From Myxococcales bacterium (GTDB taxonomy: Bacteria > Myxococcota > Myxococcia > Myxococcales > Anaeromyxobacteraceae), in contig JAJZQX010000013.1 in assembly GCA_021806645.1 (NCBI GenBank), forward strand, positions 62,001 through 126,000: DNA of 64,000 nucleotides, in the 5' to 3' direction. The position numbers were made by a program, and so were the translations under genes. Below the pieces are notes generated by a model. That model saw only the letters and a program-made list of their open reading frames with translations, did no database searches and was not told the origin of the DNA. Below, one piece after another: positions 1 through 64,000 of the stretch. Position 1 is the first letter of the stretch; each line of letters starts with the position of its first letter.

Positions 1-2382
<2,382 letters not shown>

Positions 2383-2393
2383 GATCGGGCGGC

Positions 2394-2422
2394 ACCATAG
2401 CGCCCGGGCGGGGGGTGCTCAA
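2394..2422 (-). promoter_or_regulatory. candidate promoter of the PBP gene
   Basis: Read on the minus strand, TTGAGC (2422-2417) and TATGGT (2399-2394) are separated by 17 bp. The predicted start point is near 2387, only about five bases before the GTG at 2382, which fits the lack of a ribosome-binding site. Inferred from consensus match only. Confidence 0.4.
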
Positions 2423-2471
2423 ACTTTCCCGGGCCTGGTGAAAGAAGGGTTGGGGGGCGGCAGGAATTCCT

Positions 2472-2501
2472 TTGACAGGTGTAGATGGGGAGGAAGATAC
2501 A
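2472..2501 (+). promoter_or_regulatory. candidate promoter of the pal-cpoB operon
   Basis: A perfect TTGACA (2472-2477) is followed after 18 bp by GATACA (2496-2501), upstream of the pal ATG at 2548. The -10 match is weak. The leader contains GGGAGG at 2535-2540, well spaced for the ATG. Confidence 0.45.
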
Positions 2502-2547
2502 AGTGGCTCACACTCACCTTGCCCCACAGCTCCCGGGAGGTCCTCTC

Positions 2548-3213
2548 ATGCGTCGCGTCTCAGCCCTCGCTGCCCTGGTCTTCGTCGCAGTTCTCACCGC
2601 CTGCCCTTCGCCCCCCAAGAACGGCGAGTGCAAGTCGTCCAAGGACTGCGAGAACCAGGCCGGCTTCGGGAAGATCTGCGTCTCCGGTCAGTGCGCCGAG
2701 TGCGCCGCCGACACCGACTGCAAGGACGGGTTCGTCTGCCAGTCGAACAAGTGCGAACCCAAGCCCGCGCCGGTGGCCGTGGCCACGCCCAGGCCCGAGT
2801 GCACCAGTGACGCCGAGTGCGGCAGCGGCAAGGGCTGCCAGGGCGGCACCTGCGTCAGCACCATCGATCCGGCCTGTGCCGACCCCGCGGCCTTCACCGT
2901 CCACTTCGGCTTCGACCAGGCGACCATCTCCGGCGATGCGACCGGGACCCTGCAGCAGCTGGCCGCCTGCCTCGCCAAGGCACCGGCCCGGCACCTGCAG
3001 GTCGACGGCCACTGCGACGACCGCGGCACCACCCAGTACAACCTCGCGCTCGGCAAGAGGCGGGCCGAGGCGGTGAAGAAGTACCTGGCCGACCTCGGCG
3101 TCGCCGGCACCATCGACACCAACACCTTCGGCAAGGAGCAGCCGCTCTGCCGCGAGGAGACGGAAGCCTGCTGGGCCCGGAACCGCCGCGCCGAGTCGAA
3201 GGTCGAGAGGTAG
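2548..3213 (+). CDS. pal: Pal-like OmpA-family lipoprotein with Cys-rich N-terminal part
   Basis: Outer-membrane lipoprotein expected to anchor the envelope to peptidoglycan as part of the Tol-Pal system. The 221-residue product has a lipoprotein signal ending at LTAC (C19). Next comes a segment with about a dozen cysteines in short repeats (residues 28-110), then a C-terminal OmpA/Pal domain. The peptidoglycan-binding signature is GHCDDRGTTQYNLALGKRRA, which matches the Pal consensus. An upstream ATG at 2485 is in frame, but I chose 2548 because GGGAGG sits seven bases before it and the signal peptide starts there. The stop overlaps the start of the next lipoprotein gene by one base, so the two are translationally coupled. 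No tolQRAB genes are nearby. The Cys-rich insert is absent from classical Pal and may form disulfides in the periplasm. Confidence 0.88.
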   Translation: MRRVSALAALVFVAVLTACPSPPKNGECKSSKDCENQAGFGKICVSGQCAECAADTDCKDGFVCQSNKCEPKPAPVAVATPRPECTSDAECGSGKGCQGGTCVSTIDPACADPAAFTVHFGFDQATISGDATGTLQQLAACLAKAPARHLQVDGHCDDRGTTQYNLALGKRRAEAVKKYLADLGVAGTIDTNTFGKEQPLCREETEACWARNRRAESKVER

Positions 3214-4067
3214 TGCGTCGCGTCGCCGCGCCCGCGCTGCTCCTGGCCGTCTCCGGCTGCTGGGTCCCCCTGGAGAAGGGGCGGCAGCTGGAGGCCCGGG
3301 TGCAGCGGCTCGAGGTCGAGACCAAGGAGCAGGCGCAGGAGCTGGACGTCCAGCTACGGGAGAAGATCGCCCTGGTGGACAAGAAGCTGCGCGAGGTCCA
3401 GATCAAGCTCGACGAGCTCAACACCGTGGCGAGGGCCAAGGGGGCCGACCTGGGCGTGGCGGTGAACAGGCTCGGCGTGGAGCTGACCCGGGCCAAGGGC
3501 GAGCTGGAGGCCCAGGCCCACAACCTGGCCCAGCTCCAGCAGCAGGTGGCCGACTCCAGCAAGGAGAACGAGGCGCGGCTGGCCTCGCTCCGCGGGACCG
3601 GTGCGCTCGACGAGGCCATGGCCCGCCAGAAGATCGCCGAGCTGCCCCGGCCGGACGACCACGCGGCCGTCTTCGCGCTGGCGCAGCAAGTCGAGAGCGG
3701 CGGCGACCGGGGGGTGGCGAGGGAGGTCTACCTCCACTTCGTGAAGCGCTGGCCGCGCGACGAGAAGGCGCCGGAGGCGGCGTTCCGGGCCGGCCACCTG
3801 CTGGCCCAGCAGGGCAAGTGGCGCGAGGCGGTGGTGGTCTTCGGCAAGGTCGCCGAGGACTACCCCAGGTCGGAACGGGCGCCCGAGGCGCTGCTGCAGG
3901 TGGCCGAGGGGCTGGTCCAGCTAGACCGGAAGGGCGACGCCAGGGTCGTGCTGGAGCAGCTCATGGCCGACCACCCCAGGACCGAGGCGGCCAGGAAGGC
4001 CAGGGCGCGGCTCACCGGGCTCTTCCCCGCCAAGGATGCCAGGAAGGCGCCGCCGAAGAGGAGGTAG
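3213..4067 (+). CDS. CpoB/YbgF-like coiled-coil and TPR lipoprotein
   Basis: Envelope protein of the kind encoded beside pal, where CpoB coordinates outer-membrane constriction with peptidoglycan synthesis. The 284-residue product starts with a lipoprotein signal ending at VSGC (C16). A long charged coiled coil follows at about residues 25-130, then TPR-like repeats to the C-terminus, including the SERAPEALLQVAEGL-type helices typical of YbgF. I chose GTG at 3213, the last base of the pal stop codon (TAGTG), because the signal peptide begins there; the open frame upstream only mirrors pal. E. coli CpoB is soluble, so the lipid anchor is a difference. The role is inferred from domain order and operon context. 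Confidence 0.82.
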   Translation: MRRVAAPALLLAVSGCWVPLEKGRQLEARVQRLEVETKEQAQELDVQLREKIALVDKKLREVQIKLDELNTVARAKGADLGVAVNRLGVELTRAKGELEAQAHNLAQLQQQVADSSKENEARLASLRGTGALDEAMARQKIAELPRPDDHAAVFALAQQVESGGDRGVAREVYLHFVKRWPRDEKAPEAAFRAGHLLAQQGKWREAVVVFGKVAEDYPRSERAPEALLQVAEGLVQLDRKGDARVVLEQLMADHPRTEAARKARARLTGLFPAKDARKAPPKRR

Positions 4068-4073
4068 CTGGCT

Positions 4074-5723
<1,650 letters not shown>

Positions 5724-5885
5724 GGTTGACTCCTGGTGCCATCTTACCGCCGCAGACCGGGACGGGAAGTGGATTCGGCTCTCCGGGCTGGGCTCGGGAC
5801 GGCTTCACCATGGGAGGACCGTTGCACGGACGGGGCCGCGGCCGGGCGGCGGCCATCTGGCCGGATGGACTGGAGACCGGCCGCG

Positions 5886-5909
5886 CGACGGCCGCCCGGG
5901 CGGCGGTCG
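5886..5909 (-). terminator. hairpin downstream of the TPR gene
   Basis: A 24-bp inverted repeat (12-bp arms, one mismatch, centred on CCCGGG) lies about 75 bp past the stop of the gene ending at 5983. There is no T-run, so it would have to work as a barrier or with Rho. The rest of the 260-bp gap (5724-5982) is GC-rich and shows no gene. Confidence 0.3.
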
Positions 5910-5982
5910 TCGGGCGGACGGGCGGACGATCCACGGACCTCGCCGGTCGCGCCGCGGACGGCCGAGGGGCGACCCGGGCCGC

Positions 5983-6804
5983 TCAGCCCTTCGCCAGCGC
6001 CTCGAACTCCGGGTTCCCCTCGAGCCGGCGGAACATCTCGTCGGCCTCGAGCCAGGAGCGGACCTTGACCGGGTCGATCGAGAGGGCGTGCCGGAGCGCG
6101 ACCAGCGCCGAGTCCGGCTTGCCCCAGAGGGCGTGGAGCCCGCCGACGTTGTAGTTGAGCAGCAGGTCGTCGGGGCGGAGCCGGGCCGCCCCGGCATAGG
6201 CCCGCTCCGCCTCCTCGTAGAACCCCTGCTGCGCGTAGGCGATGCCGAGGTCGAGCCAGGCGTCGAAGAGGTCGGGCGCGAGCCGCGTCACCTCCTTGAG
6301 CTGGCCGATGGCGGCCCGGTACTCCCCCTCGTCCAGGAGCAGCGAGGCCAGTTCGTGGCGGGGAAGCGGGTCTTCCGGGGCCTGATCGACCGCCGTCCGG
6401 AGCGCCGCGAGGGCCTCCTCGACCTCCCCCTCGTCCGCCAGCGTGAGGCCGAGGTTGAACTGGGCGTCGGGGAAGGAGGGATCGAGGGTCAGGGCGGTCC
6501 GGTAGGACTCGAGCGCCAGGTCGGTGGCGTGCGCGGAGAGAAAGGCGGCCAGGTTGAAGTGGACGGTGGCGCTCTCCGGGTCGAGCCGGAGGGCGATGAG
6601 GTGCTCACCTAGCGCCTCGCGCAGCTTCTTCTGGTCGGCATAGACCGTCGCCAGGTTGTCGTGGGGGTGGGCGGCCGCGGGGTCGAGGTCGATGGCCCGC
6701 AGGAACTCCTTGACCGCCTCGTCGAGCCAGCCCCGGTCGGCCAGCTCGATGCCACGGGCGTTGTGCTGGTCGGCTCGTCCGGTCGGGTCCTTGTCGCGGC
6801 TCAC
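5983..6804 (-). CDS. TPR-repeat protein
   Basis: The 273-residue product is built almost entirely of tetratricopeptide repeats. Successive helices carry the A-x(3)-Y/F-x(2)-A-L-x-LDP pattern, for example FLRAIDLDP, ALRLDPESA and ALTLDPSFP. It has no signal peptide or membrane segment, so it is probably a cytoplasmic scaffold for protein-protein contacts. It lies upstream of the FHA/sigma-54 activator on the same strand but is separated from it by 260 bp, so co-transcription is uncertain. No catalytic motif is visible. The partner cannot be told from sequence. Confidence 0.85.
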   Translation of the reverse strand: MSRDKDPTGRADQHNARGIELADRGWLDEAVKEFLRAIDLDPAAAHPHDNLATVYADQKKLREALGEHLIALRLDPESATVHFNLAAFLSAHATDLALESYRTALTLDPSFPDAQFNLGLTLADEGEVEEALAALRTAVDQAPEDPLPRHELASLLLDEGEYRAAIGQLKEVTRLAPDLFDAWLDLGIAYAQQGFYEEAERAYAGAARLRPDDLLLNYNVGGLHALWGKPDSALVALRHALSIDPVKVRSWLEADEMFRRLEGNPEFEALAKG

Positions 6805-6945
6805 GGTACGGACTCTACTCCCTCACGCCCCGCCGGGGGTGTCGGTGAAGACGCCCCTCCCTCGGGCCAGGGGAGTGGCTCCGTGATCCGCCGGGCCCGC
6901 TCCAGCGCGTTGACGGCTCCGGCCGTTTCCGGGCACGCTCGGACC

Positions 6946-7941
6946 ATGGCGCTCCACACCATCCTCACGCCCGGCCAGCTGGCCGAGGCCGCCCGCAAGT
7001 TCGGCCTGCCGCCGCCGGACCGGGCCCAGCCCGAGCCGCGCGGCCGGACCAACACCAGCTACCACCTGCAGGTCGGCGCGGACCGCTGGTTCCTCCGCCT
7101 GGCCGAGGGGAAGACCGAGGCCGACGTCGGCTTCGAGGCCGCCGTGCTGGGCTTCCTCTTCGACGCCCACTTCCCGGTGCCGCGCCTGGTGCTGGCCACC
7201 GACGGCCGGCCCTGGACCGAGGTGGCGGGGCGGCCGGCCATGCTCTTCGCCTTCGCGCCCGGCGAGGCGGTGGACCGGGCCGGCGCGGGGCCGGACCGGT
7301 GCCGGCGGGTCGGCGAGCAGCTGGGGCGGCTCCACGAGCTCTCGGCCGGGTTCACCGGCGAGCGCGAGAATCCCTACGGTCCGGCGCGCCTGGCGGCCTG
7401 GCTGGAGGAGATCGCCGCGTCACCCGGGATCGACGCCGAGGCCAGGGCGGCGCTCCCGCTGCTGCGCGAGGAGCTGGCCGCCGCGGCGGGGCTGCCGAAC
7501 GCGCCGCGCGGCCTCTGTCACGGCGACCTCTTCGTCGACAACGTGCTCTGGGTCGGCGACCGGGTGAGCTACGTGCTCGACTGGGAGATGGCCTGCATCG
7601 CCCCTTTCGCCTACGACCTGGCCGTGACCATCGACGCCTGGTGCTTCACCAACCGTCACGAGCCGGCGCGGGTCCGGGCGCTCGTCGAGGGGTACCGGTC
7701 GAGGCGGCGGCTCGACGCCGCGACGGTGGAGGCCTTGCCGGCGTGGGCGCGCTGGGCGGCGCTCCGCTTCGCGCTGAGCCGGCTCCACGCCACGCTCGGC
7801 CCGGCGCTGGGGCCGGAGCGGGTGGTCCGGAAGGACTGGCGGCGCTACCGTGATCGGGTCACGTCGCTGCGCGAGCTGGGGGCCGACGGGTACCGCGAGC
7901 TGCTGGGGACGGGGGCCCGGGGCCTCACAGCCCGGCGGTGA
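6946..7941 (+). CDS. thrB: homoserine kinase type II (ThrB2-like, APH fold)
   Basis: Probable ATP-dependent phosphorylation of homoserine to O-phosphohomoserine, the step before threonine synthase. The 331-residue product has the aminoglycoside-phosphotransferase fold. The catalytic loop is CHGDLFVDN (H192, D194) and the metal-binding segment is LDWEMACIAPFAYDLA (D212). The early GRTNTSYHL segment is typical of ThrB2 rather than antibiotic-resistance enzymes. An in-frame start lies far upstream at 6661, over the promoter of the divergent TPR gene; I chose ATG 6946 because homology-like sequence begins there. The asd gene of the same pathway is elsewhere in this window. Its 3' end overlaps the convergent lipoprotein gene by 17 bp. 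Another small-molecule kinase activity cannot be excluded. Confidence 0.78.
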   Translation: MALHTILTPGQLAEAARKFGLPPPDRAQPEPRGRTNTSYHLQVGADRWFLRLAEGKTEADVGFEAAVLGFLFDAHFPVPRLVLATDGRPWTEVAGRPAMLFAFAPGEAVDRAGAGPDRCRRVGEQLGRLHELSAGFTGERENPYGPARLAAWLEEIAASPGIDAEARAALPLLREELAAAAGLPNAPRGLCHGDLFVDNVLWVGDRVSYVLDWEMACIAPFAYDLAVTIDAWCFTNRHEPARVRALVEGYRSRRRLDAATVEALPAWARWAALRFALSRLHATLGPALGPERVVRKDWRRYRDRVTSLRELGADGYRELLGTGARGLTARR

Positions 7942-8386
7942 TCTTCCAGACGCCATCCAGCTTCCGGAAGCGCATCTGGTTGATGTCGGAGGGGCGCTTG
8001 GCCACCGGGCCGCCGGGGGTCACCACGCGATAGGCGGCGTCGTAGAAGACCTCGGCGCGGGCCTCGTCGCCGGTCACCTCGATCTTCTTCACGCCCATGT
8101 CGAGCATGACCGCCTCGACCTTGGAGAGATCGCTGGCGAGGTTCTTCTCGAGGATCTCGCGGGTCACGTCGTCGCCCGGGTCGGGGGTGCCGGAGCCGTC
8201 GTGGTAGTCGGGGGCGACGAGGAGGAGGATTGCGGCGGCGTCCTTCTTCCGCAGCGCCTCGCTGTACTTCCGGATGACCTCGTAGACGGCCCGGTTCTCC
8301 CTGGAGTCGGTGACCTCGGTGTTGGGGATGCGGCCCGGGGCGCAGGCGGCGAGCAGGACGAGCAGCGGCAGGAGGCGGGAGCGCAT
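7925..8386 (-). CDS. small lipoprotein, NTF2/SnoaL-like
   Basis: The 153-residue product begins with a lipoprotein signal ending at LLAAC (C15), so it is probably lipidated. The mature part has an initial helix (ENRAVYEVIRKYSEALRKKDAAAIL) followed by alternating strands with KIEVTGDEARAEVFYDAAYR and a final MRFRKLDGVWKITAGL. That pattern of a helix that packs under a curved sheet is typical of NTF2-like, DUF4440-type proteins. No catalytic residues can be named. It converges on the homoserine kinase gene and lies just downstream of uvrA on the same strand, 41 bp after the uvrA stop. Function unknown. Confidence 0.75.
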   Translation of the reverse strand: MRSRLLPLLVLLAACAPGRIPNTEVTDSRENRAVYEVIRKYSEALRKKDAAAILLLVAPDYHDGSGTPDPGDDVTREILEKNLASDLSKVEAVMLDMGVKKIEVTGDEARAEVFYDAAYRVVTPGGPVAKRPSDINQMRFRKLDGVWKITAGL

Positions 8387-8427
8387 GCAGGACCGTTAGC
8401 GCGGGTTCGGGCGAGCGTCAACCGATC

Positions 8428-11292
8428 TCAGCCGGCTCGGGCGCGGTGCTGCGCCAGCACCTTGGCGAGGTAGTGGCCGGTGGCGCTGGTCGCGATCCTC
8501 GCCACCTCCTCGGGGGTCCCCTCGGCGATGATCAGGCCGCCCAGGTCGCCGCCCTCGGGACCGAGGTCGATGATCCAGTCGGCGCACTTGATGACGTCGA
8601 GGTTGTGCTCGATCACCACCACGGTGTTGCCCGCCTCAACCAGCCGGTCGAGGACGGTGAGCAGGCGGCGCACGTCCTCGAAGTGCAGGCCGGTGGTCGG
8701 CTCGTCGAGGATGTAGAGGGTGCGCCCGGTCCCCACCCGGGCCAGCTCGCGCGACAGCTTGATGCGCTGGGCCTCGCCGCCGGAGAGGGTGGGGGAGGGC
8801 TGCCCGAGCTTCAGGTAGCCGAGCCCGACGTCCTCCAGGGTCTTCAGGATCCGGGCCACCTCCCGGTGCGCGCCGAAGTGCTGGCTGGCCTCGGCGATGG
8901 AGAGCTCGAGCACCTCGGCGATGTTCTTCCCCTTGAACTGGACCCGCAACGTGGCGTCGTTGAAGCGCTTGCCGCCGCAGACCTCGCAGGGCACCAGCAC
9001 GTCGGCCAGGAAGTGCATCTCCACCAGCTTCATGCCGTCGCCCTGGCAGGCCTCGCAGCGGCCCCCCTTGACGTTGAAGCTGAAGCGGCCCGGCTGGTAG
9101 CCGAAGGAGCGCGCCTCCGGGGTCTGGGCGAAGACGTCGCGGATGAAGTCGAAGAGCTTGGTGTAGGTGGCCGGGTTGGAGCGAGGGGTCCGGCCGATGG
9201 GCTGCTGGTTGATGTCGATGAGCTTGTCGATCCGCTCGGCGCCGCCGAGCCGGTCGTGCGCGCCGGGCGCCTCGCGGGTCCCGTGGAGCAGCCGCGAGAG
9301 CGCCGGCCGGAGCACGGCGTTGACCAGCGTGGACTTGCCGGCGCCGGAGACGCCGGTGACCGCCACCAGCCGGCCGAGCGGGAAGGCGACGGTCAGGTTC
9401 TTGAGGTTGTTCTCCCGCGCCCCGTGCACGGTGATGGCGCCCTGGTCGGCGCGGCGCCGGGTCCCGGGGAGCGAGATCTCGCGCCGGCCGGAGAGGTAGG
9501 CACCGGTGAGCGAGGCCGGGTCGGCCATCACCTGCGCCGGTGTCCCCTGGCTCACGATCTCGCCGCCGTGGGCGCCGGCGCCGGGGCCGAAGTCGACCAG
9601 CCAGTCGGCCTCGACCATGGTCTCCTCGTCGTGCTCGACCACGATCACCGAGTTGCCGATGTCGCGCAGCCGCTTCAGCGTCGCCAGCAGCTTGCCGTTG
9701 TCGCGCTGGTGCAGGCCGATGGACGGCTCGTCGAGGATGTAGATGACGCCGGTCAGCTCGGAGCCCATCTGCGAGGCGAGCCGGATGCGCTGGCTCTCGC
9801 CGCCGGAGAGCGACGGGCCGGGCCGGTCCAGGGTGAGGTAGCCGAGCCCGACGTCGAGCAGGAACTTCAGGCGGCTGCGGATCTCCTTGAGCAGCTCCTC
9901 GGCGATGGCGGCCTCGTTTCCCTTCAGCCCCAGCTCGCCCAGCCAGCCGTGGGCCTCGGTGATGGTGAGGCGCGAGAGGTCTACGATGCCGCGGCCCCGC
10001 ACCCGGACCGCCCGGCTCTCCGCCTTGAGCCGCTCGCCGTGGCAGGCGCTGCACGGCTTGTCCGAGAAGAAGCGCATGTAGTGGCGGCGCATGGCCTCGG
10101 AGCCGGTGGCGCGGAAGCGGCGGTAGAGCTGGGCCAGCACGCCCTCCCACTCCAGGCGCGGCCTGGGGCCGGTGATCGAGTCGGTGCCCAGCAGGACCAG
10201 GTCGCGGTCGCGCTTGCCGAGCCTGGCCCAGGGCGTGTCGAGGTCGAGCTTGAGCGAGCGGGCCAGGTGCTCGACGAACTCGAAGGTCCAGCCCTCGCCC
10301 CGCTCCATCCCGGAGGCCCACGGCTCCACCGCCCCCTCGCGGATGGTGAGCGAGGGGTCGGGGATGATCAGGTCCGGGTCCATCTCGGCCCGGGTGCCCA
10401 GCCCCTGGCACTCCTGGCAGAAACCGATCGGGCTGTTGAAGGAGAAGTTCTGCGGCGCCAGCTCGCCGAAGGAGAGGCCGCAGGCGTGGCAGGCGTTCTG
10501 CTCCGAGAAGAAGCGGTCGTGCTTCTTGTAGCCCTCGGGGTCGATGCCGGGGCCGACCTTCTGCTCGTTGGCGGCGTCGGCGACGATGAGCGTCCCCTTG
10601 CCCTCGCGCAGCGCTGTCTCGACCGAGTCGGTGAGCCGCGCCGTGATCCCCTCCTTCACCACCAGCCGGTCGATCACCAGCTCGATGTCGTGCTTCAGCT
10701 TCTTGTCGAGCGAAAGCCGCTCGGAGAGCTGGTGGATCATCCCGTCCACCCGGACCCGGGCGAAGCCGCGCTGCTGCGCGTCGCCGAGCAGCTCGCGGTA
10801 CTCGCCCTTGCGGTTCTGCACCAGCGGGGCGAGGAGCAGCAGCCGGGACCCGGCCGGCAGGTCGAGGATGGTCTCGACGATCTGCTGGGCGGTCTGCTTC
10901 CCCACCGGGCGCCCGCAGCTGGGGCAGTGCTGCAGGCCGATGGAGGCGTAGAGGACGCGCAGGTAGTCGTGGACCTCGGTGATGGTGCCGACCGTGGAGC
11001 GCGGGTTGTTGGAGGCGGCCTTCTGCTCGATGGAGATGGTGGGCGAGAGCCCGCGGATGGTGTCGTAGCGCGGCTTCTCCATCTGGCCGAGGAACTGCCG
11101 GGCGTAGGAGGAGAGCGACTCGACGTAGCGGCGCTGCCCTTCCGCGTAGAGGGTGTCGAAGGCCAGCGAGCTCTTGCCGGAGCCGGAGACGCCGGTGAAG
11201 ACCACCAGCTTCTTCTTGGGGATCTCCAGCGTGACCGACTTGAGGTTGTGCTCGCGGGCCCCCTTGACGACGATGGTGTCGGGCTCGCTCAT
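8428..11292 (-). CDS. uvrA: UvrABC excinuclease ATPase subunit UvrA
   Basis: Damage-recognition ATPase of nucleotide excision repair; UvrA dimers load UvrB at bulky DNA lesions. The 954-residue length is normal for UvrA. Both ABC modules are present, with Walker [13 protein letters not shown] near residue 30 and [12 protein letters not shown] near 645, and two LSGGE signatures. Zinc-binding cysteine pairs are intact: CPSC near 120, the CHACG/CQECQ pair near 270-300 and the CEACQ/CEVCG pair near 730-760. The ATG at 11292 starts the conserved [12 protein letters not shown] segment. Only this gene of the uvr set is in the window. A -10-like TAGATA lies just upstream, but no matching -35 was found. 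Confidence 0.98.
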
Positions 11293-11381
11293 GGAGGCAG
11301 GTATCTAACGCGGCGCGGCCCCGGAGGCTACCCGGGCCAGACCCTTCCGTGACCCCCGCCGAGGTGGTACGACGGCCCTCC

Positions 11382-12326
11382 ATGGCGACCCCACTGCCGG
11401 TGCCGACCCGGGGCCGGGCTCGCGCGCTCCTCTTCGGCGCCGGCGTGCTCTTCGGCCTGGCGGCCATGCTGGCCCGGCTGGCCTCGTCGGGCGGCCTGAT
11501 GACCGGCGGGCGGGTGACGCTGGTCCGCTTCGTGGTGGGCGTGGTGGCGGTGCTGGCCGTCTTCGTGGCCCGCCCCGGGACCTTCCGTCCGGTCCGCCAC
11601 TCGCTCCTCATCTCCCGTGGCCTCTTCGGGGGGCTGGCGGCGCTGCTCTACTTCATCTCCCTGTCGCTCATCCCGGCGGGCGAGGCGACGCTGCTCAACA
11701 ACACCTTCCCGATCTGGGCGGTGCTGCTCTCCTTCTTCCTGCTGGGCGAGCGCCCCACCGTCCACCTCGGCGTGGCGCTGGTCATCGCCTCGGCCGGGGT
11801 CTTCCTGGTGCTGGGGGGCGGGAAGCTCTCCTTCACGCTCGGGCGCGGCGAGCTGTTCGGGATCGCCTCGGCGGTCCTGGGCGGCTTCGCCGTCACCAGC
11901 ATCCGCGCCCTCCGGGCCACCGACAACGCGCCCACCATCTTCTTCGCCATGGCGGTGGGCGGCGTGCTGGTCTCGCTCCCCTTCGCCTTCGGCCCCTTCG
12001 CCTCCGGCTCCTGGCCGACCGACCTCCTGCCCTGGGTGGCGGCCGGGTCGTGCGGCGTGGTGGCCTTCCTGGCCCAGCTGCTCATGACCGAGGCCTACGG
12101 GACCCTCTCGGTGCCGGAGGCGGCGCTCTGGCAGCAGCTCACCCCCATCGCCTCCTTCGGCTGGGCGCTGACGCTGGGCGAGCGGCTCGGCGGGATCACC
12201 CTGCTCGGCGTGCTGCTCGGCATCGCCGGCGTGGTCTACGGCGCTGTGCTCGGCCACGAGTCTCGCCCGGACGCCAGCCCGGTGCTCCGGGAGGCGGCGG
12301 CGGGGCTGCCCACCGAGGAGCCATGA
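11382..12326 (+). CDS. EamA/DMT-family transporter 1
   Basis: Inner-membrane permease of the drug/metabolite transporter superfamily; the substrate cannot be predicted. The 314-residue product has about ten hydrophobic helices in two EamA halves, each with the typical helix 3-4 region (IPAGEATLLNNTFPIWAVLLSFFLLGERP). I preferred ATG 11382 to the in-frame GTG at 11349 because the hydrophobic region begins soon after it; the Shine-Dalgarno is weak for both. The stop overlaps the start of a second EamA gene (ATGA), and the two proteins are clearly similar, so they are a tandem duplication that may work as a pair. Confidence 0.88.
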   Translation: MATPLPVPTRGRARALLFGAGVLFGLAAMLARLASSGGLMTGGRVTLVRFVVGVVAVLAVFVARPGTFRPVRHSLLISRGLFGGLAALLYFISLSLIPAGEATLLNNTFPIWAVLLSFFLLGERPTVHLGVALVIASAGVFLVLGGGKLSFTLGRGELFGIASAVLGGFAVTSIRALRATDNAPTIFFAMAVGGVLVSLPFAFGPFASGSWPTDLLPWVAAGSCGVVAFLAQLLMTEAYGTLSVPEAALWQQLTPIASFGWALTLGERLGGITLLGVLLGIAGVVYGAVLGHESRPDASPVLREAAAGLPTEEP

Positions 12327-13228
12327 CCAGCCCGGGCTCCCGGGGACGGGCCCGGCTGCTGCTGGTCGGGTCGGCCCTCTGCTTCGGGCTCATGGCGGTG
12401 CTCACCAGGCGCCTCTCGCACGGCCTCGGCGCCTTCACCGCGGGCCAGCTGGCGGTGGTCCGCTTCGCGCTGGGGGCGGCGCTCTCGGCGCTCGCCTTCC
12501 GGCTCCGCCCCGGGCTCTACGCGCCCCAGCGGCGCCGCCTGCTCTGGCTGCGCGGCGTCTCCGGCGGCGTGGTGGTGGTGCTCTACTTCCTGGCGCTGGC
12601 CCGCATCCCGGCCGGCGAGGCGGGGATGCTCTACAACCTCTTCCCCGTCATCGCCACGCTCATGGCGGTGCCGGCCTTCGGCGAGCGCCCCACCGTCCAC
12701 CTGCTGCTGGGGCTGCTGGTCGCCTCGACCGGCGTGGGGCTGGTGCTGGGGGGCGGGACGCTGGAGCTGGGGCTGGGGGCCGGCGAGCTGCTGGCGGTGG
12801 CGGCGGCCGGCTTCGCCGCCTTCTCGGCCGTCACCATCCGGGCCATGCGGCCGACCGAGAACGCCGCCACCATCTTCTTCTACTTCTGCCTGGGCGGCCT
12901 TCCGGTGGCGTTGCCGTTCGCGCTCGACCCGTGGCCGCTCGACCCGGCGGCGTGGGGGCTGGCGGCGCTGATGGCGGTGGCCGCCTACGGCGCCCAGGTG
13001 CTGATGTCGGAGGCCTACGGCGCGCTCACGGTGGGGGAGGCGGCCATCTGGCTGCAGCTCACGCCCATCGCCCAGGTGGCGCTCGGCGCGGCGCTGCTCT
13101 CGGAGCGGCTGCCGGCGCTGGCGCTGGTGGGCGTGCTGGTGGGGGTGAGCGGCGTGGCCTATGGCTCGGTGATGGGGGCGCGCCGGTACCCCGCCCCCGC
13201 TGCTGCGCGGCGGGGCGCGGAAGGGTAG
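12323..13228 (+). CDS. EamA/DMT-family transporter 2
   Basis: A 301-residue ten-helix permease that is a paralogue of the upstream gene: it shares IPAGEAGMLYNLFPV, FGERPTVHL and MSEAYGALTVGEAAIWLQLTPIA at matching positions. Its ATG overlaps the upstream stop by four bases, so translation is coupled. Paired EamA genes can encode hetero-oligomers, but many act alone. The substrate is unknown. The C-terminal tail is short and charged. Confidence 0.88.
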   Translation: MTSPGSRGRARLLLVGSALCFGLMAVLTRRLSHGLGAFTAGQLAVVRFALGAALSALAFRLRPGLYAPQRRRLLWLRGVSGGVVVVLYFLALARIPAGEAGMLYNLFPVIATLMAVPAFGERPTVHLLLGLLVASTGVGLVLGGGTLELGLGAGELLAVAAAGFAAFSAVTIRAMRPTENAATIFFYFCLGGLPVALPFALDPWPLDPAAWGLAALMAVAAYGAQVLMSEAYGALTVGEAAIWLQLTPIAQVALGAALLSERLPALALVGVLVGVSGVAYGSVMGARRYPAPAAARRGAEG

Positions 13229-13275
13229 AGTCCCGGGGCGGCTCAGCAGGCCCAACCCGGTCCCGGAGACCCTCC

Positions 13276-13824
13276 ATGCGCCACCTCGTCGCCATCCTCG
13301 CCCTCAGCCTGGCCCTCCCCGCGCTCGCCCGCGAGGTGGCCGGGGTCCAGATCCCCGACACGACCACAGTGGGCGGCAGGACGCTGGCGCTCAACGGCGC
13401 CGGCCTGCGCTCCAAGTTCTTCGTGAAGGTCTACGTCGGCGCGCTCTTCCTGGAGCAGCGCTCCTCCGACCCGGCCGCCATCGTGGCCGCCGACGCCGCC
13501 TGGAAGGTGTCGATGACCTTCAAGCGCGAGGTGGAGAAGGAGAAGATCCTCGGCGCCTTCAAGGAGGGGTTCGAGAACAACTCGCGCGCCGACCTCGCCA
13601 AGGTGCTGCCCGGCCTGGCCCGCATCGACGCCATAATGAAGGACCTGAAGGCGGGCGACGTGCTGGAGATCGCCTACCTGCCCGGCACCGGCTCCACCGT
13701 CACCGCCCCCGGCGGCGCCAGCGTCACCATCGAGGGCAAGACCTTCGCCGACGCGCTGCTGCGCAACTGGCTGGGCGACAAGCCGGCCGACGGCGACCTG
13801 AAGAAGGGGATGCTCGGGAAGTAG
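13276..13824 (+). CDS. exported chalcone-isomerase-like protein
   Basis: The 182-residue product has a Sec signal peptide (MRHLVAILALSLALPALA), so it is periplasmic or outer-membrane associated. The mature part opens with VAGVQIPDTTTVGGRTLALNGAG and continues with FFVKVYVGALFLE, the signature of the bacterial chalcone-isomerase-like family. The bacterial members are not known to act on flavonoids and probably bind fatty acids or similar lipids; that is family knowledge, not shown here. I chose ATG 13276 because the signal peptide starts there. It follows the EamA pair by 47 bp and precedes cutA by 20 bp. Confidence 0.85.
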   Translation: MRHLVAILALSLALPALAREVAGVQIPDTTTVGGRTLALNGAGLRSKFFVKVYVGALFLEQRSSDPAAIVAADAAWKVSMTFKREVEKEKILGAFKEGFENNSRADLAKVLPGLARIDAIMKDLKAGDVLEIAYLPGTGSTVTAPGGASVTIEGKTFADALLRNWLGDKPADGDLKKGMLGK

Positions 13825-13844
13825 GGTCCGGGCGGGATTCGCGC

Positions 13845-14162
13845 ATGACCGAGGCGCTGGTGGTCCTCTGCACCGCCCCGACCGTCGAGGTGGCGGCCGG
13901 GCTGGCGCGCGCGCTGGTCGAGGCCCGGCTGGCGGCCTGCGGCAACGTGGTGCCGGGCCTGCGCTCCGTCTACCGGTGGCAAGGGAAGGTGGAGGACGAG
14001 GCCGAGGTGCTGCTGGTCCTCAAGACCACGCGCGAGCGGTTCCCGGCGCTGCGCGACGAGCTGCTTAGGCGCCACCCGTACCAGGTGCCCGAGGTGCTGG
14101 CGCTCCCGGTCGAGGCGGGGAGCGCGGCCTACCTCGAGTGGCTTTCGGCGCAGGTGACCTGA
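13845..14162 (+). CDS. cutA: divalent-cation tolerance protein CutA
   Basis: Small trimeric cytoplasmic protein of the PII-like CutA family, linked to copper and divalent-metal tolerance. The 105-residue length is typical. Conserved segments are LVEARLAACGNVVPGLRSVYRW and the later HPYQVPEVLALPV, the CutA signature. It lies 20 bp downstream of the chalcone-isomerase-like gene and may be co-transcribed with it. Its biochemical role is unsettled in the family as a whole. Confidence 0.94.
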   Translation: MTEALVVLCTAPTVEVAAGLARALVEARLAACGNVVPGLRSVYRWQGKVEDEAEVLLVLKTTRERFPALRDELLRRHPYQVPEVLALPVEAGSAAYLEWLSAQVT

Positions 14163-14213
14163 GGGCCAGGCATCGCACGGAGTGGGCTCGACCCGCGTCC
14201 GCCGCTCACCGCC

Positions 14214-14714
14214 TCACGGCCCCACCGTGTACTCCCCGCGGTGGTGGCGCCGGAGCCAGCGGGCCAGGTAGGCGACCACGGCGAGGTTCGCGAGGAGGAG
14301 CAGGGCACGCCACGGGCTCGGCCGCCGCACCAGCTCCCAGACCTCGAAGGGGACGGGCACGGCGGAGGCCACCGCGACCAGCCAGTGGCCCCAGCGGTGG
14401 CCACGCCAGAGCGCCCAGGCCTCCACGGCCGTGCTGAGCCCATCGAGCGCCAACCCCAGCTCGACGAGACGTAGCCCCCTGGCGCTCAGGGCCGAGGCCA
14501 GCGCCCGGCCGAGGAGCAGGCTCCAGCGGCTGGCGACGTGGGTCTGGAGTTCCTCGGCCATCTCCCGGAAGGGCTCGACCCGGCCGGTGGTGACGAGGAC
14601 ACCGAGCACCGTGGCCAGGACCAGCCAGAGAGCCGCCTTGCCCACCTTGTAGGCGAGGATCATCCGGATGCCGGCTTCGCGGCGGTGGGTGGTCACGCCG
14701 GCATCCTGGCCCAT
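14214..14714 (-). CDS. DUF2127-type membrane protein
   Basis: The 166-residue product has about four hydrophobic helices (near 20-42, 85-105, 108-125 and 135-155). It opens with REAGIRMILAYKVGKAALWLVLATVLG and later has the GHRWGHWLVAVASAVPVPFEVWEL segment typical of DUF2127. It is an inner-membrane protein of unknown function. The start may instead be the GTG about five codons into the frame. It lies 17 bp upstream of the histidine-kinase stop region, on the same strand but downstream in transcription order. Confidence 0.78.
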   Translation of the reverse strand: MGQDAGVTTHRREAGIRMILAYKVGKAALWLVLATVLGVLVTTGRVEPFREMAEELQTHVASRWSLLLGRALASALSARGLRLVELGLALDGLSTAVEAWALWRGHRWGHWLVAVASAVPVPFEVWELVRRPSPWRALLLLANLAVVAYLARWLRRHHRGEYTVGP

Positions 14715-14731
14715 CGATCCACGGTGGACCC

Positions 14732-16516
14732 TCAGCCCTGATCGAGCAGCCCCCGCACCCGGGCCAGCAGCGCCGACGAGGTGAAGGGCTTCTCCAGGAA
14801 CTCGATCCCGGAGTCGAGCACGCCGTGGTGGCTGATGACGTCCCGGGTGTAGCCGGAGACGAAGAGCACGCGGATGCCGGGCAGGCGGCGGGCCAGCTCG
14901 TCGGCCAGGGTCTTGCCGTCCAGCCCGGGCATCACCACGTCGGTGACCACCAGCCGCAGCATCCTGCCCTCGCGCCCCGCCACCTGGAGCGCTTCGGCGC
15001 CGCCGTCTGCCACCAGCACCCGGTAGCCGCCGGCGCGCAGCGCCCGCGCCGTCACCTCGCGCACCAGCGGGTCGTCCTCAACCACCAGCACGCTCTCGGT
15101 GCCGCCGGCCATCGGCGCCGGCCTGGCCGCAGACCTGGCCGCCGGGGCCAAGGCCTCGACGCCGCGCGGGAACGAGATCTCAAAGAGGGAGCCGACCCCC
15201 GGCTCGCTCTCCACCCGGACCCTCCCGTTGGCCAGGGCCACGATGCCGTGCACGGTGGCCAGCCCCAGCCCCGTGCCGTGCCCCGCCGGCTTGGTCGTGA
15301 AGAAGGGCTCGAAGAGGTGCGCCATCACCTCGGGCGACATGCCCACGCCGGTGTCACGTACCAGGAGCTGGACCCACTCGCCGGCCGTCGCCGTGCTCCC
15401 CGGCGAGCCCGACACGTTTCTGGTCTCCAGCGTCAGCCGGCCGCCGCGGGGCATGGCGTCGCGGGCATTCACCGCCAGGTTGACGATCACCTGCTCGAGC
15501 TGGCCGGGGTCGCCGAGCACGGGCCATAGCCCGTGGGCCAGCGAGGTCTGGATCTCCACGTTCTCGCCGAGAACCCGCCGGAGCAGCCGCTCGCTGCCGC
15601 GCACCACCTCGTTCAGGTCGAGGGAGACCAGCGTGGTGACCTGGCGGCGGGCGAAGGCCAGGAGCTGGCGGGTCAGGTCCCGGGCCCGCTCGCCCGCGGC
15701 GTGGATCTGCTCCACCTCCTCCAGGCTGGGAGGACGTCCGGCCGCGAGTTCCTCGCGCAGCGCCTCGCTCCCTCCCAGGATGACGGTGAGCAGGTTGTTG
15801 AAGTCGTGGGCCACCCCGCCGGCCAGCCGGCCGACGCTCTCCAGCCGCTGCGCCTGCTGCAGCCGCTGCCCCGCCTCCAGCAGCTCCTGCTCGGCCCGCT
15901 TGCGATCGGTGATGTCCTGGGCGTTGCCGATCAGGCCGACGACCCGACCGGAGCCATCGCGGCAGGCCGCCTTGGAGGCGAGGAAGGTCCGGTAGCCGGA
16001 GGGCGTCAGGATTCGCTCCTCGACCACCTCGGCGAGGCCCGAATCCATGATGCGCCGATCGGTCTCCATGAGTGCCTTCCCCACCGTCGGGTCGTCGAAG
16101 ATCTCCAGGTCGGTCCGGCCGATGACCCGATCGCGGGGCTTGCCGATGACCGCCAGCGACGCGGGGTTGCAGAAGATCCACCGGCCGTCCAGCCCCTTCA
16201 GGAAGACCGGGTCGGGGGTGGCTTCGGTGACCTCGCGCAGCAACGCCTCGCTGTCCCGCAGCCGATCGGCCGCCGCCCGCTCGCGCCGGAGCGCCCAGCG
16301 GAGCCCGAGGTGCAGGAGCGTGGCCGTCACCACCACGAAGCCGAAGCCCTTGTAGGTGGAGAGGACCCTCAGCTGCTCGACCGAGCCGGCGATGGCGGCC
16401 ACCAGCGTGTCGGAGCCGTAGATCCAGGCGCCGGCCAGGACCAGGTAGATCCCGGGGATCCACCATTCCAGTCGCGAGCGCCGGAGCCCGGCCACCGTCA
16501 TGGCTGGAGGATACAC
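14732..16516 (-). CDS. hybrid histidine kinase: 2 TM, PAS, HisKA, HATPase, receiver
   Basis: Membrane-bound sensor of a two-component system. In 594 residues I see two transmembrane segments near 18-40 and 55-75 with almost no periplasmic loop, so sensing is probably through the PAS domain (about 88-205). A HisKA domain with VAHDFNNLL follows (phospho-accepting His near 238), then a HATPase domain with NLAVNARDAM, DTGVGMS and GTGLGLATV. The C-terminal receiver has EDDP, TDVVMPGLDG and the KPF lysine. The phosphate would move from His to the attached receiver. No partner regulator or HPt is adjacent. MTVAGL, five codons in, is an alternative start. Confidence 0.93.
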   Translation of the reverse strand: MYPPAMTVAGLRRSRLEWWIPGIYLVLAGAWIYGSDTLVAAIAGSVEQLRVLSTYKGFGFVVVTATLLHLGLRWALRRERAAADRLRDSEALLREVTEATPDPVFLKGLDGRWIFCNPASLAVIGKPRDRVIGRTDLEIFDDPTVGKALMETDRRIMDSGLAEVVEERILTPSGYRTFLASKAACRDGSGRVVGLIGNAQDITDRKRAEQELLEAGQRLQQAQRLESVGRLAGGVAHDFNNLLTVILGGSEALREELAAGRPPSLEEVEQIHAAGERARDLTRQLLAFARRQVTTLVSLDLNEVVRGSERLLRRVLGENVEIQTSLAHGLWPVLGDPGQLEQVIVNLAVNARDAMPRGGRLTLETRNVSGSPGSTATAGEWVQLLVRDTGVGMSPEVMAHLFEPFFTTKPAGHGTGLGLATVHGIVALANGRVRVESEPGVGSLFEISFPRGVEALAPAARSAARPAPMAGGTESVLVVEDDPLVREVTARALRAGGYRVLVADGGAEALQVAGREGRMLRLVVTDVVMPGLDGKTLADELARRLPGIRVLFVSGYTRDVISHHGVLDSGIEFLEKPFTSSALLARVRGLLDQG

Positions 16517-16665
16517 CCGGCCACTTCGGGAGCGGGCCGACCGGCGCCCTGATTCGCGGCCTCGCCTGCGCTTGCTGGGATGGAGGTAAGCGGCTTACAT
16601 CCAGGCGTACACCCCGCACCGCCCCGGGATGTTCCACCCCGCCGCCGTCGCGCCCGAGGGCGCGC

Positions 16666-16848
16666 CTAGTGCCCCGCCCCAGGCAAGATGACTACTGCGA
16701 GCGCCGATCCTCTCGCTGCGGCAGGCGGCCTCGTCGGTCCGCTGCTCAGCGTAGCGCTGCTACGCTTCCGCTGCTCCCTCCTCAGGCGCCAGCCTCGCTT
16801 CGGTCTCGACGCTCTCGTCACATCATCTTGCCTGGGGCGGGGCACTAG
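16666..16848. repeat. 183-bp palindromic element with perfect 26-bp terminal inverted repeats
   Basis: The arms 16666-16691 and 16823-16848 are exact reverse complements over 26 bp (outer ends CTAGTGCCCCGCCCC). The exact centre (16757) lies in an 8-bp stem with a 3-base loop (16748-16766). The 56-bp segments between the centre and the arms are also partly complementary once short gaps are allowed, so the whole element looks like an old long palindrome. It fills most of the 328-bp gap between the histidine kinase and the BI-1 gene, and its right end supplies the BI-1 stop codon. It encodes no credible protein. A MITE-like non-autonomous element is the likeliest reading. The rest of the gap (16517-16665) shows nothing else. 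Confidence 0.75.
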
Positions 16849-17588
16849 TTCTTGCGGCGCCCGCCGAAGATCTGCAGCACGGCCAGGAACAGGTTGATGA
16901 AGTCGAGGTATAGCGACAGCGCCCCCCCGACCGGCGCCCCGGCCGCGGTCGCCCCGCCGGCCCGGGCGTAGGCCCGCAGCTTCTGCGTGTCGTAGGCGGT
17001 CAGGCCGGTGAAGACCACCACCGCGGCGCAGGAGATGACGAACTGCATGGCCGTGCTGTGCAGGAACAGGTTGACGAGGCTGGCGATGACCACGCCGAAG
17101 AGCCCCATCATCAGGAACGAGCTCCAGCTGGTCAGGTCGCGCTTGGTGACGGTGCCGTAGACGCTCATGCCCGCGAAGGTGCCGGCGGTGATCCCGAAGG
17201 CGAGCGCCACCGAGTTGCCGGTGTAGACGAGCAGGATCACCGAGAGCGTGGCGCCGTTGAGCGCCGAGTAGAGCAGGAAGAGTCCCCCGGCGGCGGCGGC
17301 GGAGAGGCGCGGCAGCATCGCCGAGAGGGCGATGACCAGGCCGAACTCGGCGATCATGAGGCCGTAGAAGACCCAGCGGTTGAGCACCACCACCTCGAGC
17401 AGCGCCGGCGTGGAGGCGACCAGGAAGGCGACGCCGGCGGTGACCAGCAGCCCGAGCGCCATCCAGCGGTAGACGGAGGCGATGAAGGCGCGCTCGGCGG
17501 AGACGACGCCGGTGGCGTAGGCCGGGGCACGGGCGGTCACGGTGGCGGGGAAGGGCGGACGGGGCTGGCGATTGGTGTCGAAGGGCAT
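16845..17588 (-). CDS. Bax inhibitor-1/YccA family membrane protein
   Basis: Seven-helix inner-membrane protein of the BI-1 family, which in bacteria includes YccA (a modulator of FtsH) and calcium-leak channels. The 247-residue product has a Pro-rich N-terminal tail (1-25), then seven hydrophobic helices. It ends with the family signature TAYDTQKL and LYLDFINLFLAVLQIFGGRRKN. The conserved Asp in LYLDFIN is present. The stop codon TAG lies inside the right arm of the 183-bp palindromic element, so the last residues may have been set by an insertion. The upstream gene encodes a zinc-ribbon protein, 27 bp away. Confidence 0.93.
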   Translation of the reverse strand: MPFDTNRQPRPPFPATVTARAPAYATGVVSAERAFIASVYRWMALGLLVTAGVAFLVASTPALLEVVVLNRWVFYGLMIAEFGLVIALSAMLPRLSAAAAGGLFLLYSALNGATLSVILLVYTGNSVALAFGITAGTFAGMSVYGTVTKRDLTSWSSFLMMGLFGVVIASLVNLFLHSTAMQFVISCAAVVVFTGLTAYDTQKLRAYARAGGATAAGAPVGGALSLYLDFINLFLAVLQIFGGRRKN

Positions 17589-17615
17589 GGCGTGATCTCT
17601 AACATGCGGCCAGGG

Positions 17616-17960
17616 TCATTTCTTCCTGAACAGCGCGTCGAGCGCGTCACGGGGGTCGTCGTCGCCGCTGGCGGGCGCCTCTCCGAAGAGGGCGCGCAGC
17701 GCGTTCCTGGCCTGGTTGGACGACTTGCGCCGCCGGGGGGCGCCGTCACCCAACTGGTACAGGTCGCAGGGGTTTGAGGCGAGCTTGTCCACGATCCGGT
17801 CGGCGTGGGGCTCGCGGCACTCGTTGCCGGCCGTCTCGTCGTGGTGGCGGCAGTTGATGCAGCGGTGGAGGTCGGCGTCGCACTCTGGACAGGTGGTGCG
17901 GCGCCCGATCGGACCGTCGAAGACGAGCACGGCGCCGCAGCCGTAGCAGGAGGTGGCCAT
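17616..17960 (-). CDS. small zinc-ribbon protein
   Basis: The 114-residue product starts MATSCYGCGAVLVF and has two further cysteine groups, CPECDAD and CINCRHHD, plus NECREP. These would bind one or two zinc ions in the N-terminal half. The C-terminal half (SSNQARNALRALFGEAPASGDDDPRDALDALFRKK) is charged and probably flexible, with two LRALF/LDALF motifs. I chose ATG 17960 over the upstream in-frame start at 18008 because the first Cys pair follows immediately and the upstream stretch overlaps the divergent kinase. Proteins of this type are common and uncharacterised. Confidence 0.8.
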   Translation of the reverse strand: MATSCYGCGAVLVFDGPIGRRTTCPECDADLHRCINCRHHDETAGNECREPHADRIVDKLASNPCDLYQLGDGAPRRRKSSNQARNALRALFGEAPASGDDDPRDALDALFRKK

Positions 17961-17995
17961 GGCGGTATCATGAATCGGCCGGGGCTCCGGCGGCA

Positions 17996-18943
17996 ATGCG
18001 AGAACCAACCCCTTTCGGCAAGTACCTGCTGTTGGAGCGGATCGCCGTCGGCGGCATGGCGGAGATCTGGCTGGCGGTGCGCCAGGAGGCCCCCCGCCAG
18101 CGGCTGGTGGTGAAGCGGCTCCTCCCCAGCCTGGCCGACGACCCGGCCTTCGTCACCCTGTTCCTCGACGAGGCTCGGATCGGAGCCCAGCTCGATCACC
18201 CGGGCATCGTCCCCGTCCACGACCTCGGGCGGGAGCCGACCGGCTACTTCATGGCCATGGACTACGTGCCCGGGGCCGACCTCCGCGCCCTGCTGGCCCG
18301 GCAACGCCAGCGGCGGCTCTTCCTCCCGGTGCCGCTCGCCTGCCGGGTGGCGCAGCGGGTGGCCGAGGCCCTCGACCATGCGCACCGCGGCCACGGCCAC
18401 GACGGCCTGCCGCTCCGCGTGGTGCACTGCGACCTCTCGCCCGCCAACGTGCTGCTCGGCTTCGACGGCGGCGTGCGGGTCATCGACTTCGGCGTCGCCA
18501 GCGCCGCGTTCCGCGCCCACCGCGAGGGGAGGATCCTGCGCGGCAAGTTCGGGTACCTCTCGCCGGAGCAGGTGCGCGGGCTGCCGGTCGACCGGCGAGC
18601 CGACGTCTTCTCGCTCGGCGCGGTGCTGCACGAGGCGCTGGCGGGGGAGCGGCTCTTCCGCGGCCCGTCGGACCTCGCGGTGCTGGAGCGGGTCCGGACC
18701 GCGGTGGTGCGGGCCCCGTCGGCGCTCAATCCAGAGGTGCCGCCGGCGCTCGACGAGGTGGTGCTGCGGGCGCTGGCGCCCGAGCCGGCCGACCGGTTCA
18801 CCTGGGCCGGGGAGCTGGCGGAGGCGCTCGAGCCCTTCACCGCCGGGGCGGGGCCCGGGGCGCTGCCGGCGCTGCTGGCGGAGCGCTTCGGCGTCGAGGC
18901 CGCGCGCGAGCGGGCCTGGCAAGAGGGCGGGTCGCGGAACTAG
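17996..18943 (+). CDS. Ser/Thr protein kinase (Hanks type), kinase domain only
   Basis: Cytoplasmic eukaryotic-type kinase of 315 residues with no membrane segment or extra domain. Visible motifs are the glycine loop IAVGGMAEIW, the ATP-binding lysine in LVVKRLL (K40), the catalytic loop VHCDLSPAN (D146, N151), the metal-binding DFG (D164) and SPEQVRG. The loop has Cys (C145) where the usual HRD has Arg, so it is a non-RD kinase and may not need activation-loop phosphorylation. The SPAN form is common among myxobacterial kinases. FHA proteins encoded at 4074-5723 and 27581-28069 are possible readers, but no link is shown. The 3' end overlaps the convergent HD-GYP gene by four bases. Confidence 0.9.
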   Translation: MREPTPFGKYLLLERIAVGGMAEIWLAVRQEAPRQRLVVKRLLPSLADDPAFVTLFLDEARIGAQLDHPGIVPVHDLGREPTGYFMAMDYVPGADLRALLARQRQRRLFLPVPLACRVAQRVAEALDHAHRGHGHDGLPLRVVHCDLSPANVLLGFDGGVRVIDFGVASAAFRAHREGRILRGKFGYLSPEQVRGLPVDRRADVFSLGAVLHEALAGERLFRGPSDLAVLERVRTAVVRAPSALNPEVPPALDEVVLRALAPEPADRFTWAGELAEALEPFTAGAGPGALPALLAERFGVEAARERAWQEGGSRN

Positions 18944-20097
18944 TTCCGCAGCACCTTGCGGAGTGGATCCAGGAGCACGTCGCCGACCATGCGCGGCGAG
19001 TTCTCCAGGTCGGCGGCCAGGACCGCCACGGTCTCGACGTCGAGCCGGATCCGCTCCCATTCGTCGGCGTTCACCTTCAGGAACCCCGCGGCGATCTTGG
19101 GGTCGAACTGGGTGCCGGCGCAGCGCTCGATCTCGGCGCGCGCCTCCGTGAACGGGCGCGCCTTGCGGTACGGCCGGTCGCTGGTCATGGCGTCGAGCGT
19201 GTCGACCACGTGGAAGATGCGCGCCCCGATGACGATCTGCTCGCCGCGCAGGCCGCCCGGGTAGCCGCTGCCGTCCCACTTCTCCTGGTGCTGCAGGACG
19301 ATCTGCGACGCCGGCCGGAGGTAGTCCACCCGCTGCAGCAGCGCCCAGCCGAGCTCCGGGTGGCGCTTCATCTCGCCCCACTCGGCGGAGTCGAGGGGCC
19401 CCGTCTTGAGCAGCACCCGGTCGCGCACGCCGATCTTGCCGATGTCGTGGAGCAGCGCACCGTGCTCGATGACGGTCAGGTCCGGCTCGCCCAGGCCGAG
19501 CGCCGCCGCCAGGCGGCGGGCGTAGAGCGAGACCCGGCGGGAGTGCCACTGGGTCTCGGCGTCGCGGTAGTCGAGCGCGGCGATGAGTCCCTCCAGCAGC
19601 GCCTGGGTGCGGCGCCGGACCATCTCCTCGAGCTTCTGGTTCATCTCCCGGAGCTGGCCGTTCTGGCGCTGCACCTCGTTGGTCAGCCACTCGTTCTCGC
19701 TGCGCAGCCGGGCGGCCTCCGCGGCCTGGTTGACGGTGGCCACCAGTTCCTGCTGGTGCCATGGCTTGGAGATGATGCGGAAGACCTCGCCGGCGTTGAC
19801 CGCCTGCAGGGCCACGCGGAAGTCCTCTGCCGCGGTGCAGAGGATGCGGACCGCGCCCGGGGCCCGCTCCCGCACCTGCTTCAGGAAGGAGATCCCGTCG
19901 AGCCCCGGCATCATGAAGTCGCTGATCACCACCACCGGCCGGTCCTTCTCGATGTTCTCGAGCGCGATCAGGGGGTCCTGGTAGCAGCGCGGGTCGTAGC
20001 CGACGCTCTCGAGGATGCGCGCCAGCGCCTTGAGGATCAGCTCGTCGTCGTCGACGATGAGGACGCGTTCGGCGATCACGAGGTCGAAGCAGACCAC
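18940..20097 (-). CDS. response regulator with HD-GYP output domain (RpfG type)
   Basis: Predicted cyclic-di-GMP phosphodiesterase controlled by phosphorylation. The 385-residue product has a receiver domain (about 11-125) with VDDDE, the phospho-accepting Asp in VISDFMMPGLDG and the SKPW lysine. A coiled coil follows (130-170), then an HD-GYP domain with HSRRV, LLHDIGKIGV and KWDGSGYPGG. The metal ligand segment reads QHQEKWDGSGYP, where many relatives have a second His before the Glu. No cognate kinase is adjacent. It would lower c-di-GMP and so influence motility or biofilm; this is known for the family and inferred here. Confidence 0.93.
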   Translation of the reverse strand: MVCFDLVIAERVLIVDDDELILKALARILESVGYDPRCYQDPLIALENIEKDRPVVVISDFMMPGLDGISFLKQVRERAPGAVRILCTAAEDFRVALQAVNAGEVFRIISKPWHQQELVATVNQAAEAARLRSENEWLTNEVQRQNGQLREMNQKLEEMVRRRTQALLEGLIAALDYRDAETQWHSRRVSLYARRLAAALGLGEPDLTVIEHGALLHDIGKIGVRDRVLLKTGPLDSAEWGEMKRHPELGWALLQRVDYLRPASQIVLQHQEKWDGSGYPGGLRGEQIVIGARIFHVVDTLDAMTSDRPYRKARPFTEARAEIERCAGTQFDPKIAAGFLKVNADEWERIRLDVETVAVLAADLENSPRMVGDVLLDPLRKVLRN

Positions 20098-20183
20098 GTG
20101 GGCGGGCGCCCCGCAAGCCGGTGGACCTGGTGCGCGAGCGGGAGGGCCGGTGTAGGCTCGGCCCGCGGCTGGAGGGAGCGCCC

Positions 20184-22307
20184 GTGAAGCAAGCCGACGT
20201 GCTGCCCGGCAAGCCGTTCCCGCTCGGTCCCACGCCGGGGCCGGACGGGGTCAACTTCAGCGTCTGGTCGCGCGACGCCACCGCGGTCGAGCTGCTCCTC
20301 TTCGACGCCCCCGGCAGCTCGCGGCCGTCACGGGTCATCCAGCTCCAGAGCCGCGTCCACCGCACCTATCACTACTGGCACGTGCTGGTGCCCAACCTCG
20401 GTGCGGGGCAGCGCTACGGCTGGCGCGCGCGCGGGCCGTTCGAACCGGGCGCGGGGCTCCGGTTCGACGGGGAGAAGCTGCTGCTCGACCCGTACGCCCG
20501 CGCCATCGACGTGCCGGCCGGCTACGACCGGTTGGCGGCGGCGCGCCCCGGCGACAACACCGCGGTCGCCATGAAGTCGGTGGTGGCCGACCTCTCCGGC
20601 TTCGACTGGGAGGGCGACCAGCAGCCCAGGCACCCGTTCTCGCGCACCGCCATCTACGAGCTCCATGTCCGTGGCTTCACCCGCGACCCCAGCTCTGGCG
20701 TGGCCGAAAAGCGGCGGGGCACCTACGCCGGCCTGGTCGAGAAGATTCCCCACCTGCGGTCCCTCGGCATCACCGCCATCGAGCTGCTGCCGGTCTTCCA
20801 GTACGATCCGCAGGACGCGCCCCCCGGCCTGGTCAACGCCTGGGGTTACTCGCCGGTCTCCTTCTTCGCCCTGCACGGCGGCTACGCGGCCGCCGCGGAG
20901 CCGCTCGCCGCGCTCGACGAGTTCCGCGAGATGGTCAAGGCGCTCCACCGGGCCGGGATCGAGGTGATCCTCGACGTGGTCTACAACCACACCGCCGAGG
21001 CCGACGAGCACGGGCCCACCCTCGGCTTCCGGGGCCTCGACAACCGGGCCTACTACCTGCTCGACGACGACCGGTCGCGCTACTCCAACTTCACCGGCTG
21101 CGGCAACACGCTCAAGGCCCATCACCCGGTGGTGCGGCGGCTCATCCTCGACAGCCTGCGGTACTGGATCGCGGAGATGCACGTCGACGGGTTCCGCTTC
21201 GACCTGGCCTCGGTGCTGGCTCGCGACGAGGCCGGCAAGCCGCTGCGCAGCCCGCCCATCGTCTGGGAGATCGAGAGCGACCCGCTGCTGTGCGGCGTCA
21301 AGCTGATCGCCGAGGCCTGGGACGCGGCCGGGCTCTACCAGGTCGGGCTCTGGGTGGGCGACTCGTGGAAGGAGTGGAACGGCCGTTTCCGCGACGACGT
21401 CCGCGGCTTCGTGCGCGGTGAGCCCGGGATGGTGGGGCGGCTGGCCAACCGGATCTTCGCAAGCCCCGACCTGTACGCCGGCGACCAGCTCGAGCCGGAG
21501 CAGAGCGTCAACTTCGTGACCTGTCACGACGGCTTCACGCTCAACGACCTGGTCAGCTACGACCGCAAGGTCAACCAGGCCAACGGCGAGGGGAACCGCG
21601 ACGGCGCCGACGACAACCGCTCGTGGAACTGCGGCGTGGAGGGGCCGACCGACGATCCGGCCGTCGAGGCGCTGCGGGCGCGGCAGGTGCGCAACCTCCT
21701 CGCGCTGACCCTCCTCTCCAGCGGCGTGCCCATGATCACCATGGGCGACGAGGCGCGCCGCACCCAGCTCGGCAACAACAACGCCTGGTGCCACGACGGG
21801 CCGCTCACCTGGCTAGACTGGGAGCTGGTGGAGCGCCACGCCGACCTGCGCCGCTTCGTGCGGCGGCTGCTCGACCTGCGCTTCGCGTTCGACCCGACGG
21901 AGGCGAGCGTCGGCGCCCCGCTGCGCGTGTTCCTGAACCAGGCGCAGATCGAGTGGCACGGCGTGCGGCTCGGCGCGCCCGACTGGAGCCAGGAGTCGCG
22001 CAGCCTGGCGGTCTGCTTCACCGCGCGCGGCCGGACCGGGCGGGTCTACGCCGCCTACAACGCCTGGTGGGAGCCGCTGGAGTTCGAGCTGCCGTCGGCG
22101 CCGCTCGGCTGGCGCCGGCTGGTGGACACCGCGCTACGTTCGCCCGAGGACGCGGCCGGCTGGTCGGAGACCGCGCCGGTGGAGGGATCGAGCTACCGGG
22201 TCGGGGCGCGCTCGGTGGTGCTGCTGGGCACGGGAGGACCGCCGCCCGGCGACGAGCCCGGTCCGTGGAGCGAGCACGGCGCGGCGACTCCGGACCGGTC
22301 CGGCTAG
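20184..22307 (+). CDS. glgX: glycogen debranching enzyme GlgX (isoamylase-type)
   Basis: Hydrolyses alpha-1,6 branches of glycogen limit dextrins, a GH13 enzyme. The 707-residue product has an N-terminal CBM48-like domain (1-110, starting LPGKPFPLGPTPGPDGVNFSVW) and a GH13 barrel. The expected catalytic residues are the Asp in GFRFDLAS, the Glu in LIAEAWD and the Asp in TCHDGFTL. I chose GTG 20184 because GGAGGG lies about eight bases upstream and the conserved N-terminus starts there; the in-frame start at 20121 has no such site. It is divergent from the HD-GYP gene and overlaps rho convergently by four bases. No other glg genes are in the window. Confidence 0.95.
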   Translation: MKQADVLPGKPFPLGPTPGPDGVNFSVWSRDATAVELLLFDAPGSSRPSRVIQLQSRVHRTYHYWHVLVPNLGAGQRYGWRARGPFEPGAGLRFDGEKLLLDPYARAIDVPAGYDRLAAARPGDNTAVAMKSVVADLSGFDWEGDQQPRHPFSRTAIYELHVRGFTRDPSSGVAEKRRGTYAGLVEKIPHLRSLGITAIELLPVFQYDPQDAPPGLVNAWGYSPVSFFALHGGYAAAAEPLAALDEFREMVKALHRAGIEVILDVVYNHTAEADEHGPTLGFRGLDNRAYYLLDDDRSRYSNFTGCGNTLKAHHPVVRRLILDSLRYWIAEMHVDGFRFDLASVLARDEAGKPLRSPPIVWEIESDPLLCGVKLIAEAWDAAGLYQVGLWVGDSWKEWNGRFRDDVRGFVRGEPGMVGRLANRIFASPDLYAGDQLEPEQSVNFVTCHDGFTLNDLVSYDRKVNQANGEGNRDGADDNRSWNCGVEGPTDDPAVEALRARQVRNLLALTLLSSGVPMITMGDEARRTQLGNNNAWCHDGPLTWLDWELVERHADLRRFVRRLLDLRFAFDPTEASVGAPLRVFLNQAQIEWHGVRLGAPDWSQESRSLAVCFTARGRTGRVYAAYNAWWEPLEFELPSAPLGWRRLVDTALRSPEDAAGWSETAPVEGSSYRVGARSVVLLGTGGPPPGDEPGPWSEHGAATPDRSG

Positions 22308-23731
22308 AAGCTGCCGAGGAACTCGTCGTTGGTCTCGAACTCGTTGAGCTTCTTGAGGAGCCGCTCCATGGCCTCGACCGGCTTGAGCGAGGCCAGCGCG
22401 CCGCGCAGCCGCCGCACCTTCTCGATGTCCCTGGCCGCGAAGAGCTTCTCCTCCTTGCGGGTGCCGGAGGCGCCGATGTCGATGGCCGGGAAGATGCGCC
22501 GCTCCGAGAGCTGCCGCGAGAGCACCACCTCCATGTTGCCGGTGCCCTTGAACTCCTCGAAGATCACCTCGTCCATGCGGGAGCCGGTGTCGATGAGGGC
22601 GGTGGCGATGATGGTGAGCGAGCCGCCCTCCTCGGCCTTGCGGGCGGCGCCGAAGAGCCGCTTGGGCCGCTCCAGCGCGCGCGAGTCCACGCCGCCGGTC
22701 AGCGTGCGGCCGGAGGACTCGACCTCCTTGTTGTAGGCCCGGGCCAGGCGGGTGATCGAGTCGAGCAGGATCACCACGTCCTTGCCCCCCTCGACGAGCC
22801 GCCGGGCGCGCTCCATCGCCATCTCGGCGGCGTGGATGTGCTCCTCGGCCGGCCGATCGTTGGAGGAGCCGATCACCTCGCCCTTGATGTTGCGGCGCAT
22901 GTCGGTCAGCTCCTCGGGCCGCTCGTCCACCAGCAGCACGGTGAGGTGGACGTCGGGCCGGTTGGCGGTGATGGCCTGGGCGATCCGCTGCAGCATGATG
23001 GTCTTGCCGGCCTTGGGGGGCGAGGTGATGAGACCGCGAGCCCCCAGGCCGATGGGGGCGATGAGGTCGAGCACCCGCCCGACCAGCTCGTCGCCGCGGG
23101 TCTCCATCACCAGCTTCTCGGTCGGGTCGGTGGCGGTCAGGTTGGGGAAGTGGGTGCGCCGCAGCACCGCCATCGGGTCGGCGCCCTCGAGCGCATCGAC
23201 CTTGGTGAGCGACCGCTTCATGTTGCGGGTGGTGGCCTGGCCCTTCACCAGCAAGCCGGCCAGCAGGTGCATCCGGTCGATGAGCCAGCGGGGCACCTCG
23301 ACGTCGAACGGTTGCGGGGTGTAGCTCTTCTTCGGGTCGCGCAGGTAGCCGTTCCCCTTGCCCTCGAACTCGAGGACCCCCTCGACCTCCTCGGTCACCT
23401 CGGGCTGGGAGCTGGGCGTGCCGCCTTGCGGTCCCTGGTTCCCTGGCGGCTGGCTGGCCTGCGCCGGGCCCTGCTGAGGCTGGCCGCCCGGCTGGCCACC
23501 CTGGCCGTTGCCGCTGGGCGCGCCCGGCGGGCCGCCCCGGCCGCGACGACCGCGGCGGCGGCGGCGGCGACGCCCCGGGCCCGGCTGGCCGGGCTGGCCG
23601 CCCTGGCCTGGTTGTCCGCCGCCTTCGACGGGACCGCCCTCGCCTCCGCCGCCGGGCGCGACGTCCTGCGCCGGCGCAGATGGAGTGGTGGCGGGCTGCC
23701 CCTCGGGGCCGTTCTCTTGGTTCTCGCTCAT
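22304..23731 (-). CDS. rho: transcription termination factor Rho with disordered N-terminal region
   Basis: Hexameric RNA helicase that ends transcription and limits antisense RNA. The 475-residue product has the RNA-binding cold-shock-like domain (about 113-185, EGVLEFEGKGNGYLRDP) and the RecA-type ATPase. That part carries Walker A SPPKAGKTIML, LLVDERPEE, LDSITRLARA and the secondary RNA-binding loop GASGTRKEEKLF. The usual N-terminal helix bundle is replaced by about 110 residues rich in Gly, Pro and Gln around a run of arginines (RRRRRRRGRRGRGG), surely disordered and able to bind RNA. Such N-terminal insertions occur in several phyla and can alter Rho activity. No promoter was clear. Confidence 0.97.
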   Translation of the reverse strand: MSENQENGPEGQPATTPSAPAQDVAPGGGGEGGPVEGGGQPGQGGQPGQPGPGRRRRRRRGRRGRGGPPGAPSGNGQGGQPGGQPQQGPAQASQPPGNQGPQGGTPSSQPEVTEEVEGVLEFEGKGNGYLRDPKKSYTPQPFDVEVPRWLIDRMHLLAGLLVKGQATTRNMKRSLTKVDALEGADPMAVLRRTHFPNLTATDPTEKLVMETRGDELVGRVLDLIAPIGLGARGLITSPPKAGKTIMLQRIAQAITANRPDVHLTVLLVDERPEELTDMRRNIKGEVIGSSNDRPAEEHIHAAEMAMERARRLVEGGKDVVILLDSITRLARAYNKEVESSGRTLTGGVDSRALERPKRLFGAARKAEEGGSLTIIATALIDTGSRMDEVIFEEFKGTGNMEVVLSRQLSERRIFPAIDIGASGTRKEEKLFAARDIEKVRRLRGALASLKPVEAMERLLKKLNEFETNDEFLGSF

Positions 23732-23984
23732 GTGGTGTTTGCTGCGCGGCCCCCGGCGAGTCGCCTGGGGCGCGTCCTACATCGCTTCTGGAGTGGCGGC
23801 CGGCTCGAGACGCGCCGCGCGAGGCGGCGTCCGGTGGTGCGCTGCTCGCTGCAAGCCGACCGGGCCGTCACCCCTCCGCCTCAACCTGAAGTCGCTGGCA
23901 GGGGGTGACAGGAGGATCCATAGCAAAAAAGGGATCCCCAGGCAAAGCCCAAGCGCACAGGCCCGATCTGGGCCGTCAGGGGTC

Positions 23985-26504
23985 TCAGGGGCCAGGTGGG
24001 TCGATCCAGGCCGCCGGCAGCGCCAGGACCGGGCCGAGCTCGAGGAGGAGCGCGGCGGTGCGGAGCTCCGGGAAGAGCGCCGCCGTCCGGCGCAGGAGCG
24101 GCTCGTCACCACCCCAGGCGGCCACCGCCGACGGCAGCTGGAAGCCGCTCCAGCCACCACCCGACCGGCGCACCTCGACCACCGCGTCCCTGGCGAGGCC
24201 GGCCCGCTCCCGCGCCAGGGCCACCGCGTCGTCGAGCCCACCGAGCTGATCGACCAGCTTGCGCGAGAGGGCCTGCTGGCCGGTCCAGACCCGGCCGCCC
24301 GCCACCTTCTCCACCTCGGCGCGTGGGAGCGTCCGCCCTTCCACCACCCGGTCGAGGAAGGTGGCGTAGACGACGTCGACCTGCTTCTCGACCAGCGCGC
24401 GCTCCTCGGCGGTCCAGGGACGGGCCATCGAGGAGAGGTCGGCGTTCTTGCCCCTGGCCTGGACGTGGCGGTGGACGGCGAGCTTCTCCAGCACCCCGGA
24501 GAGCTCCGGCTTGAGCACGAAGACCCCGATCGACCCGGTGAGCGTCGAGGGCTCGGCCACGATCCGCTCCGCGCCCACCGCGACCAGGTAGCCGCCGCTG
24601 GCCGCCAGGTCGCCCATCGAGGCGATGACCGGCTTCTTCTCACGCGCCTTCTTGACGGCGCGCCAGATCAGGTCGGAGGCCACCGCGTCGCCACCGGGCG
24701 AGTCGATGCGAAGCACGATGGCCTTCACCTCGCTCGACCTGGCCGCCTCCTCGAGCTGATCGACGACGCTCCCGGCCCCGCTCAGCCCGCCGGTGCCGAG
24801 CGGCTCACGCCGGCTGCGGCCGCCCGCGATGATCCCCTCCAGGCCGATGACGGCGATGACGGGCCGGCGTCCCCAGTGGCGGGCCTGGCGGCGTGGCGCC
24901 GGGGCGTAGCCGTCCTCGACGTCGAGCGGGCGCCCGGTCGCCTTCCGGGTCCAGTCCTCCAGCTCGTCGGGCCAGAGCAGCGCGTCCACCAGCCGCTCGG
25001 CCCGGGCCTCGGGAGCCGAGAAGACGCCGCGGTCGAGGAGCCCCTTGACCACGGCCGGGTCGAGCTTCCGCTCGCGGCCCACGTCGCCCACCAGCCGGTC
25101 GTAGACGTCGTCGAGGATGGCGCCGGTCATCTCCTTCGACTCCGGCGAGGGGTCGTTCCGGGTGAAGGGCTCGGGGGCGGTCTTGAAGCCGCCGGCCCGC
25201 ACCACCTCCACGGCCACGCCGAGCCTGGCCAGCCCGTCCTTCAGGTAGTACTGGCCGGTGGCCAGCCCGTTGACCAGCAGCGTCGAGGAGGGGGGCACGG
25301 CCACGGCGGTGGCGGCGCAGGCGAGCCAGTAGCTCTTCAGGCCGCCGCCGGTCAGGTAGGCCAGGACCGGCTTGCGGTCGCGCAGCCGGAGGAGCGCCGC
25401 GCGCAGCTCCTCGATCCGGCCGGCGGATACGGGCAGCTCTCCGATCTCGAGCACCACCGCCCCCACGCTGCCGTCGTTGCCCGCCTCGGCGAGCCGCCGC
25501 AGCAGCTCGCCGTACGGGTCGTGGCCGGTGAACTCGATGAAGAGGAGGCGGTGCGCGGTGAGATCGCCGGCCAGGTCGATCCGCGGCGCAACCGTGGCGC
25601 CCGGAGAGGCGGGGTACCGCTCGCGGGAGGCGCGGACGCCGACCAGCCAGCGGGAGTCGCCCTGGGCGCCCACGCCCCCGGCGATGGCGCCGGCGTGCGC
25701 GCCGTTCCAGGCCAGCGAGATGGTCCCGGCCGCCAGCTCGTGCGGCGTCGCCGTGACGGTGTCCTTGACCGGGAACCGGTACTGGGCCGTGAGGGCGAAG
25801 CCCCGCTCCAGCTCGACGGCGATCCCGAGCGCGACGCCGGTCACGTCGAACCGCCCGCGAGCCTGGTCGTTGGCCAGGAGGTCGGCGGAGAAGGTGACGG
25901 AGTCATCGAGGAAGCGGAAGCCGAGGCCGGCGTCGTACTGGACCGGCAGCCGCAGGCCCTGGTACCGGGAGTTGATGCCGAGCGCCGAGGCGCCGAGCGA
26001 GAGGTGGCGCCAGGGGCGCAGGGTGAGGCCGAGGTCGTAGGCGTGCATCGGCTCGATGGCCGGGTCGGGCGAGCTCCACCAGCGCCAGGCGACGCCGAAC
26101 GAGGCGGCGTGGCCGTCCGAGAGCGCCAGCCCCAGCGTGGTGAGCCGGTAGCGCGGGCCGCCGGCGGGCCGGACCCATTCGACCGAGAGGCCGGGGCCGA
26201 TGGGGCCGAGCAGCCCGGCCGCGTAGAGCCCGTCGCCGTCGGCGCTGTCGAGCCCCTGGCCCTCGACGTGGAAGTACTCGAAGGACGGGCCGTGGACGAA
26301 GCCGATCCCGGCCGGGTTGACCGCGGTGGCGGTCGCCTCCTCGGCGACGGCCGCCCCGGCCAGCGGCAGCGGCAGGCCGTCCGGGACGGGAGTGCCGAGC
26401 CGCTGCACCTGCGCGGAGGCCGGGCGCGCCACCAGCGACAGGACGGCGATGAGGATGGCGAGGACGGCGCGGCGGAAGGGCGGGGCCGGTCGGCGGTCGA
26501 GCAT
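23985..26504 (-). CDS. sppA: SppA-type signal peptide peptidase with extra N-terminal barrel-like region
   Basis: S49-family serine protease of 839 residues, about 220 longer than E. coli SppA. After a signal peptide (1-31), residues about 35-305 form a region rich in alternating beta strands with Gly and aromatic residues ([40 protein letters not shown]). This resembles an outer-membrane beta barrel. Two SppA repeats follow. The catalytic lysine is K441 in [10 protein letters not shown] and the serine is S636 in [10 protein letters not shown], a spacing of 195 residues like that of E. coli SppA. Activity is therefore likely kept. The enzyme would face the periplasm and might be tied to the outer membrane, unlike classical inner-membrane SppA. 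Downstream, 23732-23984 is a 253-bp gap with an A6 run at 23925-23930 but no convincing terminator. Confidence 0.9.
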
Positions 26505-26568
26505 GCCGCATCATACGGGCGGACGGGCCGCGGCATGCCACCCTCGCGGGGCCTGCCCAGGGCGGGCG

Positions 26569-27384
26569 TTACTCGGTCTCGGCGTCCTCGACCGAGCGGA
26601 GGTGGCCCTCGTCGAGCGGCACCAGGTTGCCGGCGCGGTACTGCTTGAAGACGTCGAGCAGCTGCTCCTTGTGCGGGCGGATCTTGCCGATGGGGCAGAG
26701 CGCCCACTCCTTGAGCGGCTCGTCGCAGTAGCCCATCCGCTTGTCGCCGCACTTGGGCTGGAGGTAGCCGCCGATCTCCGGCACCGCCTTCATCACCTCG
26801 CGCCGCATCATGGCCACCATCTGCCGGATCTCCCACTGGGCGCGCCAGCAGAGCCGCAGGTCGGCGATGTGTAGCAGCTCGGTGAAGTTGACCATCACCT
26901 GGAAGTTGGTGGGCGTGGCGTTGGGCAGGACGAAGCGGGCATCCTCGGCCGGGATCCCCTTGGCCAGGGCCTCCTCGTAGACGCGCGTGATCTCTCGCAT
27001 CAGCTTGTCGTACTCGTCGGAGAGCCCCTTCTTCTCCCAGCTCTTCGGCATGACGTAGTCGAGCCGCTCCTCCTTGTAACGGACGTAGCGCTGCGACTGC
27101 TGCTCGAAGCTGATGCCGATGCGGTGGCGCACGAACTGGTGCGAGAGGGCGCGCGAGACCCCGCTGATGCCGAACCAGAAGACCACCTGCTCCAGCGGGG
27201 AGGAGTGGCCGGTCTTGAGCCGCTCGCCGACGAACTCACGGATGGTCCCGGGCGGGATGCGGCCGTCACCGATCTCGTCCCAGACCTCGCGAGGGGTCTT
27301 GGGCGTGTAGCAGGTGCGGTAGGCTCCGTAGAGCTTGGCGAGCGGGTCGCGGGCGTGGTCGATGAGCCGGACGTCGAGCGGCAT
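26569..27384 (-). CDS. thyX: flavin-dependent thymidylate synthase ThyX
   Basis: Makes dTMP from dUMP using FAD, NADPH and methylene-tetrahydrofolate, replacing ThyA. The 271-residue product carries the ThyX motif as RHRIGISFEQQSQRY, plus the SSPLEQVVFWFGISGVSRALSHQ segment and the late LRLCWRAQWEIRQM. The motif has eight residues between RHR and Ser, one more than the textbook RHRX7S. I chose ATG 27384 because GAGGTG lies six bases before it; the longer frame up to 27684 is only open reading. It is monocistronic by appearance, 64 bp upstream of sppA on the same strand. Confidence 0.94.
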   Translation of the reverse strand: MPLDVRLIDHARDPLAKLYGAYRTCYTPKTPREVWDEIGDGRIPPGTIREFVGERLKTGHSSPLEQVVFWFGISGVSRALSHQFVRHRIGISFEQQSQRYVRYKEERLDYVMPKSWEKKGLSDEYDKLMREITRVYEEALAKGIPAEDARFVLPNATPTNFQVMVNFTELLHIADLRLCWRAQWEIRQMVAMMRREVMKAVPEIGGYLQPKCGDKRMGYCDEPLKEWALCPIGKIRPHKEQLLDVFKQYRAGNLVPLDEGHLRSVEDAETE

Positions 27385-27544
27385 GCAGGCACCTCGAAGG
27401 GGAGCGGAGGATACTACATGGCACCCATGACGCCCGTCCCCGCCTCCGCCTCCAGGGAGCGAAGACGAGCGGCGGCGCGAGCGCGAGGCGGGCACGCGGC
27501 GGGCGGCCCGGCTCCAGCCGCGCGAGGCCCTGAAGCAGGCGTGA

Positions 27545-27576
27545 GGGGAGCTGGCCGCGCCTGGCGCGGCCTCCCC
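27545..27576 (-). terminator. strong hairpin after the FHA gene
   Basis: GGCCGCGCC and GGCGCGGCC are perfect arms around one base. They are extended by GGGGAG/CTCCCC with a two-base bulge, just past the FHA stop at 27581. No T-run follows. The rest of the gap to thyX (27385-27544) shows only the thyX leader. Confidence 0.45.
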
Positions 27577-27580
27577 CGGG

Positions 27581-28069
27581 TCAGCCCTTGCCGCGCAGGC
27601 GCAGGCAGAGTCCGCCCGAGTCGTAATAGGTGAAGCGGACCGAGCCGGCCAGCAGGCGCGTGCCCGGCTGGAGCGCCACGGCATCCGGGCCGAGCGGTGC
27701 GCCTTCGACGCTCGAGCCGTTGGTGGAGCCGGCGTCGCGGGCCGACCAGCCCAGCGGCTCCGGCTGGAGCAGCAGGTGGACGCGGGAGAGGGTGGCGTCG
27801 TCCACCACGATGTCGTTGTCCGAGGCGCGGCCGAGCGACAGGTAGGGGCGCTGCTTGGGCGTCTCGAGCGCGATGGCGAGCGACTCGCCGGAGCCGTGGG
27901 GAACCCTGGAGACCAGGCCGCTCTGCGCGAGCGTCTCCTTGGTCTGGTAGGTCGGACGCCATGGACCGGCTTCCCAGACCAGCCAGTCCACGGGCCAGGC
28001 CTTGATGAAGGCGTCGAGGGTCTGGCCCTGTGAGGCCTTGGCCAGCCAGGTCATCAGGTATCCGCGCAC
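27581..28069 (-). CDS. single FHA-domain protein
   Basis: The 162-residue product has a C-terminal FHA domain (about 75-155) with LGRASDNDIVV, LSRVHLLL and DAGSTNGSSV, the phosphothreonine-binding loops. The N-terminal 70 residues (LDAFIKAWPVDWLVWEAGPWRP) are of no recognised family. It is a likely adaptor that reads Ser/Thr kinase signals. I chose GTG 28069 because GGAGG lies five bases upstream; MTWLAKASQ five codons later is an alternative. It is isolated between thyX and livF. Confidence 0.85.
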   Translation of the reverse strand: MRGYLMTWLAKASQGQTLDAFIKAWPVDWLVWEAGPWRPTYQTKETLAQSGLVSRVPHGSGESLAIALETPKQRPYLSLGRASDNDIVVDDATLSRVHLLLQPEPLGWSARDAGSTNGSSVEGAPLGPDAVALQPGTRLLAGSVRFTYYDSGGLCLRLRGKG

Positions 28070-28125
28070 CAGAGCCTCCGGGGAGGGATGACACCACGGA
28101 GGGGCGGCGGCTGTCGACTTTCCGT

Positions 28126-28142
28126 CTGGGGCGTATCCCCAG
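28126..28142 (-). terminator. hairpin downstream of livF
   Basis: Arms CTGGGG and CCCCAG around CGTAT lie about 15 bp after the livF stop in the minus-strand direction. The stem is short and no T-run follows, so this is only a candidate end of the liv operon. Confidence 0.3.
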
Positions 28143-28156
28143 GATGTGCCCGGGCG

Positions 28157-28879
28157 CTAGCCGCCCAGGTAGGCCGCCTGGACCCGCGGATCCTTCGCCA
28201 GGTCGCCGGCGACGCCCTCCAGGGCCAGCCGCCCCTGCTCGAGGACGTAGGCGTAGCTGCTCTCGGAGAGGGCCAGCCGGGCGTTCTGCTCGACCAGCAA
28301 GATGGTCGTCCCCTCGCGGTGGATCTCCCTGATGGTCTCGAAGATCTGCTGCACCAGGATCGGGGAGAGCCCCATCGAGGGCTCGTCGAGCAGCAGCACG
28401 CGCGGCCGGGCCAGCAGGGCGCGGGCGAAGGCCAGCATCTGCTGCTGTCCGCCCGACAAGGACCCGGCCAGCTGGCGCCGCCGCTCGCCGAGGACGGGGA
28501 AGCGCCGGTACTGCTCCTCCATGGCCGCCGCCAGCCCGGTCGCCGGCTGCCGCCGCTCTCCCGCCAGCCGCAGGTTCTCCTCGATGGTCATCCGCCCGAG
28601 GATGGCGCGCCCCTCCGGCACCAGCGTCAGGCCCGCCGCCACCGTCCGGTGCGCCGGCAGGCCGGTCAGGTCCTGGCCCGAGAGCCGGACCCGCCCGGCG
28701 CGCGGCCGCACCAGGCCGGTGAGCGCGGAGAGGATCGAGGTCTTGCCGGCGCCGTTGGGGCCGATCAGCGTGACGATCTGCCCCTCGCCGACGCGCAGCG
28801 AGACGCCTCGCACGGCCTCCACCTGCCCGTAGGCCACGTGCAGGTCGTCGATCTCGAGCAGCGGCGCCCCGGCGCTCAT
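28157..28879 (-). CDS. livF: branched-chain amino-acid ABC transporter ATPase LivF
   Basis: Second ATP-binding subunit of a LIV-type importer. The 240-residue length is standard. Walker A is GPNGAGKTS, the signature is LSGGQQQMLAFARAL, Walker B is VLLLDEPSMGL and the H-loop is ILLVEQNARLAL. Its start overlaps the livG stop by four bases (ATGA), so the two subunits are coupled. The order SBP-livH-livM-livG-livF reads on the minus strand as one operon. The substrate class (Leu, Ile, Val or related) is inferred from family. Confidence 0.96.
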   Translation of the reverse strand: MSAGAPLLEIDDLHVAYGQVEAVRGVSLRVGEGQIVTLIGPNGAGKTSILSALTGLVRPRAGRVRLSGQDLTGLPAHRTVAAGLTLVPEGRAILGRMTIEENLRLAGERRQPATGLAAAMEEQYRRFPVLGERRRQLAGSLSGGQQQMLAFARALLARPRVLLLDEPSMGLSPILVQQIFETIREIHREGTTILLVEQNARLALSESSYAYVLEQGRLALEGVAGDLAKDPRVQAAYLGG

Positions 28880-29640
28880 CGCTCGCTCCCGAGGTACGCG
28901 GTGATCACCGCCGGGTGCGCGGCCACTTCCGGCGGCGTCCCCTCGGCGATCACCTTGCCGAAGTTGAGCACGGTGATCCGGTCGCAGACGTTCATCACCA
29001 GCCGCACGTTGTGCTCCACCAGCAGCACCGAATGTCCATCGGCCGCCACCCGCCGGATGAGCTGCGCCACGCCCTGCACCTCGACCGGGTTCATCCCGGC
29101 GGTCGGCTCGTCGAGCAGGAGCAGGCTCGGCTCGCTGGCCAGCGCCCGGGCGATCTCCACGCGCCGCTGCTCACCGTAGGAGAGGTGACGCGCCTGCTCG
29201 TTGGCTCGGTCCGGCAGTCCGACCAGCGCCAGGAGCGCCCCGGCCCGCTCACCCGCCGCCCTCGCCTCCTCGCCCGCGGAGCGCAGGAGCAGCAGCCGCG
29301 CCAGCAGCGAGGGGTGGCGGCGCAGGTGCTGCCCGACCAGCACGTTGTCGCGCGCCGTCAGCTCGGGGAAGAGCCGGATGCTCTGGAAGGTCCGCGCCAC
29401 GCCCAGCCCGGCGATCCGGTGGGAGGGCAGGCCGGCGATGGCGCGCCCGCCCAGCTCGATGGCGCCGGCGGTGGGCGCCAGCAGCCCGGAGACGAGGTTG
29501 ATGAGCGTGGTCTTGCCGGCGCCGTTCGGGCCGATGAGCCCATGGACGGTCCCGGCCGCCACCTCGAAGCTGGCGCCGTCGACCGCGCGCAGCCCGCCGA
29601 AGGTGCGCTCCACGCCGCGCAGGGAGAGGAGCGCGCTCAC
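28876..29640 (-). CDS. livG: branched-chain amino-acid ABC transporter ATPase LivG
   Basis: First ATP-binding subunit of the importer, 254 residues. It shows Walker A GPNGAGKTT, the LivG-type VARTFQSIRLFPELTARDNVLVGQH segment that follows the Q-loop, signature LSYGEQRRVEIARAL, Walker B LLLLDEPTAGMNP and H-loop VLLVEHNVRLVM. LivG and LivF are told apart by this FQ-x-I-R-LFPELTA-x-DNVLVG region. It overlaps livM by four bases and livF by four bases. Confidence 0.96.
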   Translation of the reverse strand: MSALLSLRGVERTFGGLRAVDGASFEVAAGTVHGLIGPNGAGKTTLINLVSGLLAPTAGAIELGGRAIAGLPSHRIAGLGVARTFQSIRLFPELTARDNVLVGQHLRRHPSLLARLLLLRSAGEEARAAGERAGALLALVGLPDRANEQARHLSYGEQRRVEIARALASEPSLLLLDEPTAGMNPVEVQGVAQLIRRVAADGHSVLLVEHNVRLVMNVCDRITVLNFGKVIAEGTPPEVAAHPAVITAYLGSER

Positions 29641-30554
29641 GCCGCCGCCCCCGCGCCGCCAGCCGGAGCCCGGGCCGCCTTCCGCGCCGCGCGCCGCTCA
29701 CGCAGCCGCCTCGGCAACGACACCAGCCCGGCCGGCAGGAAGAGGATCACCAGCAGCAGCACGAGGCCGTTCACCAGCAGCCGCAGCGGCCCCGGCTCGA
29801 TGCCCACCAGCGGCGCCAGCTCGCGCAACGCCTCGGGCAGCACGGTGAGGAACGCCGCCCCGGCCACCGCGCCCCAGAAGACCTGCGCGCCCCCCACCAC
29901 CGCGAAGACCAGCATGTCGACCACGCGCGAGAAGCCGAAGCCGTTGGGTGCCACCATGAAGGTGAAGTGGGCCTCCAGCCCGCCCGCCAGCCCGGCCAGC
30001 GCCGCCCCCAGCACCAGCATGGCAAGCTTGTACTGGGTGGAGGGGATCCCCATGGTGCGGGCCGCCGGCTCGTCCTCGCGGATCGCCTCGAGCGCGAAGC
30101 CCCACTTCGAGCCGCGCACGCGCCAGAGCAGGAAGAGGGTGACCGCCACCGCCAGGTAGATCATCCAGATGGAGGCCTTCTGCGGGATGGCCACGATCCC
30201 CTGCGCGCCGTTGACGTAGTCCCAGTTGACGAGGCCCAGCCGCACCACCTCGCCGAAGCCGATGGTGGCGATGGCCAGGAAGACGCCCTTGAGCCGCAGC
30301 ACCGGCAGGCCGAGCGGCACCGCCACCAGCGCCGGGAGCAGGGCCGCCACCAGCAGCGCCACCGGAAAGGGGAGGTCGGCCTTCATGGTGGCCAGCGCGC
30401 TGGCGTAGGCGCCGATGGCGGCGAAGCCGGCGCTGCCGAGCGCCAGCTGGCCGCAGGAGAGCGAGACGTAGATGGAGAGCGCCAGCAGCGCGTTGATGCC
30501 GATGTAGCCGATGGTCGACTGGTACGTCAGGTAGATGTCGGTGAGCTGTTCCAC
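29637..30554 (-). CDS. livM: branched-chain amino-acid ABC permease LivM
   Basis: Transmembrane subunit of the importer, 305 residues with about nine or ten hydrophobic helices. The family segments LSCGQLALGSAGFAAIGAYASA and LRLKGVFLAIATIGFGEVVRL are clear. The loop NWDYVNGAQGI and the coupling segment EDEPAARTMGIPSTQYKL (EAA-like contact with the ATPases) are present. The tail is Arg and Ala rich. Three bases separate it from livH, and it overlaps livG by four. Confidence 0.95.
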   Translation of the reverse strand: MEQLTDIYLTYQSTIGYIGINALLALSIYVSLSCGQLALGSAGFAAIGAYASALATMKADLPFPVALLVAALLPALVAVPLGLPVLRLKGVFLAIATIGFGEVVRLGLVNWDYVNGAQGIVAIPQKASIWMIYLAVAVTLFLLWRVRGSKWGFALEAIREDEPAARTMGIPSTQYKLAMLVLGAALAGLAGGLEAHFTFMVAPNGFGFSRVVDMLVFAVVGGAQVFWGAVAGAAFLTVLPEALRELAPLVGIEPGPLRLLVNGLVLLLVILFLPAGLVSLPRRLRERRAARKAARAPAGGAGAAA

Positions 30555-30557
30555 TCC

Positions 30558-31442
30558 TCACGCCTCCCGGGTCGCGGCGGCGCCCATCAGGCCGCGCGGG
30601 CGCAGCACCAGGAAGAGGAAGAGCCCGGCGAAGGAGATGACGTCCCGCCATGAGCCGCCCAGGTTGGCCACCACGAAGACCTCGGTGAGGCCGAGCGCGA
30701 ACCCGGCCAGCACCGCGCCGGGCATCGAACCCATGCCGCCGAGGACGATCACCGCCAGCCCCTTCAGCTCGACGCCGTGCCCCATGTCGGGGGAGATGGA
30801 GTTGAAGGCCAGCCCGTACAGGACGCCGGCCGCGCCGCCCAGCGCCGAGGAGATGAAGAAGGCGGCGGCGATGGCCCGGTCCACGTTCACGCCCAGCACG
30901 CGCGCGGACCGAGGGCTCTCCGCCACCGCGCGCACCTCGCGCCCCAGCCGCGTCCCCTTCACGAGCCAGGTGAGGACGAGGAAGAGGAGCACCGCCACGG
31001 CGATGATGGTCAGCTGCAGCCGCGACACCGTGCCGCCGAGGAGCTGGAACTGGCTGGCCGGCCCCTCCGGCATGGTGCCGAAGGGGAAGCGGGTGATGTT
31101 GGGTCCCCAGATCTCCAGCGCCACGGCCTCGATGATGGTGGCCGCGGCCAGCGAGCTGATCAGGCCGGCGATGTTGGAGTCGGTCCGCGCCCGAAGCGGC
31201 CGGAAGGCCACCCGCTCCAGCACCAGCCCGAGCAGCCCGGCGAAGAGGACCGCCAGCGGCAGCGCCAGGAGGATGTCGAGGCCGTGCCCCACCAGCGCCA
31301 CCGCCACGAAGGTGGCCACCATGAAGACGGCGGCGTGGGCCAGGTTGAGGATGTCGAGGACGCCGAAGACGAGCGTGTAGCCGAGCGCGAACAGGGCGTA
31401 GATGCTGCCCAGGAACAGCCCGTTGATGACCTGCTGCCCCAC
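30558..31442 (-). CDS. livH: branched-chain amino-acid ABC permease LivH
   Basis: Second transmembrane subunit, 294 residues. It opens with the LivH hallmark QQVINGLFLGSIYALFALGYTLVFGVLDILNLAHA and contains VAESPRSARVLGVNVDRAIA as the ATPase contact loop, followed by the conserved SPDMGHGVELKGLAVIVLGGMGSMPGAV. It starts 24 bp after the binding-protein stop, so all five genes are probably one transcript. Confidence 0.96.
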   Translation of the reverse strand: MGQQVINGLFLGSIYALFALGYTLVFGVLDILNLAHAAVFMVATFVAVALVGHGLDILLALPLAVLFAGLLGLVLERVAFRPLRARTDSNIAGLISSLAAATIIEAVALEIWGPNITRFPFGTMPEGPASQFQLLGGTVSRLQLTIIAVAVLLFLVLTWLVKGTRLGREVRAVAESPRSARVLGVNVDRAIAAAFFISSALGGAAGVLYGLAFNSISPDMGHGVELKGLAVIVLGGMGSMPGAVLAGFALGLTEVFVVANLGGSWRDVISFAGLFLFLVLRPRGLMGAAATREA

Positions 31443-31466
31443 GCTCGCCTCCGGTGCCGGGTGCGG

Positions 31467-32588
31467 CTACTTCACGATCTGGAACTTGCCGTCCTTGACC
31501 ACCTGCAGGGCGGCGCTGTGCTCGCCGTCACGGTCCTTGTTGAAGGCGAAGGTTCCGAGCGGCGTGGGCAGGCCCTTCACCTTGAGGAAGCCGGCCCGGA
31601 TGTCCTCGCGCCCGCCCTTGCCGCCGGAGAGCTTGATGGCCTCGGCGATGGCCAGGACCCCGGTGTAGGCCTGGGCGCAGAACTGGTCGGGATCGTGCTT
31701 GCGGTCGGCCATGGCCTTCTGGAAGGCGAGGTTGGCGGCGTCGGTGCTCGGCTTGTTCCAGGCGGTTCCGACGTAGACCCCCTCGGCGGCCGGGCCGGCG
31801 TTGGACATCAGCTTCGGGCTGTTGAAGCCGTTGCCGCCGAAGATGGGCCCCTGCCAGCCGAGCTGGCGGGCCTGGGTCACGATGCCGGAGGCGTTCTCCA
31901 CCAGCGCCGAGACCACCAGGATCTCCGGCTTGGCGGCCAGCAGCGCGGTGAGCTGCGCCGTGTAGTCCTTGTCCGGCTTGGCGAAGGTCTGGGTGCCCAC
32001 GGTCGTGGTGCCCATGGCCTCGAGGGCGGACTTCATCACCCCGTAGCCACCCTGCGTGAAGGCGTCGTCGTTCCCGTAGAGGACCGCGGCGCGCTTGAAG
32101 CCGAACTTGGCCTGGGCGGCCTTCAGGGCCGACGGGATGACCTGGGCCTCGGTGAGCGAGACGCGCCAGATGTAGGGGCCGATATCGGTGATCCCCTTGG
32201 GGAGGGTGTTGGAGATGGCGACCACCGGCACCTTGGCCCCCTGGGCGAGCGGGTCGGCGGCGGTGGCGGTGTTGGAGAGGGTGGGGCCGATGATAGCCGA
32301 GACCTTGTCCTTGTTGATGAACCGCTGGAAGACGGCGATCCCCTGCTCCTTGGTGGAGGCGTCGTCCTCGATGATCGCCTCGAGCTTGACGCCCTTGAGC
32401 CGGCCCGACTTGTTGATCTCGTCCACGGCGGCGAGGATGCCGGCCTTCTGCTGGGCGCCGTAGGCGGCGGCGGGGCCGGTGAGGCTGAGCGCGGCGCCGA
32501 TCTTGACGACGGTCGCGGCGCGCGCGGAGCCGGTGAGGAGCAGCGAGGCGGCGGCGAAGAACAGGGAAATCCTACCAGCGAGACGCAT
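31467..32588 (-). CDS. livK: LIV-type periplasmic amino-acid-binding protein
   Basis: Captures branched-chain or related amino acids for the LivHMGF importer. The 373-residue product has a signal peptide (MRLAGRISLFFAAASLLLTGSARA) and a mature start VVKIGAALSLTGPAAAYGAQQKAG, the Peripla_BP_6 signature. Later segments such as SAIIGPTLSNTATAADPLAQ and IGPYIWRVSLTEAQ complete the fold. I chose ATG 32588 because GGAGGAAT lies seven bases upstream and the signal peptide begins there. It is the first gene of the operon, next to a promoter with stacked palindromes. Substrates other than Leu/Ile/Val, including aromatic acids, are known in this family. Confidence 0.92.
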   Translation of the reverse strand: MRLAGRISLFFAAASLLLTGSARAATVVKIGAALSLTGPAAAYGAQQKAGILAAVDEINKSGRLKGVKLEAIIEDDASTKEQGIAVFQRFINKDKVSAIIGPTLSNTATAADPLAQGAKVPVVAISNTLPKGITDIGPYIWRVSLTEAQVIPSALKAAQAKFGFKRAAVLYGNDDAFTQGGYGVMKSALEAMGTTTVGTQTFAKPDKDYTAQLTALLAAKPEILVVSALVENASGIVTQARQLGWQGPIFGGNGFNSPKLMSNAGPAAEGVYVGTAWNKPSTDAANLAFQKAMADRKHDPDQFCAQAYTGVLAIAEAIKLSGGKGGREDIRAGFLKVKGLPTPLGTFAFNKDRDGEHSAALQVVKDGKFQIVK

Positions 32589-32622
32589 GGGTATTCCTCC
32601 AAGCGGTGGGTGACGAACGGTT

Positions 32623-32651
32623 TTCGTACGCCGCGCGGCGTTGCGCCGCAA
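32623..32651 (-). promoter_or_regulatory. candidate liv operon promoter
   Basis: On the minus strand, TTGCGG (32651-32646) and TACGAA (32628-32623) are separated by exactly 17 bp, about 35 bp before the binding-protein ATG. The spacer and -35 are covered by palindromes, which suggests repressor control. Confidence 0.45.
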
Positions 32652-32677
32652 GGGGCTTGGTTGCCGCGATGCGGCAA
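32628..32677. promoter_or_regulatory. three palindromes over the liv promoter
   Basis: A 14-bp perfect palindrome ACGCCGCGCGGCGT (32628-32641) fills the promoter spacer. TTGCGCCGCAA (32641-32651) covers the -35, and TTGCCGCGATGCGGCAA (32661-32677) lies just upstream. The last two share a TTGC/GCAA outline flanked by G and GG, so they may be two sites for one dimeric regulator. No regulator gene is adjacent. Confidence 0.5.
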
Positions 32678-32693
32678 GGCCTGCCGGTGAGGA

Positions 32694-33257
32694 CTACTCT
32701 GGGTCGGGGAGGATGAGCGCCTCGAGCGGCAGCCGATCGCTCGGCTGCTCCCGCGCGCGCAGCTTCTCCGGCAGGTCCTCGAGCCGTCCCGGAAGGCCGA
32801 CCGCGACCATCGCCTGCGGCTCCAGCCCCGCCGGCAGCGCCACCGCCGCCCGCGCCGCCTCGTGGTCGAAGCCGGCCATGGCATGGACCACCAGGCCGGA
32901 GATGGTCCCCTGCAGCGCCAGCGCCATCCAGGCCGCGCCGGCGTCGAACGGCGCGGTGGGGGCGGGCTTGCCGTCCTCGCGCACCACCCGGGCGCAGACC
33001 AGCACCAGCGCCCCGGCCCGCACGCACCATGCCCGGTTCCCCGGCTCCAGCGTGGCCAGGAGCCGCTCGAACGGCGGCGTGCCGGCCAGGCCGCAGGCGA
33101 AGCGCCAGGGCTGGCCGTTGCCGCCGGACGGCGCCCAGCGGGCCGCCTCCAGCAAGGTGAGGAGCTGGGCGCGGGCCAGCGGCGCCCCCGACATGGCGCG
33201 CGGCGACCAGCGGCGGAGGAAGAGCGGATCGATGGGATGTGCGGGCGTGCGGAGCAT
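32694..33257 (-). CDS. nitroreductase-family protein
   Basis: Predicted FMN-dependent oxidoreductase of 187 residues. The N-terminal RRWSPRAMSGAPLARAQLLTLLEAARWAPSGGNGQPWRF is the nitroreductase signature that binds FMN phosphate and reads like the DrgA/RdxA type. The central AAWMALALQGTISGLVVHAMAGFD and the late AMVAVGLPGRLEDLP also fit. It lies on the minus strand upstream of the liv promoter and downstream of asd, with 33 bp between it and asd. The physiological substrate is unknown. Confidence 0.9.
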   Translation of the reverse strand: MLRTPAHPIDPLFLRRWSPRAMSGAPLARAQLLTLLEAARWAPSGGNGQPWRFACGLAGTPPFERLLATLEPGNRAWCVRAGALVLVCARVVREDGKPAPTAPFDAGAAWMALALQGTISGLVVHAMAGFDHEAARAAVALPAGLEPQAMVAVGLPGRLEDLPEKLRAREQPSDRLPLEALILPDPE

Positions 33258-33290
33258 CCGCCCCTATCTAGCGAGCCCGCGGCGTCGGCG

Positions 33291-34379
<1,089 letters not shown>

Positions 34380-34470
34380 GACTCCTGTGCCTCCGAGGGT
34401 CTGCTGCGAGGGGGGCGCACGATACCAGACGGCCCCGCGGGGTGGCGAGCCGGGGCGTGGTCCCGGAGCG

Positions 34471-35376
34471 CTACTTCTTGCCGCGCTCGGCAAGCTGTCT
34501 ACGCAGGTGGCGCAGCACCAGCCCGTCCATCACGTCGCCCGGCTTGATCCGCCCCTCGAGGTTCTCCCAGCCCATCCAGTCCTCCAGCGCCAGCCGCGTG
34601 GCCGTGTCGTAGGCGCCGCTGGCCGGCCCCTTGTAGAAGCCGAGCTGGGTGAGCGAGGCTTGCAGCTCCTTCGCCAGCGCGCCGTCCACCTGCACCAGCT
34701 CGGTGGTGTCGCCGAAGTAGTACTGGTGGACGTCGGTGTAGAGCCGGCGCAGCTCGGTGATCGGCGCCGGCGAGTCGTCCACGCGCAGGTCCACCCAGGT
34801 GTCGTCCCCGCCCAGGTAGCCACCGCCGGGCCGGACCACCACCAGCGCCGCCGACTCCTGCCCGCGCCGGTCGCCGCCCGCCGCCTGGCCCGCCTCCAGC
34901 GCCAGGAGCAGCCGCTCCGCCAGCGGCTTCCCGCTGGTCACGGCCGCCTGGTAGGCGCGGGCCATCGCCTCGATGGTGGCGCGGCCGACGAGGATGTTCC
35001 CCTGCACCGCGAAGCCGTCGCCGACGATCGAGCCGGCGAAGTCCGGGCAGCGCTTGCCGGTCCAGCTGGCGGCCTTCCCCTTCGAGTCCACCAGCCCGAG
35101 CTGCCGCTCGTCGCGCCGCGGGTCGGCCGCCACCAGCCGCTTCAGGACCTCCTCGACCGGCACCCCGCTCGCCATCAGGTCGAGCGCCTCCTTCTTCCAC
35201 TGAACCTTGCCGAGCGCCTGCGTCGCCACCGCTCCGGCGCCGGCCCGCGCCGCCGGCACGATGGCGCCGACCGTCGGGAACTTCGACTGGACCGCCACGC
35301 CGAGCTGGCCGGTGCGGGCGTCGGCGGCGACGATGGAGAAGGTGCCGAGGGCGAGGGCGAGCAGGGCCGAGGTCAT
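34471..35376 (-). CDS. DUF1028 protein with C-terminal peptidoglycan-binding-like domain
   Basis: The 301-residue product has an N-terminal DUF1028 domain (about 10-215), an Ntn-hydrolase-like fold. It shows TFSIVAADARTGQLGVAVQSKFPTVGA, ALGKVQWKKEALDLM and SWTGKRCPDFAGSIVGDGFAVQGN. The C-terminal 70 residues (LTQLGFYKGPASGAYDTATRLALEDWMG) match a peptidoglycan-binding (PGBD) fold. The first residues may be a weak signal peptide. DUF1028 has no firm activity; the fusion suggests work at the cell wall. It is divergent from the peroxiredoxin gene and 91 bp upstream of asd on the same strand. Confidence 0.82.
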   Translation of the reverse strand: MTSALLALALGTFSIVAADARTGQLGVAVQSKFPTVGAIVPAARAGAGAVATQALGKVQWKKEALDLMASGVPVEEVLKRLVAADPRRDERQLGLVDSKGKAASWTGKRCPDFAGSIVGDGFAVQGNILVGRATIEAMARAYQAAVTSGKPLAERLLLALEAGQAAGGDRRGQESAALVVVRPGGGYLGGDDTWVDLRVDDSPAPITELRRLYTDVHQYYFGDTTELVQVDGALAKELQASLTQLGFYKGPASGAYDTATRLALEDWMGWENLEGRIKPGDVMDGLVLRHLRRQLAERGKK

Positions 35377-35396
35377 GGTTCCTCCGGGGGCGGCGC

Positions 35397-35425
35397 TTGA
35401 CGGCGCGCGGGTGGCCGCCTACCTG
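35397..35425 (+). promoter_or_regulatory. candidate peroxiredoxin promoter
   Basis: TTGACG (35397-35402) and TACCTG (35420-35425) are 17 bp apart, with the GTG start of the peroxiredoxin at 35443. The leader would be only about ten bases, and no clear Shine-Dalgarno is visible. Confidence 0.4.
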
Positions 35426-35442
35426 TACCTGATGGTGAGCGG

Positions 35443-35955
35443 GTGCTGAGCATTCTCGATGAGGCGCCCGACTTCAAGGCCAGTGGCCTGCGCGGGCGGG
35501 ACGAGCCGGTCGAGGTGCGCCTCTCGGACCTGCGCGGCGGCTGGGTGGTGCTCTTCTTCTATCCCCGGGACTTCACCCCGGTCTGCCCGACCGAGGTGCG
35601 CGAGCTCGGGAAGCGGCGAGCCGAGCTGGGGGCCGAGGTCCTCGGCCTCTCGGTCGACGACGTCGAGACGCACCGCCGCTGGATCGCCGAGGTGCTCGGC
35701 GAGGCGAGCTTCCCGCTGCTGGCCGACCCGGATGGCGCCATCGCCCGCGCCTACGGCGTGCGGCTGGCGGGAGCGGGGGTGGCGGCGCGCGCCACCTTCG
35801 CCGTCGATCCGGCGGGCGTGATCCAGTACGCCGCCGTCCACAACCTGAACGTGGGGCGGTCGAGCTCGGAGCTGGTGCGGGTCCTGGAGGCGCTGCGGAC
35901 CGGCGAGCCGGTCCCCGCCGGCTGGCAACCGGGCCAGCCGACGCTGGGCCGCTGA
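35443..35955 (+). CDS. AhpC/Prx1-type peroxiredoxin without the C-terminal resolving cysteine
   Basis: Thiol peroxidase that reduces peroxides, 170 residues. The peroxidatic cysteine is C48 in FTPVCPTE, the AhpC signature. The C-terminal motif that normally reads VCPA and carries the resolving cysteine reads GEPVPAGWQPG, with Val replacing Cys. No other Cys is seen, so it would act by a 1-Cys mechanism or use an external thiol. The start is GTG 35443; the ATG at 35432 encodes only five codons in another frame. It is divergent from the DUF1028 gene. Confidence 0.9.
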   Translation: MLSILDEAPDFKASGLRGRDEPVEVRLSDLRGGWVVLFFYPRDFTPVCPTEVRELGKRRAELGAEVLGLSVDDVETHRRWIAEVLGEASFPLLADPDGAIARAYGVRLAGAGVAARATFAVDPAGVIQYAAVHNLNVGRSSSELVRVLEALRTGEPVPAGWQPGQPTLGR

Positions 35956-35980
35956 CGCGGCGGCCCGAAGCCGCTCGCGG

Positions 35981-36190
35981 CTACTTGCCGCCGAGGAGCG
36001 AGATGGGCGTCACGCCCAGCGCCTTGGCGACCTTCTCCAGCATGTCGAGTGGCGGCGAACGCTGCCCCCGCTCGAGCATCGACACGTAGGAGACGGAGAT
36101 CCCGACCTTGTCGGCCAGGGTCTTCTGCGAGAGGTTCTTCTTGCCGCGGAGCTTCCGGACGTTACCGGCGAAGCGAGTCACGAGGTCCAT
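35981..36190 (-). CDS. small XRE-family DNA-binding protein
   Basis: The 69-residue product is just an HTH_3 domain: VRKLRGKKNLSQKTLADKVGISVSYVSMLERGQRSPPLDMLEKVAKALGV. Recognition helix SVSYVSMLERG is canonical. It has no sensor domain and would act as a repressor dimer. It is convergent with the peroxiredoxin gene, 25 bp apart, with a short hairpin (35969-35982) over its stop. It is upstream of nothing obvious it might control. Confidence 0.9.
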   Translation of the reverse strand: MDLVTRFAGNVRKLRGKKNLSQKTLADKVGISVSYVSMLERGQRSPPLDMLEKVAKALGVTPISLLGGK

Positions 36191-36241
36191 ACACGCTAGG
36201 TAACGCCGAAGCGCCCCGGAGGCAATCCCTTTTCGGTGTAC

Positions 36242-37390
36242 CTAGACGGATTCCGCCCTGAGCCGGGCCCCCACAAGGACGTGGAGCGCGAAGAGCGCGT
36301 CGGCCTCGGTGGCCAGTCCCTCGGGCAGGCGAGAGAGCCGGAGCAGCTTCAGGTACTCCCGCCCGTCGATGCCGAGCAGCGCCGCGCGGGCCGCGTCGGA
36401 GCGCTCGAGCACCTCGAGCCCGCCCAGCACGTCGGCGACGCCCTGCGCGGCGGCGCGGACCGCGGTGGTCGGCCTTCCGTCGCGAATCGCCTGCTCCACG
36501 TCGGCCAGCTGCCCGCTGCCGGTGGTGAAGAGGCGGGTGAAGGAGAGCGTGCCGCGCGCCGGCGGCGGCGCGATGCGGAGCGGCGCCGGCGGCTCCGGCG
36601 CCGGACCGGACGACAGCGGCGCCGAGAGCGTGAAGGCCTGCTTTCCGGCCAGGGTCGGCGCGGCGGCCGGCCCGGTGGGCCCTGGGGGCCGGGGCGCTGG
36701 TGGCGCTGGTGGCGTGGACCCGGGAGACGTGGACCCGGGAGGCGGCTCCGCATGGAGCGGATTGGGCGTGACGCCGGGTGACGTGCCACGGCGCGGCGGC
36801 GGTGCCGTCCTGGCGCTCAAGGCCGCCAGCACCTGCCGCGTCACCTCCTTGAGCGGCTCCATCACCCCCTCGCCGCGGCTGGCCACCGAGGGGAACTCGG
36901 GGCGGCCGCGGGGGTTGAGGGTGGCGCGCAGGCTGGCCACCGGCTCCGCGCCGGGGAGGTCGCGCTTGTTCCACTGGAAGGCGCAGGGGAACGTGGCCGG
37001 ATCGTGGCCCATGGCCTGCAGGTTCCGCTCCAGGCTGGCGAGCGACTCCTGGTTGGCGTCGGTGGCCGCGGCCTGGGAGTCGGCCACGAAGACCACGCCG
37101 TCGGCGCCGTTGAGCACCAGCTGGCGCGTCGCCTCGTAGAAGATCTGGCCGGGGACGGTGTAGAGCTGCAGCCGCAGCGTCAGCCCGTTGACCTGCTCGA
37201 CCGTGAGCGGCAGGAAGTCGAAGAAGAGGGTCCGGTCCCCCTCGGTGGCCAGCGAGACCAGCTGGCCGCGGGTCTCCGGGCGGACCGCGTCGTGGATGCT
37301 CTTCAGCGTGGTGGTCTTCCCCGAGAGGCCCGGGCCGTAATAGACGATCTTGGCCTGGATCTCCCGGGTGGCCTGGTTGATGGTAGACAC
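36242..37390 (-). CDS. MglA-like small GTPase with long Pro-rich C-terminal extension
   Basis: Ras-like GTPase of the MglA family, which sets polarity and motility in myxobacteria. The 382-residue product has an MglA-type G domain (1-195) with P-loop GPGLSGKTT, the MglA segment LVSLATEGDRTLFFDFLPL, G3 TVPGQIFY, GADGVVFVADSQ and G4 WNKRDLP. Residues about 200-300 are rich in Pro, Ser and Gly, and the last 80 are a helical domain. True MglA is about 195 residues, so this is a paralogue with an added module. I chose GTG 37390; the longer frame reads through argJ antisense. Only 27 bp separate it from the argJ start, so their promoters overlap. No mglB-like partner is adjacent. Confidence 0.85.
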   Translation of the reverse strand: MSTINQATREIQAKIVYYGPGLSGKTTTLKSIHDAVRPETRGQLVSLATEGDRTLFFDFLPLTVEQVNGLTLRLQLYTVPGQIFYEATRQLVLNGADGVVFVADSQAAATDANQESLASLERNLQAMGHDPATFPCAFQWNKRDLPGAEPVASLRATLNPRGRPEFPSVASRGEGVMEPLKEVTRQVLAALSARTAPPPRRGTSPGVTPNPLHAEPPPGSTSPGSTPPAPPAPRPPGPTGPAAAPTLAGKQAFTLSAPLSSGPAPEPPAPLRIAPPPARGTLSFTRLFTTGSGQLADVEQAIRDGRPTTAVRAAAQGVADVLGGLEVLERSDAARAALLGIDGREYLKLLRLSRLPEGLATEADALFALHVLVGARLRAESV

Positions 37391-37417
37391 GCGGGCCGAC
37401 TCTAGCAGGAGGACCGC

Positions 37418-38740
37418 ATGCCGAGCACCTCGCTGACCTTCGCCGACCGCGCCGCCCACCGGGCCTGGCTGGCCACCCAGGGGGGCCTCCCGCGCGGCTT
37501 CCGGGCCGGCGCCTCGGCGTTCGAGTTCACCCCCTTCGAGGTGGCCAAGCCGGCCCGCATGAAGCTGGCGCTGCTCACGCTGGACCGGCCGACCGGGGCC
37601 TTCGCAGCCCTCTTCACCCGGAACGCCTTCCCGGGCGCGCCGGTGCTGGTGGGGCGCCGCCGGCTCGGCGAGCCGCGGCTCGGCGCCGTGCTGGTCAACA
37701 ACAAGATCTCCAACGTCTGCGCCCCGGGCGGCGTCGAGGCCTCCGAGCGGCTCTGCGCCGAGGTGGCCCGGGCCCTGCGGCTCTCGCCCACCGAGGTGCT
37801 GCCCTCCTCCACCGGCGTCATCGGCTGGCGGCTCCCGGTCGAGGCGATGGTGGAGGCGCTGCCGGCGGCGGTGGCGTCGCTCCAGGGGCAGAGCATCCTC
37901 CCCGCGGCCGACGGCATCATGACCACCGACCTCTACCCGAAGGTCCGGCGCTTCGACCTGCCGGGCGGTGGTTCGATCGTCGGCATCGCCAAGGGGGCGG
38001 GGATGATCGAGCCGAACCTCGCCACCATGCTGGTCTACCTGCTCACCGACGCCGCCGTGGAACGCGAGGAGCTGCGCGCGGCGCTGGTGGCGGCCGTCGA
38101 GGTGAGCTTCAACGCCATCTCCATCGACTCCGACACCTCCACCAGCGACACGGTGGTGGCCCTGGCGTCGGGTGCGGCGGGGCCGGTGGACCGCACCGCG
38201 TTCCGGGCCGGGCTCACCCGGGTCTGCCGCGATCTGGCCGAGGACGTGGTCCGCAACGGCGAGGGGGTGCGCCACGTCATGCGGGTCACGGTGCGCGGCG
38301 CGCCCGACGCGGCGGCGGCGCGGGCGCTCGGCAAGGCGGTGGTCAACTCACCGCTCCTCAAGACGGCGGTGGCGGGGAACGACCCCAACGTCGGCCGGCT
38401 GGTGATGGCGCTCGGCAAGGAGGCCGGCGCGAAAGGCATGGCGCTCGACCCGGCCCGGGCCCGGCTCACCATGGGGGGCGAGCCGATCCTGGAGGGCGGC
38501 CTCTTCCAGCTCGACCGTGAGAAGGAGCGGCGGCTGACCGCCCACCTGGTCGCCGCCGAGCTCTACCCGCAGGCTCCGGCGGCCGACGGCATCACCTTCA
38601 GGCCGCCGGTCGACTTCCCGCGCCACGAGCGGTCGGTGGAGATCGGGATCGAGCTGGGCGCCGGGCCGGGAGCCGCCGAGGTGCTCGGCGCCGACCTCAC
38701 GCATGAGTACGTGACGGAGAACGCCGACTACAGGAGCTAG
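37418..38740 (+). CDS. argJ: bifunctional glutamate N-acetyltransferase/ornithine acetyltransferase ArgJ
   Basis: Recycles acetyl groups in arginine synthesis by transferring acetyl from acetylornithine to glutamate, and may also use acetyl-CoA. The 440-residue product shows SSTGVIGW, the self-cleavage region KGAGMIEPNLATMLVYLLTDA (the expected nucleophile is the Thr of LATM) and NDPNVGRLVMALGKEA. It ends ITFRPPVDFPR...THEYVTENADYRS, with the usual C-terminus. AGGAGG lies just before ATG 37418. It converges on the Deg-type protease gene, overlapping by four bases. Confidence 0.97.
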   Translation: MPSTSLTFADRAAHRAWLATQGGLPRGFRAGASAFEFTPFEVAKPARMKLALLTLDRPTGAFAALFTRNAFPGAPVLVGRRRLGEPRLGAVLVNNKISNVCAPGGVEASERLCAEVARALRLSPTEVLPSSTGVIGWRLPVEAMVEALPAAVASLQGQSILPAADGIMTTDLYPKVRRFDLPGGGSIVGIAKGAGMIEPNLATMLVYLLTDAAVEREELRAALVAAVEVSFNAISIDSDTSTSDTVVALASGAAGPVDRTAFRAGLTRVCRDLAEDVVRNGEGVRHVMRVTVRGAPDAAAARALGKAVVNSPLLKTAVAGNDPNVGRLVMALGKEAGAKGMALDPARARLTMGGEPILEGGLFQLDREKERRLTAHLVAAELYPQAPAADGITFRPPVDFPRHERSVEIGIELGAGPGAAEVLGADLTHEYVTENADYRS

Positions 38741-40257
38741 GGCCTGGCGACCCTGGCGGCCCAGATCTTCATCAGCTCCGGCGTCCCCTGCGACCGGATG
38801 CCGCTGTCGGTGAGCAGTTCCTCGGTGGCCGCGGCCACCTCCTTGCGCGAGAAGACGATCGCCTCGCCGTTGCGCCGGTCGAAGTCCACGGTGATGAACT
38901 CACCCTTGGCGTCGCGCAGCAGCTCCACGGCGTGGCGCAGGTTCTTCACCGCGACGCCGTTGATGGTCTTCACCACCGCGCCCTGCGGCGAGTCGTAGCC
39001 CTTGGCCAGCCGGTGCGGCAGGAACGGCGCCGGCACCACCACCAGCTCCTCGTCCGGGAAGGCCGGCGGGTCGAGCATCCGGTTGATGAGCGGGCTCCCG
39101 AACATGTTGGCCATGGACCCGCGGCCGCTGGTGGAGATGAGCTGCTGCGAGGCCACCGAGAGGACCACCGGGCCGTAGATGAAGTAGGGCGGGTAGGTCC
39201 CCTGTAGGTCGGGCACCATCACCCGCCGCTGGAGGTTGACCGGCAGCTGCACGGCCAGCGGCTTGCCGGCGCGGATGACGGAGAGCGCCACCTTCCCGTC
39301 CCTGGCCTGCCTCTGCACCAGGTACTGGAAGCGGACCCGCAGGTTGGGACCGAGGTGGACCATCCCCTGGTCGTCCACCGGCGTGTCGCCGATGCGGGTG
39401 ATGACGTCCCACTCCTTGAGCGGGCTCGGCTTGCCGAAGGGCTCGTGCACCACCATGCCCGAGACGCCCCGCTCCAGCTTGAGGAAGGCGCGCAGCGCCG
39501 GGTTCTCCAGCGTCTGCAACTCGTCGTGCATGGCCGGCTTGCCGTCGTAGCGGCCGTCGGCCACGTCGCGCAGGAAGAGCTCGATCTCCTCGTTGGGGAT
39601 GATGTAACCGATGTTCTGGGCGCCGCCGAGCGTGCTGAAGGCCAGCCCGATCATCCGGTCGCCCACCACCGCCGGGCCGCCGCTGTTGCCGGGGTTGATG
39701 GCGGCGTCGATCTGGATGCGCAGCCCGGCCACCGGGAAGTTGTAGGAGGTGAACTCGATGCGCGAGACGATCCCCTTGGTGATGGAGAGGTTGCTGCCAC
39801 CGGTGGGGTAGCCGTAGGCCATCACCGCGTCCTTCACGTCGGGCAACGCGGTGAGCCGGGAGAGCGGCGGGTGCTTGTCGAAGAAGGACTCGTCGTCGAG
39901 CTTGAGCAGGGCCAGGTCGATGCCCGGCGCGATGGCCACCACCGTGGCCGACACCTTGTCGCCGGCCTGGTGCGCCTGAACCTGCACCTGGCTGGCGTAG
40001 AGCACCACGTGGGCGTTGGTGAGGATCCGCTTCCCCTCCACCACCACGCCGCTGCCGGTCGCCTCGGCCGGCGAGCCCTTGGCCCAGGGCCTGGCCACGT
40101 CAGGGGCGCGGATGGTGGAGAAGATCTTCACCACCGAGCTCTCGACGGAGCCAGGCGCGGTGATCGCGACCGGCGCGGCGGCCGCCTCGGCCAGGGCGAG
40201 GCCGGGCAGCAGCGCGGGGAGCAGGAGCAGGCAGGAGCGGAGGCGCATGTGGGTCAT
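38737..40257 (-). CDS. periplasmic Deg/HtrA-type serine protease with PDZ-like domains
   Basis: Trypsin-like protease of envelope quality control, 506 residues. It has a signal peptide (about 1-28) and the triad H83 (LTNAHVV), D114 (IDLALLKL) and S192 (NPGNSGGP). The region QNIGYIIPNEEIELFL resembles the Deg9/Deg10-like group more than E. coli DegP. The remainder contains PDZ-like segments (about 270-340 with WDVITRIGDTPV; about 415-470 with GAVVKTINGVAVKNL). ATG 40257 or 40248 could start; I gave the longer. It lies eight bases after the aminotransferase stop, so the two may be co-transcribed. Confidence 0.88.
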   Translation of the reverse strand: MTHMRLRSCLLLLPALLPGLALAEAAAAPVAITAPGSVESSVVKIFSTIRAPDVARPWAKGSPAEATGSGVVVEGKRILTNAHVVLYASQVQVQAHQAGDKVSATVVAIAPGIDLALLKLDDESFFDKHPPLSRLTALPDVKDAVMAYGYPTGGSNLSITKGIVSRIEFTSYNFPVAGLRIQIDAAINPGNSGGPAVVGDRMIGLAFSTLGGAQNIGYIIPNEEIELFLRDVADGRYDGKPAMHDELQTLENPALRAFLKLERGVSGMVVHEPFGKPSPLKEWDVITRIGDTPVDDQGMVHLGPNLRVRFQYLVQRQARDGKVALSVIRAGKPLAVQLPVNLQRRVMVPDLQGTYPPYFIYGPVVLSVASQQLISTSGRGSMANMFGSPLINRMLDPPAFPDEELVVVPAPFLPHRLAKGYDSPQGAVVKTINGVAVKNLRHAVELLRDAKGEFITVDFDRRNGEAIVFSRKEVAAATEELLTDSGIRSQGTPELMKIWAARVARP

Positions 40258-40265
40258 CTCGTGGG

Positions 40266-41588
40266 TCAGTGGCCGCGGACGGCGCGGACCGCCTGGGCGG
40301 CGGCGCCGAAGACGCCGGGGATCTGGGCTTCGGTGAGGCAGGAGAAGGCGATGCGCAGGTCGGTCTTGCCGAGCGCGATGGTCCCGACGCCGTGGTCGTC
40401 GAGCAGCCTCACCCGGGTGGCGTCGGCGTCCACGCCCTTGAGCCGCAGGCACATGAAGTACCCCGAGTTGAAGGGGTAGACGTCCCAGCAGTCGGCATAG
40501 GCGGCCTTGCGGCACTCGGCCGCCGTCACCTCGGCACGCCTGCGCAGGGTGGCCACCTTCTCGGCCTGCTGGGCCCGGAACTCCGGGTCGTTGAGCGCCC
40601 GCAAGACCACCGACTGGCCGGGGTTGGTGATGTTGGAGACGTAGGCGCGGATCAGGCCGGCGGTCTTGTCCTCGAGCGCCTTGTAGGCCGCCGCGGTGCC
40701 GTTCTTGACGCCGAAGGTGAGGAAGCCGACGCGCAGCCCCCAGATGAACGCCTCCTTGGTGCCGCCGTCCACCTTGATGGCCAGCAGGTGGTCGGAGGCG
40801 CGGGCCAGCGCGCCGAAGACCGACTCGGTCTGGCAGCCCGGGTGGTAGAACATCCCGTAGTAGGCGTCGTCGATGCATACCACCAGCCGCGTGCCGGCCG
40901 CGGCCTCGGCGGTGAGCGCGGCCACGATGGCGCTGGCCTCGGCCCGCGTCGGCGTGTAGCCCGAAGGGTTGTTGGGGAAGTTGAGCCCCACCACCACCTT
41001 CTTCCCGCGATGGCGCAGCAGCCCGGCCTTGAAGCCCGGCAGGTTGAAGCCGGTCAGCTTCTCGTCGAAGAAGGGGAAGTAGTCGAAGCTGGCGCCGAGC
41101 CGCGTCTCCCAGCAGAGGTTGTAGTTCTCCCAGAGCAGGTCGGCGGTGAGCACCACGTCGCCCGGGTCGAGGAAGAGGTCGCCGACCAGGCCGAGCCCGT
41201 GCGTGAGGGCGTTGGTGACCACCGGGTTGGAGACCGGGTGGTCGCCCAGCGAGGGGGTCTCGGCCCGCTGCTTCTTGCCCCAGGCGGCGCGGAGGTCGGG
41301 CTTCCCGTAGCTGGGCGCGTAGTCGTAGATCTCGCTGGGCGTGAGGCCATTGAAGTACTTGCTCACCGCGGCCAGGTGCATGGGCGCGCCGTTCTCGGTG
41401 GCGATGCCGACGGTGGCGTTGGCGGTCCTGGCCTTCTGCTTGGCCTCGGCCCCCTGCGCCAGGATCCCCTTGGCCGGGAAGAAGAAGCGCTTGCCCCGCT
41501 CGGAGAGCAGGTCGAGGACCACCGGGCAGTCCTTCTTCAGGGCGTCGTTGGAGGCCTGGGCGAGCGGGTTGAGCGGCGCGGCGGGCAT
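40266..41588 (-). CDS. class I/II PLP-dependent aminotransferase
   Basis: Aspartate-aminotransferase-fold enzyme, 440 residues. Visible residues are the substrate segment NFPNNPSGY (from 203), the PLP-ring Asp in CIDDAYY (D240 or D241), the Schiff-base lysine K278 in VDGGTKEAFIWG and a later FSCLTEAQIPG, where an Arg binds substrate carboxylate. The N-terminal segment (LKKDCPVVLDLLSERGKRFFFP) is unlike typical AspC. Substrate is not predictable. ATG 41588 has GGAG eight bases upstream. The gene is upstream of the Deg-type protease. Confidence 0.88.
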   Translation of the reverse strand: MPAAPLNPLAQASNDALKKDCPVVLDLLSERGKRFFFPAKGILAQGAEAKQKARTANATVGIATENGAPMHLAAVSKYFNGLTPSEIYDYAPSYGKPDLRAAWGKKQRAETPSLGDHPVSNPVVTNALTHGLGLVGDLFLDPGDVVLTADLLWENYNLCWETRLGASFDYFPFFDEKLTGFNLPGFKAGLLRHRGKKVVVGLNFPNNPSGYTPTRAEASAIVAALTAEAAAGTRLVVCIDDAYYGMFYHPGCQTESVFGALARASDHLLAIKVDGGTKEAFIWGLRVGFLTFGVKNGTAAAYKALEDKTAGLIRAYVSNITNPGQSVVLRALNDPEFRAQQAEKVATLRRRAEVTAAECRKAAYADCWDVYPFNSGYFMCLRLKGVDADATRVRLLDDHGVGTIALGKTDLRIAFSCLTEAQIPGVFGAAAQAVRAVRGH

Positions 41589-41651
41589 GCGGGATCTCCT
41601 GGCGGGGTGGCGTTCTCGCGGCGGGTGGGCGGCCGGTCAATGTGGCACGTC

Positions 41652-41685
41652 CCGCGAAGCCGGTTCAAGGGAGAACCGGTCGCGG
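41652..41685 (-). terminator. bulged hairpin after the secreted-protein gene
   Basis: CCGCGA and CCGGTTC pair with GAACCGG and TCGCGG (13 bp with a two-base bulge) around a six-base loop, three bases past the stop at 41688. No T-run follows. Confidence 0.5.
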
Positions 41686-41687
41686 CC

Positions 41688-42977
41688 TCAACGGATTCCG
41701 ATGGGCGGGGGCGGCGGCGGGCAGCAGACGCCGAACCGCTCGGCCAGGCCGGGGAACTGGCACGGGCTCCACCAGGCCGGTGCCGGGCCGGCGCCGCTCC
41801 AGGCGGTGGGGCGGGGCGGGTCGCGCGGGGCCGGGACCACCAGCGAGCCGACGAAGTCCCCCCTGGTGTAGACGGCGTCGATGAGGGCGGCCAGCTTGCC
41901 CACCTCGGCGGGCGTGACCCGGCCGCTCGAGGTGGCCTGGTAGAACTGGACCGTGACCCGGACCGGGAAGCGCGGGTCGCGCTCGATGGTGAGGCCGGCC
42001 AGCTCGGTGAACGGCCCCTCCAGCTCGCCGTGGCCCAGCACCGCCTGCTCCATCGAGTCGGCCGACTCGGCCGCCATGGCCGACTTGGCCTCCGACTTCA
42101 ACATGGGGGCCTGGGCGCCGGCGGCGAGGCCGTACCAGCGGCGCGGGTGCACCACCTTGAGCGGCACCTGGATGAGCATGAGCAGGTTGGCGTCCTCGCC
42201 GAGGCGCGCGGCCGACTCGCCGTTCATGGTGGTGCCGCTCGCCTCCACGTCGGAGCGCCGCTCGGCGGTGAGCGGGGCCCGCTGGCCGCCGGCGTTGAAG
42301 AAGAGCCGCTGCCCCCAGCTCCCGGTGCCGAGCTGGTCGCGGCCGTTGTCCACGATCGACATCGAGGTCCCCTGCCGGGTCACCAGGATGGAGAGGACGG
42401 CGGGGTGGCCGGCCGTGGACTGGTAGTTGAAGATGACCGGGTGGAAGGTGGCGGCGGTGCCGTGGGGCACCGGCAGGAAGGCGGCCTGCGCCGAGACCAG
42501 CGCGTGGCTGTCGCGAGGGGCGAGCAAGGTGCCGCCGCGGATGACGCCGCTCCCGGGGAGCGAGAGGTGGCGCGACGGGTTGGAGAGGAGCTCGCGCAGC
42601 GTCAGCACCTGCTCGCCGGCGCCGTCCCGCTGGTTGCCGGTCCGGACCCAGACCTTGTCGAGCCTCACGTCGGCGCTCCGATCGGCGAAGTTGGGGAAGC
42701 GCAGCACCGGCATGAGCGCCTGCCGCCGGCCACGGCCGGCCCCATCCACCACCTCGATGGTGACGTCGGAGATGTTGGGGCCGACCGAGGAGCCCTGGTG
42801 GCGGCCGGTGTCCTCCCAGAGGACGTTGACGAACTGCAGGCCGTGGGCGGCGGCGAGCCGCTGGGCCGCGGCGTCGGAGACCAGGTTGGCGACCCGCTCG
42901 ACCGCCGGCTCGGGCGGCACGGCGACGGCGTGGGCGGTGAGGAGGGCGGCGAGGGCGGCGGCGAGCGGGCTGGGCAT
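41688..42977 (-). CDS. secreted protein of unknown family
   Basis: The 429-residue product has a likely signal peptide (MPSPLAAALAALLTAHAVAV). The mature protein contains beta-rich segments (DVTIEVVDGAGRGRRQALMPVLRFP, LPGSGVIRGGTLLAPRDSHALVSAQ, AAFLPVPHGTAATFHPVIFNYQST). It ends with CCPPPPPPIGIR, and the tail bears three Cys and a Pro run. I cannot assign a family. A 13-bp bulged hairpin follows its stop, so it ends its own transcript. It is divergent from the FliK/SctP-like cluster; the 166-bp gap (42978-43143) shows no clear promoter. Confidence 0.8.
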   Translation of the reverse strand: MPSPLAAALAALLTAHAVAVPPEPAVERVANLVSDAAAQRLAAAHGLQFVNVLWEDTGRHQGSSVGPNISDVTIEVVDGAGRGRRQALMPVLRFPNFADRSADVRLDKVWVRTGNQRDGAGEQVLTLRELLSNPSRHLSLPGSGVIRGGTLLAPRDSHALVSAQAAFLPVPHGTAATFHPVIFNYQSTAGHPAVLSILVTRQGTSMSIVDNGRDQLGTGSWGQRLFFNAGGQRAPLTAERRSDVEASGTTMNGESAARLGEDANLLMLIQVPLKVVHPRRWYGLAAGAQAPMLKSEAKSAMAAESADSMEQAVLGHGELEGPFTELAGLTIERDPRFPVRVTVQFYQATSSGRVTPAEVGKLAALIDAVYTRGDFVGSLVVPAPRDPPRPTAWSGAGPAPAWWSPCQFPGLAERFGVCCPPPPPPIGIR

Positions 42978-43143
42978 GTCGGGCTCCGGGGTGGGTGGCT
43001 CTGGAGGTCAACGCGCCGAACGGAAAAGCGATCTGGAAGGTCGCGCCACGGCCGCCGGTCCACGCTTCGGCCGGCGGTGGCGGGGTCGATGGTCCTGATT
43101 GCGGCCGGTTCTGGGCGGCACCGGCGCTGCACCCCTCGGCGCC

Positions 43144-43749
43144 ATGACCCCACCCGACACCTTCATCGAGATGGCCCGCCGGCTGGCGAGGGAGGGGGCG
43201 GGCGCCGCCTGCGACCTCGAGGCCGACCGGCTCATGGCCCGCGCCAGGCAGCTGCCGACGCCGCGCGCCCGCACCCTGCGCCGCGCCGCCATCGGCCTCA
43301 CCATCGCCGCCCGCGAGCTCTACGCGCTGTCGCCCGGCGGCCCCTTGCCGGCCTTCCGTCCCATCGGGCTGCGCGGCGCCGTGGCCGCCGGCTCCCTGGC
43401 GCTGGCGCGCGGCCGCACCCGGCGGGCGGAGCTGATCGGCCTCGCCGCGGCGGCGGCCGCACCCGACAGCCCGGCCGGGCTCCGGCTGGCCGGGCAGGCG
43501 CTCTTCGCGCAGGGGCGGTTCGAGCCGGCGGTGCGCGCCCTCACGGCGGCCATCGCGCGCGACCCGTTCGACGCCTTCACGCGGGCGCTCCACGCCGAGG
43601 CGCTGGTCTTCTCGGGCGAGCACGAGGCCGGCTGGCGGGCGCTCTCGCTGGCGCGGGCCCGGGGCGGTGAGCCGGTGGCCCTGGCACAGGCCCTCGAGCT
43701 GGCCCTCCGGACCGGGGCCCTGCGCCGCGCCGGGCGGAGGGCGTCGTGA
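43144..43749 (+). CDS. TPR-like helical protein, first gene of a three-gene cluster
   Basis: The 201-residue product is Ala/Arg/Leu-rich and helical, with a TPR-like tail (AQGRFEPAVRALTAAIARDPFDAFTRALHAEALVFSGEHEAGWRALSLARA). It has no signal peptide. I chose ATG 43144 because the frame before it lacks coding character. Its stop overlaps the next start (GTGA), tying the three genes together. A TPR chaperone is common beside secretion-system genes, but this is an inference from the third gene. Confidence 0.7.
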   Translation: MTPPDTFIEMARRLAREGAGAACDLEADRLMARARQLPTPRARTLRRAAIGLTIAARELYALSPGGPLPAFRPIGLRGAVAAGSLALARGRTRRAELIGLAAAAAAPDSPAGLRLAGQALFAQGRFEPAVRALTAAIARDPFDAFTRALHAEALVFSGEHEAGWRALSLARARGGEPVALAQALELALRTGALRRAGRRAS

Positions 43750-44036
43750 ACCGTCGAGCGCCGAGCGAGGCCGACCTGGCCGAGGCCTGGGACGAGGTGG
43801 CCCGGCTGCGCCGGCTGGCGCGGGTGGCGGCGAGCGAGGCGGCCGAGCGGCGGCGGCTGGTGGGCGGGTCCGGGGGCGACCCGTTCCACCCGAGGTCGCA
43901 GGGGCTGGCGGCGGCGGCCGACTTCCACGAGGGGCGAGCGGCGCAGGCGGCCGAGCGTGCCCGCGGCGCGGAGCGGCTGGCGGCGGCGCTGGAGGCGAGG
44001 CTCGGGCCGGCGCGCGGAGCGGCCCGATGCGCGTGA
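43746..44036 (+). CDS. small coiled-coil protein, second gene of the cluster
   Basis: The 96-residue product has two long charged, Ala-rich helices (DLAEAWDEVARLRRLARVAASEAAERRRL and QGLAAAADFHEGRAAQAAERARGAERLAAALEARL) with a Gly/Pro-containing turn between (VGGSGGDPFHP). The two-helix pattern recalls FliJ/SctO-type stalk proteins but is shorter than those, so that identity is a guess. It overlaps both neighbours (four bases upstream, ten bases downstream). Confidence 0.65.
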   Translation: MNRRAPSEADLAEAWDEVARLRRLARVAASEAAERRRLVGGSGGDPFHPRSQGLAAAADFHEGRAAQAAERARGAERLAAALEARLGPARGAARCA

Positions 44037-44677
44037 CCCCCGAGGAGCGCGTGGCCGAGCAGCGGCGGGACGCGGGGCGACGCGGCGACTTCAACGCGGC
44101 GCTCGACCGGGCCGAGGCGAGGCGGACCGAGGCGGGGCGGGCCGACGCCGGGCGGGAGGCGCGTCGGGAGCGCGAGCGGCAGGAGGCGACGCGTGGGGCC
44201 GAGGCGCGTGGCCGGCAGGTGGGCTCGGACGGGGCGGCCGCGCGGGCCGGCTCGGGCGCGGCGAGCGCGGCCCTGGGGGCGGGGGCCGGCGAGCCGACGA
44301 CGAGCGGCGGCCCCACGGCTCCGGTCGCCGGTGCCGAAGCGGCGCACGCCGCCGGGCCGGGCGGCTCGGGCATGGTCGGTCCGGCCAGCGAGGCGGGGCG
44401 GGCGGCCCTGGCGCAGGCGGTCCGGGCGCTGCCGCCGGTCATCGAGGCCTTCGGCGCCTCCGGCCAGGCGGCCCTGTCGATCGACTTCGGAGGCGCGCTC
44501 GGCGTGGAGCTGCGGCAGGCGCCCGGCGGGGTGGAGGTGCGGCTCTCGGCGTCGGCGGCGCTCCGGCCCGCGGCGCGCGCCGAGCTGGCCGCACTCTGCC
44601 GGACGCTGGCGGCGCGGGGGGTGTCGGTGGTGAGCGCCGAGGTGCGCGGGGGAAGGGCGTGGCGGGGCCGGTCGTGA
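44027..44677 (+). CDS. FliK/SctP-like protein with FliK-type C-terminal domain
   Basis: The 216-residue product has a long Ala/Gly/Arg-rich N-terminal half (probably disordered) and a compact C-terminal part. That part reads ALSIDFGGALGVELRQAPGGVEVRLSASAALRPAARAELAALCRTLAARGVSVVSAEVRGG. This fits the FliK C-terminal pattern in which a paired beta hairpin is followed by a helix and final strand. FliK and its secretion homologue SctP measure hook or needle length and switch substrate. ATG 44027 overlaps the preceding gene by ten bases. No other type III component is visible nearby, so the cluster may be a remnant or part of a dispersed system. Confidence 0.6.
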   Translation: MRVTPEERVAEQRRDAGRRGDFNAALDRAEARRTEAGRADAGREARRERERQEATRGAEARGRQVGSDGAAARAGSGAASAALGAGAGEPTTSGGPTAPVAGAEAAHAAGPGGSGMVGPASEAGRAALAQAVRALPPVIEAFGASGQAALSIDFGGALGVELRQAPGGVEVRLSASAALRPAARAELAALCRTLAARGVSVVSAEVRGGRAWRGRS

Positions 44678-44701
44678 CCCTGCCAGGCCGGTCAGGTCAC
44701 T

Positions 44702-44730
44702 TTGACACGGGTACCGTGCGCACGTATCCT
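44702..44730 (+). promoter_or_regulatory. strong promoter of the toxin-antitoxin operon
   Basis: A perfect TTGACA (44702-44707), a 17-bp spacer and TATCCT (44725-44730) precede the antitoxin ATG at 44737 by six bases. The predicted RNA start is at or beside the ATG, with no Shine-Dalgarno, so the mRNA is likely leaderless. Confidence 0.6.
44715..44724. promoter_or_regulatory. palindromic operator candidate CGTGCGCACG
   Basis: A 10-bp perfect palindrome lies in the spacer and abuts the -10. Binding there by the ribbon-helix-helix antitoxin would block RNA polymerase, the usual form of autoregulation for such pairs. Confidence 0.45.
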
Positions 44731-44736
44731 GTGGAT

Positions 44737-44958
44737 ATGAACGTCACGCTGGCGCTCGATGAACAGGTGGTGGCCCGGGCCCGAAAGAAGGCCGCGGCGC
44801 TGGGCAAGAGCTTGAACCAGGTCATCCGCGACTACCTCGAGCGGCTCGCGGGCGGCGACGATCCGGAGCGGAGCATCGAGGAGTTCAAGCGCCTCTCCGG
44901 CAGGGGACACGCCCGCGGGTGGCGGTTCGATCGAGACCAGCTCCATGAGCGCACGTAG
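44737..44958 (+). CDS. vapB: ribbon-helix-helix antitoxin (VapB-like)
   Basis: The 73-residue product begins NVTLALDEQVVARARKKAAALGKSLNQVIRDYLERLAGG, a ribbon-helix-helix DNA-binding domain with the typical short basic strand and two helices. The C-terminal tail (RSIEEFKRLSGRGHARGWRFDRDQLHERT) is the probable toxin-binding part. It overlaps the toxin gene by 14 bases, normal for toxin-antitoxin pairs. The promoter and palindrome upstream suggest self-repression. Other antitoxin types share this fold, but the PIN partner supports VapB. Confidence 0.9.
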   Translation: MNVTLALDEQVVARARKKAAALGKSLNQVIRDYLERLAGGDDPERSIEEFKRLSGRGHARGWRFDRDQLHERT

Positions 44959-45358
44959 CTTCTTCGACACCAACGTGCTGGTCTACGCCGACGACAAGTC
45001 GGCTCCGGCCAAGCGCAGGCGCGCCATCGAGTTGGTGGCCGAGCATCGCCGAGCTGGGACCGGCGTGGTCTCCCTGCAGGTTCTCCAGGAGTATTTCGTC
45101 GCCGCGACCCGGAAGCTCCAGGTCGACGCCGCCACGGCGCGCCGGAAGGTCGAGCTTCTCTCGGAATTCGACGTCGCGGCCCCGGACCTCGCGGACGTCC
45201 TCGCCGCCATCGACCTGCACCGGCTCCACGGCTTCTCGTTCTGGGACGCGCTGGTCTTCCGCGCGGCCAGGCAGTCTGGCTGCAGCGTGCTCCTCTCCGA
45301 GGACTTCCAGGACCGGCGGGAGGTCGACGGGGTGCGCATCGTCAACCCGTTCCGGTAG
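44945..45358 (+). CDS. vapC: PIN-domain toxin (VapC-like)
   Basis: Predicted Mg-dependent RNase of the VapC family, 137 residues. It starts SARSFFDTNVLVYADD, so the first catalytic Asp (in FFDTNVL) is present. Later acidic residues in LQVLQEYFVAATRK, FSFWDALVFRAARQ and LLSEDFQD complete the PIN active site. VapC toxins cut tRNA or rRNA; a tRNA gene lies 63 bp downstream, but a relation is not shown. The toxin seems intact. Confidence 0.92.
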   Translation: MSARSFFDTNVLVYADDKSAPAKRRRAIELVAEHRRAGTGVVSLQVLQEYFVAATRKLQVDAATARRKVELLSEFDVAAPDLADVLAAIDLHRLHGFSFWDALVFRAARQSGCSVLLSEDFQDRREVDGVRIVNPFR

Positions 45359-45378
45359 GACGTGGCTGGTCACCGACG

Positions 45379-45407
45379 TTGACGCCCCTCCGGCCCTTCG
45401 CTACAAG
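45379..45407 (+). promoter_or_regulatory. tRNA-Cys promoter
   Basis: TTGACG (45379-45384) and TACAAG (45402-45407) are 17 bp apart. The predicted start is about seven bases before the mature tRNA 5' end at 45421. Confidence 0.55.
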
Positions 45408-45420
45408 AGGCCCCCGGCAC

Positions 45421-45495
45421 GGCACCGTCGCCAAGTGGTAAGGCAAGGGTCTGCAAAACCCTTATTCCCCGGTTCGAATCCGGGCGGTGCCTCCA
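45421..45495 (+). tRNA. tRNA-Cys (anticodon GCA)
   Basis: Acceptor arms GGCACCG and CGGTGCC pair perfectly, the anticodon stem AGGGT...ACCCT surrounds a loop with GCA at 45453-45455, and the T arm is CCCGG-TTCGAAT-CCGGG. The discriminator base is T and CCA is encoded. The U73 plus GCA combination is typical of cysteine tRNA. No duplicated 3' end is seen that would mark an integration site. Confidence 0.95.
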
Positions 45496-45691
45496 GTCCC
45501 TTCCGGCATCCCTCATTGCCACCGAGATCTGCCAGTACGGCGGCGTCGATCTCGACGAGACCCAGCCGGGGCACGAGGTCGGGATTTTCTTGCGGTGGTG
45601 CGCGGGGGAGGCCACACTCCCCGTCCAGACCGGGGGACCTTGCGCGGTGCCGGGCTCCGGCCGTCTCGACCCACACTGGAGGAATGACGAC

Positions 45692-46330
45692 ATGCGCAAG
45701 CTGCTCCTCGCCGCCGCCCTGGTTCTCGCCGTGCCCACCGTTTCCCAGGCCCAGTTCGGCCTGGGCGTCCGCCTCGGCTACGGGGTGCCGGGCGGTGACG
45801 TGGTGAAGGGCGGCAAGTACACCGATGGCATCAAGTCCTCGACGCCGATCCAGCTGGACGCCATGTTCAGGACCGGCGCCAACACGGCCGCCGGCCTCTA
45901 CCTCGGCTACGCAGTCAACACCCTCAACAGCGACATCAAGGCCAGTTGCAGTGCCCTCGGTGTCAGCTGCAGCTCCAGCACCTTCCGCGTCGGCCTCCAG
46001 TTCACCGGTGAGTTCCTCGATCTCGGCCTGATCGGCCTCTGGGGTGGCATCGGCACCGGGTACGAGTCGCTCACCATCAAGGAGGAGCTGGGCGGTGCCA
46101 AGGCCGAGATGAACCTGCGCGGCTGGGAGTGGGCCACCATCTCCGCGGGCGCCGACCTGAAGCCCCTGAAGCTCATCAACGCCGGACTCTTCGTCAGCTA
46201 CGGCTTCGGCCAGTTCCGCGTCCAGTCGTTCAAGGTGACCGGCTATCCCGATGAGACACACGGCATCGGCTCCGACAAGGCCACCCACAACCTGTTCCAG
46301 ATCGGCCTGCGGGGCATGTTGAACCTGTAG
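45692..46330 (+). CDS. outer-membrane beta-barrel protein
   Basis: The 212-residue product has a signal peptide (MRKLLLAAALVLAVPTVSQA) and a mature part of alternating short hydrophobic strands (FGLGVRLGYGVPGGDV, AAGLYLGYAVNT, FRVGLQFTGEFLDLGLIGLWGGIG, LFVSYGFGQFRV). It ends LFQIGLRGMLNL with a terminal hydrophobic residue, as in OmpW/OmpX-like barrels. A loop with two Cys (CSALGVSC) may form a disulfide. I chose ATG 45692 because GGAGG is nine bases upstream and the signal starts there. The region between it and the tRNA (45496-45691) shows no gene. Confidence 0.85.
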   Translation: MRKLLLAAALVLAVPTVSQAQFGLGVRLGYGVPGGDVVKGGKYTDGIKSSTPIQLDAMFRTGANTAAGLYLGYAVNTLNSDIKASCSALGVSCSSSTFRVGLQFTGEFLDLGLIGLWGGIGTGYESLTIKEELGGAKAEMNLRGWEWATISAGADLKPLKLINAGLFVSYGFGQFRVQSFKVTGYPDETHGIGSDKATHNLFQIGLRGMLNL

Positions 46331-46358
46331 CAGCACGGCACCACTCGCTGCACCCAGG

Positions 46359-46378
46359 CGGCCGCCTCCGGGCGGCCG
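46359..46378 (+). terminator. hairpin after the barrel-protein gene
   Basis: Arms CGGCCGCC and GGCGGCCG (8 bp) around TCCG lie 29 bp after the stop. No T-run follows. Confidence 0.45.
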
Positions 46379-46497
46379 TCGCCGATTGTGAGGTGGGAGG
46401 GCGCACCGAAGCCCCGATGGCGGACCGGGCCCTCCTTGGCACCTCGACGCCGGGGCGTTCGAGTTCCGGCGCGGGGCTGCGGATCATGGAGCGCGGC

Positions 46498-46526
46498 TGG
46501 AACCGCGCCGGCGGCGGCGCTAGATT
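46498..46526 (+). promoter_or_regulatory. possible promoter of the molybdopterin oxidoreductase
   Basis: TAGATT (46521-46526) lies ten bases before ATG 46536 with a weak TGGAAC 17 bp upstream. The predicted leader is about three bases, so the mRNA would be leaderless. Weak evidence. Confidence 0.28.
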
Positions 46527-46535
46527 CGTGGGCCA

Positions 46536-48536
46536 ATGTCCACGCTCGTCCCCTCCGCCTGCCCCTACGACTGCCCCGACGCCTGCGGCCTGCTCGCCGA
46601 GGTCGAAGGAGGCCGGCTCGTCGCCGTCCGCGGCAACGCCGCCCACCCGTACTCGCGCGGCTCGCTCTGCCCCAAGATGGTCCACTACGAGCGGACCGTG
46701 AACCACCCGGACCGGCTCACCCACCCGATGGTGCGGACCGGGGTCAAGGGGGAGGGGAAGTTCCGCCGCGCCTCATGGGACGAGGCCATCGCGCTCATCG
46801 CCGGGCGCTGGAAGGCGATCGCCGCCGAGCACGGGGCCGAGGCGATCCTGCCGTACTCCTACGCCGGGACCATGGGGCTGGTGCAGCGCAACGCCGGCCA
46901 CGCCTTCTTCCACCGGCTGGGCGCCTCGCAGCTCGACCGGACCATCTGCTCGCCGGCCAAGTCGGCCGGCATCGAGGCCATCCTCGGCGCGACCCCCGGG
47001 CCCGACCCCTCGGTGGCCTCCAGCGCCGACCTGGTGGTCCTCTGGGGCGTCAACGCGGTGGCCACCAACCTCCACTTCCTCGCCTACGTGAAGGAGGCGC
47101 GGAAGAAGGGGGCGCGGGTCTGGCTGGTCGACACGCACCAGACCGCCACGGCGGCGGTGGCCGACCGGGTCTTCGTCGTGAAGCCCGGCTCCGACGGCGC
47201 GCTGGCGCTCGGGCTCGTCCACCTGCTGGCGAGCCAGGGTCTCGCCGACGAACGGTTCCTGGCGGCCGAGGCGCTGGGCTGGCCCGAGCTCGAGGCGGCG
47301 GCGCTGGCCGACCACCCGCCGGCCCGGACGGAGGCGCTGACCGGGCTCGACGAGCCGGCACAGCTCGAGCTGGCGCGCGCGCTCGCCGAGGCCAGGGCGC
47401 CGGTGATCCGGATCGGCTCGGGGCTGAGCCGCTACGGCAACGGCGCCATGAACGTCCGCTCCATCGCCGCGCTGGCGGCCGTCTCCGGCGTGCTGGCCAA
47501 GAACGGCTTCTTCTGGGACGCCTCCACCGGCCCGGCCTTCCCGCTCGGCGCCTTCACGCGCCCCGACCTCATGGCCCGCCCCGCGCGCACCGTCAACATG
47601 AACCGGCTCGGCCACGCCCTCACCGAGCTGGCCGGCCCGCGCGTCATGTCGCTCTGCGTCTACGCCTCCAACCCGGCCGCGGTGGCGCCCGACCAGAACG
47701 CCGTGCTGCGCGGCCTGGCTCGCGAGGACCTCTTCACCGTGGTCCACGAGCGGTTCCTCACCGACACCGCCCGCTTCGCCGACGTGCTCCTGCCGGCCAC
47801 CACCTCGCTGGAGCACGCCGACCTCTACCGCTCCTACGGCCACTACGTGGTGCAGCGGGCCAGGCCGGCCATCCCGCCGCTAGGCGAGGCGCTGCCCAAC
47901 TGGGAGCTCTTCCGGCGGCTGGCGCGCGCCTGCGGGTTCGACGGCTCGCCCTTCGACCTCGACGCCGACGGCGTCATCGACCTGCTGCTCTCCGCGCCGT
48001 CGCCGTGGCTCAAGGGGTTCGACCTGGCCGCGCTCGACGCCGGCCGGCCGGTGACGCTCCAGCCGCCGCCCGGGCCGCGCTGGCGGACCCCGTCGGGCAA
48101 GGTGGAGCTGCTAAACCCGCGCCACCGCGAGCCGCTGCCGCGCCTCCTGCCGACCCACGCCGGGGAGGGGGCGCTCCCGCTCCGGCTCCAGACCGGGCCG
48201 GCCCTCTACTCGCTCAACTCCACCTTCATGGACCGCGACGATCTCGCCGCCAAGCGCGGCCCGCTGCGCGTCCGGCTCTCGCCCGCCGAGGCGACCGTGC
48301 GCGGGATCGCCGACGGGGCCCGGGTGGTCGCCTTCAACGAGCTGGGCGAGGTGGCGTTGCTGGCCGAGGTGACGGCGGCGGTGCCCGACGGCCTGGCCGT
48401 GATCGAAGGGGTCCACTGGAGCCGCGACACGCTGGGCGGGCGGAACGTCAACGCCCTCACCTCGCAGCGGCTCACCGACGAGGCGGGCGGCTCGACCTTC
48501 TACGACAACCGGATCGACGTCCGGCGGGCCGGCTGA
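46536..48536 (+). CDS. molybdopterin oxidoreductase with N-terminal 4Fe-4S site
   Basis: DMSO-reductase-family enzyme of 666 residues that binds bis-MGD and a 4Fe-4S cluster. The N-terminal cluster cysteines are C9, C13, C17 and C45 (ACPYDCPDACG and SLCPK). No Tat signal is seen, so it is cytoplasmic. Segments such as YSYAGTMGLVQRN, LWGVNAVATNLHF and the C-terminal WSRDTLGGRNVNALTSQRLTDEAGGSTFYDN fit the family. The Mo ligand residue cannot be named safely. It stands alone without a subunit partner, like formate-dehydrogenase-H-type or thiosulfate-type soluble enzymes. Substrate unknown. Confidence 0.9.
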   Translation: MSTLVPSACPYDCPDACGLLAEVEGGRLVAVRGNAAHPYSRGSLCPKMVHYERTVNHPDRLTHPMVRTGVKGEGKFRRASWDEAIALIAGRWKAIAAEHGAEAILPYSYAGTMGLVQRNAGHAFFHRLGASQLDRTICSPAKSAGIEAILGATPGPDPSVASSADLVVLWGVNAVATNLHFLAYVKEARKKGARVWLVDTHQTATAAVADRVFVVKPGSDGALALGLVHLLASQGLADERFLAAEALGWPELEAAALADHPPARTEALTGLDEPAQLELARALAEARAPVIRIGSGLSRYGNGAMNVRSIAALAAVSGVLAKNGFFWDASTGPAFPLGAFTRPDLMARPARTVNMNRLGHALTELAGPRVMSLCVYASNPAAVAPDQNAVLRGLAREDLFTVVHERFLTDTARFADVLLPATTSLEHADLYRSYGHYVVQRARPAIPPLGEALPNWELFRRLARACGFDGSPFDLDADGVIDLLLSAPSPWLKGFDLAALDAGRPVTLQPPPGPRWRTPSGKVELLNPRHREPLPRLLPTHAGEGALPLRLQTGPALYSLNSTFMDRDDLAAKRGPLRVRLSPAEATVRGIADGARVVAFNELGEVALLAEVTAAVPDGLAVIEGVHWSRDTLGGRNVNALTSQRLTDEAGGSTFYDNRIDVRRAG

Positions 48537-48545
48537 GCGGGGCGG

Positions 48546-49889
48546 CTACTGGGTCCAGTCACCCGTGGCGGTGTCGAAGTCGTCCACGAACTGGAGGCCG
48601 GCGGGCAGTGCGAGGGAGTTGTTGACGAAGGCCAGGATGGTCGACCGCGTCCACGAGCTGCCCGGCGGAGCGCCGGTGGAGACGAAGATCGCGGTGCTGG
48701 TGCGTCCCGCGGGGATGGCGAGCGCCACGCTGGTCGGCGGCGTGGACGGGAAGTAGTTGGCCCCGCCGCTGGTCCAGGCCGTGGCGCCGTTGAGCGCGAC
48801 GCTGGCCCACTCCCCCCAGGGCCCATTCGCGCTCAGGCGCAGTACCGGCGTCCAGGTGATGGGCGCCGCGGTGTCGTTGCGGATCCTGAAGAGCGCGGTC
48901 ACCACCTTGCCGTTGGCCGGTGAGTACCAGGTGAAGGTCTCGGCATGCACCAGGGCGTTGGTGCCCGCATAGCCCTTGCGGTTGTAGAGCGTGCGCAGCA
49001 CCTCCTTGTCGGCGCTCAGCTGTGAGGCGATGGCTCCGCCGTCGGTCCAGGCGCTCGGCGCGATGCCGCCGAACAGCGAGGGGTCGTTTCCCGCCATCCA
49101 GCCGGAGGCCTCGTCGTAGGTGTTGAAGACGGCGTACCGGTAGGTGGCCAGCTGTGGGATCACCAGCGTCCTGGGAGACCAGGCGCTGGCGGCCGACGAG
49201 TAGGCCAGGACCTGTCCGTCGGCAGGCGTGGTGGCGGCGACCGGGCTCCCCTGCAGCGCGGTGACGGTGTTGGCGACCGGCGACCCGGTCACGTCACCCG
49301 CGAGATCGGCCGCCGCGAGAGAGACCGTGCCGCCGAGCGACACCAGGCCGCCGCCGGTGAGCCCGCTGCCCGCGCTCACCGTGACGCCGCTGCTCGACAG
49401 CATGTCGTTGGTGACTCCGCCCGCTGCGATCGAGATCGTCCCGGTGGTGGAGATGGGGCCGCCGGTGAGGCCCGCGCCGGTCTCGAGCAGGACGATGGAG
49501 CCGAGGCCTGCCGGCCCCTGCAGCCCGGTGTCTCCCTTGAGCCCCTGGGGACCCTGGGCGCCGGTGGCCCCGACCGAAGCGACCAGTTGCCAGTCGGTGT
49601 TGGGCGGCTCCAGCCCGAGCACCGGCGTGTTCACGGCGACGTAGGACGAGCCCAGGTGATCCACCGCGTCGTCGATCTGGTAGCGGGTTATGGCGCTCCA
49701 GCCACCGGCCCAGTTCGCGCCGCGGGAACCCTGCGGACCGGCCGGACCCTGCGGGCCGGTGGCCCCGGGGAGTCCCTGGGCGCCGGCGACCCCCTGGGGT
49801 CCCGGGGTCCCGGTGGCTCCCGGGGTCCCCTCCTGGCCAGCGCAGGCGGTGACGGCTGCGAAGAGCGCGACAAGCACGAGGCGTCTCAT
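48546..49889 (-). CDS. collagen-like repeat lipoprotein
   Basis: The 447-residue product has a lipoprotein signal ending at AVTAC (C16) and then collagen-like Gly-x-y repeats in two blocks: about 13 triplets at residues 18-60 and a shorter block near 125-150. In between are non-collagen segments (YQIDDAVDHLGSSYVAVN), and the C-terminal 250 residues form a beta-rich domain. Such proteins often form trimeric stalks at the cell surface. I chose ATG 49889 because AAGGGGGA lies just upstream and the signal starts there. It converges on the molybdopterin gene, nine bases apart. Confidence 0.85.
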   Translation of the reverse strand: MRRLVLVALFAAVTACAGQEGTPGATGTPGPQGVAGAQGLPGATGPQGPAGPQGSRGANWAGGWSAITRYQIDDAVDHLGSSYVAVNTPVLGLEPPNTDWQLVASVGATGAQGPQGLKGDTGLQGPAGLGSIVLLETGAGLTGGPISTTGTISIAAGGVTNDMLSSSGVTVSAGSGLTGGGLVSLGGTVSLAAADLAGDVTGSPVANTVTALQGSPVAATTPADGQVLAYSSAASAWSPRTLVIPQLATYRYAVFNTYDEASGWMAGNDPSLFGGIAPSAWTDGGAIASQLSADKEVLRTLYNRKGYAGTNALVHAETFTWYSPANGKVVTALFRIRNDTAAPITWTPVLRLSANGPWGEWASVALNGATAWTSGGANYFPSTPPTSVALAIPAGRTSTAIFVSTGAPPGSSWTRSTILAFVNNSLALPAGLQFVDDFDTATGDWTQ

Positions 49890-50035
49890 GGGATCCCCCT
49901 TGATCCGAGGCGAGCGAAGTCGGATTGCGACCGGTAGCAGGCGTCGCAGGCGAGCGGAAGACCACGGGCATGGTACGGGCCACGGATCACATCCACGCAC
50001 AGCGAAGGCGCTGCACTCCGTCCCGGGGCTTCCGC

Positions 50036-50668
50036 CTACTCGCCCTCAGGGACCGCCGGCGCCGGCTGGTCGGGCAGCTCCGGCGCCGGACCACCCGCCA
50101 GGCCGAGCAGCTCGGCGACGGGGCGCTGCGCCGCGATCACCAGCGCCACCAGCTCGGGCAGCGCCATCCCCACCAGCTCGGCCCCACGCCGGATCTCGCC
50201 GCGGTCCACCGCCCGCGCGAAGGCCTTGTCCTTCATCTTCTTCAGCACCGACTCGGGCGGCAGGTCGTGGACGCTCCTCGACGGGCGCACCAGCTCGCAG
50301 GCGCCAACGAAGCCGGAGAGCTCGTCGGCCGCCACGATGGCCCGCTCCATCGGCGTCTCGGGCTTGACGTCGGTGTAGGGGGCGTGGGCGCCCACCCCCC
50401 GGATGATCGGCTCCGGCCAGCCGCGCTCGCGCAGGATCTCCATGCCCCGCCAGACGTGGTTCTCCGCGGTGGGAAAGCGCTCGTAGTCGAAGTCGTGGAG
50501 CAGGCCGACCAGCCCCCAGGTCAGGACCTCCGCGCCGTCGGCCACCCCGGCCCGGCGCGCCAGGGCCCGCATCGAGGCCTCGACCGAGAGGCCGTGGCGC
50601 CGCAGAGGGGCGGTCCTGGTGAACTCGCAGAGGAGCGTCCAGGCGGCGGCGCGGGTGGGTTCGATCAT
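50036..50668 (-). CDS. HD-domain hydrolase-like protein
   Basis: The 210-residue product has the HD signature: an early His in APLRRHGLSVEASMRALA, then LVGLLHDFDYERFP with HD, then HAPYTDVKPETPMERAIVAADELSGFV, a late Asp typical of the fold. It is probably a metal-dependent phosphohydrolase of unknown substrate. The tail is Pro-rich. It sits divergent from the cbb3 operon, with a 142-bp intergenic region. No FNR-like site was found there; a lone TATGCT is a possible ccoN -10. Confidence 0.85.
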   Translation of the reverse strand: MIEPTRAAAWTLLCEFTRTAPLRRHGLSVEASMRALARRAGVADGAEVLTWGLVGLLHDFDYERFPTAENHVWRGMEILRERGWPEPIIRGVGAHAPYTDVKPETPMERAIVAADELSGFVGACELVRPSRSVHDLPPESVLKKMKDKAFARAVDRGEIRRGAELVGMALPELVALVIAAQRPVAELLGLAGGPAPELPDQPAPAVPEGE

Positions 50669-50810
50669 GGGGCGATTCTAGCAGTCGAATCCCTCCGTGG
50701 CATCGCGTCGCGCCTCGGAGATCGACCCCGAATGACCTGCCCCGGTCCCACAGCTTCGACTATGCTCGCAGGCCGCGCGATCTGGGTCGCGGCGGGAGGC
50801 GTCACCGGAC

Positions 50811-52217
50811 ATGAACGACTATCGATACGACAACCGGACGGTCCAGGGCTTCATCCTCTCGGCCATCGCCTGGGGTGTCGTGGGGATCCTGGTCGGACTC
50901 CTCATCTCCATCCAGCTCTGGGCCCCGGCGGCCAACTTCGCGCCGTACCTCACCTACGGCCGGCTCCGCCCGGTCCACACCAACGGCCTGGCCTTCGGGC
51001 TCGGCGCCGGCGTGATCTTCGGGCTCTCCTACTACATCGTGATGCGGCTCAGCGGCCGCCCGCTGGTCTTCCCCCGGCTGGCGCGGGTGCAGCTCTGGAT
51101 CTTCAACGTGGCCATCGCCGCGGCGGCGGTATCGCTGATGATGGGCTACACCCAGTCGAACGAGTACGCCGAGCTGGAGTGGCCGCTCGACATCGGCGTG
51201 GTCATCCTCTGGGTGATGTTCGCGGTCAACGTCTTCGCCACCATCTCGAAGCGCAAGGACGAGCAGATGTACGTGTCGCTCTGGTACATCATCGCCACCG
51301 TCGTCGCCATCGCCGTCCTCTACGTCGTCAACAACCTCTCCATCCCGGCCGGCTGGATGAAGAGCTACCACCTCTTCGCCGGCGTGAACTCGGCCAACGT
51401 GGAGTGGTGGTACGGCCACAACGCCGTGGGCTTCCTCTTCACCACGCCGTTCCTGGCGATGTTCTTCTACTTCATGCCCAAGGCGCTGAACCTGCCCCTC
51501 TACAGCCACCGGCTCTCCATCCTGGCCTTCTGGTCGCTGGTCTTCGGCTACCTCTGGACCGGCGCCCACCACCTGGTCTACACGCCGCTGCCCGACTGGC
51601 TCCAGACGCTGGGCATCGTCTTCACGCTCTTCCTGATCGCGCCCTCGTGGAGCTCGGTGATCAACGGCTACTACACGGTGGGTGCGGACTGGTCGAAGAT
51701 GAAGACCAACTACCTCACCAAGTTCTTCATCATGGCCATCACCTTCTACGGCCTGCAGACGGTGCAGGGGCCGACCCAGGGGCTCCGCGTCGTCTCGCAG
51801 CTCATCCACTACACCGACTGGGTGCCGGGCCACGTGCACATGGGGACCATGGGCTGGGTGACGCTGACCGCCTGCGCCTCCATCTACTACGTGATCCCGA
51901 AGATCAACGGCACCGCCATCTACTCGGAGAGGATCGCCAACATCCACTTCTGGCTGGTGATGGTCGGCCAGCTGCTCTTCTCGGTGACCATGTGGATCAC
52001 CGGCATACAGCAGGGCGCCATGTGGAAGGCCACCAACGCCGACGGCACGCTCAAGTACACCTTCGTCGAGACCCTCACCAAGAACTACCCGTACTGGCAC
52101 ACCCGCACCCTGGCCGGGATCATCTTCACGGCCGGCATGCTCTTCTTCGTCTACAACGTCCTCATGACCATCCGGCAGGGGCGGGCCAGGGCGGCCGCCT
52201 CCCCGGCGGCGGCGTAG
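50811..52217 (+). CDS. ccoN: cbb3-type cytochrome c oxidase subunit I (CcoN)
   Basis: Catalytic, haem-copper subunit that reduces oxygen and pumps protons, 468 residues with about twelve transmembrane helices. Expected haem and copper ligands are visible: VHTNG (low-spin haem), EWWYGHNAVGF, GAHH and HVHMGTMG. Its length is as usual. GGGAGG lies about eleven bases before ATG 50811. It begins a nine-gene operon for the oxidase and its assembly. A high-affinity oxidase fits a bacterium living at low oxygen. Confidence 0.97.
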   Translation: MNDYRYDNRTVQGFILSAIAWGVVGILVGLLISIQLWAPAANFAPYLTYGRLRPVHTNGLAFGLGAGVIFGLSYYIVMRLSGRPLVFPRLARVQLWIFNVAIAAAAVSLMMGYTQSNEYAELEWPLDIGVVILWVMFAVNVFATISKRKDEQMYVSLWYIIATVVAIAVLYVVNNLSIPAGWMKSYHLFAGVNSANVEWWYGHNAVGFLFTTPFLAMFFYFMPKALNLPLYSHRLSILAFWSLVFGYLWTGAHHLVYTPLPDWLQTLGIVFTLFLIAPSWSSVINGYYTVGADWSKMKTNYLTKFFIMAITFYGLQTVQGPTQGLRVVSQLIHYTDWVPGHVHMGTMGWVTLTACASIYYVIPKINGTAIYSERIANIHFWLVMVGQLLFSVTMWITGIQQGAMWKATNADGTLKYTFVETLTKNYPYWHTRTLAGIIFTAGMLFFVYNVLMTIRQGRARAAASPAAA

Positions 52218-52233
52218 GAGAGGGGGGATCGAC

Positions 52234-53229
52234 ATGGCTGGCGAGATCTACAGGAAGCCGATCACCCTGGCGCTCATGGCCACCGTGGCCATCCTGGTCG
52301 GCTCGATCGTGACCATGGCCTACCCGATGCTGCGGGCCGACATGCACCCGAAGCTGGAGACGCTCAGGCCCTTCACGCCGCTGCAGCTGGCGGGGCGCGA
52401 CATCTACCAGCGCGAGGGCTGCGTGGGCTGCCACACCCAGACCATCCGGCCGCTGGCCAGCGAGGTGGCGCGCTACGGCGACTACTCCAAGGCCGGCGAG
52501 TTCGCCTACGACCACCCCTTCCTCTGGGGCTCGAAGCGGACCGGCCCGGACCTGGCGCGCGAGGGCGGGCTGCGCCCCGACGGCTGGCACTACCAGCACT
52601 ACGCCAACCCGCAGCAGATGGCCGCGAAGTCCAACATGCCGTCCTACGGCTGGCTCAAGGGGCGGCCGCTCGACCCGGTCGAGGTGGCGGCACACCTCAA
52701 CGCGCTCGGCATGGTCCACCCGGAGCTGAAGGCCGACCCGGCCGCGGTCAAGGCGGCCCTGGCCGGCAAGGACGAGCTCGACGCGCTGGTGGCCTACACC
52801 CAGCAACTCGGCCACGCGGTGCAGCGCCGGCAGGGTGGCAGCGCCAACCTCGACCTGGAGAACCCGCTGGCGCGCGACACCCAGGCCATCGTGGCCGGCA
52901 AGAAGCTCTTCACCGAGAACTGCGCCGCCTGCCACGGTGACGAGGCACAGGGGACCGACGGCGTCGCGCCGAGCCTCATCGACGATGTCTTCCTTGGCGC
53001 GAAGGGCGACCTGCCCGACGGCGCCTACTTCGCGATGATCGACGGCGGCTCCGACGCCAAGCCCATCGCCGGCCGCACGGGCGATCCGGGCGGCGGGATG
53101 GACGCCTACGGGAAGACGGGCCAGCTCAAGAAGGACGAGATCTGGTCGATCATCGCCTGGCTCCGGAACCAGAAGGGGCACGAAGCCGCCGAGGGACACG
53201 ACATGCCCGAGGCCGAGAAGAAGCCGTGA
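52234..53229 (+). CDS. ccoO: CcoO fused to a CcoP-like cytochrome c domain
   Basis: Electron-entry subunit of the cbb3 oxidase, 331 residues where CcoO alone is about 200. The first part is CcoO: a signal-anchor helix (11-30), haem site CVGCH (C63, C66, H67), WGSKRTGPDLAREGG and the axial Met in SNMPSYGWL (M135). A linker (about 185-215) leads to a second cytochrome c domain with CAACH (C230, C233, H234) and the axial Met in GGGMDAYG (M289). That domain resembles the CcoP haem domains. The usual two-haem CcoP gene is missing and a haem-free CcoP-like gene follows. The fusion would place both c-haems on one chain. Confidence 0.93.
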   Translation: MAGEIYRKPITLALMATVAILVGSIVTMAYPMLRADMHPKLETLRPFTPLQLAGRDIYQREGCVGCHTQTIRPLASEVARYGDYSKAGEFAYDHPFLWGSKRTGPDLAREGGLRPDGWHYQHYANPQQMAAKSNMPSYGWLKGRPLDPVEVAAHLNALGMVHPELKADPAAVKAALAGKDELDALVAYTQQLGHAVQRRQGGSANLDLENPLARDTQAIVAGKKLFTENCAACHGDEAQGTDGVAPSLIDDVFLGAKGDLPDGAYFAMIDGGSDAKPIAGRTGDPGGGMDAYGKTGQLKKDEIWSIIAWLRNQKGHEAAEGHDMPEAEKKP

Positions 53230-53243
53230 TGGGAGGGAACGCC

Positions 53244-53528
53244 ATGGAGAACGAACTTCCCGACACCGCCGAGGGGATGGAGCGCAAGGAGACGGCTCAC
53301 GCCGTCCCGACCGGGTGGCTCATCCTCTTCTTCGGCCTCATCGCCTGGGGCGCCTGGTACCTCTACGCGTACTCTCCGTGGAGCAGCGGCTGGACGCAAG
53401 AGGGGCAGCTGGCCGCCGCGCCGGTGGAGGTTGGCAGCAACATCTTCATGACCGTCCTCTTCACGGCCCTCCCGACCGCCGCGGCGATCGGGTTGTGGCT
53501 GCTGCAGCGCCCGGCTAAGAAGGGGTGA
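53244..53528 (+). CDS. CcoP-like membrane stub without haem site
   Basis: The 94-residue product has a cytoplasmic-side N-terminus (LPDTAEGMERKETAHAVPTGW) and two transmembrane helices (LILFFGLIAWGAWYLYAY and MTVLFTALPTAAAIGLWLL). The first helix and its flanks closely recall the CcoP N-terminus, but no CxxCH motif is present. The haem part has seemingly moved to the end of CcoO. GGGAGGG lies seven bases before ATG 53244, which decides the start over GTG 53226. It probably still packs with CcoN in the complex. Confidence 0.8.
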   Translation: MENELPDTAEGMERKETAHAVPTGWLILFFGLIAWGAWYLYAYSPWSSGWTQEGQLAAAPVEVGSNIFMTVLFTALPTAAAIGLWLLQRPAKKG

Positions 53529-53538
53529 GCGAGGAACG

Positions 53539-53679
53539 ATGGCGCCGGAAACCTTCTACCTGCTCTTTGGCATCACGCTCAGCGTGACCTTCGTCGGCAT
53601 CTGGATCTTCCTCTACTCCCGCAAGCGGCGCGATCACGTGGAGCAGGCGAAGTACAAGATGCTCGACGATGACGGGTAG
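53539..53679 (+). CDS. ccoQ: CcoQ-like small membrane subunit
   Basis: The 46-residue product has one transmembrane helix (FYLLFGITLSVTFVGIWIFLYS) followed by a basic stretch and KYKMLDDDG, a tail resembling that of CcoS. It sits in the CcoQ position of the operon and is too short for automatic calling. GAGGA lies about five bases before the start. The stop overlaps the ccoG start (ATGACGGGTAG). CcoQ stabilises the complex in other bacteria. Confidence 0.75.
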   Translation: MAPETFYLLFGITLSVTFVGIWIFLYSRKRRDHVEQAKYKMLDDDG

Positions 53680-54895
53680 CGGCTCCATCCAGCGGTACCG
53701 GCGCGCGGCAGGGGCGGCCCAGGCGGTCCTCTTCGTCGGGCTGCCCTTCGTCCAGGTGGGCGGCGGGAGCGCGCTCCGGTTCGACGTGCCGTCGCTCACG
53801 CTCCACGTCTTCGGCGCCGCCATCGGGGTCGGCGAGCTCTTCGTCACGCTGCCGGCGGTGGTCTTCCTCACCCTGGTGTTGCTGCTGGTGACCGTCGCCT
53901 TCGGGCGGGTCTGGTGCGGCTGGTCCTGCCCGCAGACGGTGCTCGGCGACCTGACCCGGCTGGTGCGGCCGTGGCCGGGCCGGGTGGGGCGCCCGTGGCG
54001 GCGGGCGGGCGGCTTCGCGCTCACCGCGCTGGTCTCGCTGGTGGCCGGCGCCGCCACCGTCTGGTACTTCGTCCCCCCGCTCGAGTTCCTCGCTGACCTG
54101 GCCGCGGGCCGGCTCGGGCCGGTCGCCGCCGGCGCCTGGGCGGTGCTGAGCCTGGTCCTCTTCCTCGACCTCGCCTTCGTGCGCGGCCGCTTCTGCGCCA
54201 CCGCCTGTCCCTACGCCAGGCTCCAGGGCGTCCTCTATGACGCCCACACGCTCACCGTCGCCCACGACGAGCGGCGCGACGCCGACTGCGTAGACTGCGG
54301 CGCCTGCGTCCGCTGCTGCCCCACCGGCATCGACATCCGCGACGGCGCCCAGATGGAGTGCATCGCCTGCGCCGAGTGCATCGACGCCTGCCGGCCCATC
54401 ATGCTCAAGCTGAAGCGCCAGCCGGACCTGATCGGCTACTTCTTCGGCGAGCCGGGCCGGCCGCGGCGGCTGGTGCGCCCGGCCACCGTCGGGCTGCTCC
54501 TCGCCACCCTGCTCTCGCTGGGCGCCACGGTGGCGGCGGCCCGCACCGTGGCCGGGACCGCGCTCGACCTGACGGTGGTGCCCGACAGCGGCTTCGCTCC
54601 GCGCCGCACCCCCGACGGCCGCACCCTCATGGCCTACGTGGTCTCGCTGGAGAACCGCACCAGGTCGCCACTCACGGTCCGGCTCTCGCTGGCCGCCGGG
54701 GGGCTGGAGATCTCGCTGCGGCCACCCCAGCTCGAGCTCCAGGCCGGCGAGCACCGCCGGCTGCGGGTGGTGGCCGAGTCTCGCGGCAGCGCGGGCCGGC
54801 GCGCCGCCACCTTCACCGCCGTCGCCGTGGCCCCCGGCGGCCGGACCGTCTCCCGCGCCAGCCCCGCCCTTCTCGTCGTCCAGGAGTCGCCATGA
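53669..54895 (+). CDS. ccoG: CcoG/RdxA-type membrane 4Fe-4S protein
   Basis: Membrane ferredoxin of cbb3 assembly, recently linked to copper reduction; 408 residues. It has several transmembrane helices, FGRVWCGWSCPQTVL, the CPYARLQG motif, then two clusters: CVDCGACVRCCP and CIACAECIDACRP. The C-terminal 130 residues form a beta-rich periplasmic FixG-type domain (VVPDSGFAPRRTPDGRT). Its start overlaps ccoQ and its stop overlaps the next start (ATGA). Confidence 0.95.
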   Translation: MTGSGSIQRYRRAAGAAQAVLFVGLPFVQVGGGSALRFDVPSLTLHVFGAAIGVGELFVTLPAVVFLTLVLLLVTVAFGRVWCGWSCPQTVLGDLTRLVRPWPGRVGRPWRRAGGFALTALVSLVAGAATVWYFVPPLEFLADLAAGRLGPVAAGAWAVLSLVLFLDLAFVRGRFCATACPYARLQGVLYDAHTLTVAHDERRDADCVDCGACVRCCPTGIDIRDGAQMECIACAECIDACRPIMLKLKRQPDLIGYFFGEPGRPRRLVRPATVGLLLATLLSLGATVAAARTVAGTALDLTVVPDSGFAPRRTPDGRTLMAYVVSLENRTRSPLTVRLSLAAGGLEISLRPPQLELQAGEHRRLRVVAESRGSAGRRAATFTAVAVAPGGRTVSRASPALLVVQESP

Positions 54896-55698
54896 AGCCG
54901 CTCATCGTCGTCGCCTCCATCGCCGCCATCGGCGCCGTGGTGGTCACCATCGCCGTCGGGTCGAGCCTCCGCGAGGAGACGGTGGTGAAGGACCCCTACG
55001 AGCACGGGCTGCACCACGACCAGGAGCGGAAGGCGCGCGAGAGGCTCGGCTGGCAGGCCCGCTTCGACCCCTCCGACCTGCGGCCCGGCGGCGGCGAGCT
55101 AGGCTTCACCCTGGTGGACAGGGCCGGCGCGCCGGTCGAGGGGGCCACGGTGCAGGTGGCGGTGACGCGGCCGGCCGGCCCTGGTGACGAGCGGCAGGCG
55201 ACGGCCCGGGCGCTGGGTGGAGGGCGTTACCGGGCGCCGGTCGGCTTCGCCGCGCCCGGCTTCTGGGACGTGCGGCTCGACGCCGTCCGCGGCGGCGACA
55301 CCGTGGGGCTGACGCAGCAGGTGCGCGTCGAGGCGGGCGAGGGGGTGCCGTGCCGGCTCGCGGCGGCGCCGTGCGCGGCCGACGCCGGCGGGCTGAAGCT
55401 GACGCTCGACCTCGGCCGCGTCCTCACCACCATGAAGGAGCTGCCGATCACCGTCACGGTGTCGCGGGGAGGCGCGCCGCTCGACGGCGCGGCCGTCGAG
55501 GTGGCCTTCGCCATGAAGGAGATGAACATGGGGGAGAACCGGGTCCTGCTCACCGCCGCCGGCCCGGGGCGCCATGCCGGCAAGGGGGTGCTGGTCCGCT
55601 GTCACAGCGGCCTGAAGGACTGGATCGCCACCGTCACGGTCCGTCCCGCCGGCGGCGCGCCGGTGTCGGCCGCCTTCCCATTCACGGTGAGTGAGTGA
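54892..55698 (+). CDS. ccoH: FixH/CcoH-like protein with extra beta domain
   Basis: Membrane-anchored assembly factor, 268 residues where FixH is about 160. A single N-terminal helix (4-24) is followed by HGLHHDQERKARERLGWQARF, the FixH-like segment, and a beta-rich domain (GELGFTLVDRAGAPVEGATVQVAVTRP). A second repeat of the same type follows (LPITVTVSRGGAPLDGAAVEVAFAMKEMNMGEN, resembling YtkA-like domains). The Met-rich KEMNMGEN segment could bind copper. It overlaps both neighbours. Confidence 0.85.
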   Translation: MKPLIVVASIAAIGAVVVTIAVGSSLREETVVKDPYEHGLHHDQERKARERLGWQARFDPSDLRPGGGELGFTLVDRAGAPVEGATVQVAVTRPAGPGDERQATARALGGGRYRAPVGFAAPGFWDVRLDAVRGGDTVGLTQQVRVEAGEGVPCRLAAAPCAADAGGLKLTLDLGRVLTTMKELPITVTVSRGGAPLDGAAVEVAFAMKEMNMGENRVLLTAAGPGRHAGKGVLVRCHSGLKDWIATVTVRPAGGAPVSAAFPFTVSE

Positions 55699-56411
55699 GC
55701 CAGGCGGTCGCCACCGGCCTGGCGGCCCAGGTCGGGGCCAGCGCGGTCACCGGCCTGCTCATGGGCTTCTCGCACTGCCTCGGCATGTGCGGGCCGCTGG
55801 TGGCCTCCTTCGGCCTCTCGGCGCGGCCGGACCAGGTGACCGGCGCAGTGCCGGGCGCGGCGCGGGCGGCGGTGGGGCAACTCCCGTACCACCTCGGCCG
55901 CGTCACCACCTACGGCCTGGTGGGCGCGGTGATGGGGGCCACCGGCGCCTTCGTCAACGTGGCCGGCAGGCTGGCCGGCCTGGGAGAGATCATGGCGCTG
56001 CTGGCCGGCGCCCTCATGGTGGCGCTGGGGCTGGGCGCCGCGGGCCTCACCGACCTGCTTCGCCAGTTCGAGGCCACCGCCTCGCGCCGCCTCACGGCGC
56101 TGGTCCGGCCGCTGCTGCGGGGCGGCCCCTCCCGCCTCTACCCGCTCGGCCTGGCGCTCGGTCTCCTCCCCTGCGGCGTCTCCTGGACCATCTTCCTCGG
56201 CGCGGCCGCCTCGGGCGGGCCGGTGCCGGGGCTGCTCATGGCGCTTGCCTTCGGCCTCGGCACGGTTCCCGGCCTGCTGCTGGTCGGCGCCGCCGGCGCG
56301 CTGGTCGGGCAGCGGGCACGCGGGGCGCTGCGCCGCGCCGGGGGATTGGTGGTGGCGGCCCTCGGCCTCCTCTTCCTCCTGCGCGGCCTCGGCGTCCATG
56401 TCCCGATGTGA
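55695..56411 (+). CDS. TauE/SafE-like (SafE family) membrane protein in the cbb3 operon
   Basis: The 238-residue product has about six to seven transmembrane helices. It has the repeat GFSHCLGMCGPLVASFGL with a Met/Cys/His cluster, and later ALGLLPCGVSWTIFLGAAASGGPVPGLLMALAFGLGTVPGLLL, typical of the SafE/CcoA-adjacent family near cbb3 genes. Such proteins are linked to copper handling during oxidase assembly. GTG start overlaps the ccoH stop; 14-base overlap with ccoI. Confidence 0.85.
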   Translation: MSQAVATGLAAQVGASAVTGLLMGFSHCLGMCGPLVASFGLSARPDQVTGAVPGAARAAVGQLPYHLGRVTTYGLVGAVMGATGAFVNVAGRLAGLGEIMALLAGALMVALGLGAAGLTDLLRQFEATASRRLTALVRPLLRGGPSRLYPLGLALGLLPCGVSWTIFLGAAASGGPVPGLLMALAFGLGTVPGLLLVGAAGALVGQRARGALRRAGGLVVAALGLLFLLRGLGVHVPM

Positions 56412-58851
56412 CCACTGCCTCGCCAGCTTCCCCGACGGGGAGGCGGTGCTGGAGCGCGACGGCGAGGTCGAGCGGCGCTTCTGCTGCGCCGGCTGTCTCG
56501 GGGTCTGGCGGCTGGTGCGTGACGAGGGGCTGGGGCGCTTCTACGACGAGCGCCACTGGGACGCCGCGGGGTTGCCGCCCGCCGCGCGCCCCGGCGCCGC
56601 GCCGCTCACCGATCTCTCCGCCTACCGGCCGGTGGTGGCGACCGACGGCACCGCCGAGGTGGACGTGGCCATCGAAGGCATCCGCTGCGCCTCCTGCGTC
56701 TGGCTCAACGAGCGGGTGCTGCAGCGCACCCCCGGCGTCCTCGCCGCCCGCGTCAACTACGCCACCCACCGGGCCCGGATCCGCTACGCCCCCGCCGCCA
56801 TCGCGCTGCCGGCCGTGCTCTCGCGCGTGCAGGCGGCCGGCTACACGCCGCGCCCGTGGGTCGAGTCGGAGCAGGCGACCGCCCGCGACGAGGAGGTGCG
56901 CGACCTGCTGGTGCGGGTCGGCACCGCCTGGTTCCTCGCCTCGCAGCTGATGATCTACTCGGCGGCGCTCTACGCCGGCTACTTCCAGGGGATGGACCGG
57001 CCCACCCGCTCGCTGCTCGAGTGGCTCTCGATCGGCCTGGCCGCGCCGGTCCTCCTCTTCGCCGGCGCGCCGTTCTGGCGCTCCACGCTCGCCGGCCTGC
57101 GCCACGGCCGGTTCAACATGGACTCGCTGGTGGTGCTCGGCTCGGGCGCGGCGCTGGCCTACTCGGTCTGGCAGGCGCTGCGCGGCGGCGAGGTCTGGAG
57201 CGACACCGCCGCCATGATCCCGACCCTGGTGCTCACCGGCCGCTACGTGGAGGCGAGGGCGCGGCGAACCGCCTCCGAGGCGGTGGCCCGGCTGGCCACG
57301 CTCCGGCCGCGCGAGGCGCTCCTCGTCACGGTGGGTGAGGACGGAGCGCCGGTGCGCCAGCGCGTCCCGGTCGAGCAGGTCAAGGTGGGCGACCGGGTGG
57401 AGGTGCTGCCGGGCGAGCGGATCCCGCTGGACGGGCGGGTCCTGGAGGGGACCTCGGAGGCCGACGAGGCGCTGGTGACCGGCGAGTCGCGGCCCGTGAC
57501 CAAGGGGCCGGGCGCGCCGGTCATCGGCGGCGCGGTCAACCTGGCCGGGGCGCTCACCATCGAGGTGACGCGCGTCGGCGCCGACACGCTGCTGGCCGGG
57601 ATCATCCGCGCGGTGGAGGAGGCGCAAGGCGAGAAGCCGCGGCTGCAGGCGCTGGCCGACCGGGCGGTCGGCGTCTTCGTCCCGGCGGTGCTGCTGCTGG
57701 CCGTGGCCACGCTGGCCGGCCACCTCCTGTTCGGGGCGCCGCCGGAGCGGGCGCTCCTCAGCGCCATCGCCGTGGTGGTGATCGCCTGCCCCTGCGCCCT
57801 CGGGCTGGCCACGCCGGTGGCGGTGCTGCTGGCCACCGGGCTGGCCACCGCGCGCGGCATCCTGGTGAAGGGGGGCGACGCGCTGGAGGCGGCGGGGCGG
57901 GCCACCGAGGTGGTGCTCGACAAGACCGGCACGGTGACGCGCGGCCGGCCGGCGCTGCGGCGGATCGTCCCGCTGCGTGGCGGCGACGAGAGCGCGCTCC
58001 TGCGGCTGGCGGCGGCCGTGGAGCGGCGGAGCGAGCACCACGTCGGCCGGGCCGTGGTGGAGGCGGCACGGGCGCTGCCGGCGGCGCCGGAGCCTGCGGT
58101 GGAGGCGTTCCGGGTGGTGGCGGGGCGCGGCGTGGCGGCCACCGTGGGGGGCGCGCCGGTCCGGATCGGCAGCGCCGCCTTTCTCGCCGAGGAGGGCATG
58201 GTGGCCACCGCGGCCGGGCTGGCCCTGGCGGCGGCGCCCGAGGCCGAGGGCGACACGGTGGCCTGGCTGGCGATCGGCGGCCGGGCCGAGGCGCTGCTGG
58301 TGGTGGCCGATCCGATCCGCGAGGAGGCTCCCCGTGCGCTGGCGGCGCTGGCCCGGCTGGGGCTCACCGTCACCATAGTGAGCGGCGACGCCCGCACCAC
58401 CACGGCGGCGGTGGCGGCTCGGCTCGGCGTCGCCTTCGAGGCGGAGCGGACGCCCCAGCAGAAGCGCACGCTGGTGGCGGCGCGCCAGGCGGCCGGGGCG
58501 CGCGTGCTGGTGGTGGGCGACGGGATCAACGACGCCCCGGCGCTGACCCAGGCCGACGCCGGCGTGGCCATGGGGCGCGGCACCGACGTCACCATGGAGA
58601 GCGCCGACGCCGTGCTGGTGCGCGACGATCTCTCGCTGCTGCCCGACCTGATCCTCCTGGGGCGGCGGGCCACCGGCGTCATCAGGCAGAACGTCTTCTG
58701 GGCCTTCTTCTACAACGTGGTGGCCATCCCGCTGGCCGTGGCCGGCGCGCTCCACCCCATCGTCGGCGCCGCGGCCATGGCGGCCTCGAGCGCCATCGTG
58801 GTCACCAACTCGCTGCGGCTGCGGCGGACCTTCACTGGGAGGCGCGCATGA
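56398..58851 (+). CDS. ccoI: CcoI/FixI-type copper-exporting P1B ATPase
   Basis: Copper-transporting P-type ATPase that supplies or exports Cu for the oxidase, 817 residues. An extra N-terminal zinc/metal-finger (CDHC and CCAGC, residues 4-32) comes before the HMA domain with GIRCASCVW (near 98-101). The metal site is CPC (464-466, IACPCALGLATP), the phosphorylated Asp is D508 in DKTGT, and GDGINDAPAL is intact. The usual SEHP motif reads SEHH (547-548): His in place of the Pro. I chose ATG 56398; upstream reading is the SafE gene. It overlaps ccoS by four bases. Confidence 0.95.
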   Translation: MSRCDHCLASFPDGEAVLERDGEVERRFCCAGCLGVWRLVRDEGLGRFYDERHWDAAGLPPAARPGAAPLTDLSAYRPVVATDGTAEVDVAIEGIRCASCVWLNERVLQRTPGVLAARVNYATHRARIRYAPAAIALPAVLSRVQAAGYTPRPWVESEQATARDEEVRDLLVRVGTAWFLASQLMIYSAALYAGYFQGMDRPTRSLLEWLSIGLAAPVLLFAGAPFWRSTLAGLRHGRFNMDSLVVLGSGAALAYSVWQALRGGEVWSDTAAMIPTLVLTGRYVEARARRTASEAVARLATLRPREALLVTVGEDGAPVRQRVPVEQVKVGDRVEVLPGERIPLDGRVLEGTSEADEALVTGESRPVTKGPGAPVIGGAVNLAGALTIEVTRVGADTLLAGIIRAVEEAQGEKPRLQALADRAVGVFVPAVLLLAVATLAGHLLFGAPPERALLSAIAVVVIACPCALGLATPVAVLLATGLATARGILVKGGDALEAAGRATEVVLDKTGTVTRGRPALRRIVPLRGGDESALLRLAAAVERRSEHHVGRAVVEAARALPAAPEPAVEAFRVVAGRGVAATVGGAPVRIGSAAFLAEEGMVATAAGLALAAAPEAEGDTVAWLAIGGRAEALLVVADPIREEAPRALAALARLGLTVTIVSGDARTTTAAVAARLGVAFEAERTPQQKRTLVAARQAAGARVLVVGDGINDAPALTQADAGVAMGRGTDVTMESADAVLVRDDLSLLPDLILLGRRATGVIRQNVFWAFFYNVVAIPLAVAGALHPIVGAAAMAASSAIVVTNSLRLRRTFTGRRA

Positions 58852-59051
58852 TGCTCACCGGGCTCATCCTGCTCTCCCTGGCGCTCGGCCTGGCCGCCTG
58901 GCTCGGCTTCGTCTGGTCGGTCCGGAGCGGGCAGTACGACGATCCCGAGGGGCCGAAGTACCGGATGCTGGATGACGGGGAGGAGGCGGCGGAGCCGGAG
59001 CGGAAGGCGGGCGGGCCGCAGGAGCCGCCCATAGACCAGCCGAAGGCGTGA
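58848..59051 (+). CDS. ccoS: cbb3 assembly protein CcoS
   Basis: The 67-residue product has one N-terminal helix (LTGLILLSLALGLAAWLGFVW) followed by SVRSGQYDDPEGPKYRMLDDGEE, the CcoS signature. It has a Glu/Pro-rich tail longer than usual. CcoS is needed for cofactor insertion into cbb3. It overlaps ccoI by four bases (ATGATG) and ends the operon. Confidence 0.93.
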   Translation: MMLTGLILLSLALGLAAWLGFVWSVRSGQYDDPEGPKYRMLDDGEEAAEPERKAGGPQEPPIDQPKA

Positions 59052-59207
59052 GGGCGGCACGGACTGCGTACGGGCGGTGGCCTGCGGGGCGGCGAGAGGC
59101 GCAGCGAGGGGAGTGGGGCGGCGGGCGGTGCGGCGAGGTGCACGATCGGCGAGGGGCCGGCGGCCAGGCGACGGTCGCGAAGGGTGCAGGGCACGTACTC
59201 CGATCTG

Positions 59208-59223
59208 GTCCAAACGTTTGGAC
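59208..59223. promoter_or_regulatory. 16-bp perfect palindrome GTCCAAACGTTTGGAC
   Basis: Sits in the roughly 300-bp gap after ccoS (59052-59350), where no gene is visible. Its A/T-richer core stands out in a GC-rich region. A transcription-factor site is likely; no factor can be named. Confidence 0.5.
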
Positions 59224-59238
59224 GTACTCAGAGTCACC

Positions 59239-59250
59239 TCTGACGTCAGA
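59239..59250. promoter_or_regulatory. 12-bp perfect palindrome TCTGACGTCAGA
   Basis: A second palindrome, its centre 29 bp from that of the 16-bp one, in the same gap. It contains a TGACGTCA core. The spacing is close to three helical turns, so the two could be bound on the same DNA face. Confidence 0.4.
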
Positions 59251-59350
59251 AGTAGACTTGACCCACCCCGGGCGGGGCGACGTGCCGCTGCGACCTGGCC
59301 CTTGAAGCTGAATGTCCGAGAGCGGGACTCCAGAGCTAGACTGCGGGTCG

Positions 59351-59900
59351 ATGGAGAGCCCGCAACCTCGTCACAGCCGCTCTACGGCCCGCCGAGTCGT
59401 CGCGTGGAGCGTCGCCGCGATCATGGCCGTCGCGCTTCTGGACTGTGGAGCCGGCTGGATCTTCCCTCCGACCCGGGAGGCAACAGTCGACCTGCCGGGA
59501 CCCCCGGGCCAGCTCGTCCTGCAACTTCGGTCCAGCCATCCCTTTCTTGCGGAGTACGACCGGCGGCTCGTCCTGCGCCGGGACGGCGTCGAGCTGGGCG
59601 GCCTCGACCTGATGACCGACTCCGGAGGCTATGGCCGGGAGCAGCTCTATCGCCTACCGGACGGCATGTTCGCCCTGCTCGGAGCTGGGCTGGAAGGCCA
59701 ATGACCGGGCGCTCGGGCGCGAGGTCGGGCGCCTGCAGCGCCTGCGCGACTTCGATCTCGAGGAGCCGCTCGTGAAGCGGAAGTTGAAGGAACGGTACGG
59801 CGCGCTGGTACCGCTCGACGAACCGGTCATCTCGCCCGGAGCGATGTTCGAGTCGGACCAGCTCGTGACGGTCGATTCGGTGCCACAGCGGCCGACAGCG
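59351..59900 (+). pseudogene. small membrane-associated protein gene, probably frameshifted
   Basis: The open frame from ATG 59351 to 59704 gives MESPQPRHSRSTARRVVAWSVAAIMAVALL..., a basic N-terminus and one hydrophobic helix, then a soluble part with VDLPGPPGQLVLQL. GC-rich third positions drop near 59668-59690, exactly where the next frame (+1) takes over with good codon bias (RALGREVGRLQRLRDFDLEEPLVKRKLKERYGALVPLDEPV). I read it as one gene broken by a one-base change or a sequencing error. The true end is uncertain (about 59890-59900). Function unknown. The rest of 59900-60082 holds only the acnB promoter region. Confidence 0.5.
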
Positions 59901-60011
59901 CTGTCTCCGCCATTTTCCCCGCCGTCCCGCGCCCTTGCGCGCCCCGAAATCATGGACTGGTCCGGTCCAGCCAAGCCCCGATTCTCACGGACAATTTTCG
60001 TTTCACGACGG

Positions 60012-60041
60012 CTGACAGCCTCCCCCTCGGCGTGCTATCTC
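60012..60041 (+). promoter_or_regulatory. candidate acnB promoter
   Basis: CTGACA (60012-60017) and TATCTC (60036-60041) are 18 bp apart, about 40 bp before GTG 60083. The leader contains GGAGGA at 60072-60077. Confidence 0.45.
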
Positions 60042-60082
60042 ATCGGCCCCACCACCCTACCACCGGACCCCGGAGGAGCGAC

Positions 60083-62647
60083 GTGATCGAGGCCTACCTG
60101 AAGCACGAGGCGGAGCGGAAGGCGCAGGGCATCCCGGCCAGGCCGCTCGATCCGGAGCAGGCCAGCCAGCTGGTGAAGCTGCTGGTCAAGCCGCCCAAGG
60201 GCCAGGAGCAGTTCCTCCTCGACCTGCTGGTCAACCGGATCTCCCCCGGCGTCGATCCGGCCGCCGAGGTCAAGGCCGCCTTCCTCGCCGACCTCGTCAA
60301 GGGCAAGGCCAGGTGCGCGCAGATCGACAAGCTCAAGGCGGTCGAGCTGCTCGGCACCATGGGCGGCGGCTACAACGTCCCGCCGCTGGTGGCCGCGCTC
60401 AAGGTGAAGCCGCTGGCCGCGGCCGCCGCCAGGGCCCTCTCCCGCCTCACCTACGTCTACGACGCCTTCGACGAGGTGCTGGCGCTCTCCAAGGCCAAGA
60501 ACGCCGAGGCCCGGAAGGTGATCGAGTCCTGGGCCAGCGCCGAGTGGTTCACGGCGCGTCAGGGCGTCCCCGCCACCAAGAAGGTCAAGGTCTTCCGCGT
60601 CGACGGCGAGATCAACACCGACGACTTCTCGCCGGCCGGCGACGCCGCCACCCGGCCCGACATCCCGCTCCACGCCCTGGCCATGGGGAAGACCAAGTTC
60701 CCGGCCGGGCTCGAGACCATCGCCGAGTACCGCGCCGCCGGCTTCGAGGTCGCCTTCGTGGGCGACGTGGTCGGCACCGGCTCGTCGCGCAAGTCGGCCT
60801 GCAACAGCGTCCAGTGGGCCATCGGCGAGGACATCCCGTTCGTGCCCAACAAGCGGAACGGCGGTGTCATCATCGGCGGCGTCATCGCCCCCATCTTCTT
60901 CAACACCGCGCAGGACTCCGGCGCGCTGCCCATCAAGGCCGACGTCTCCAGGCTCAAGATGGGCGACGTGGTCACCGTCGACACCGTCAAGGGCGAGATC
61001 CGCAGCGAGGCCGGCGAGGTCCTCTCCACCTTCACGCTGGCGCCCGAGACCATCGGCGACGAGTTCCGCGCCGGCGGCCGCATCCCGCTCATCATCGGCC
61101 GCGCCCTCACCGACCGCGCCCGCAAGGCGCTCAAGAAGGGGCCGACCGATCTCTTCGTGGTCAAGACCAACCCGGCCCCACCGAAGGGGCAGGGTTACAC
61201 GCTGGCGCAGAAGATGGTCGGCCAGGCCTGCGGCCTGCCCGGCGCGCTGCCCGGCTGGTACGTCGAGCCGAAGATGACCACCGTCGGCTCGCAGGACACC
61301 ACCGGCCCCATGACGGCCGACGAGCTGAAGGAGCTGGCCTGCCTGAAGTTCCAGGCGCCCATGGTGATGCAGTCGTTCTGCCACACGGCGGCCTACCCCA
61401 AGGCGGCCGACGTGAAGATGCACGCCAACCTGCCCAGCTTCATCCAGGCGCGCGGCGGCGTGGCGCTCAAGCCGGGCGACGGCGTCATCCACTCCTGGCT
61501 CAACCGGCTGCTGCTCCCCGACACGGTGGGCACCGGCGGCGACTCGCACACCCGCTTCCCCATCGGCATCAGCTTCCCGGCCGGCTCCGGCCTGGTGGCC
61601 TTCGGCGCCGCGCTCGGCTTCATGCCGCTGGAGATGCCCAAGAGCGTGCTGGTCCGCTTCAAGGGCAAGCTCAACCCCGGCATCACGCTCCGTGACGTGG
61701 TCAACGCCATCCCGCTGGCCGCCATCAAGTCGGGCGACATGACGGTGCCCAAGAAGGGGAAGAAGAACATCTTCAACGGCGCCATCCTGGAGATGGAGGG
61801 GCTGCCCGACCTGACCGTCGAGCAGGCCTTCGAGCTGACCGACGCCGCCGCCGAGCGGTCGGCCGCCGCCGCCTGCGTGGCCCTCTCGCCCAGGACCATC
61901 GCCACCTACCTGAAGTCGAACGTGGCGCTGATGAAGAAGATGGTCGCCGACGGCTACGGCGACAGGAAGGCCTTCGAGGGGCGCATCGCCGCGGTCGAGA
62001 AGTGGCTCAAGAAGCCGGTCCTGCTCGCCGCCGACACCAATGCCGAGTACGAGAAGGTCTTCGAGATCGACCTGGCCGGGATCACCGAGCCCATCGTGGC
62101 CTGCCCCAACGACCCGGACGACGTGAAGCTCCTCTCCGAGGTGGCCGGGACGAAGATCGACGACGTCTTCCTCGGCTCCTGCATGACCAACATCGGCCAC
62201 TTCCGCGCCGCCGGCGAGCTCTGGAAGGGCTTGAAGTTCAACCCGGCCGTCCGCACCTGGCTCTGCCCGCCGACGCGGATGGACCAGAAGCAGCTCAAGG
62301 AGGAGGCCTACTTCACCATCTACAGCGCCATCGGGGCCCGCATCGAGACCGCCGGGTGCTCGCTCTGCATGGGCAACCAGGCCCGGGTGCCGGACGCGGT
62401 GACGGTCTTCTCGACCTCGACCCGCAACTTCGACGATCGGATGGGGGCCGGCGCCAAGGTCTTCCTCGGCTCGGCCGAGCTGGGGGCCCTGGCCGCCAGC
62501 ATGGGCAAGCTGCCCACGCCGGCCGAGTACTTCGCCGCCTACGGCGCCAAGATCGCGCCCAGGGCCGACACCATCTACCGGTACCTGCAGTTCGACGAGC
62601 TGCCGGAGTACCAGCCCAAGTCCGGCAAGCTCCGCGTCGTCGCCTGA
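60083..62647 (+). CDS. acnB: aconitate hydratase B
   Basis: TCA-cycle enzyme that isomerises citrate to isocitrate with a 4Fe-4S cluster; also a potential RNA-binding sensor when cluster-free. The 854-residue length matches AcnB (E. coli 865). The N-terminal HEAT-like domain begins MIEAYLKHEAERKAQGIP. Later segments GDVVGTGSSRKSACNSVQWAIG, TGGDSHTRFPIGISFPAGSG and the cluster cysteines in SCMTNIGHFR and GCSLCMGNQ are present. I chose GTG 60083 because GGAGGA lies five bases upstream; the frame before it lacks coding character. It stands alone. Confidence 0.97.
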   Translation: MIEAYLKHEAERKAQGIPARPLDPEQASQLVKLLVKPPKGQEQFLLDLLVNRISPGVDPAAEVKAAFLADLVKGKARCAQIDKLKAVELLGTMGGGYNVPPLVAALKVKPLAAAAARALSRLTYVYDAFDEVLALSKAKNAEARKVIESWASAEWFTARQGVPATKKVKVFRVDGEINTDDFSPAGDAATRPDIPLHALAMGKTKFPAGLETIAEYRAAGFEVAFVGDVVGTGSSRKSACNSVQWAIGEDIPFVPNKRNGGVIIGGVIAPIFFNTAQDSGALPIKADVSRLKMGDVVTVDTVKGEIRSEAGEVLSTFTLAPETIGDEFRAGGRIPLIIGRALTDRARKALKKGPTDLFVVKTNPAPPKGQGYTLAQKMVGQACGLPGALPGWYVEPKMTTVGSQDTTGPMTADELKELACLKFQAPMVMQSFCHTAAYPKAADVKMHANLPSFIQARGGVALKPGDGVIHSWLNRLLLPDTVGTGGDSHTRFPIGISFPAGSGLVAFGAALGFMPLEMPKSVLVRFKGKLNPGITLRDVVNAIPLAAIKSGDMTVPKKGKKNIFNGAILEMEGLPDLTVEQAFELTDAAAERSAAAACVALSPRTIATYLKSNVALMKKMVADGYGDRKAFEGRIAAVEKWLKKPVLLAADTNAEYEKVFEIDLAGITEPIVACPNDPDDVKLLSEVAGTKIDDVFLGSCMTNIGHFRAAGELWKGLKFNPAVRTWLCPPTRMDQKQLKEEAYFTIYSAIGARIETAGCSLCMGNQARVPDAVTVFSTSTRNFDDRMGAGAKVFLGSAELGALAASMGKLPTPAEYFAAYGAKIAPRADTIYRYLQFDELPEYQPKSGKLRVVA

Positions 62648-62672
62648 CGGCGCGGCCTCCGGGCCGCGCCAC

Positions 62673-64000
62673 TCAGTGCCGCGGCGTGCGCGGTGGCCGT
62701 CGCTCCGCCTCGAAGGCGCAGCGCCGCACGCCCACCTCGGCGCGAGCCCGCGCGGCGCCTCCCGTGGCGCCGCGGGAGAGCGCGGCCAGCTCCCGCGACC
62801 CCGCCGCGGTCTCACCGGTCAGGCAACTCGCTTCGGCCAGCAGGTAGCGCGTCTCCTTGCCGAGCAGCGCGGGGAGCGGGCCGGCCTCGGCGCGCCGCAG
62901 GAGGGGGAGCGCCTCGGCGAACTCCCCACGGGAGAGGCGCGCCCGCGCCGCGAGGTAGGCGGCCAGCGGCCGATCGAGCCGCTCCAGCTCCGCCAGCCCG
63001 GCGACCGGGTCGGCCTGCCCGAGCAGCCACGGCCGGACCGCCTTCGCGAGCACCGGATCGGCGACCGCCGCCAGCTTGGCCTCCAGCAGCCGCAGCTCAT
63101 GCCGCTCGCCGGCGCCGTCGCGCGCCGCCAGCCACCCGGCCGCCGCCTCGGCCAGCTCGTCGCGCCGCCAGGCCAGGTCGGCCCGCGCCGACGCCAGCGC
63201 CGCCGAGAGCGCCGGGTCACCGTCGCCGGCCGCGCGCGCCGCCTCGAGGTAGGCCGCCTCGGCCTGGTCGAAGACGCCGCTGCGCGCCAGCAGGTCACCG
63301 GCGGTCTTCAGTGGTCCGGCCCGGCCGGTGAGCGTCGAGACCCGCCGCAGCCCGGCGCAGGCCGCCTCGACCTGGCCATGGCCGGCCTCGACCCAGGCTC
63401 GCTGCTCCAGCGCGGCCACCTCCCGCGCGCACGGCACCGCGAAGAGGGCGGGCCGGGCGAACCGGGCCCGGGCCGCGGCGGCGAGCCCGGGCGGACGCGG
63501 CAGCGCGGCCAGGAAGGCGCGCCACCCGGCGACCAGCGGCTCGAGCGGCCGCCCGAAAGCGGCCACGAAGTCGCCGGTCCGGTAGAGCCGCGCCACCGCC
63601 GCGCTCCCGTGGTGGTCGAGCAGGAAGGCGATGAAACTTCCGGCCGCGGTGTAGGCGCGGGCCGGGGCGGTGGTCCAGAAGCCGGCCGGGCCGAGCTGGC
63701 CGGCCACGTCGGTAGCCAGCCCGAGGTCGCCCAGCGCCGCGCTCCACTCGTGGACCGTCCAGCTGCCCCGCGGCACCTCGAGCGCCACGGCCAGCCCCTC
63801 CACCAGCCCGGCCGAGACCAGGACGCCGGCCCGCGCCGGGACGCCGAGTGGACCCGGGTCGAGCGCGGCGGCCACGGCGTGGACCAGCTCGTGGCGCAGC
63901 ACCGGGTGGGGCCAGCCTGCCTGCGTGAGGTGGATCTCGCGGAGCCACGGCTTGGTGAAGCTGGTGGCCCCGGCGCCGACATGACGCCGCTTCTCCTCGT
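62673..64000 (-). CDS. HExxH metallopeptidase-like protein with TPR-like tail, 5' end outside window
   Basis: The 442 visible codons run off the right edge, and coding sequence continues at the border. Near the visible N-terminus is WPHPVLRHELVHAVAAAL, a zinc HExxH motif, followed about 25 residues later by AGLVEGLAVALE, giving the third (Glu) ligand expected of a gluzincin. This resembles the peptidase-MA-like family. The C-terminal half is helical and repeat-like (VFDQAEAAYLEAARAAGDGDPALSAALASARADLAWRRDELAEAAAGWL), like TPRs. The N-terminal signal peptide and any membrane part are outside the view. It converges on acnB. Confidence 0.75.
   Translation of the reverse strand, partial: EEKRRHVGAGATSFTKPWLREIHLTQAGWPHPVLRHELVHAVAAALDPGPLGVPARAGVLVSAGLVEGLAVALEVPRGSWTVHEWSAALGDLGLATDVAGQLGPAGFWTTAPARAYTAAGSFIAFLLDHHGSAAVARLYRTGDFVAAFGRPLEPLVAGWRAFLAALPRPPGLAAAARARFARPALFAVPCAREVAALEQRAWVEAGHGQVEAACAGLRRVSTLTGRAGPLKTAGDLLARSGVFDQAEAAYLEAARAAGDGDPALSAALASARADLAWRRDELAEAAAGWLAARDGAGERHELRLLEAKLAAVADPVLAKAVRPWLLGQADPVAGLAELERLDRPLAAYLAARARLSRGEFAEALPLLRRAEAGPLPALLGKETRYLLAEASCLTGETAAGSRELAALSRGATGGAARARAEVGVRRCAFEAERRPPRTPRH

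Follow-up and report, generated by a model that had tools for sequence, protein, structure and literature searches.

A cbb3-type oxidase operon with a second cytochrome c domain on CcoO and a haemless CcoP stub

How electrons could enter a high-affinity cbb3 (C-type) oxygen reductase whose CcoO carries two c-type haem sites, and whose CcoP-like partner carries none, is the question raised by an operon in a 64,000-nucleotide stretch of DNA (the window). The source is a soil bacterium with a 4.14-Mb genome near Anaeromyxobacter, and its CcoO protein is 84% identical to that of an Anaeromyxobacter MAG. The first-pass annotation of 52234-53528, an interval that comprises both genes, ccoO and the stub, proposed that CcoP had been taken apart, its haem domain being fused to CcoO and its membrane part left behind, with two c-haems instead of three.

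The operon and its two altered subunits

All genes of the operon are encoded on the forward strand. The catalytic subunit CcoN (468 aa, 50811-52217) matches COX1 PF00115 with 343 bits and aligns end to end with 3mk7_A (E 2e-139), its histidine motifs being retained; against TIGR00780 it scores 520 bits, below the cut-off of 583. The adjoining ccoO gene (52234-53229) encodes 331 aa with two CxxCH motifs. Residues 5-161 match FixO PF02433 (222 bits), residues 12-198 align to approximately the whole 203-aa chain of the solved CcoO 3mk7_B, and C63, C66 and H67 together with Met135 are invariant in 17 aligned homologues, so that the CcoO core with its c-haem and membrane anchor is present and the second haem domain is additional to it. 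This C-terminal domain (approximately residues 219-313, 52888-53172) matches Cytochrom_C PF00034 over residues 219-313 (50.7 bits) as well as PF13442. Its C230-x-x-C233-H234 motif and the candidate axial ligand Met289 are likewise invariant in 17 aligned homologues, which bears out the annotated second CxxCH with an axial Met of its own. In the predicted CcoO model the core superimposes on 3mk7_B with a Z of 14.1 and the C-terminal domain adopts a class-I cytochrome c fold; the model is poor at the core haem region (pLDDT below 50, residues 64-105).

The open frame that follows begins at 53226 and, best read from the ATG at 53244, encodes a 94 aa protein (53244-53528) with a FixP_N helix and a second hydrophobic stretch. 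It scores 29.1 bits against FixP_N PF14715 (cut-off 24.9) and is matched to CcoP N-termini with 98.6% probability by profile comparison (hhalign), which together rule out an unrelated small protein, and no CxxCH is found in its 94 aa. The gene thus encodes, as had been claimed, the N-terminal membrane part of CcoP without a haem. Sixteen residues are invariant over 14 aligned stubs from two phyla. Anaeromyxobacter-type stubs mostly have the second hydrophobic stretch at the C-terminal side, whereas the Nitrospirota stubs and that of locus L014 stop after the first.

Downstream lie genes for a 46 aa CcoQ-like protein (53539-53679; FixQ PF05545, E 2.3e-6, 27.9 bits, slightly below the cut-off of 29), a CcoG-like accessory ferredoxin (53669-54895; TIGR02745, 253 bits, below the cut-off of 316.7; Fer4_18 and FixG_C), a CcoH-like protein (54892-55698; FixH PF05751, 85.8 bits), a DsbD_2-family membrane protein (55695-56411; PF13386, 149 bits), a CcoI-like copper P-type ATPase (56380-58851; E1-E2 ATPase, HMA and ATPase-cat_bd domains, TIGR01511) and CcoS (58848-59051; FixS PF03597, 63.8 bits). 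An open frame on the reverse strand (48546-50000) starts like a lipoprotein and has collagen-like Gly-x-y repeats close to the N-terminus.

The operon encodes two c-haems, both on CcoO. A full two-haem CcoP elsewhere was sought across the whole genome, which is rated 99% complete, and was not found: nothing scores above the TIGR00782 CcoP cut-off; there is one FixP_N match, one true CcoN among four COX1-family matches, and ten PF00034 matches. One further COX1-family match, outside the window (G000:C24:5205-7042), is adjoined by two PF00034 matches. A plasmid search returned no match spanning 80% of the query. A sequencing error or an artificial joining of two genes is excluded, because the same frames occur in dozens of independently assembled genomes. 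Since the arrangement is kept across the family and in a second phylum, the rearranged haem arrangement is a real inherited variant.

Compared with the canonical cbb3 oxidase (3mk7), CcoN and the CcoO core align almost end to end and Q-, G-, H-, I- and S-like genes are present in the operon, but the canonical CcoP is a two-haem protein, whereas here the membrane part of CcoP stands alone and one haem domain is found on CcoO. Because CcoP is without its haem domain, the system is filed as a cbb3 variant and not as a canonical member. The CcoO-cytochrome c fusion is already catalogued as NCBIfam model NF011054/PRK14486 (putative bifunctional cbb3 subunit II/cytochrome c), with which CcoO shares its order of domains across the whole profile (420.6 bits, positions 2-294 of 294); however, the score lies below the curated cut-off of 447 and the model is silent on a haemless CcoP partner. 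In the open literature PRK14486 is named by one paper, as a table entry. A literature search for the stub, the re-partition or a linked loss of haem found none of them, and the survey of cbb3 evolution by Ducluzeau et al. 2008 may hold an earlier description.

Distribution and phylogeny of the fusion and the stub

The survey of the arrangement covered 193 Myxococcota genomes and a Nitrospirota-centred set of 198 genomes. The fusion is present in each of the 20 Anaeromyxobacteraceae genomes that have a CcoO match (in one it is read as two pieces at contig ends), and the stub adjoins the fused ccoO in every readable locus of the family; in four of the 20, Pfam FixP_N gives no match at E 0.001, and their stub was found by a purpose-built profile. 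In other Myxococcota the matches break off close to where the CcoO core ends, for the most part within long frames that hold both CcoN and CcoO, and CcoP is mono-haem in the loci where it was read. Among the surveyed loci, three CcoP-like frames (L035:6822-8060, L036:6822-8060 and L037:6815-8089) have one more CxxCH a long way upstream of FixP_N, which appears to reflect the addition of a cytochrome c domain at the N-terminus.

The Nitrospirota-centred set contains 17 loci with fusion and stub (L129-L145), eight with unfused CcoO and mono-haem CcoP, and one, L158, with a two-haem CcoP. At a further four Nitrospirota loci (L146, L147, L148 and L153) the fused CcoO is accompanied by a mono-haem CcoP, giving three c-haems in a different split. 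Where both genes are readable, 42 loci are fused with a haemless CcoP, four fused with a haem-bearing (mono-haem) CcoP, none unfused with a haemless CcoP and 60 unfused with a haem-bearing CcoP, bearing in mind that the loci are not independent and that the stub state amounts to only one change on the tree. Same-genome copies were taken out of these counts by hand, and the contig-end locus L028 and the fragment L068 were left out, the latter having been scored unfused/haemless by the script because its N-terminal half sits on another contig. A clade-wide co-occurrence of two-haem CcoO with loss of the haem-bearing CcoP, which had been named as the pattern that would support the annotation, is therefore found in Anaeromyxobacteraceae and many Nitrospirota. 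Of 296 genomes in Bacteroidetes/Chlorobi, at least 201 give a CcoO match, and none of the matches listed extends into the fused domain.

In a tree built on the CcoO core, the fusion-plus-stub rows fall into a single clade (support 100/99); one change explains the haemless-stub state and the fusion state takes three. Anaeromyxobacteraceae form a clade within the Nitrospirota rows at weaker support, and a topology test does not reject a separate clade of the stub-type rows from Nitrospirota (p-AU 0.18; this and all other p-values given here are indicative only, because several tests were picked after the trees were seen). The CcoO of other Myxococcota is distant from that of Anaeromyxobacteraceae. 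As the stub state is common to Anaeromyxobacteraceae and many Nitrospirota, and as the remaining Myxococcota lie far off on the tree, lateral transfer of the operon between Nitrospirota and the ancestor of Anaeromyxobacteraceae is likely.

The closest unfused relatives of the CcoO core are the mono-haem CcoP oxidases of Chlorobiaceae, some Bacteroidetes and Nitrospirota. These share with the variant a total of two c-haems and a CcoP N-terminus that the stub resembles, but they differ in that their second haem remains on CcoP. The claim of two c-haems instead of three thus holds in its first part and fails in its second: the operon does encode two, but since the CcoP of the nearest relatives is mono-haem, two c-haems are normal for this branch and are no loss from three, and the three-haem baseline does not apply to it. 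The genome paper of A. dehalogenans describes its cbb3 cluster as resembling that of green sulfur bacteria (PMC2330069). All CcoP proteins other than the tri-haem CcoP of Neisseria have been stated to be di-haem (PMC2924362), a statement that the mono-haem CcoP proteins predicted in this survey contradict. The Neisseria protein is itself a precedent, a cbb3 subunit extended by a cytochrome c domain through gene fusion, but there the haem, from cytochrome c5, joins CcoP, and CcoP loses nothing (PMC2924362).

Source of the fused domain and order of events

The annotation took the fused domain to be that of CcoP itself, moved onto CcoO by one recombination that left the membrane part behind. Such a transfer is possible but rather unlikely. 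It is consistent with the complete complementarity inside the stub clade and with the finding that, in genomes lacking the fusion, a mono-haem CcoP is what the fused domain matches best (G202 of Bacteroidetes, E 1.7e-12; G203 of Chlorobiaceae, E 8.9e-8), and a topology test does not reject placing the fused domains in one clade with every mono-haem CcoP domain (p-AU 0.09). On the other side, the haem-domain tree, from a short alignment of 102 columns, gives no resolved placement for the fused domain, and a topology in which the stub-clade domain joins the CcoP proteins of the four Nitrospirota intermediates is weakly rejected (p-AU 0.027). In profile comparisons, the fused domain of the intermediates scores highest, followed by small Nitrospirota cytochromes, the CcoP of the intermediates and other CcoP proteins; the small cytochromes, which are secreted, are also the best pairwise match for many fused domains. 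Moreover, the four intermediates hold the fused haem and a haem-bearing CcoP together. Tree, pairwise matches, profiles and fold do not separate CcoP from a soluble cytochrome as the source, and the derivation from CcoP put forward in the annotation is thus not upheld.

Two small secreted mono-haem cytochromes c are encoded at L024:6301-7007, between ccoG and ccoI of a Nitrospirota fusion-type cbb3 operon, and are candidates for the donor or for the origin of the fused domain. The same pair could be taken to suggest that a separately encoded cytochrome c stands in on the stub for the CcoP haem domain and that the enzyme keeps three c-haems, as could the several other PF00034 matches of the genome studied here, including a 127-aa frame. 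This is improbable, as the other inspected fusion-type (class-A) loci that cover the ccoG-ccoI stretch have no such gene and the relatives encode two c-haems in total. Least probable, by a small step, is that the stub is a decaying relic without function: it is without the CcoP haem domain and falls below the Pfam cut-off in some Anaeromyxobacteraceae, but the invariant residues shared by stubs of two phyla and the retention of the gene beside ccoO in readable loci argue against decay.

A gain on CcoO followed by a loss from CcoP fits best. The cytochrome c domain would have been acquired by CcoO in a lineage whose CcoP was already mono-haem; the haem domain of that CcoP would then have become dispensable and been lost. 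This order is suggested by the Nitrospirota that combine a fused CcoO with a mono-haem CcoP, which also demonstrate the viability of the intermediate state. They may nonetheless represent independent fusions and not true ancestors, because on the tree they do not form a sister group to the stub clade (a single clade of both fused classes is rejected, p-AU 0.0005) and joining the two sets of fused domains is also rejected (p-AU 0.009).

A putative oxidase with an altered electron-input arm

Overall, the operon probably encodes a variant cbb3 oxygen reductase, putatively functional, with an altered electron-input arm that would have arisen by gain on CcoO and then loss from CcoP, the operon being exchanged between Nitrospirota and the Anaeromyxobacteraceae ancestor. 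The intact CcoN and the downstream cbb3 assembly genes, judged from their sequences, count in favour of a functional oxidase. Electrons would pass from a periplasmic donor cytochrome to the haem of the fused C-terminal domain, from there to the core haem of CcoO, and on to haem b and the haem b3-CuB site of CcoN. The CcoP gene, reduced to its N-terminal membrane part, would yield a protein that most likely still packs against CcoN or aids assembly. It is somewhat favoured that the clade as a whole, in two phyla, has its input haem covalently built into CcoO and uses CcoP as a purely structural membrane subunit.

For annotation, counting ccoP genes by FixP_N, or haems by subunit name, is misleading in Anaeromyxobacteraceae and many Nitrospirota. 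For the biology of the enzyme, the arrangement means that evolution can part the haem-bearing portion of CcoP from its membrane portion, and it supplies naturally occurring cbb3 enzymes for testing what the CcoP membrane helix does in the absence of the CcoP haems. If the proposed arrangement is true, the membrane and redox roles of CcoP could be studied apart in natural enzymes.
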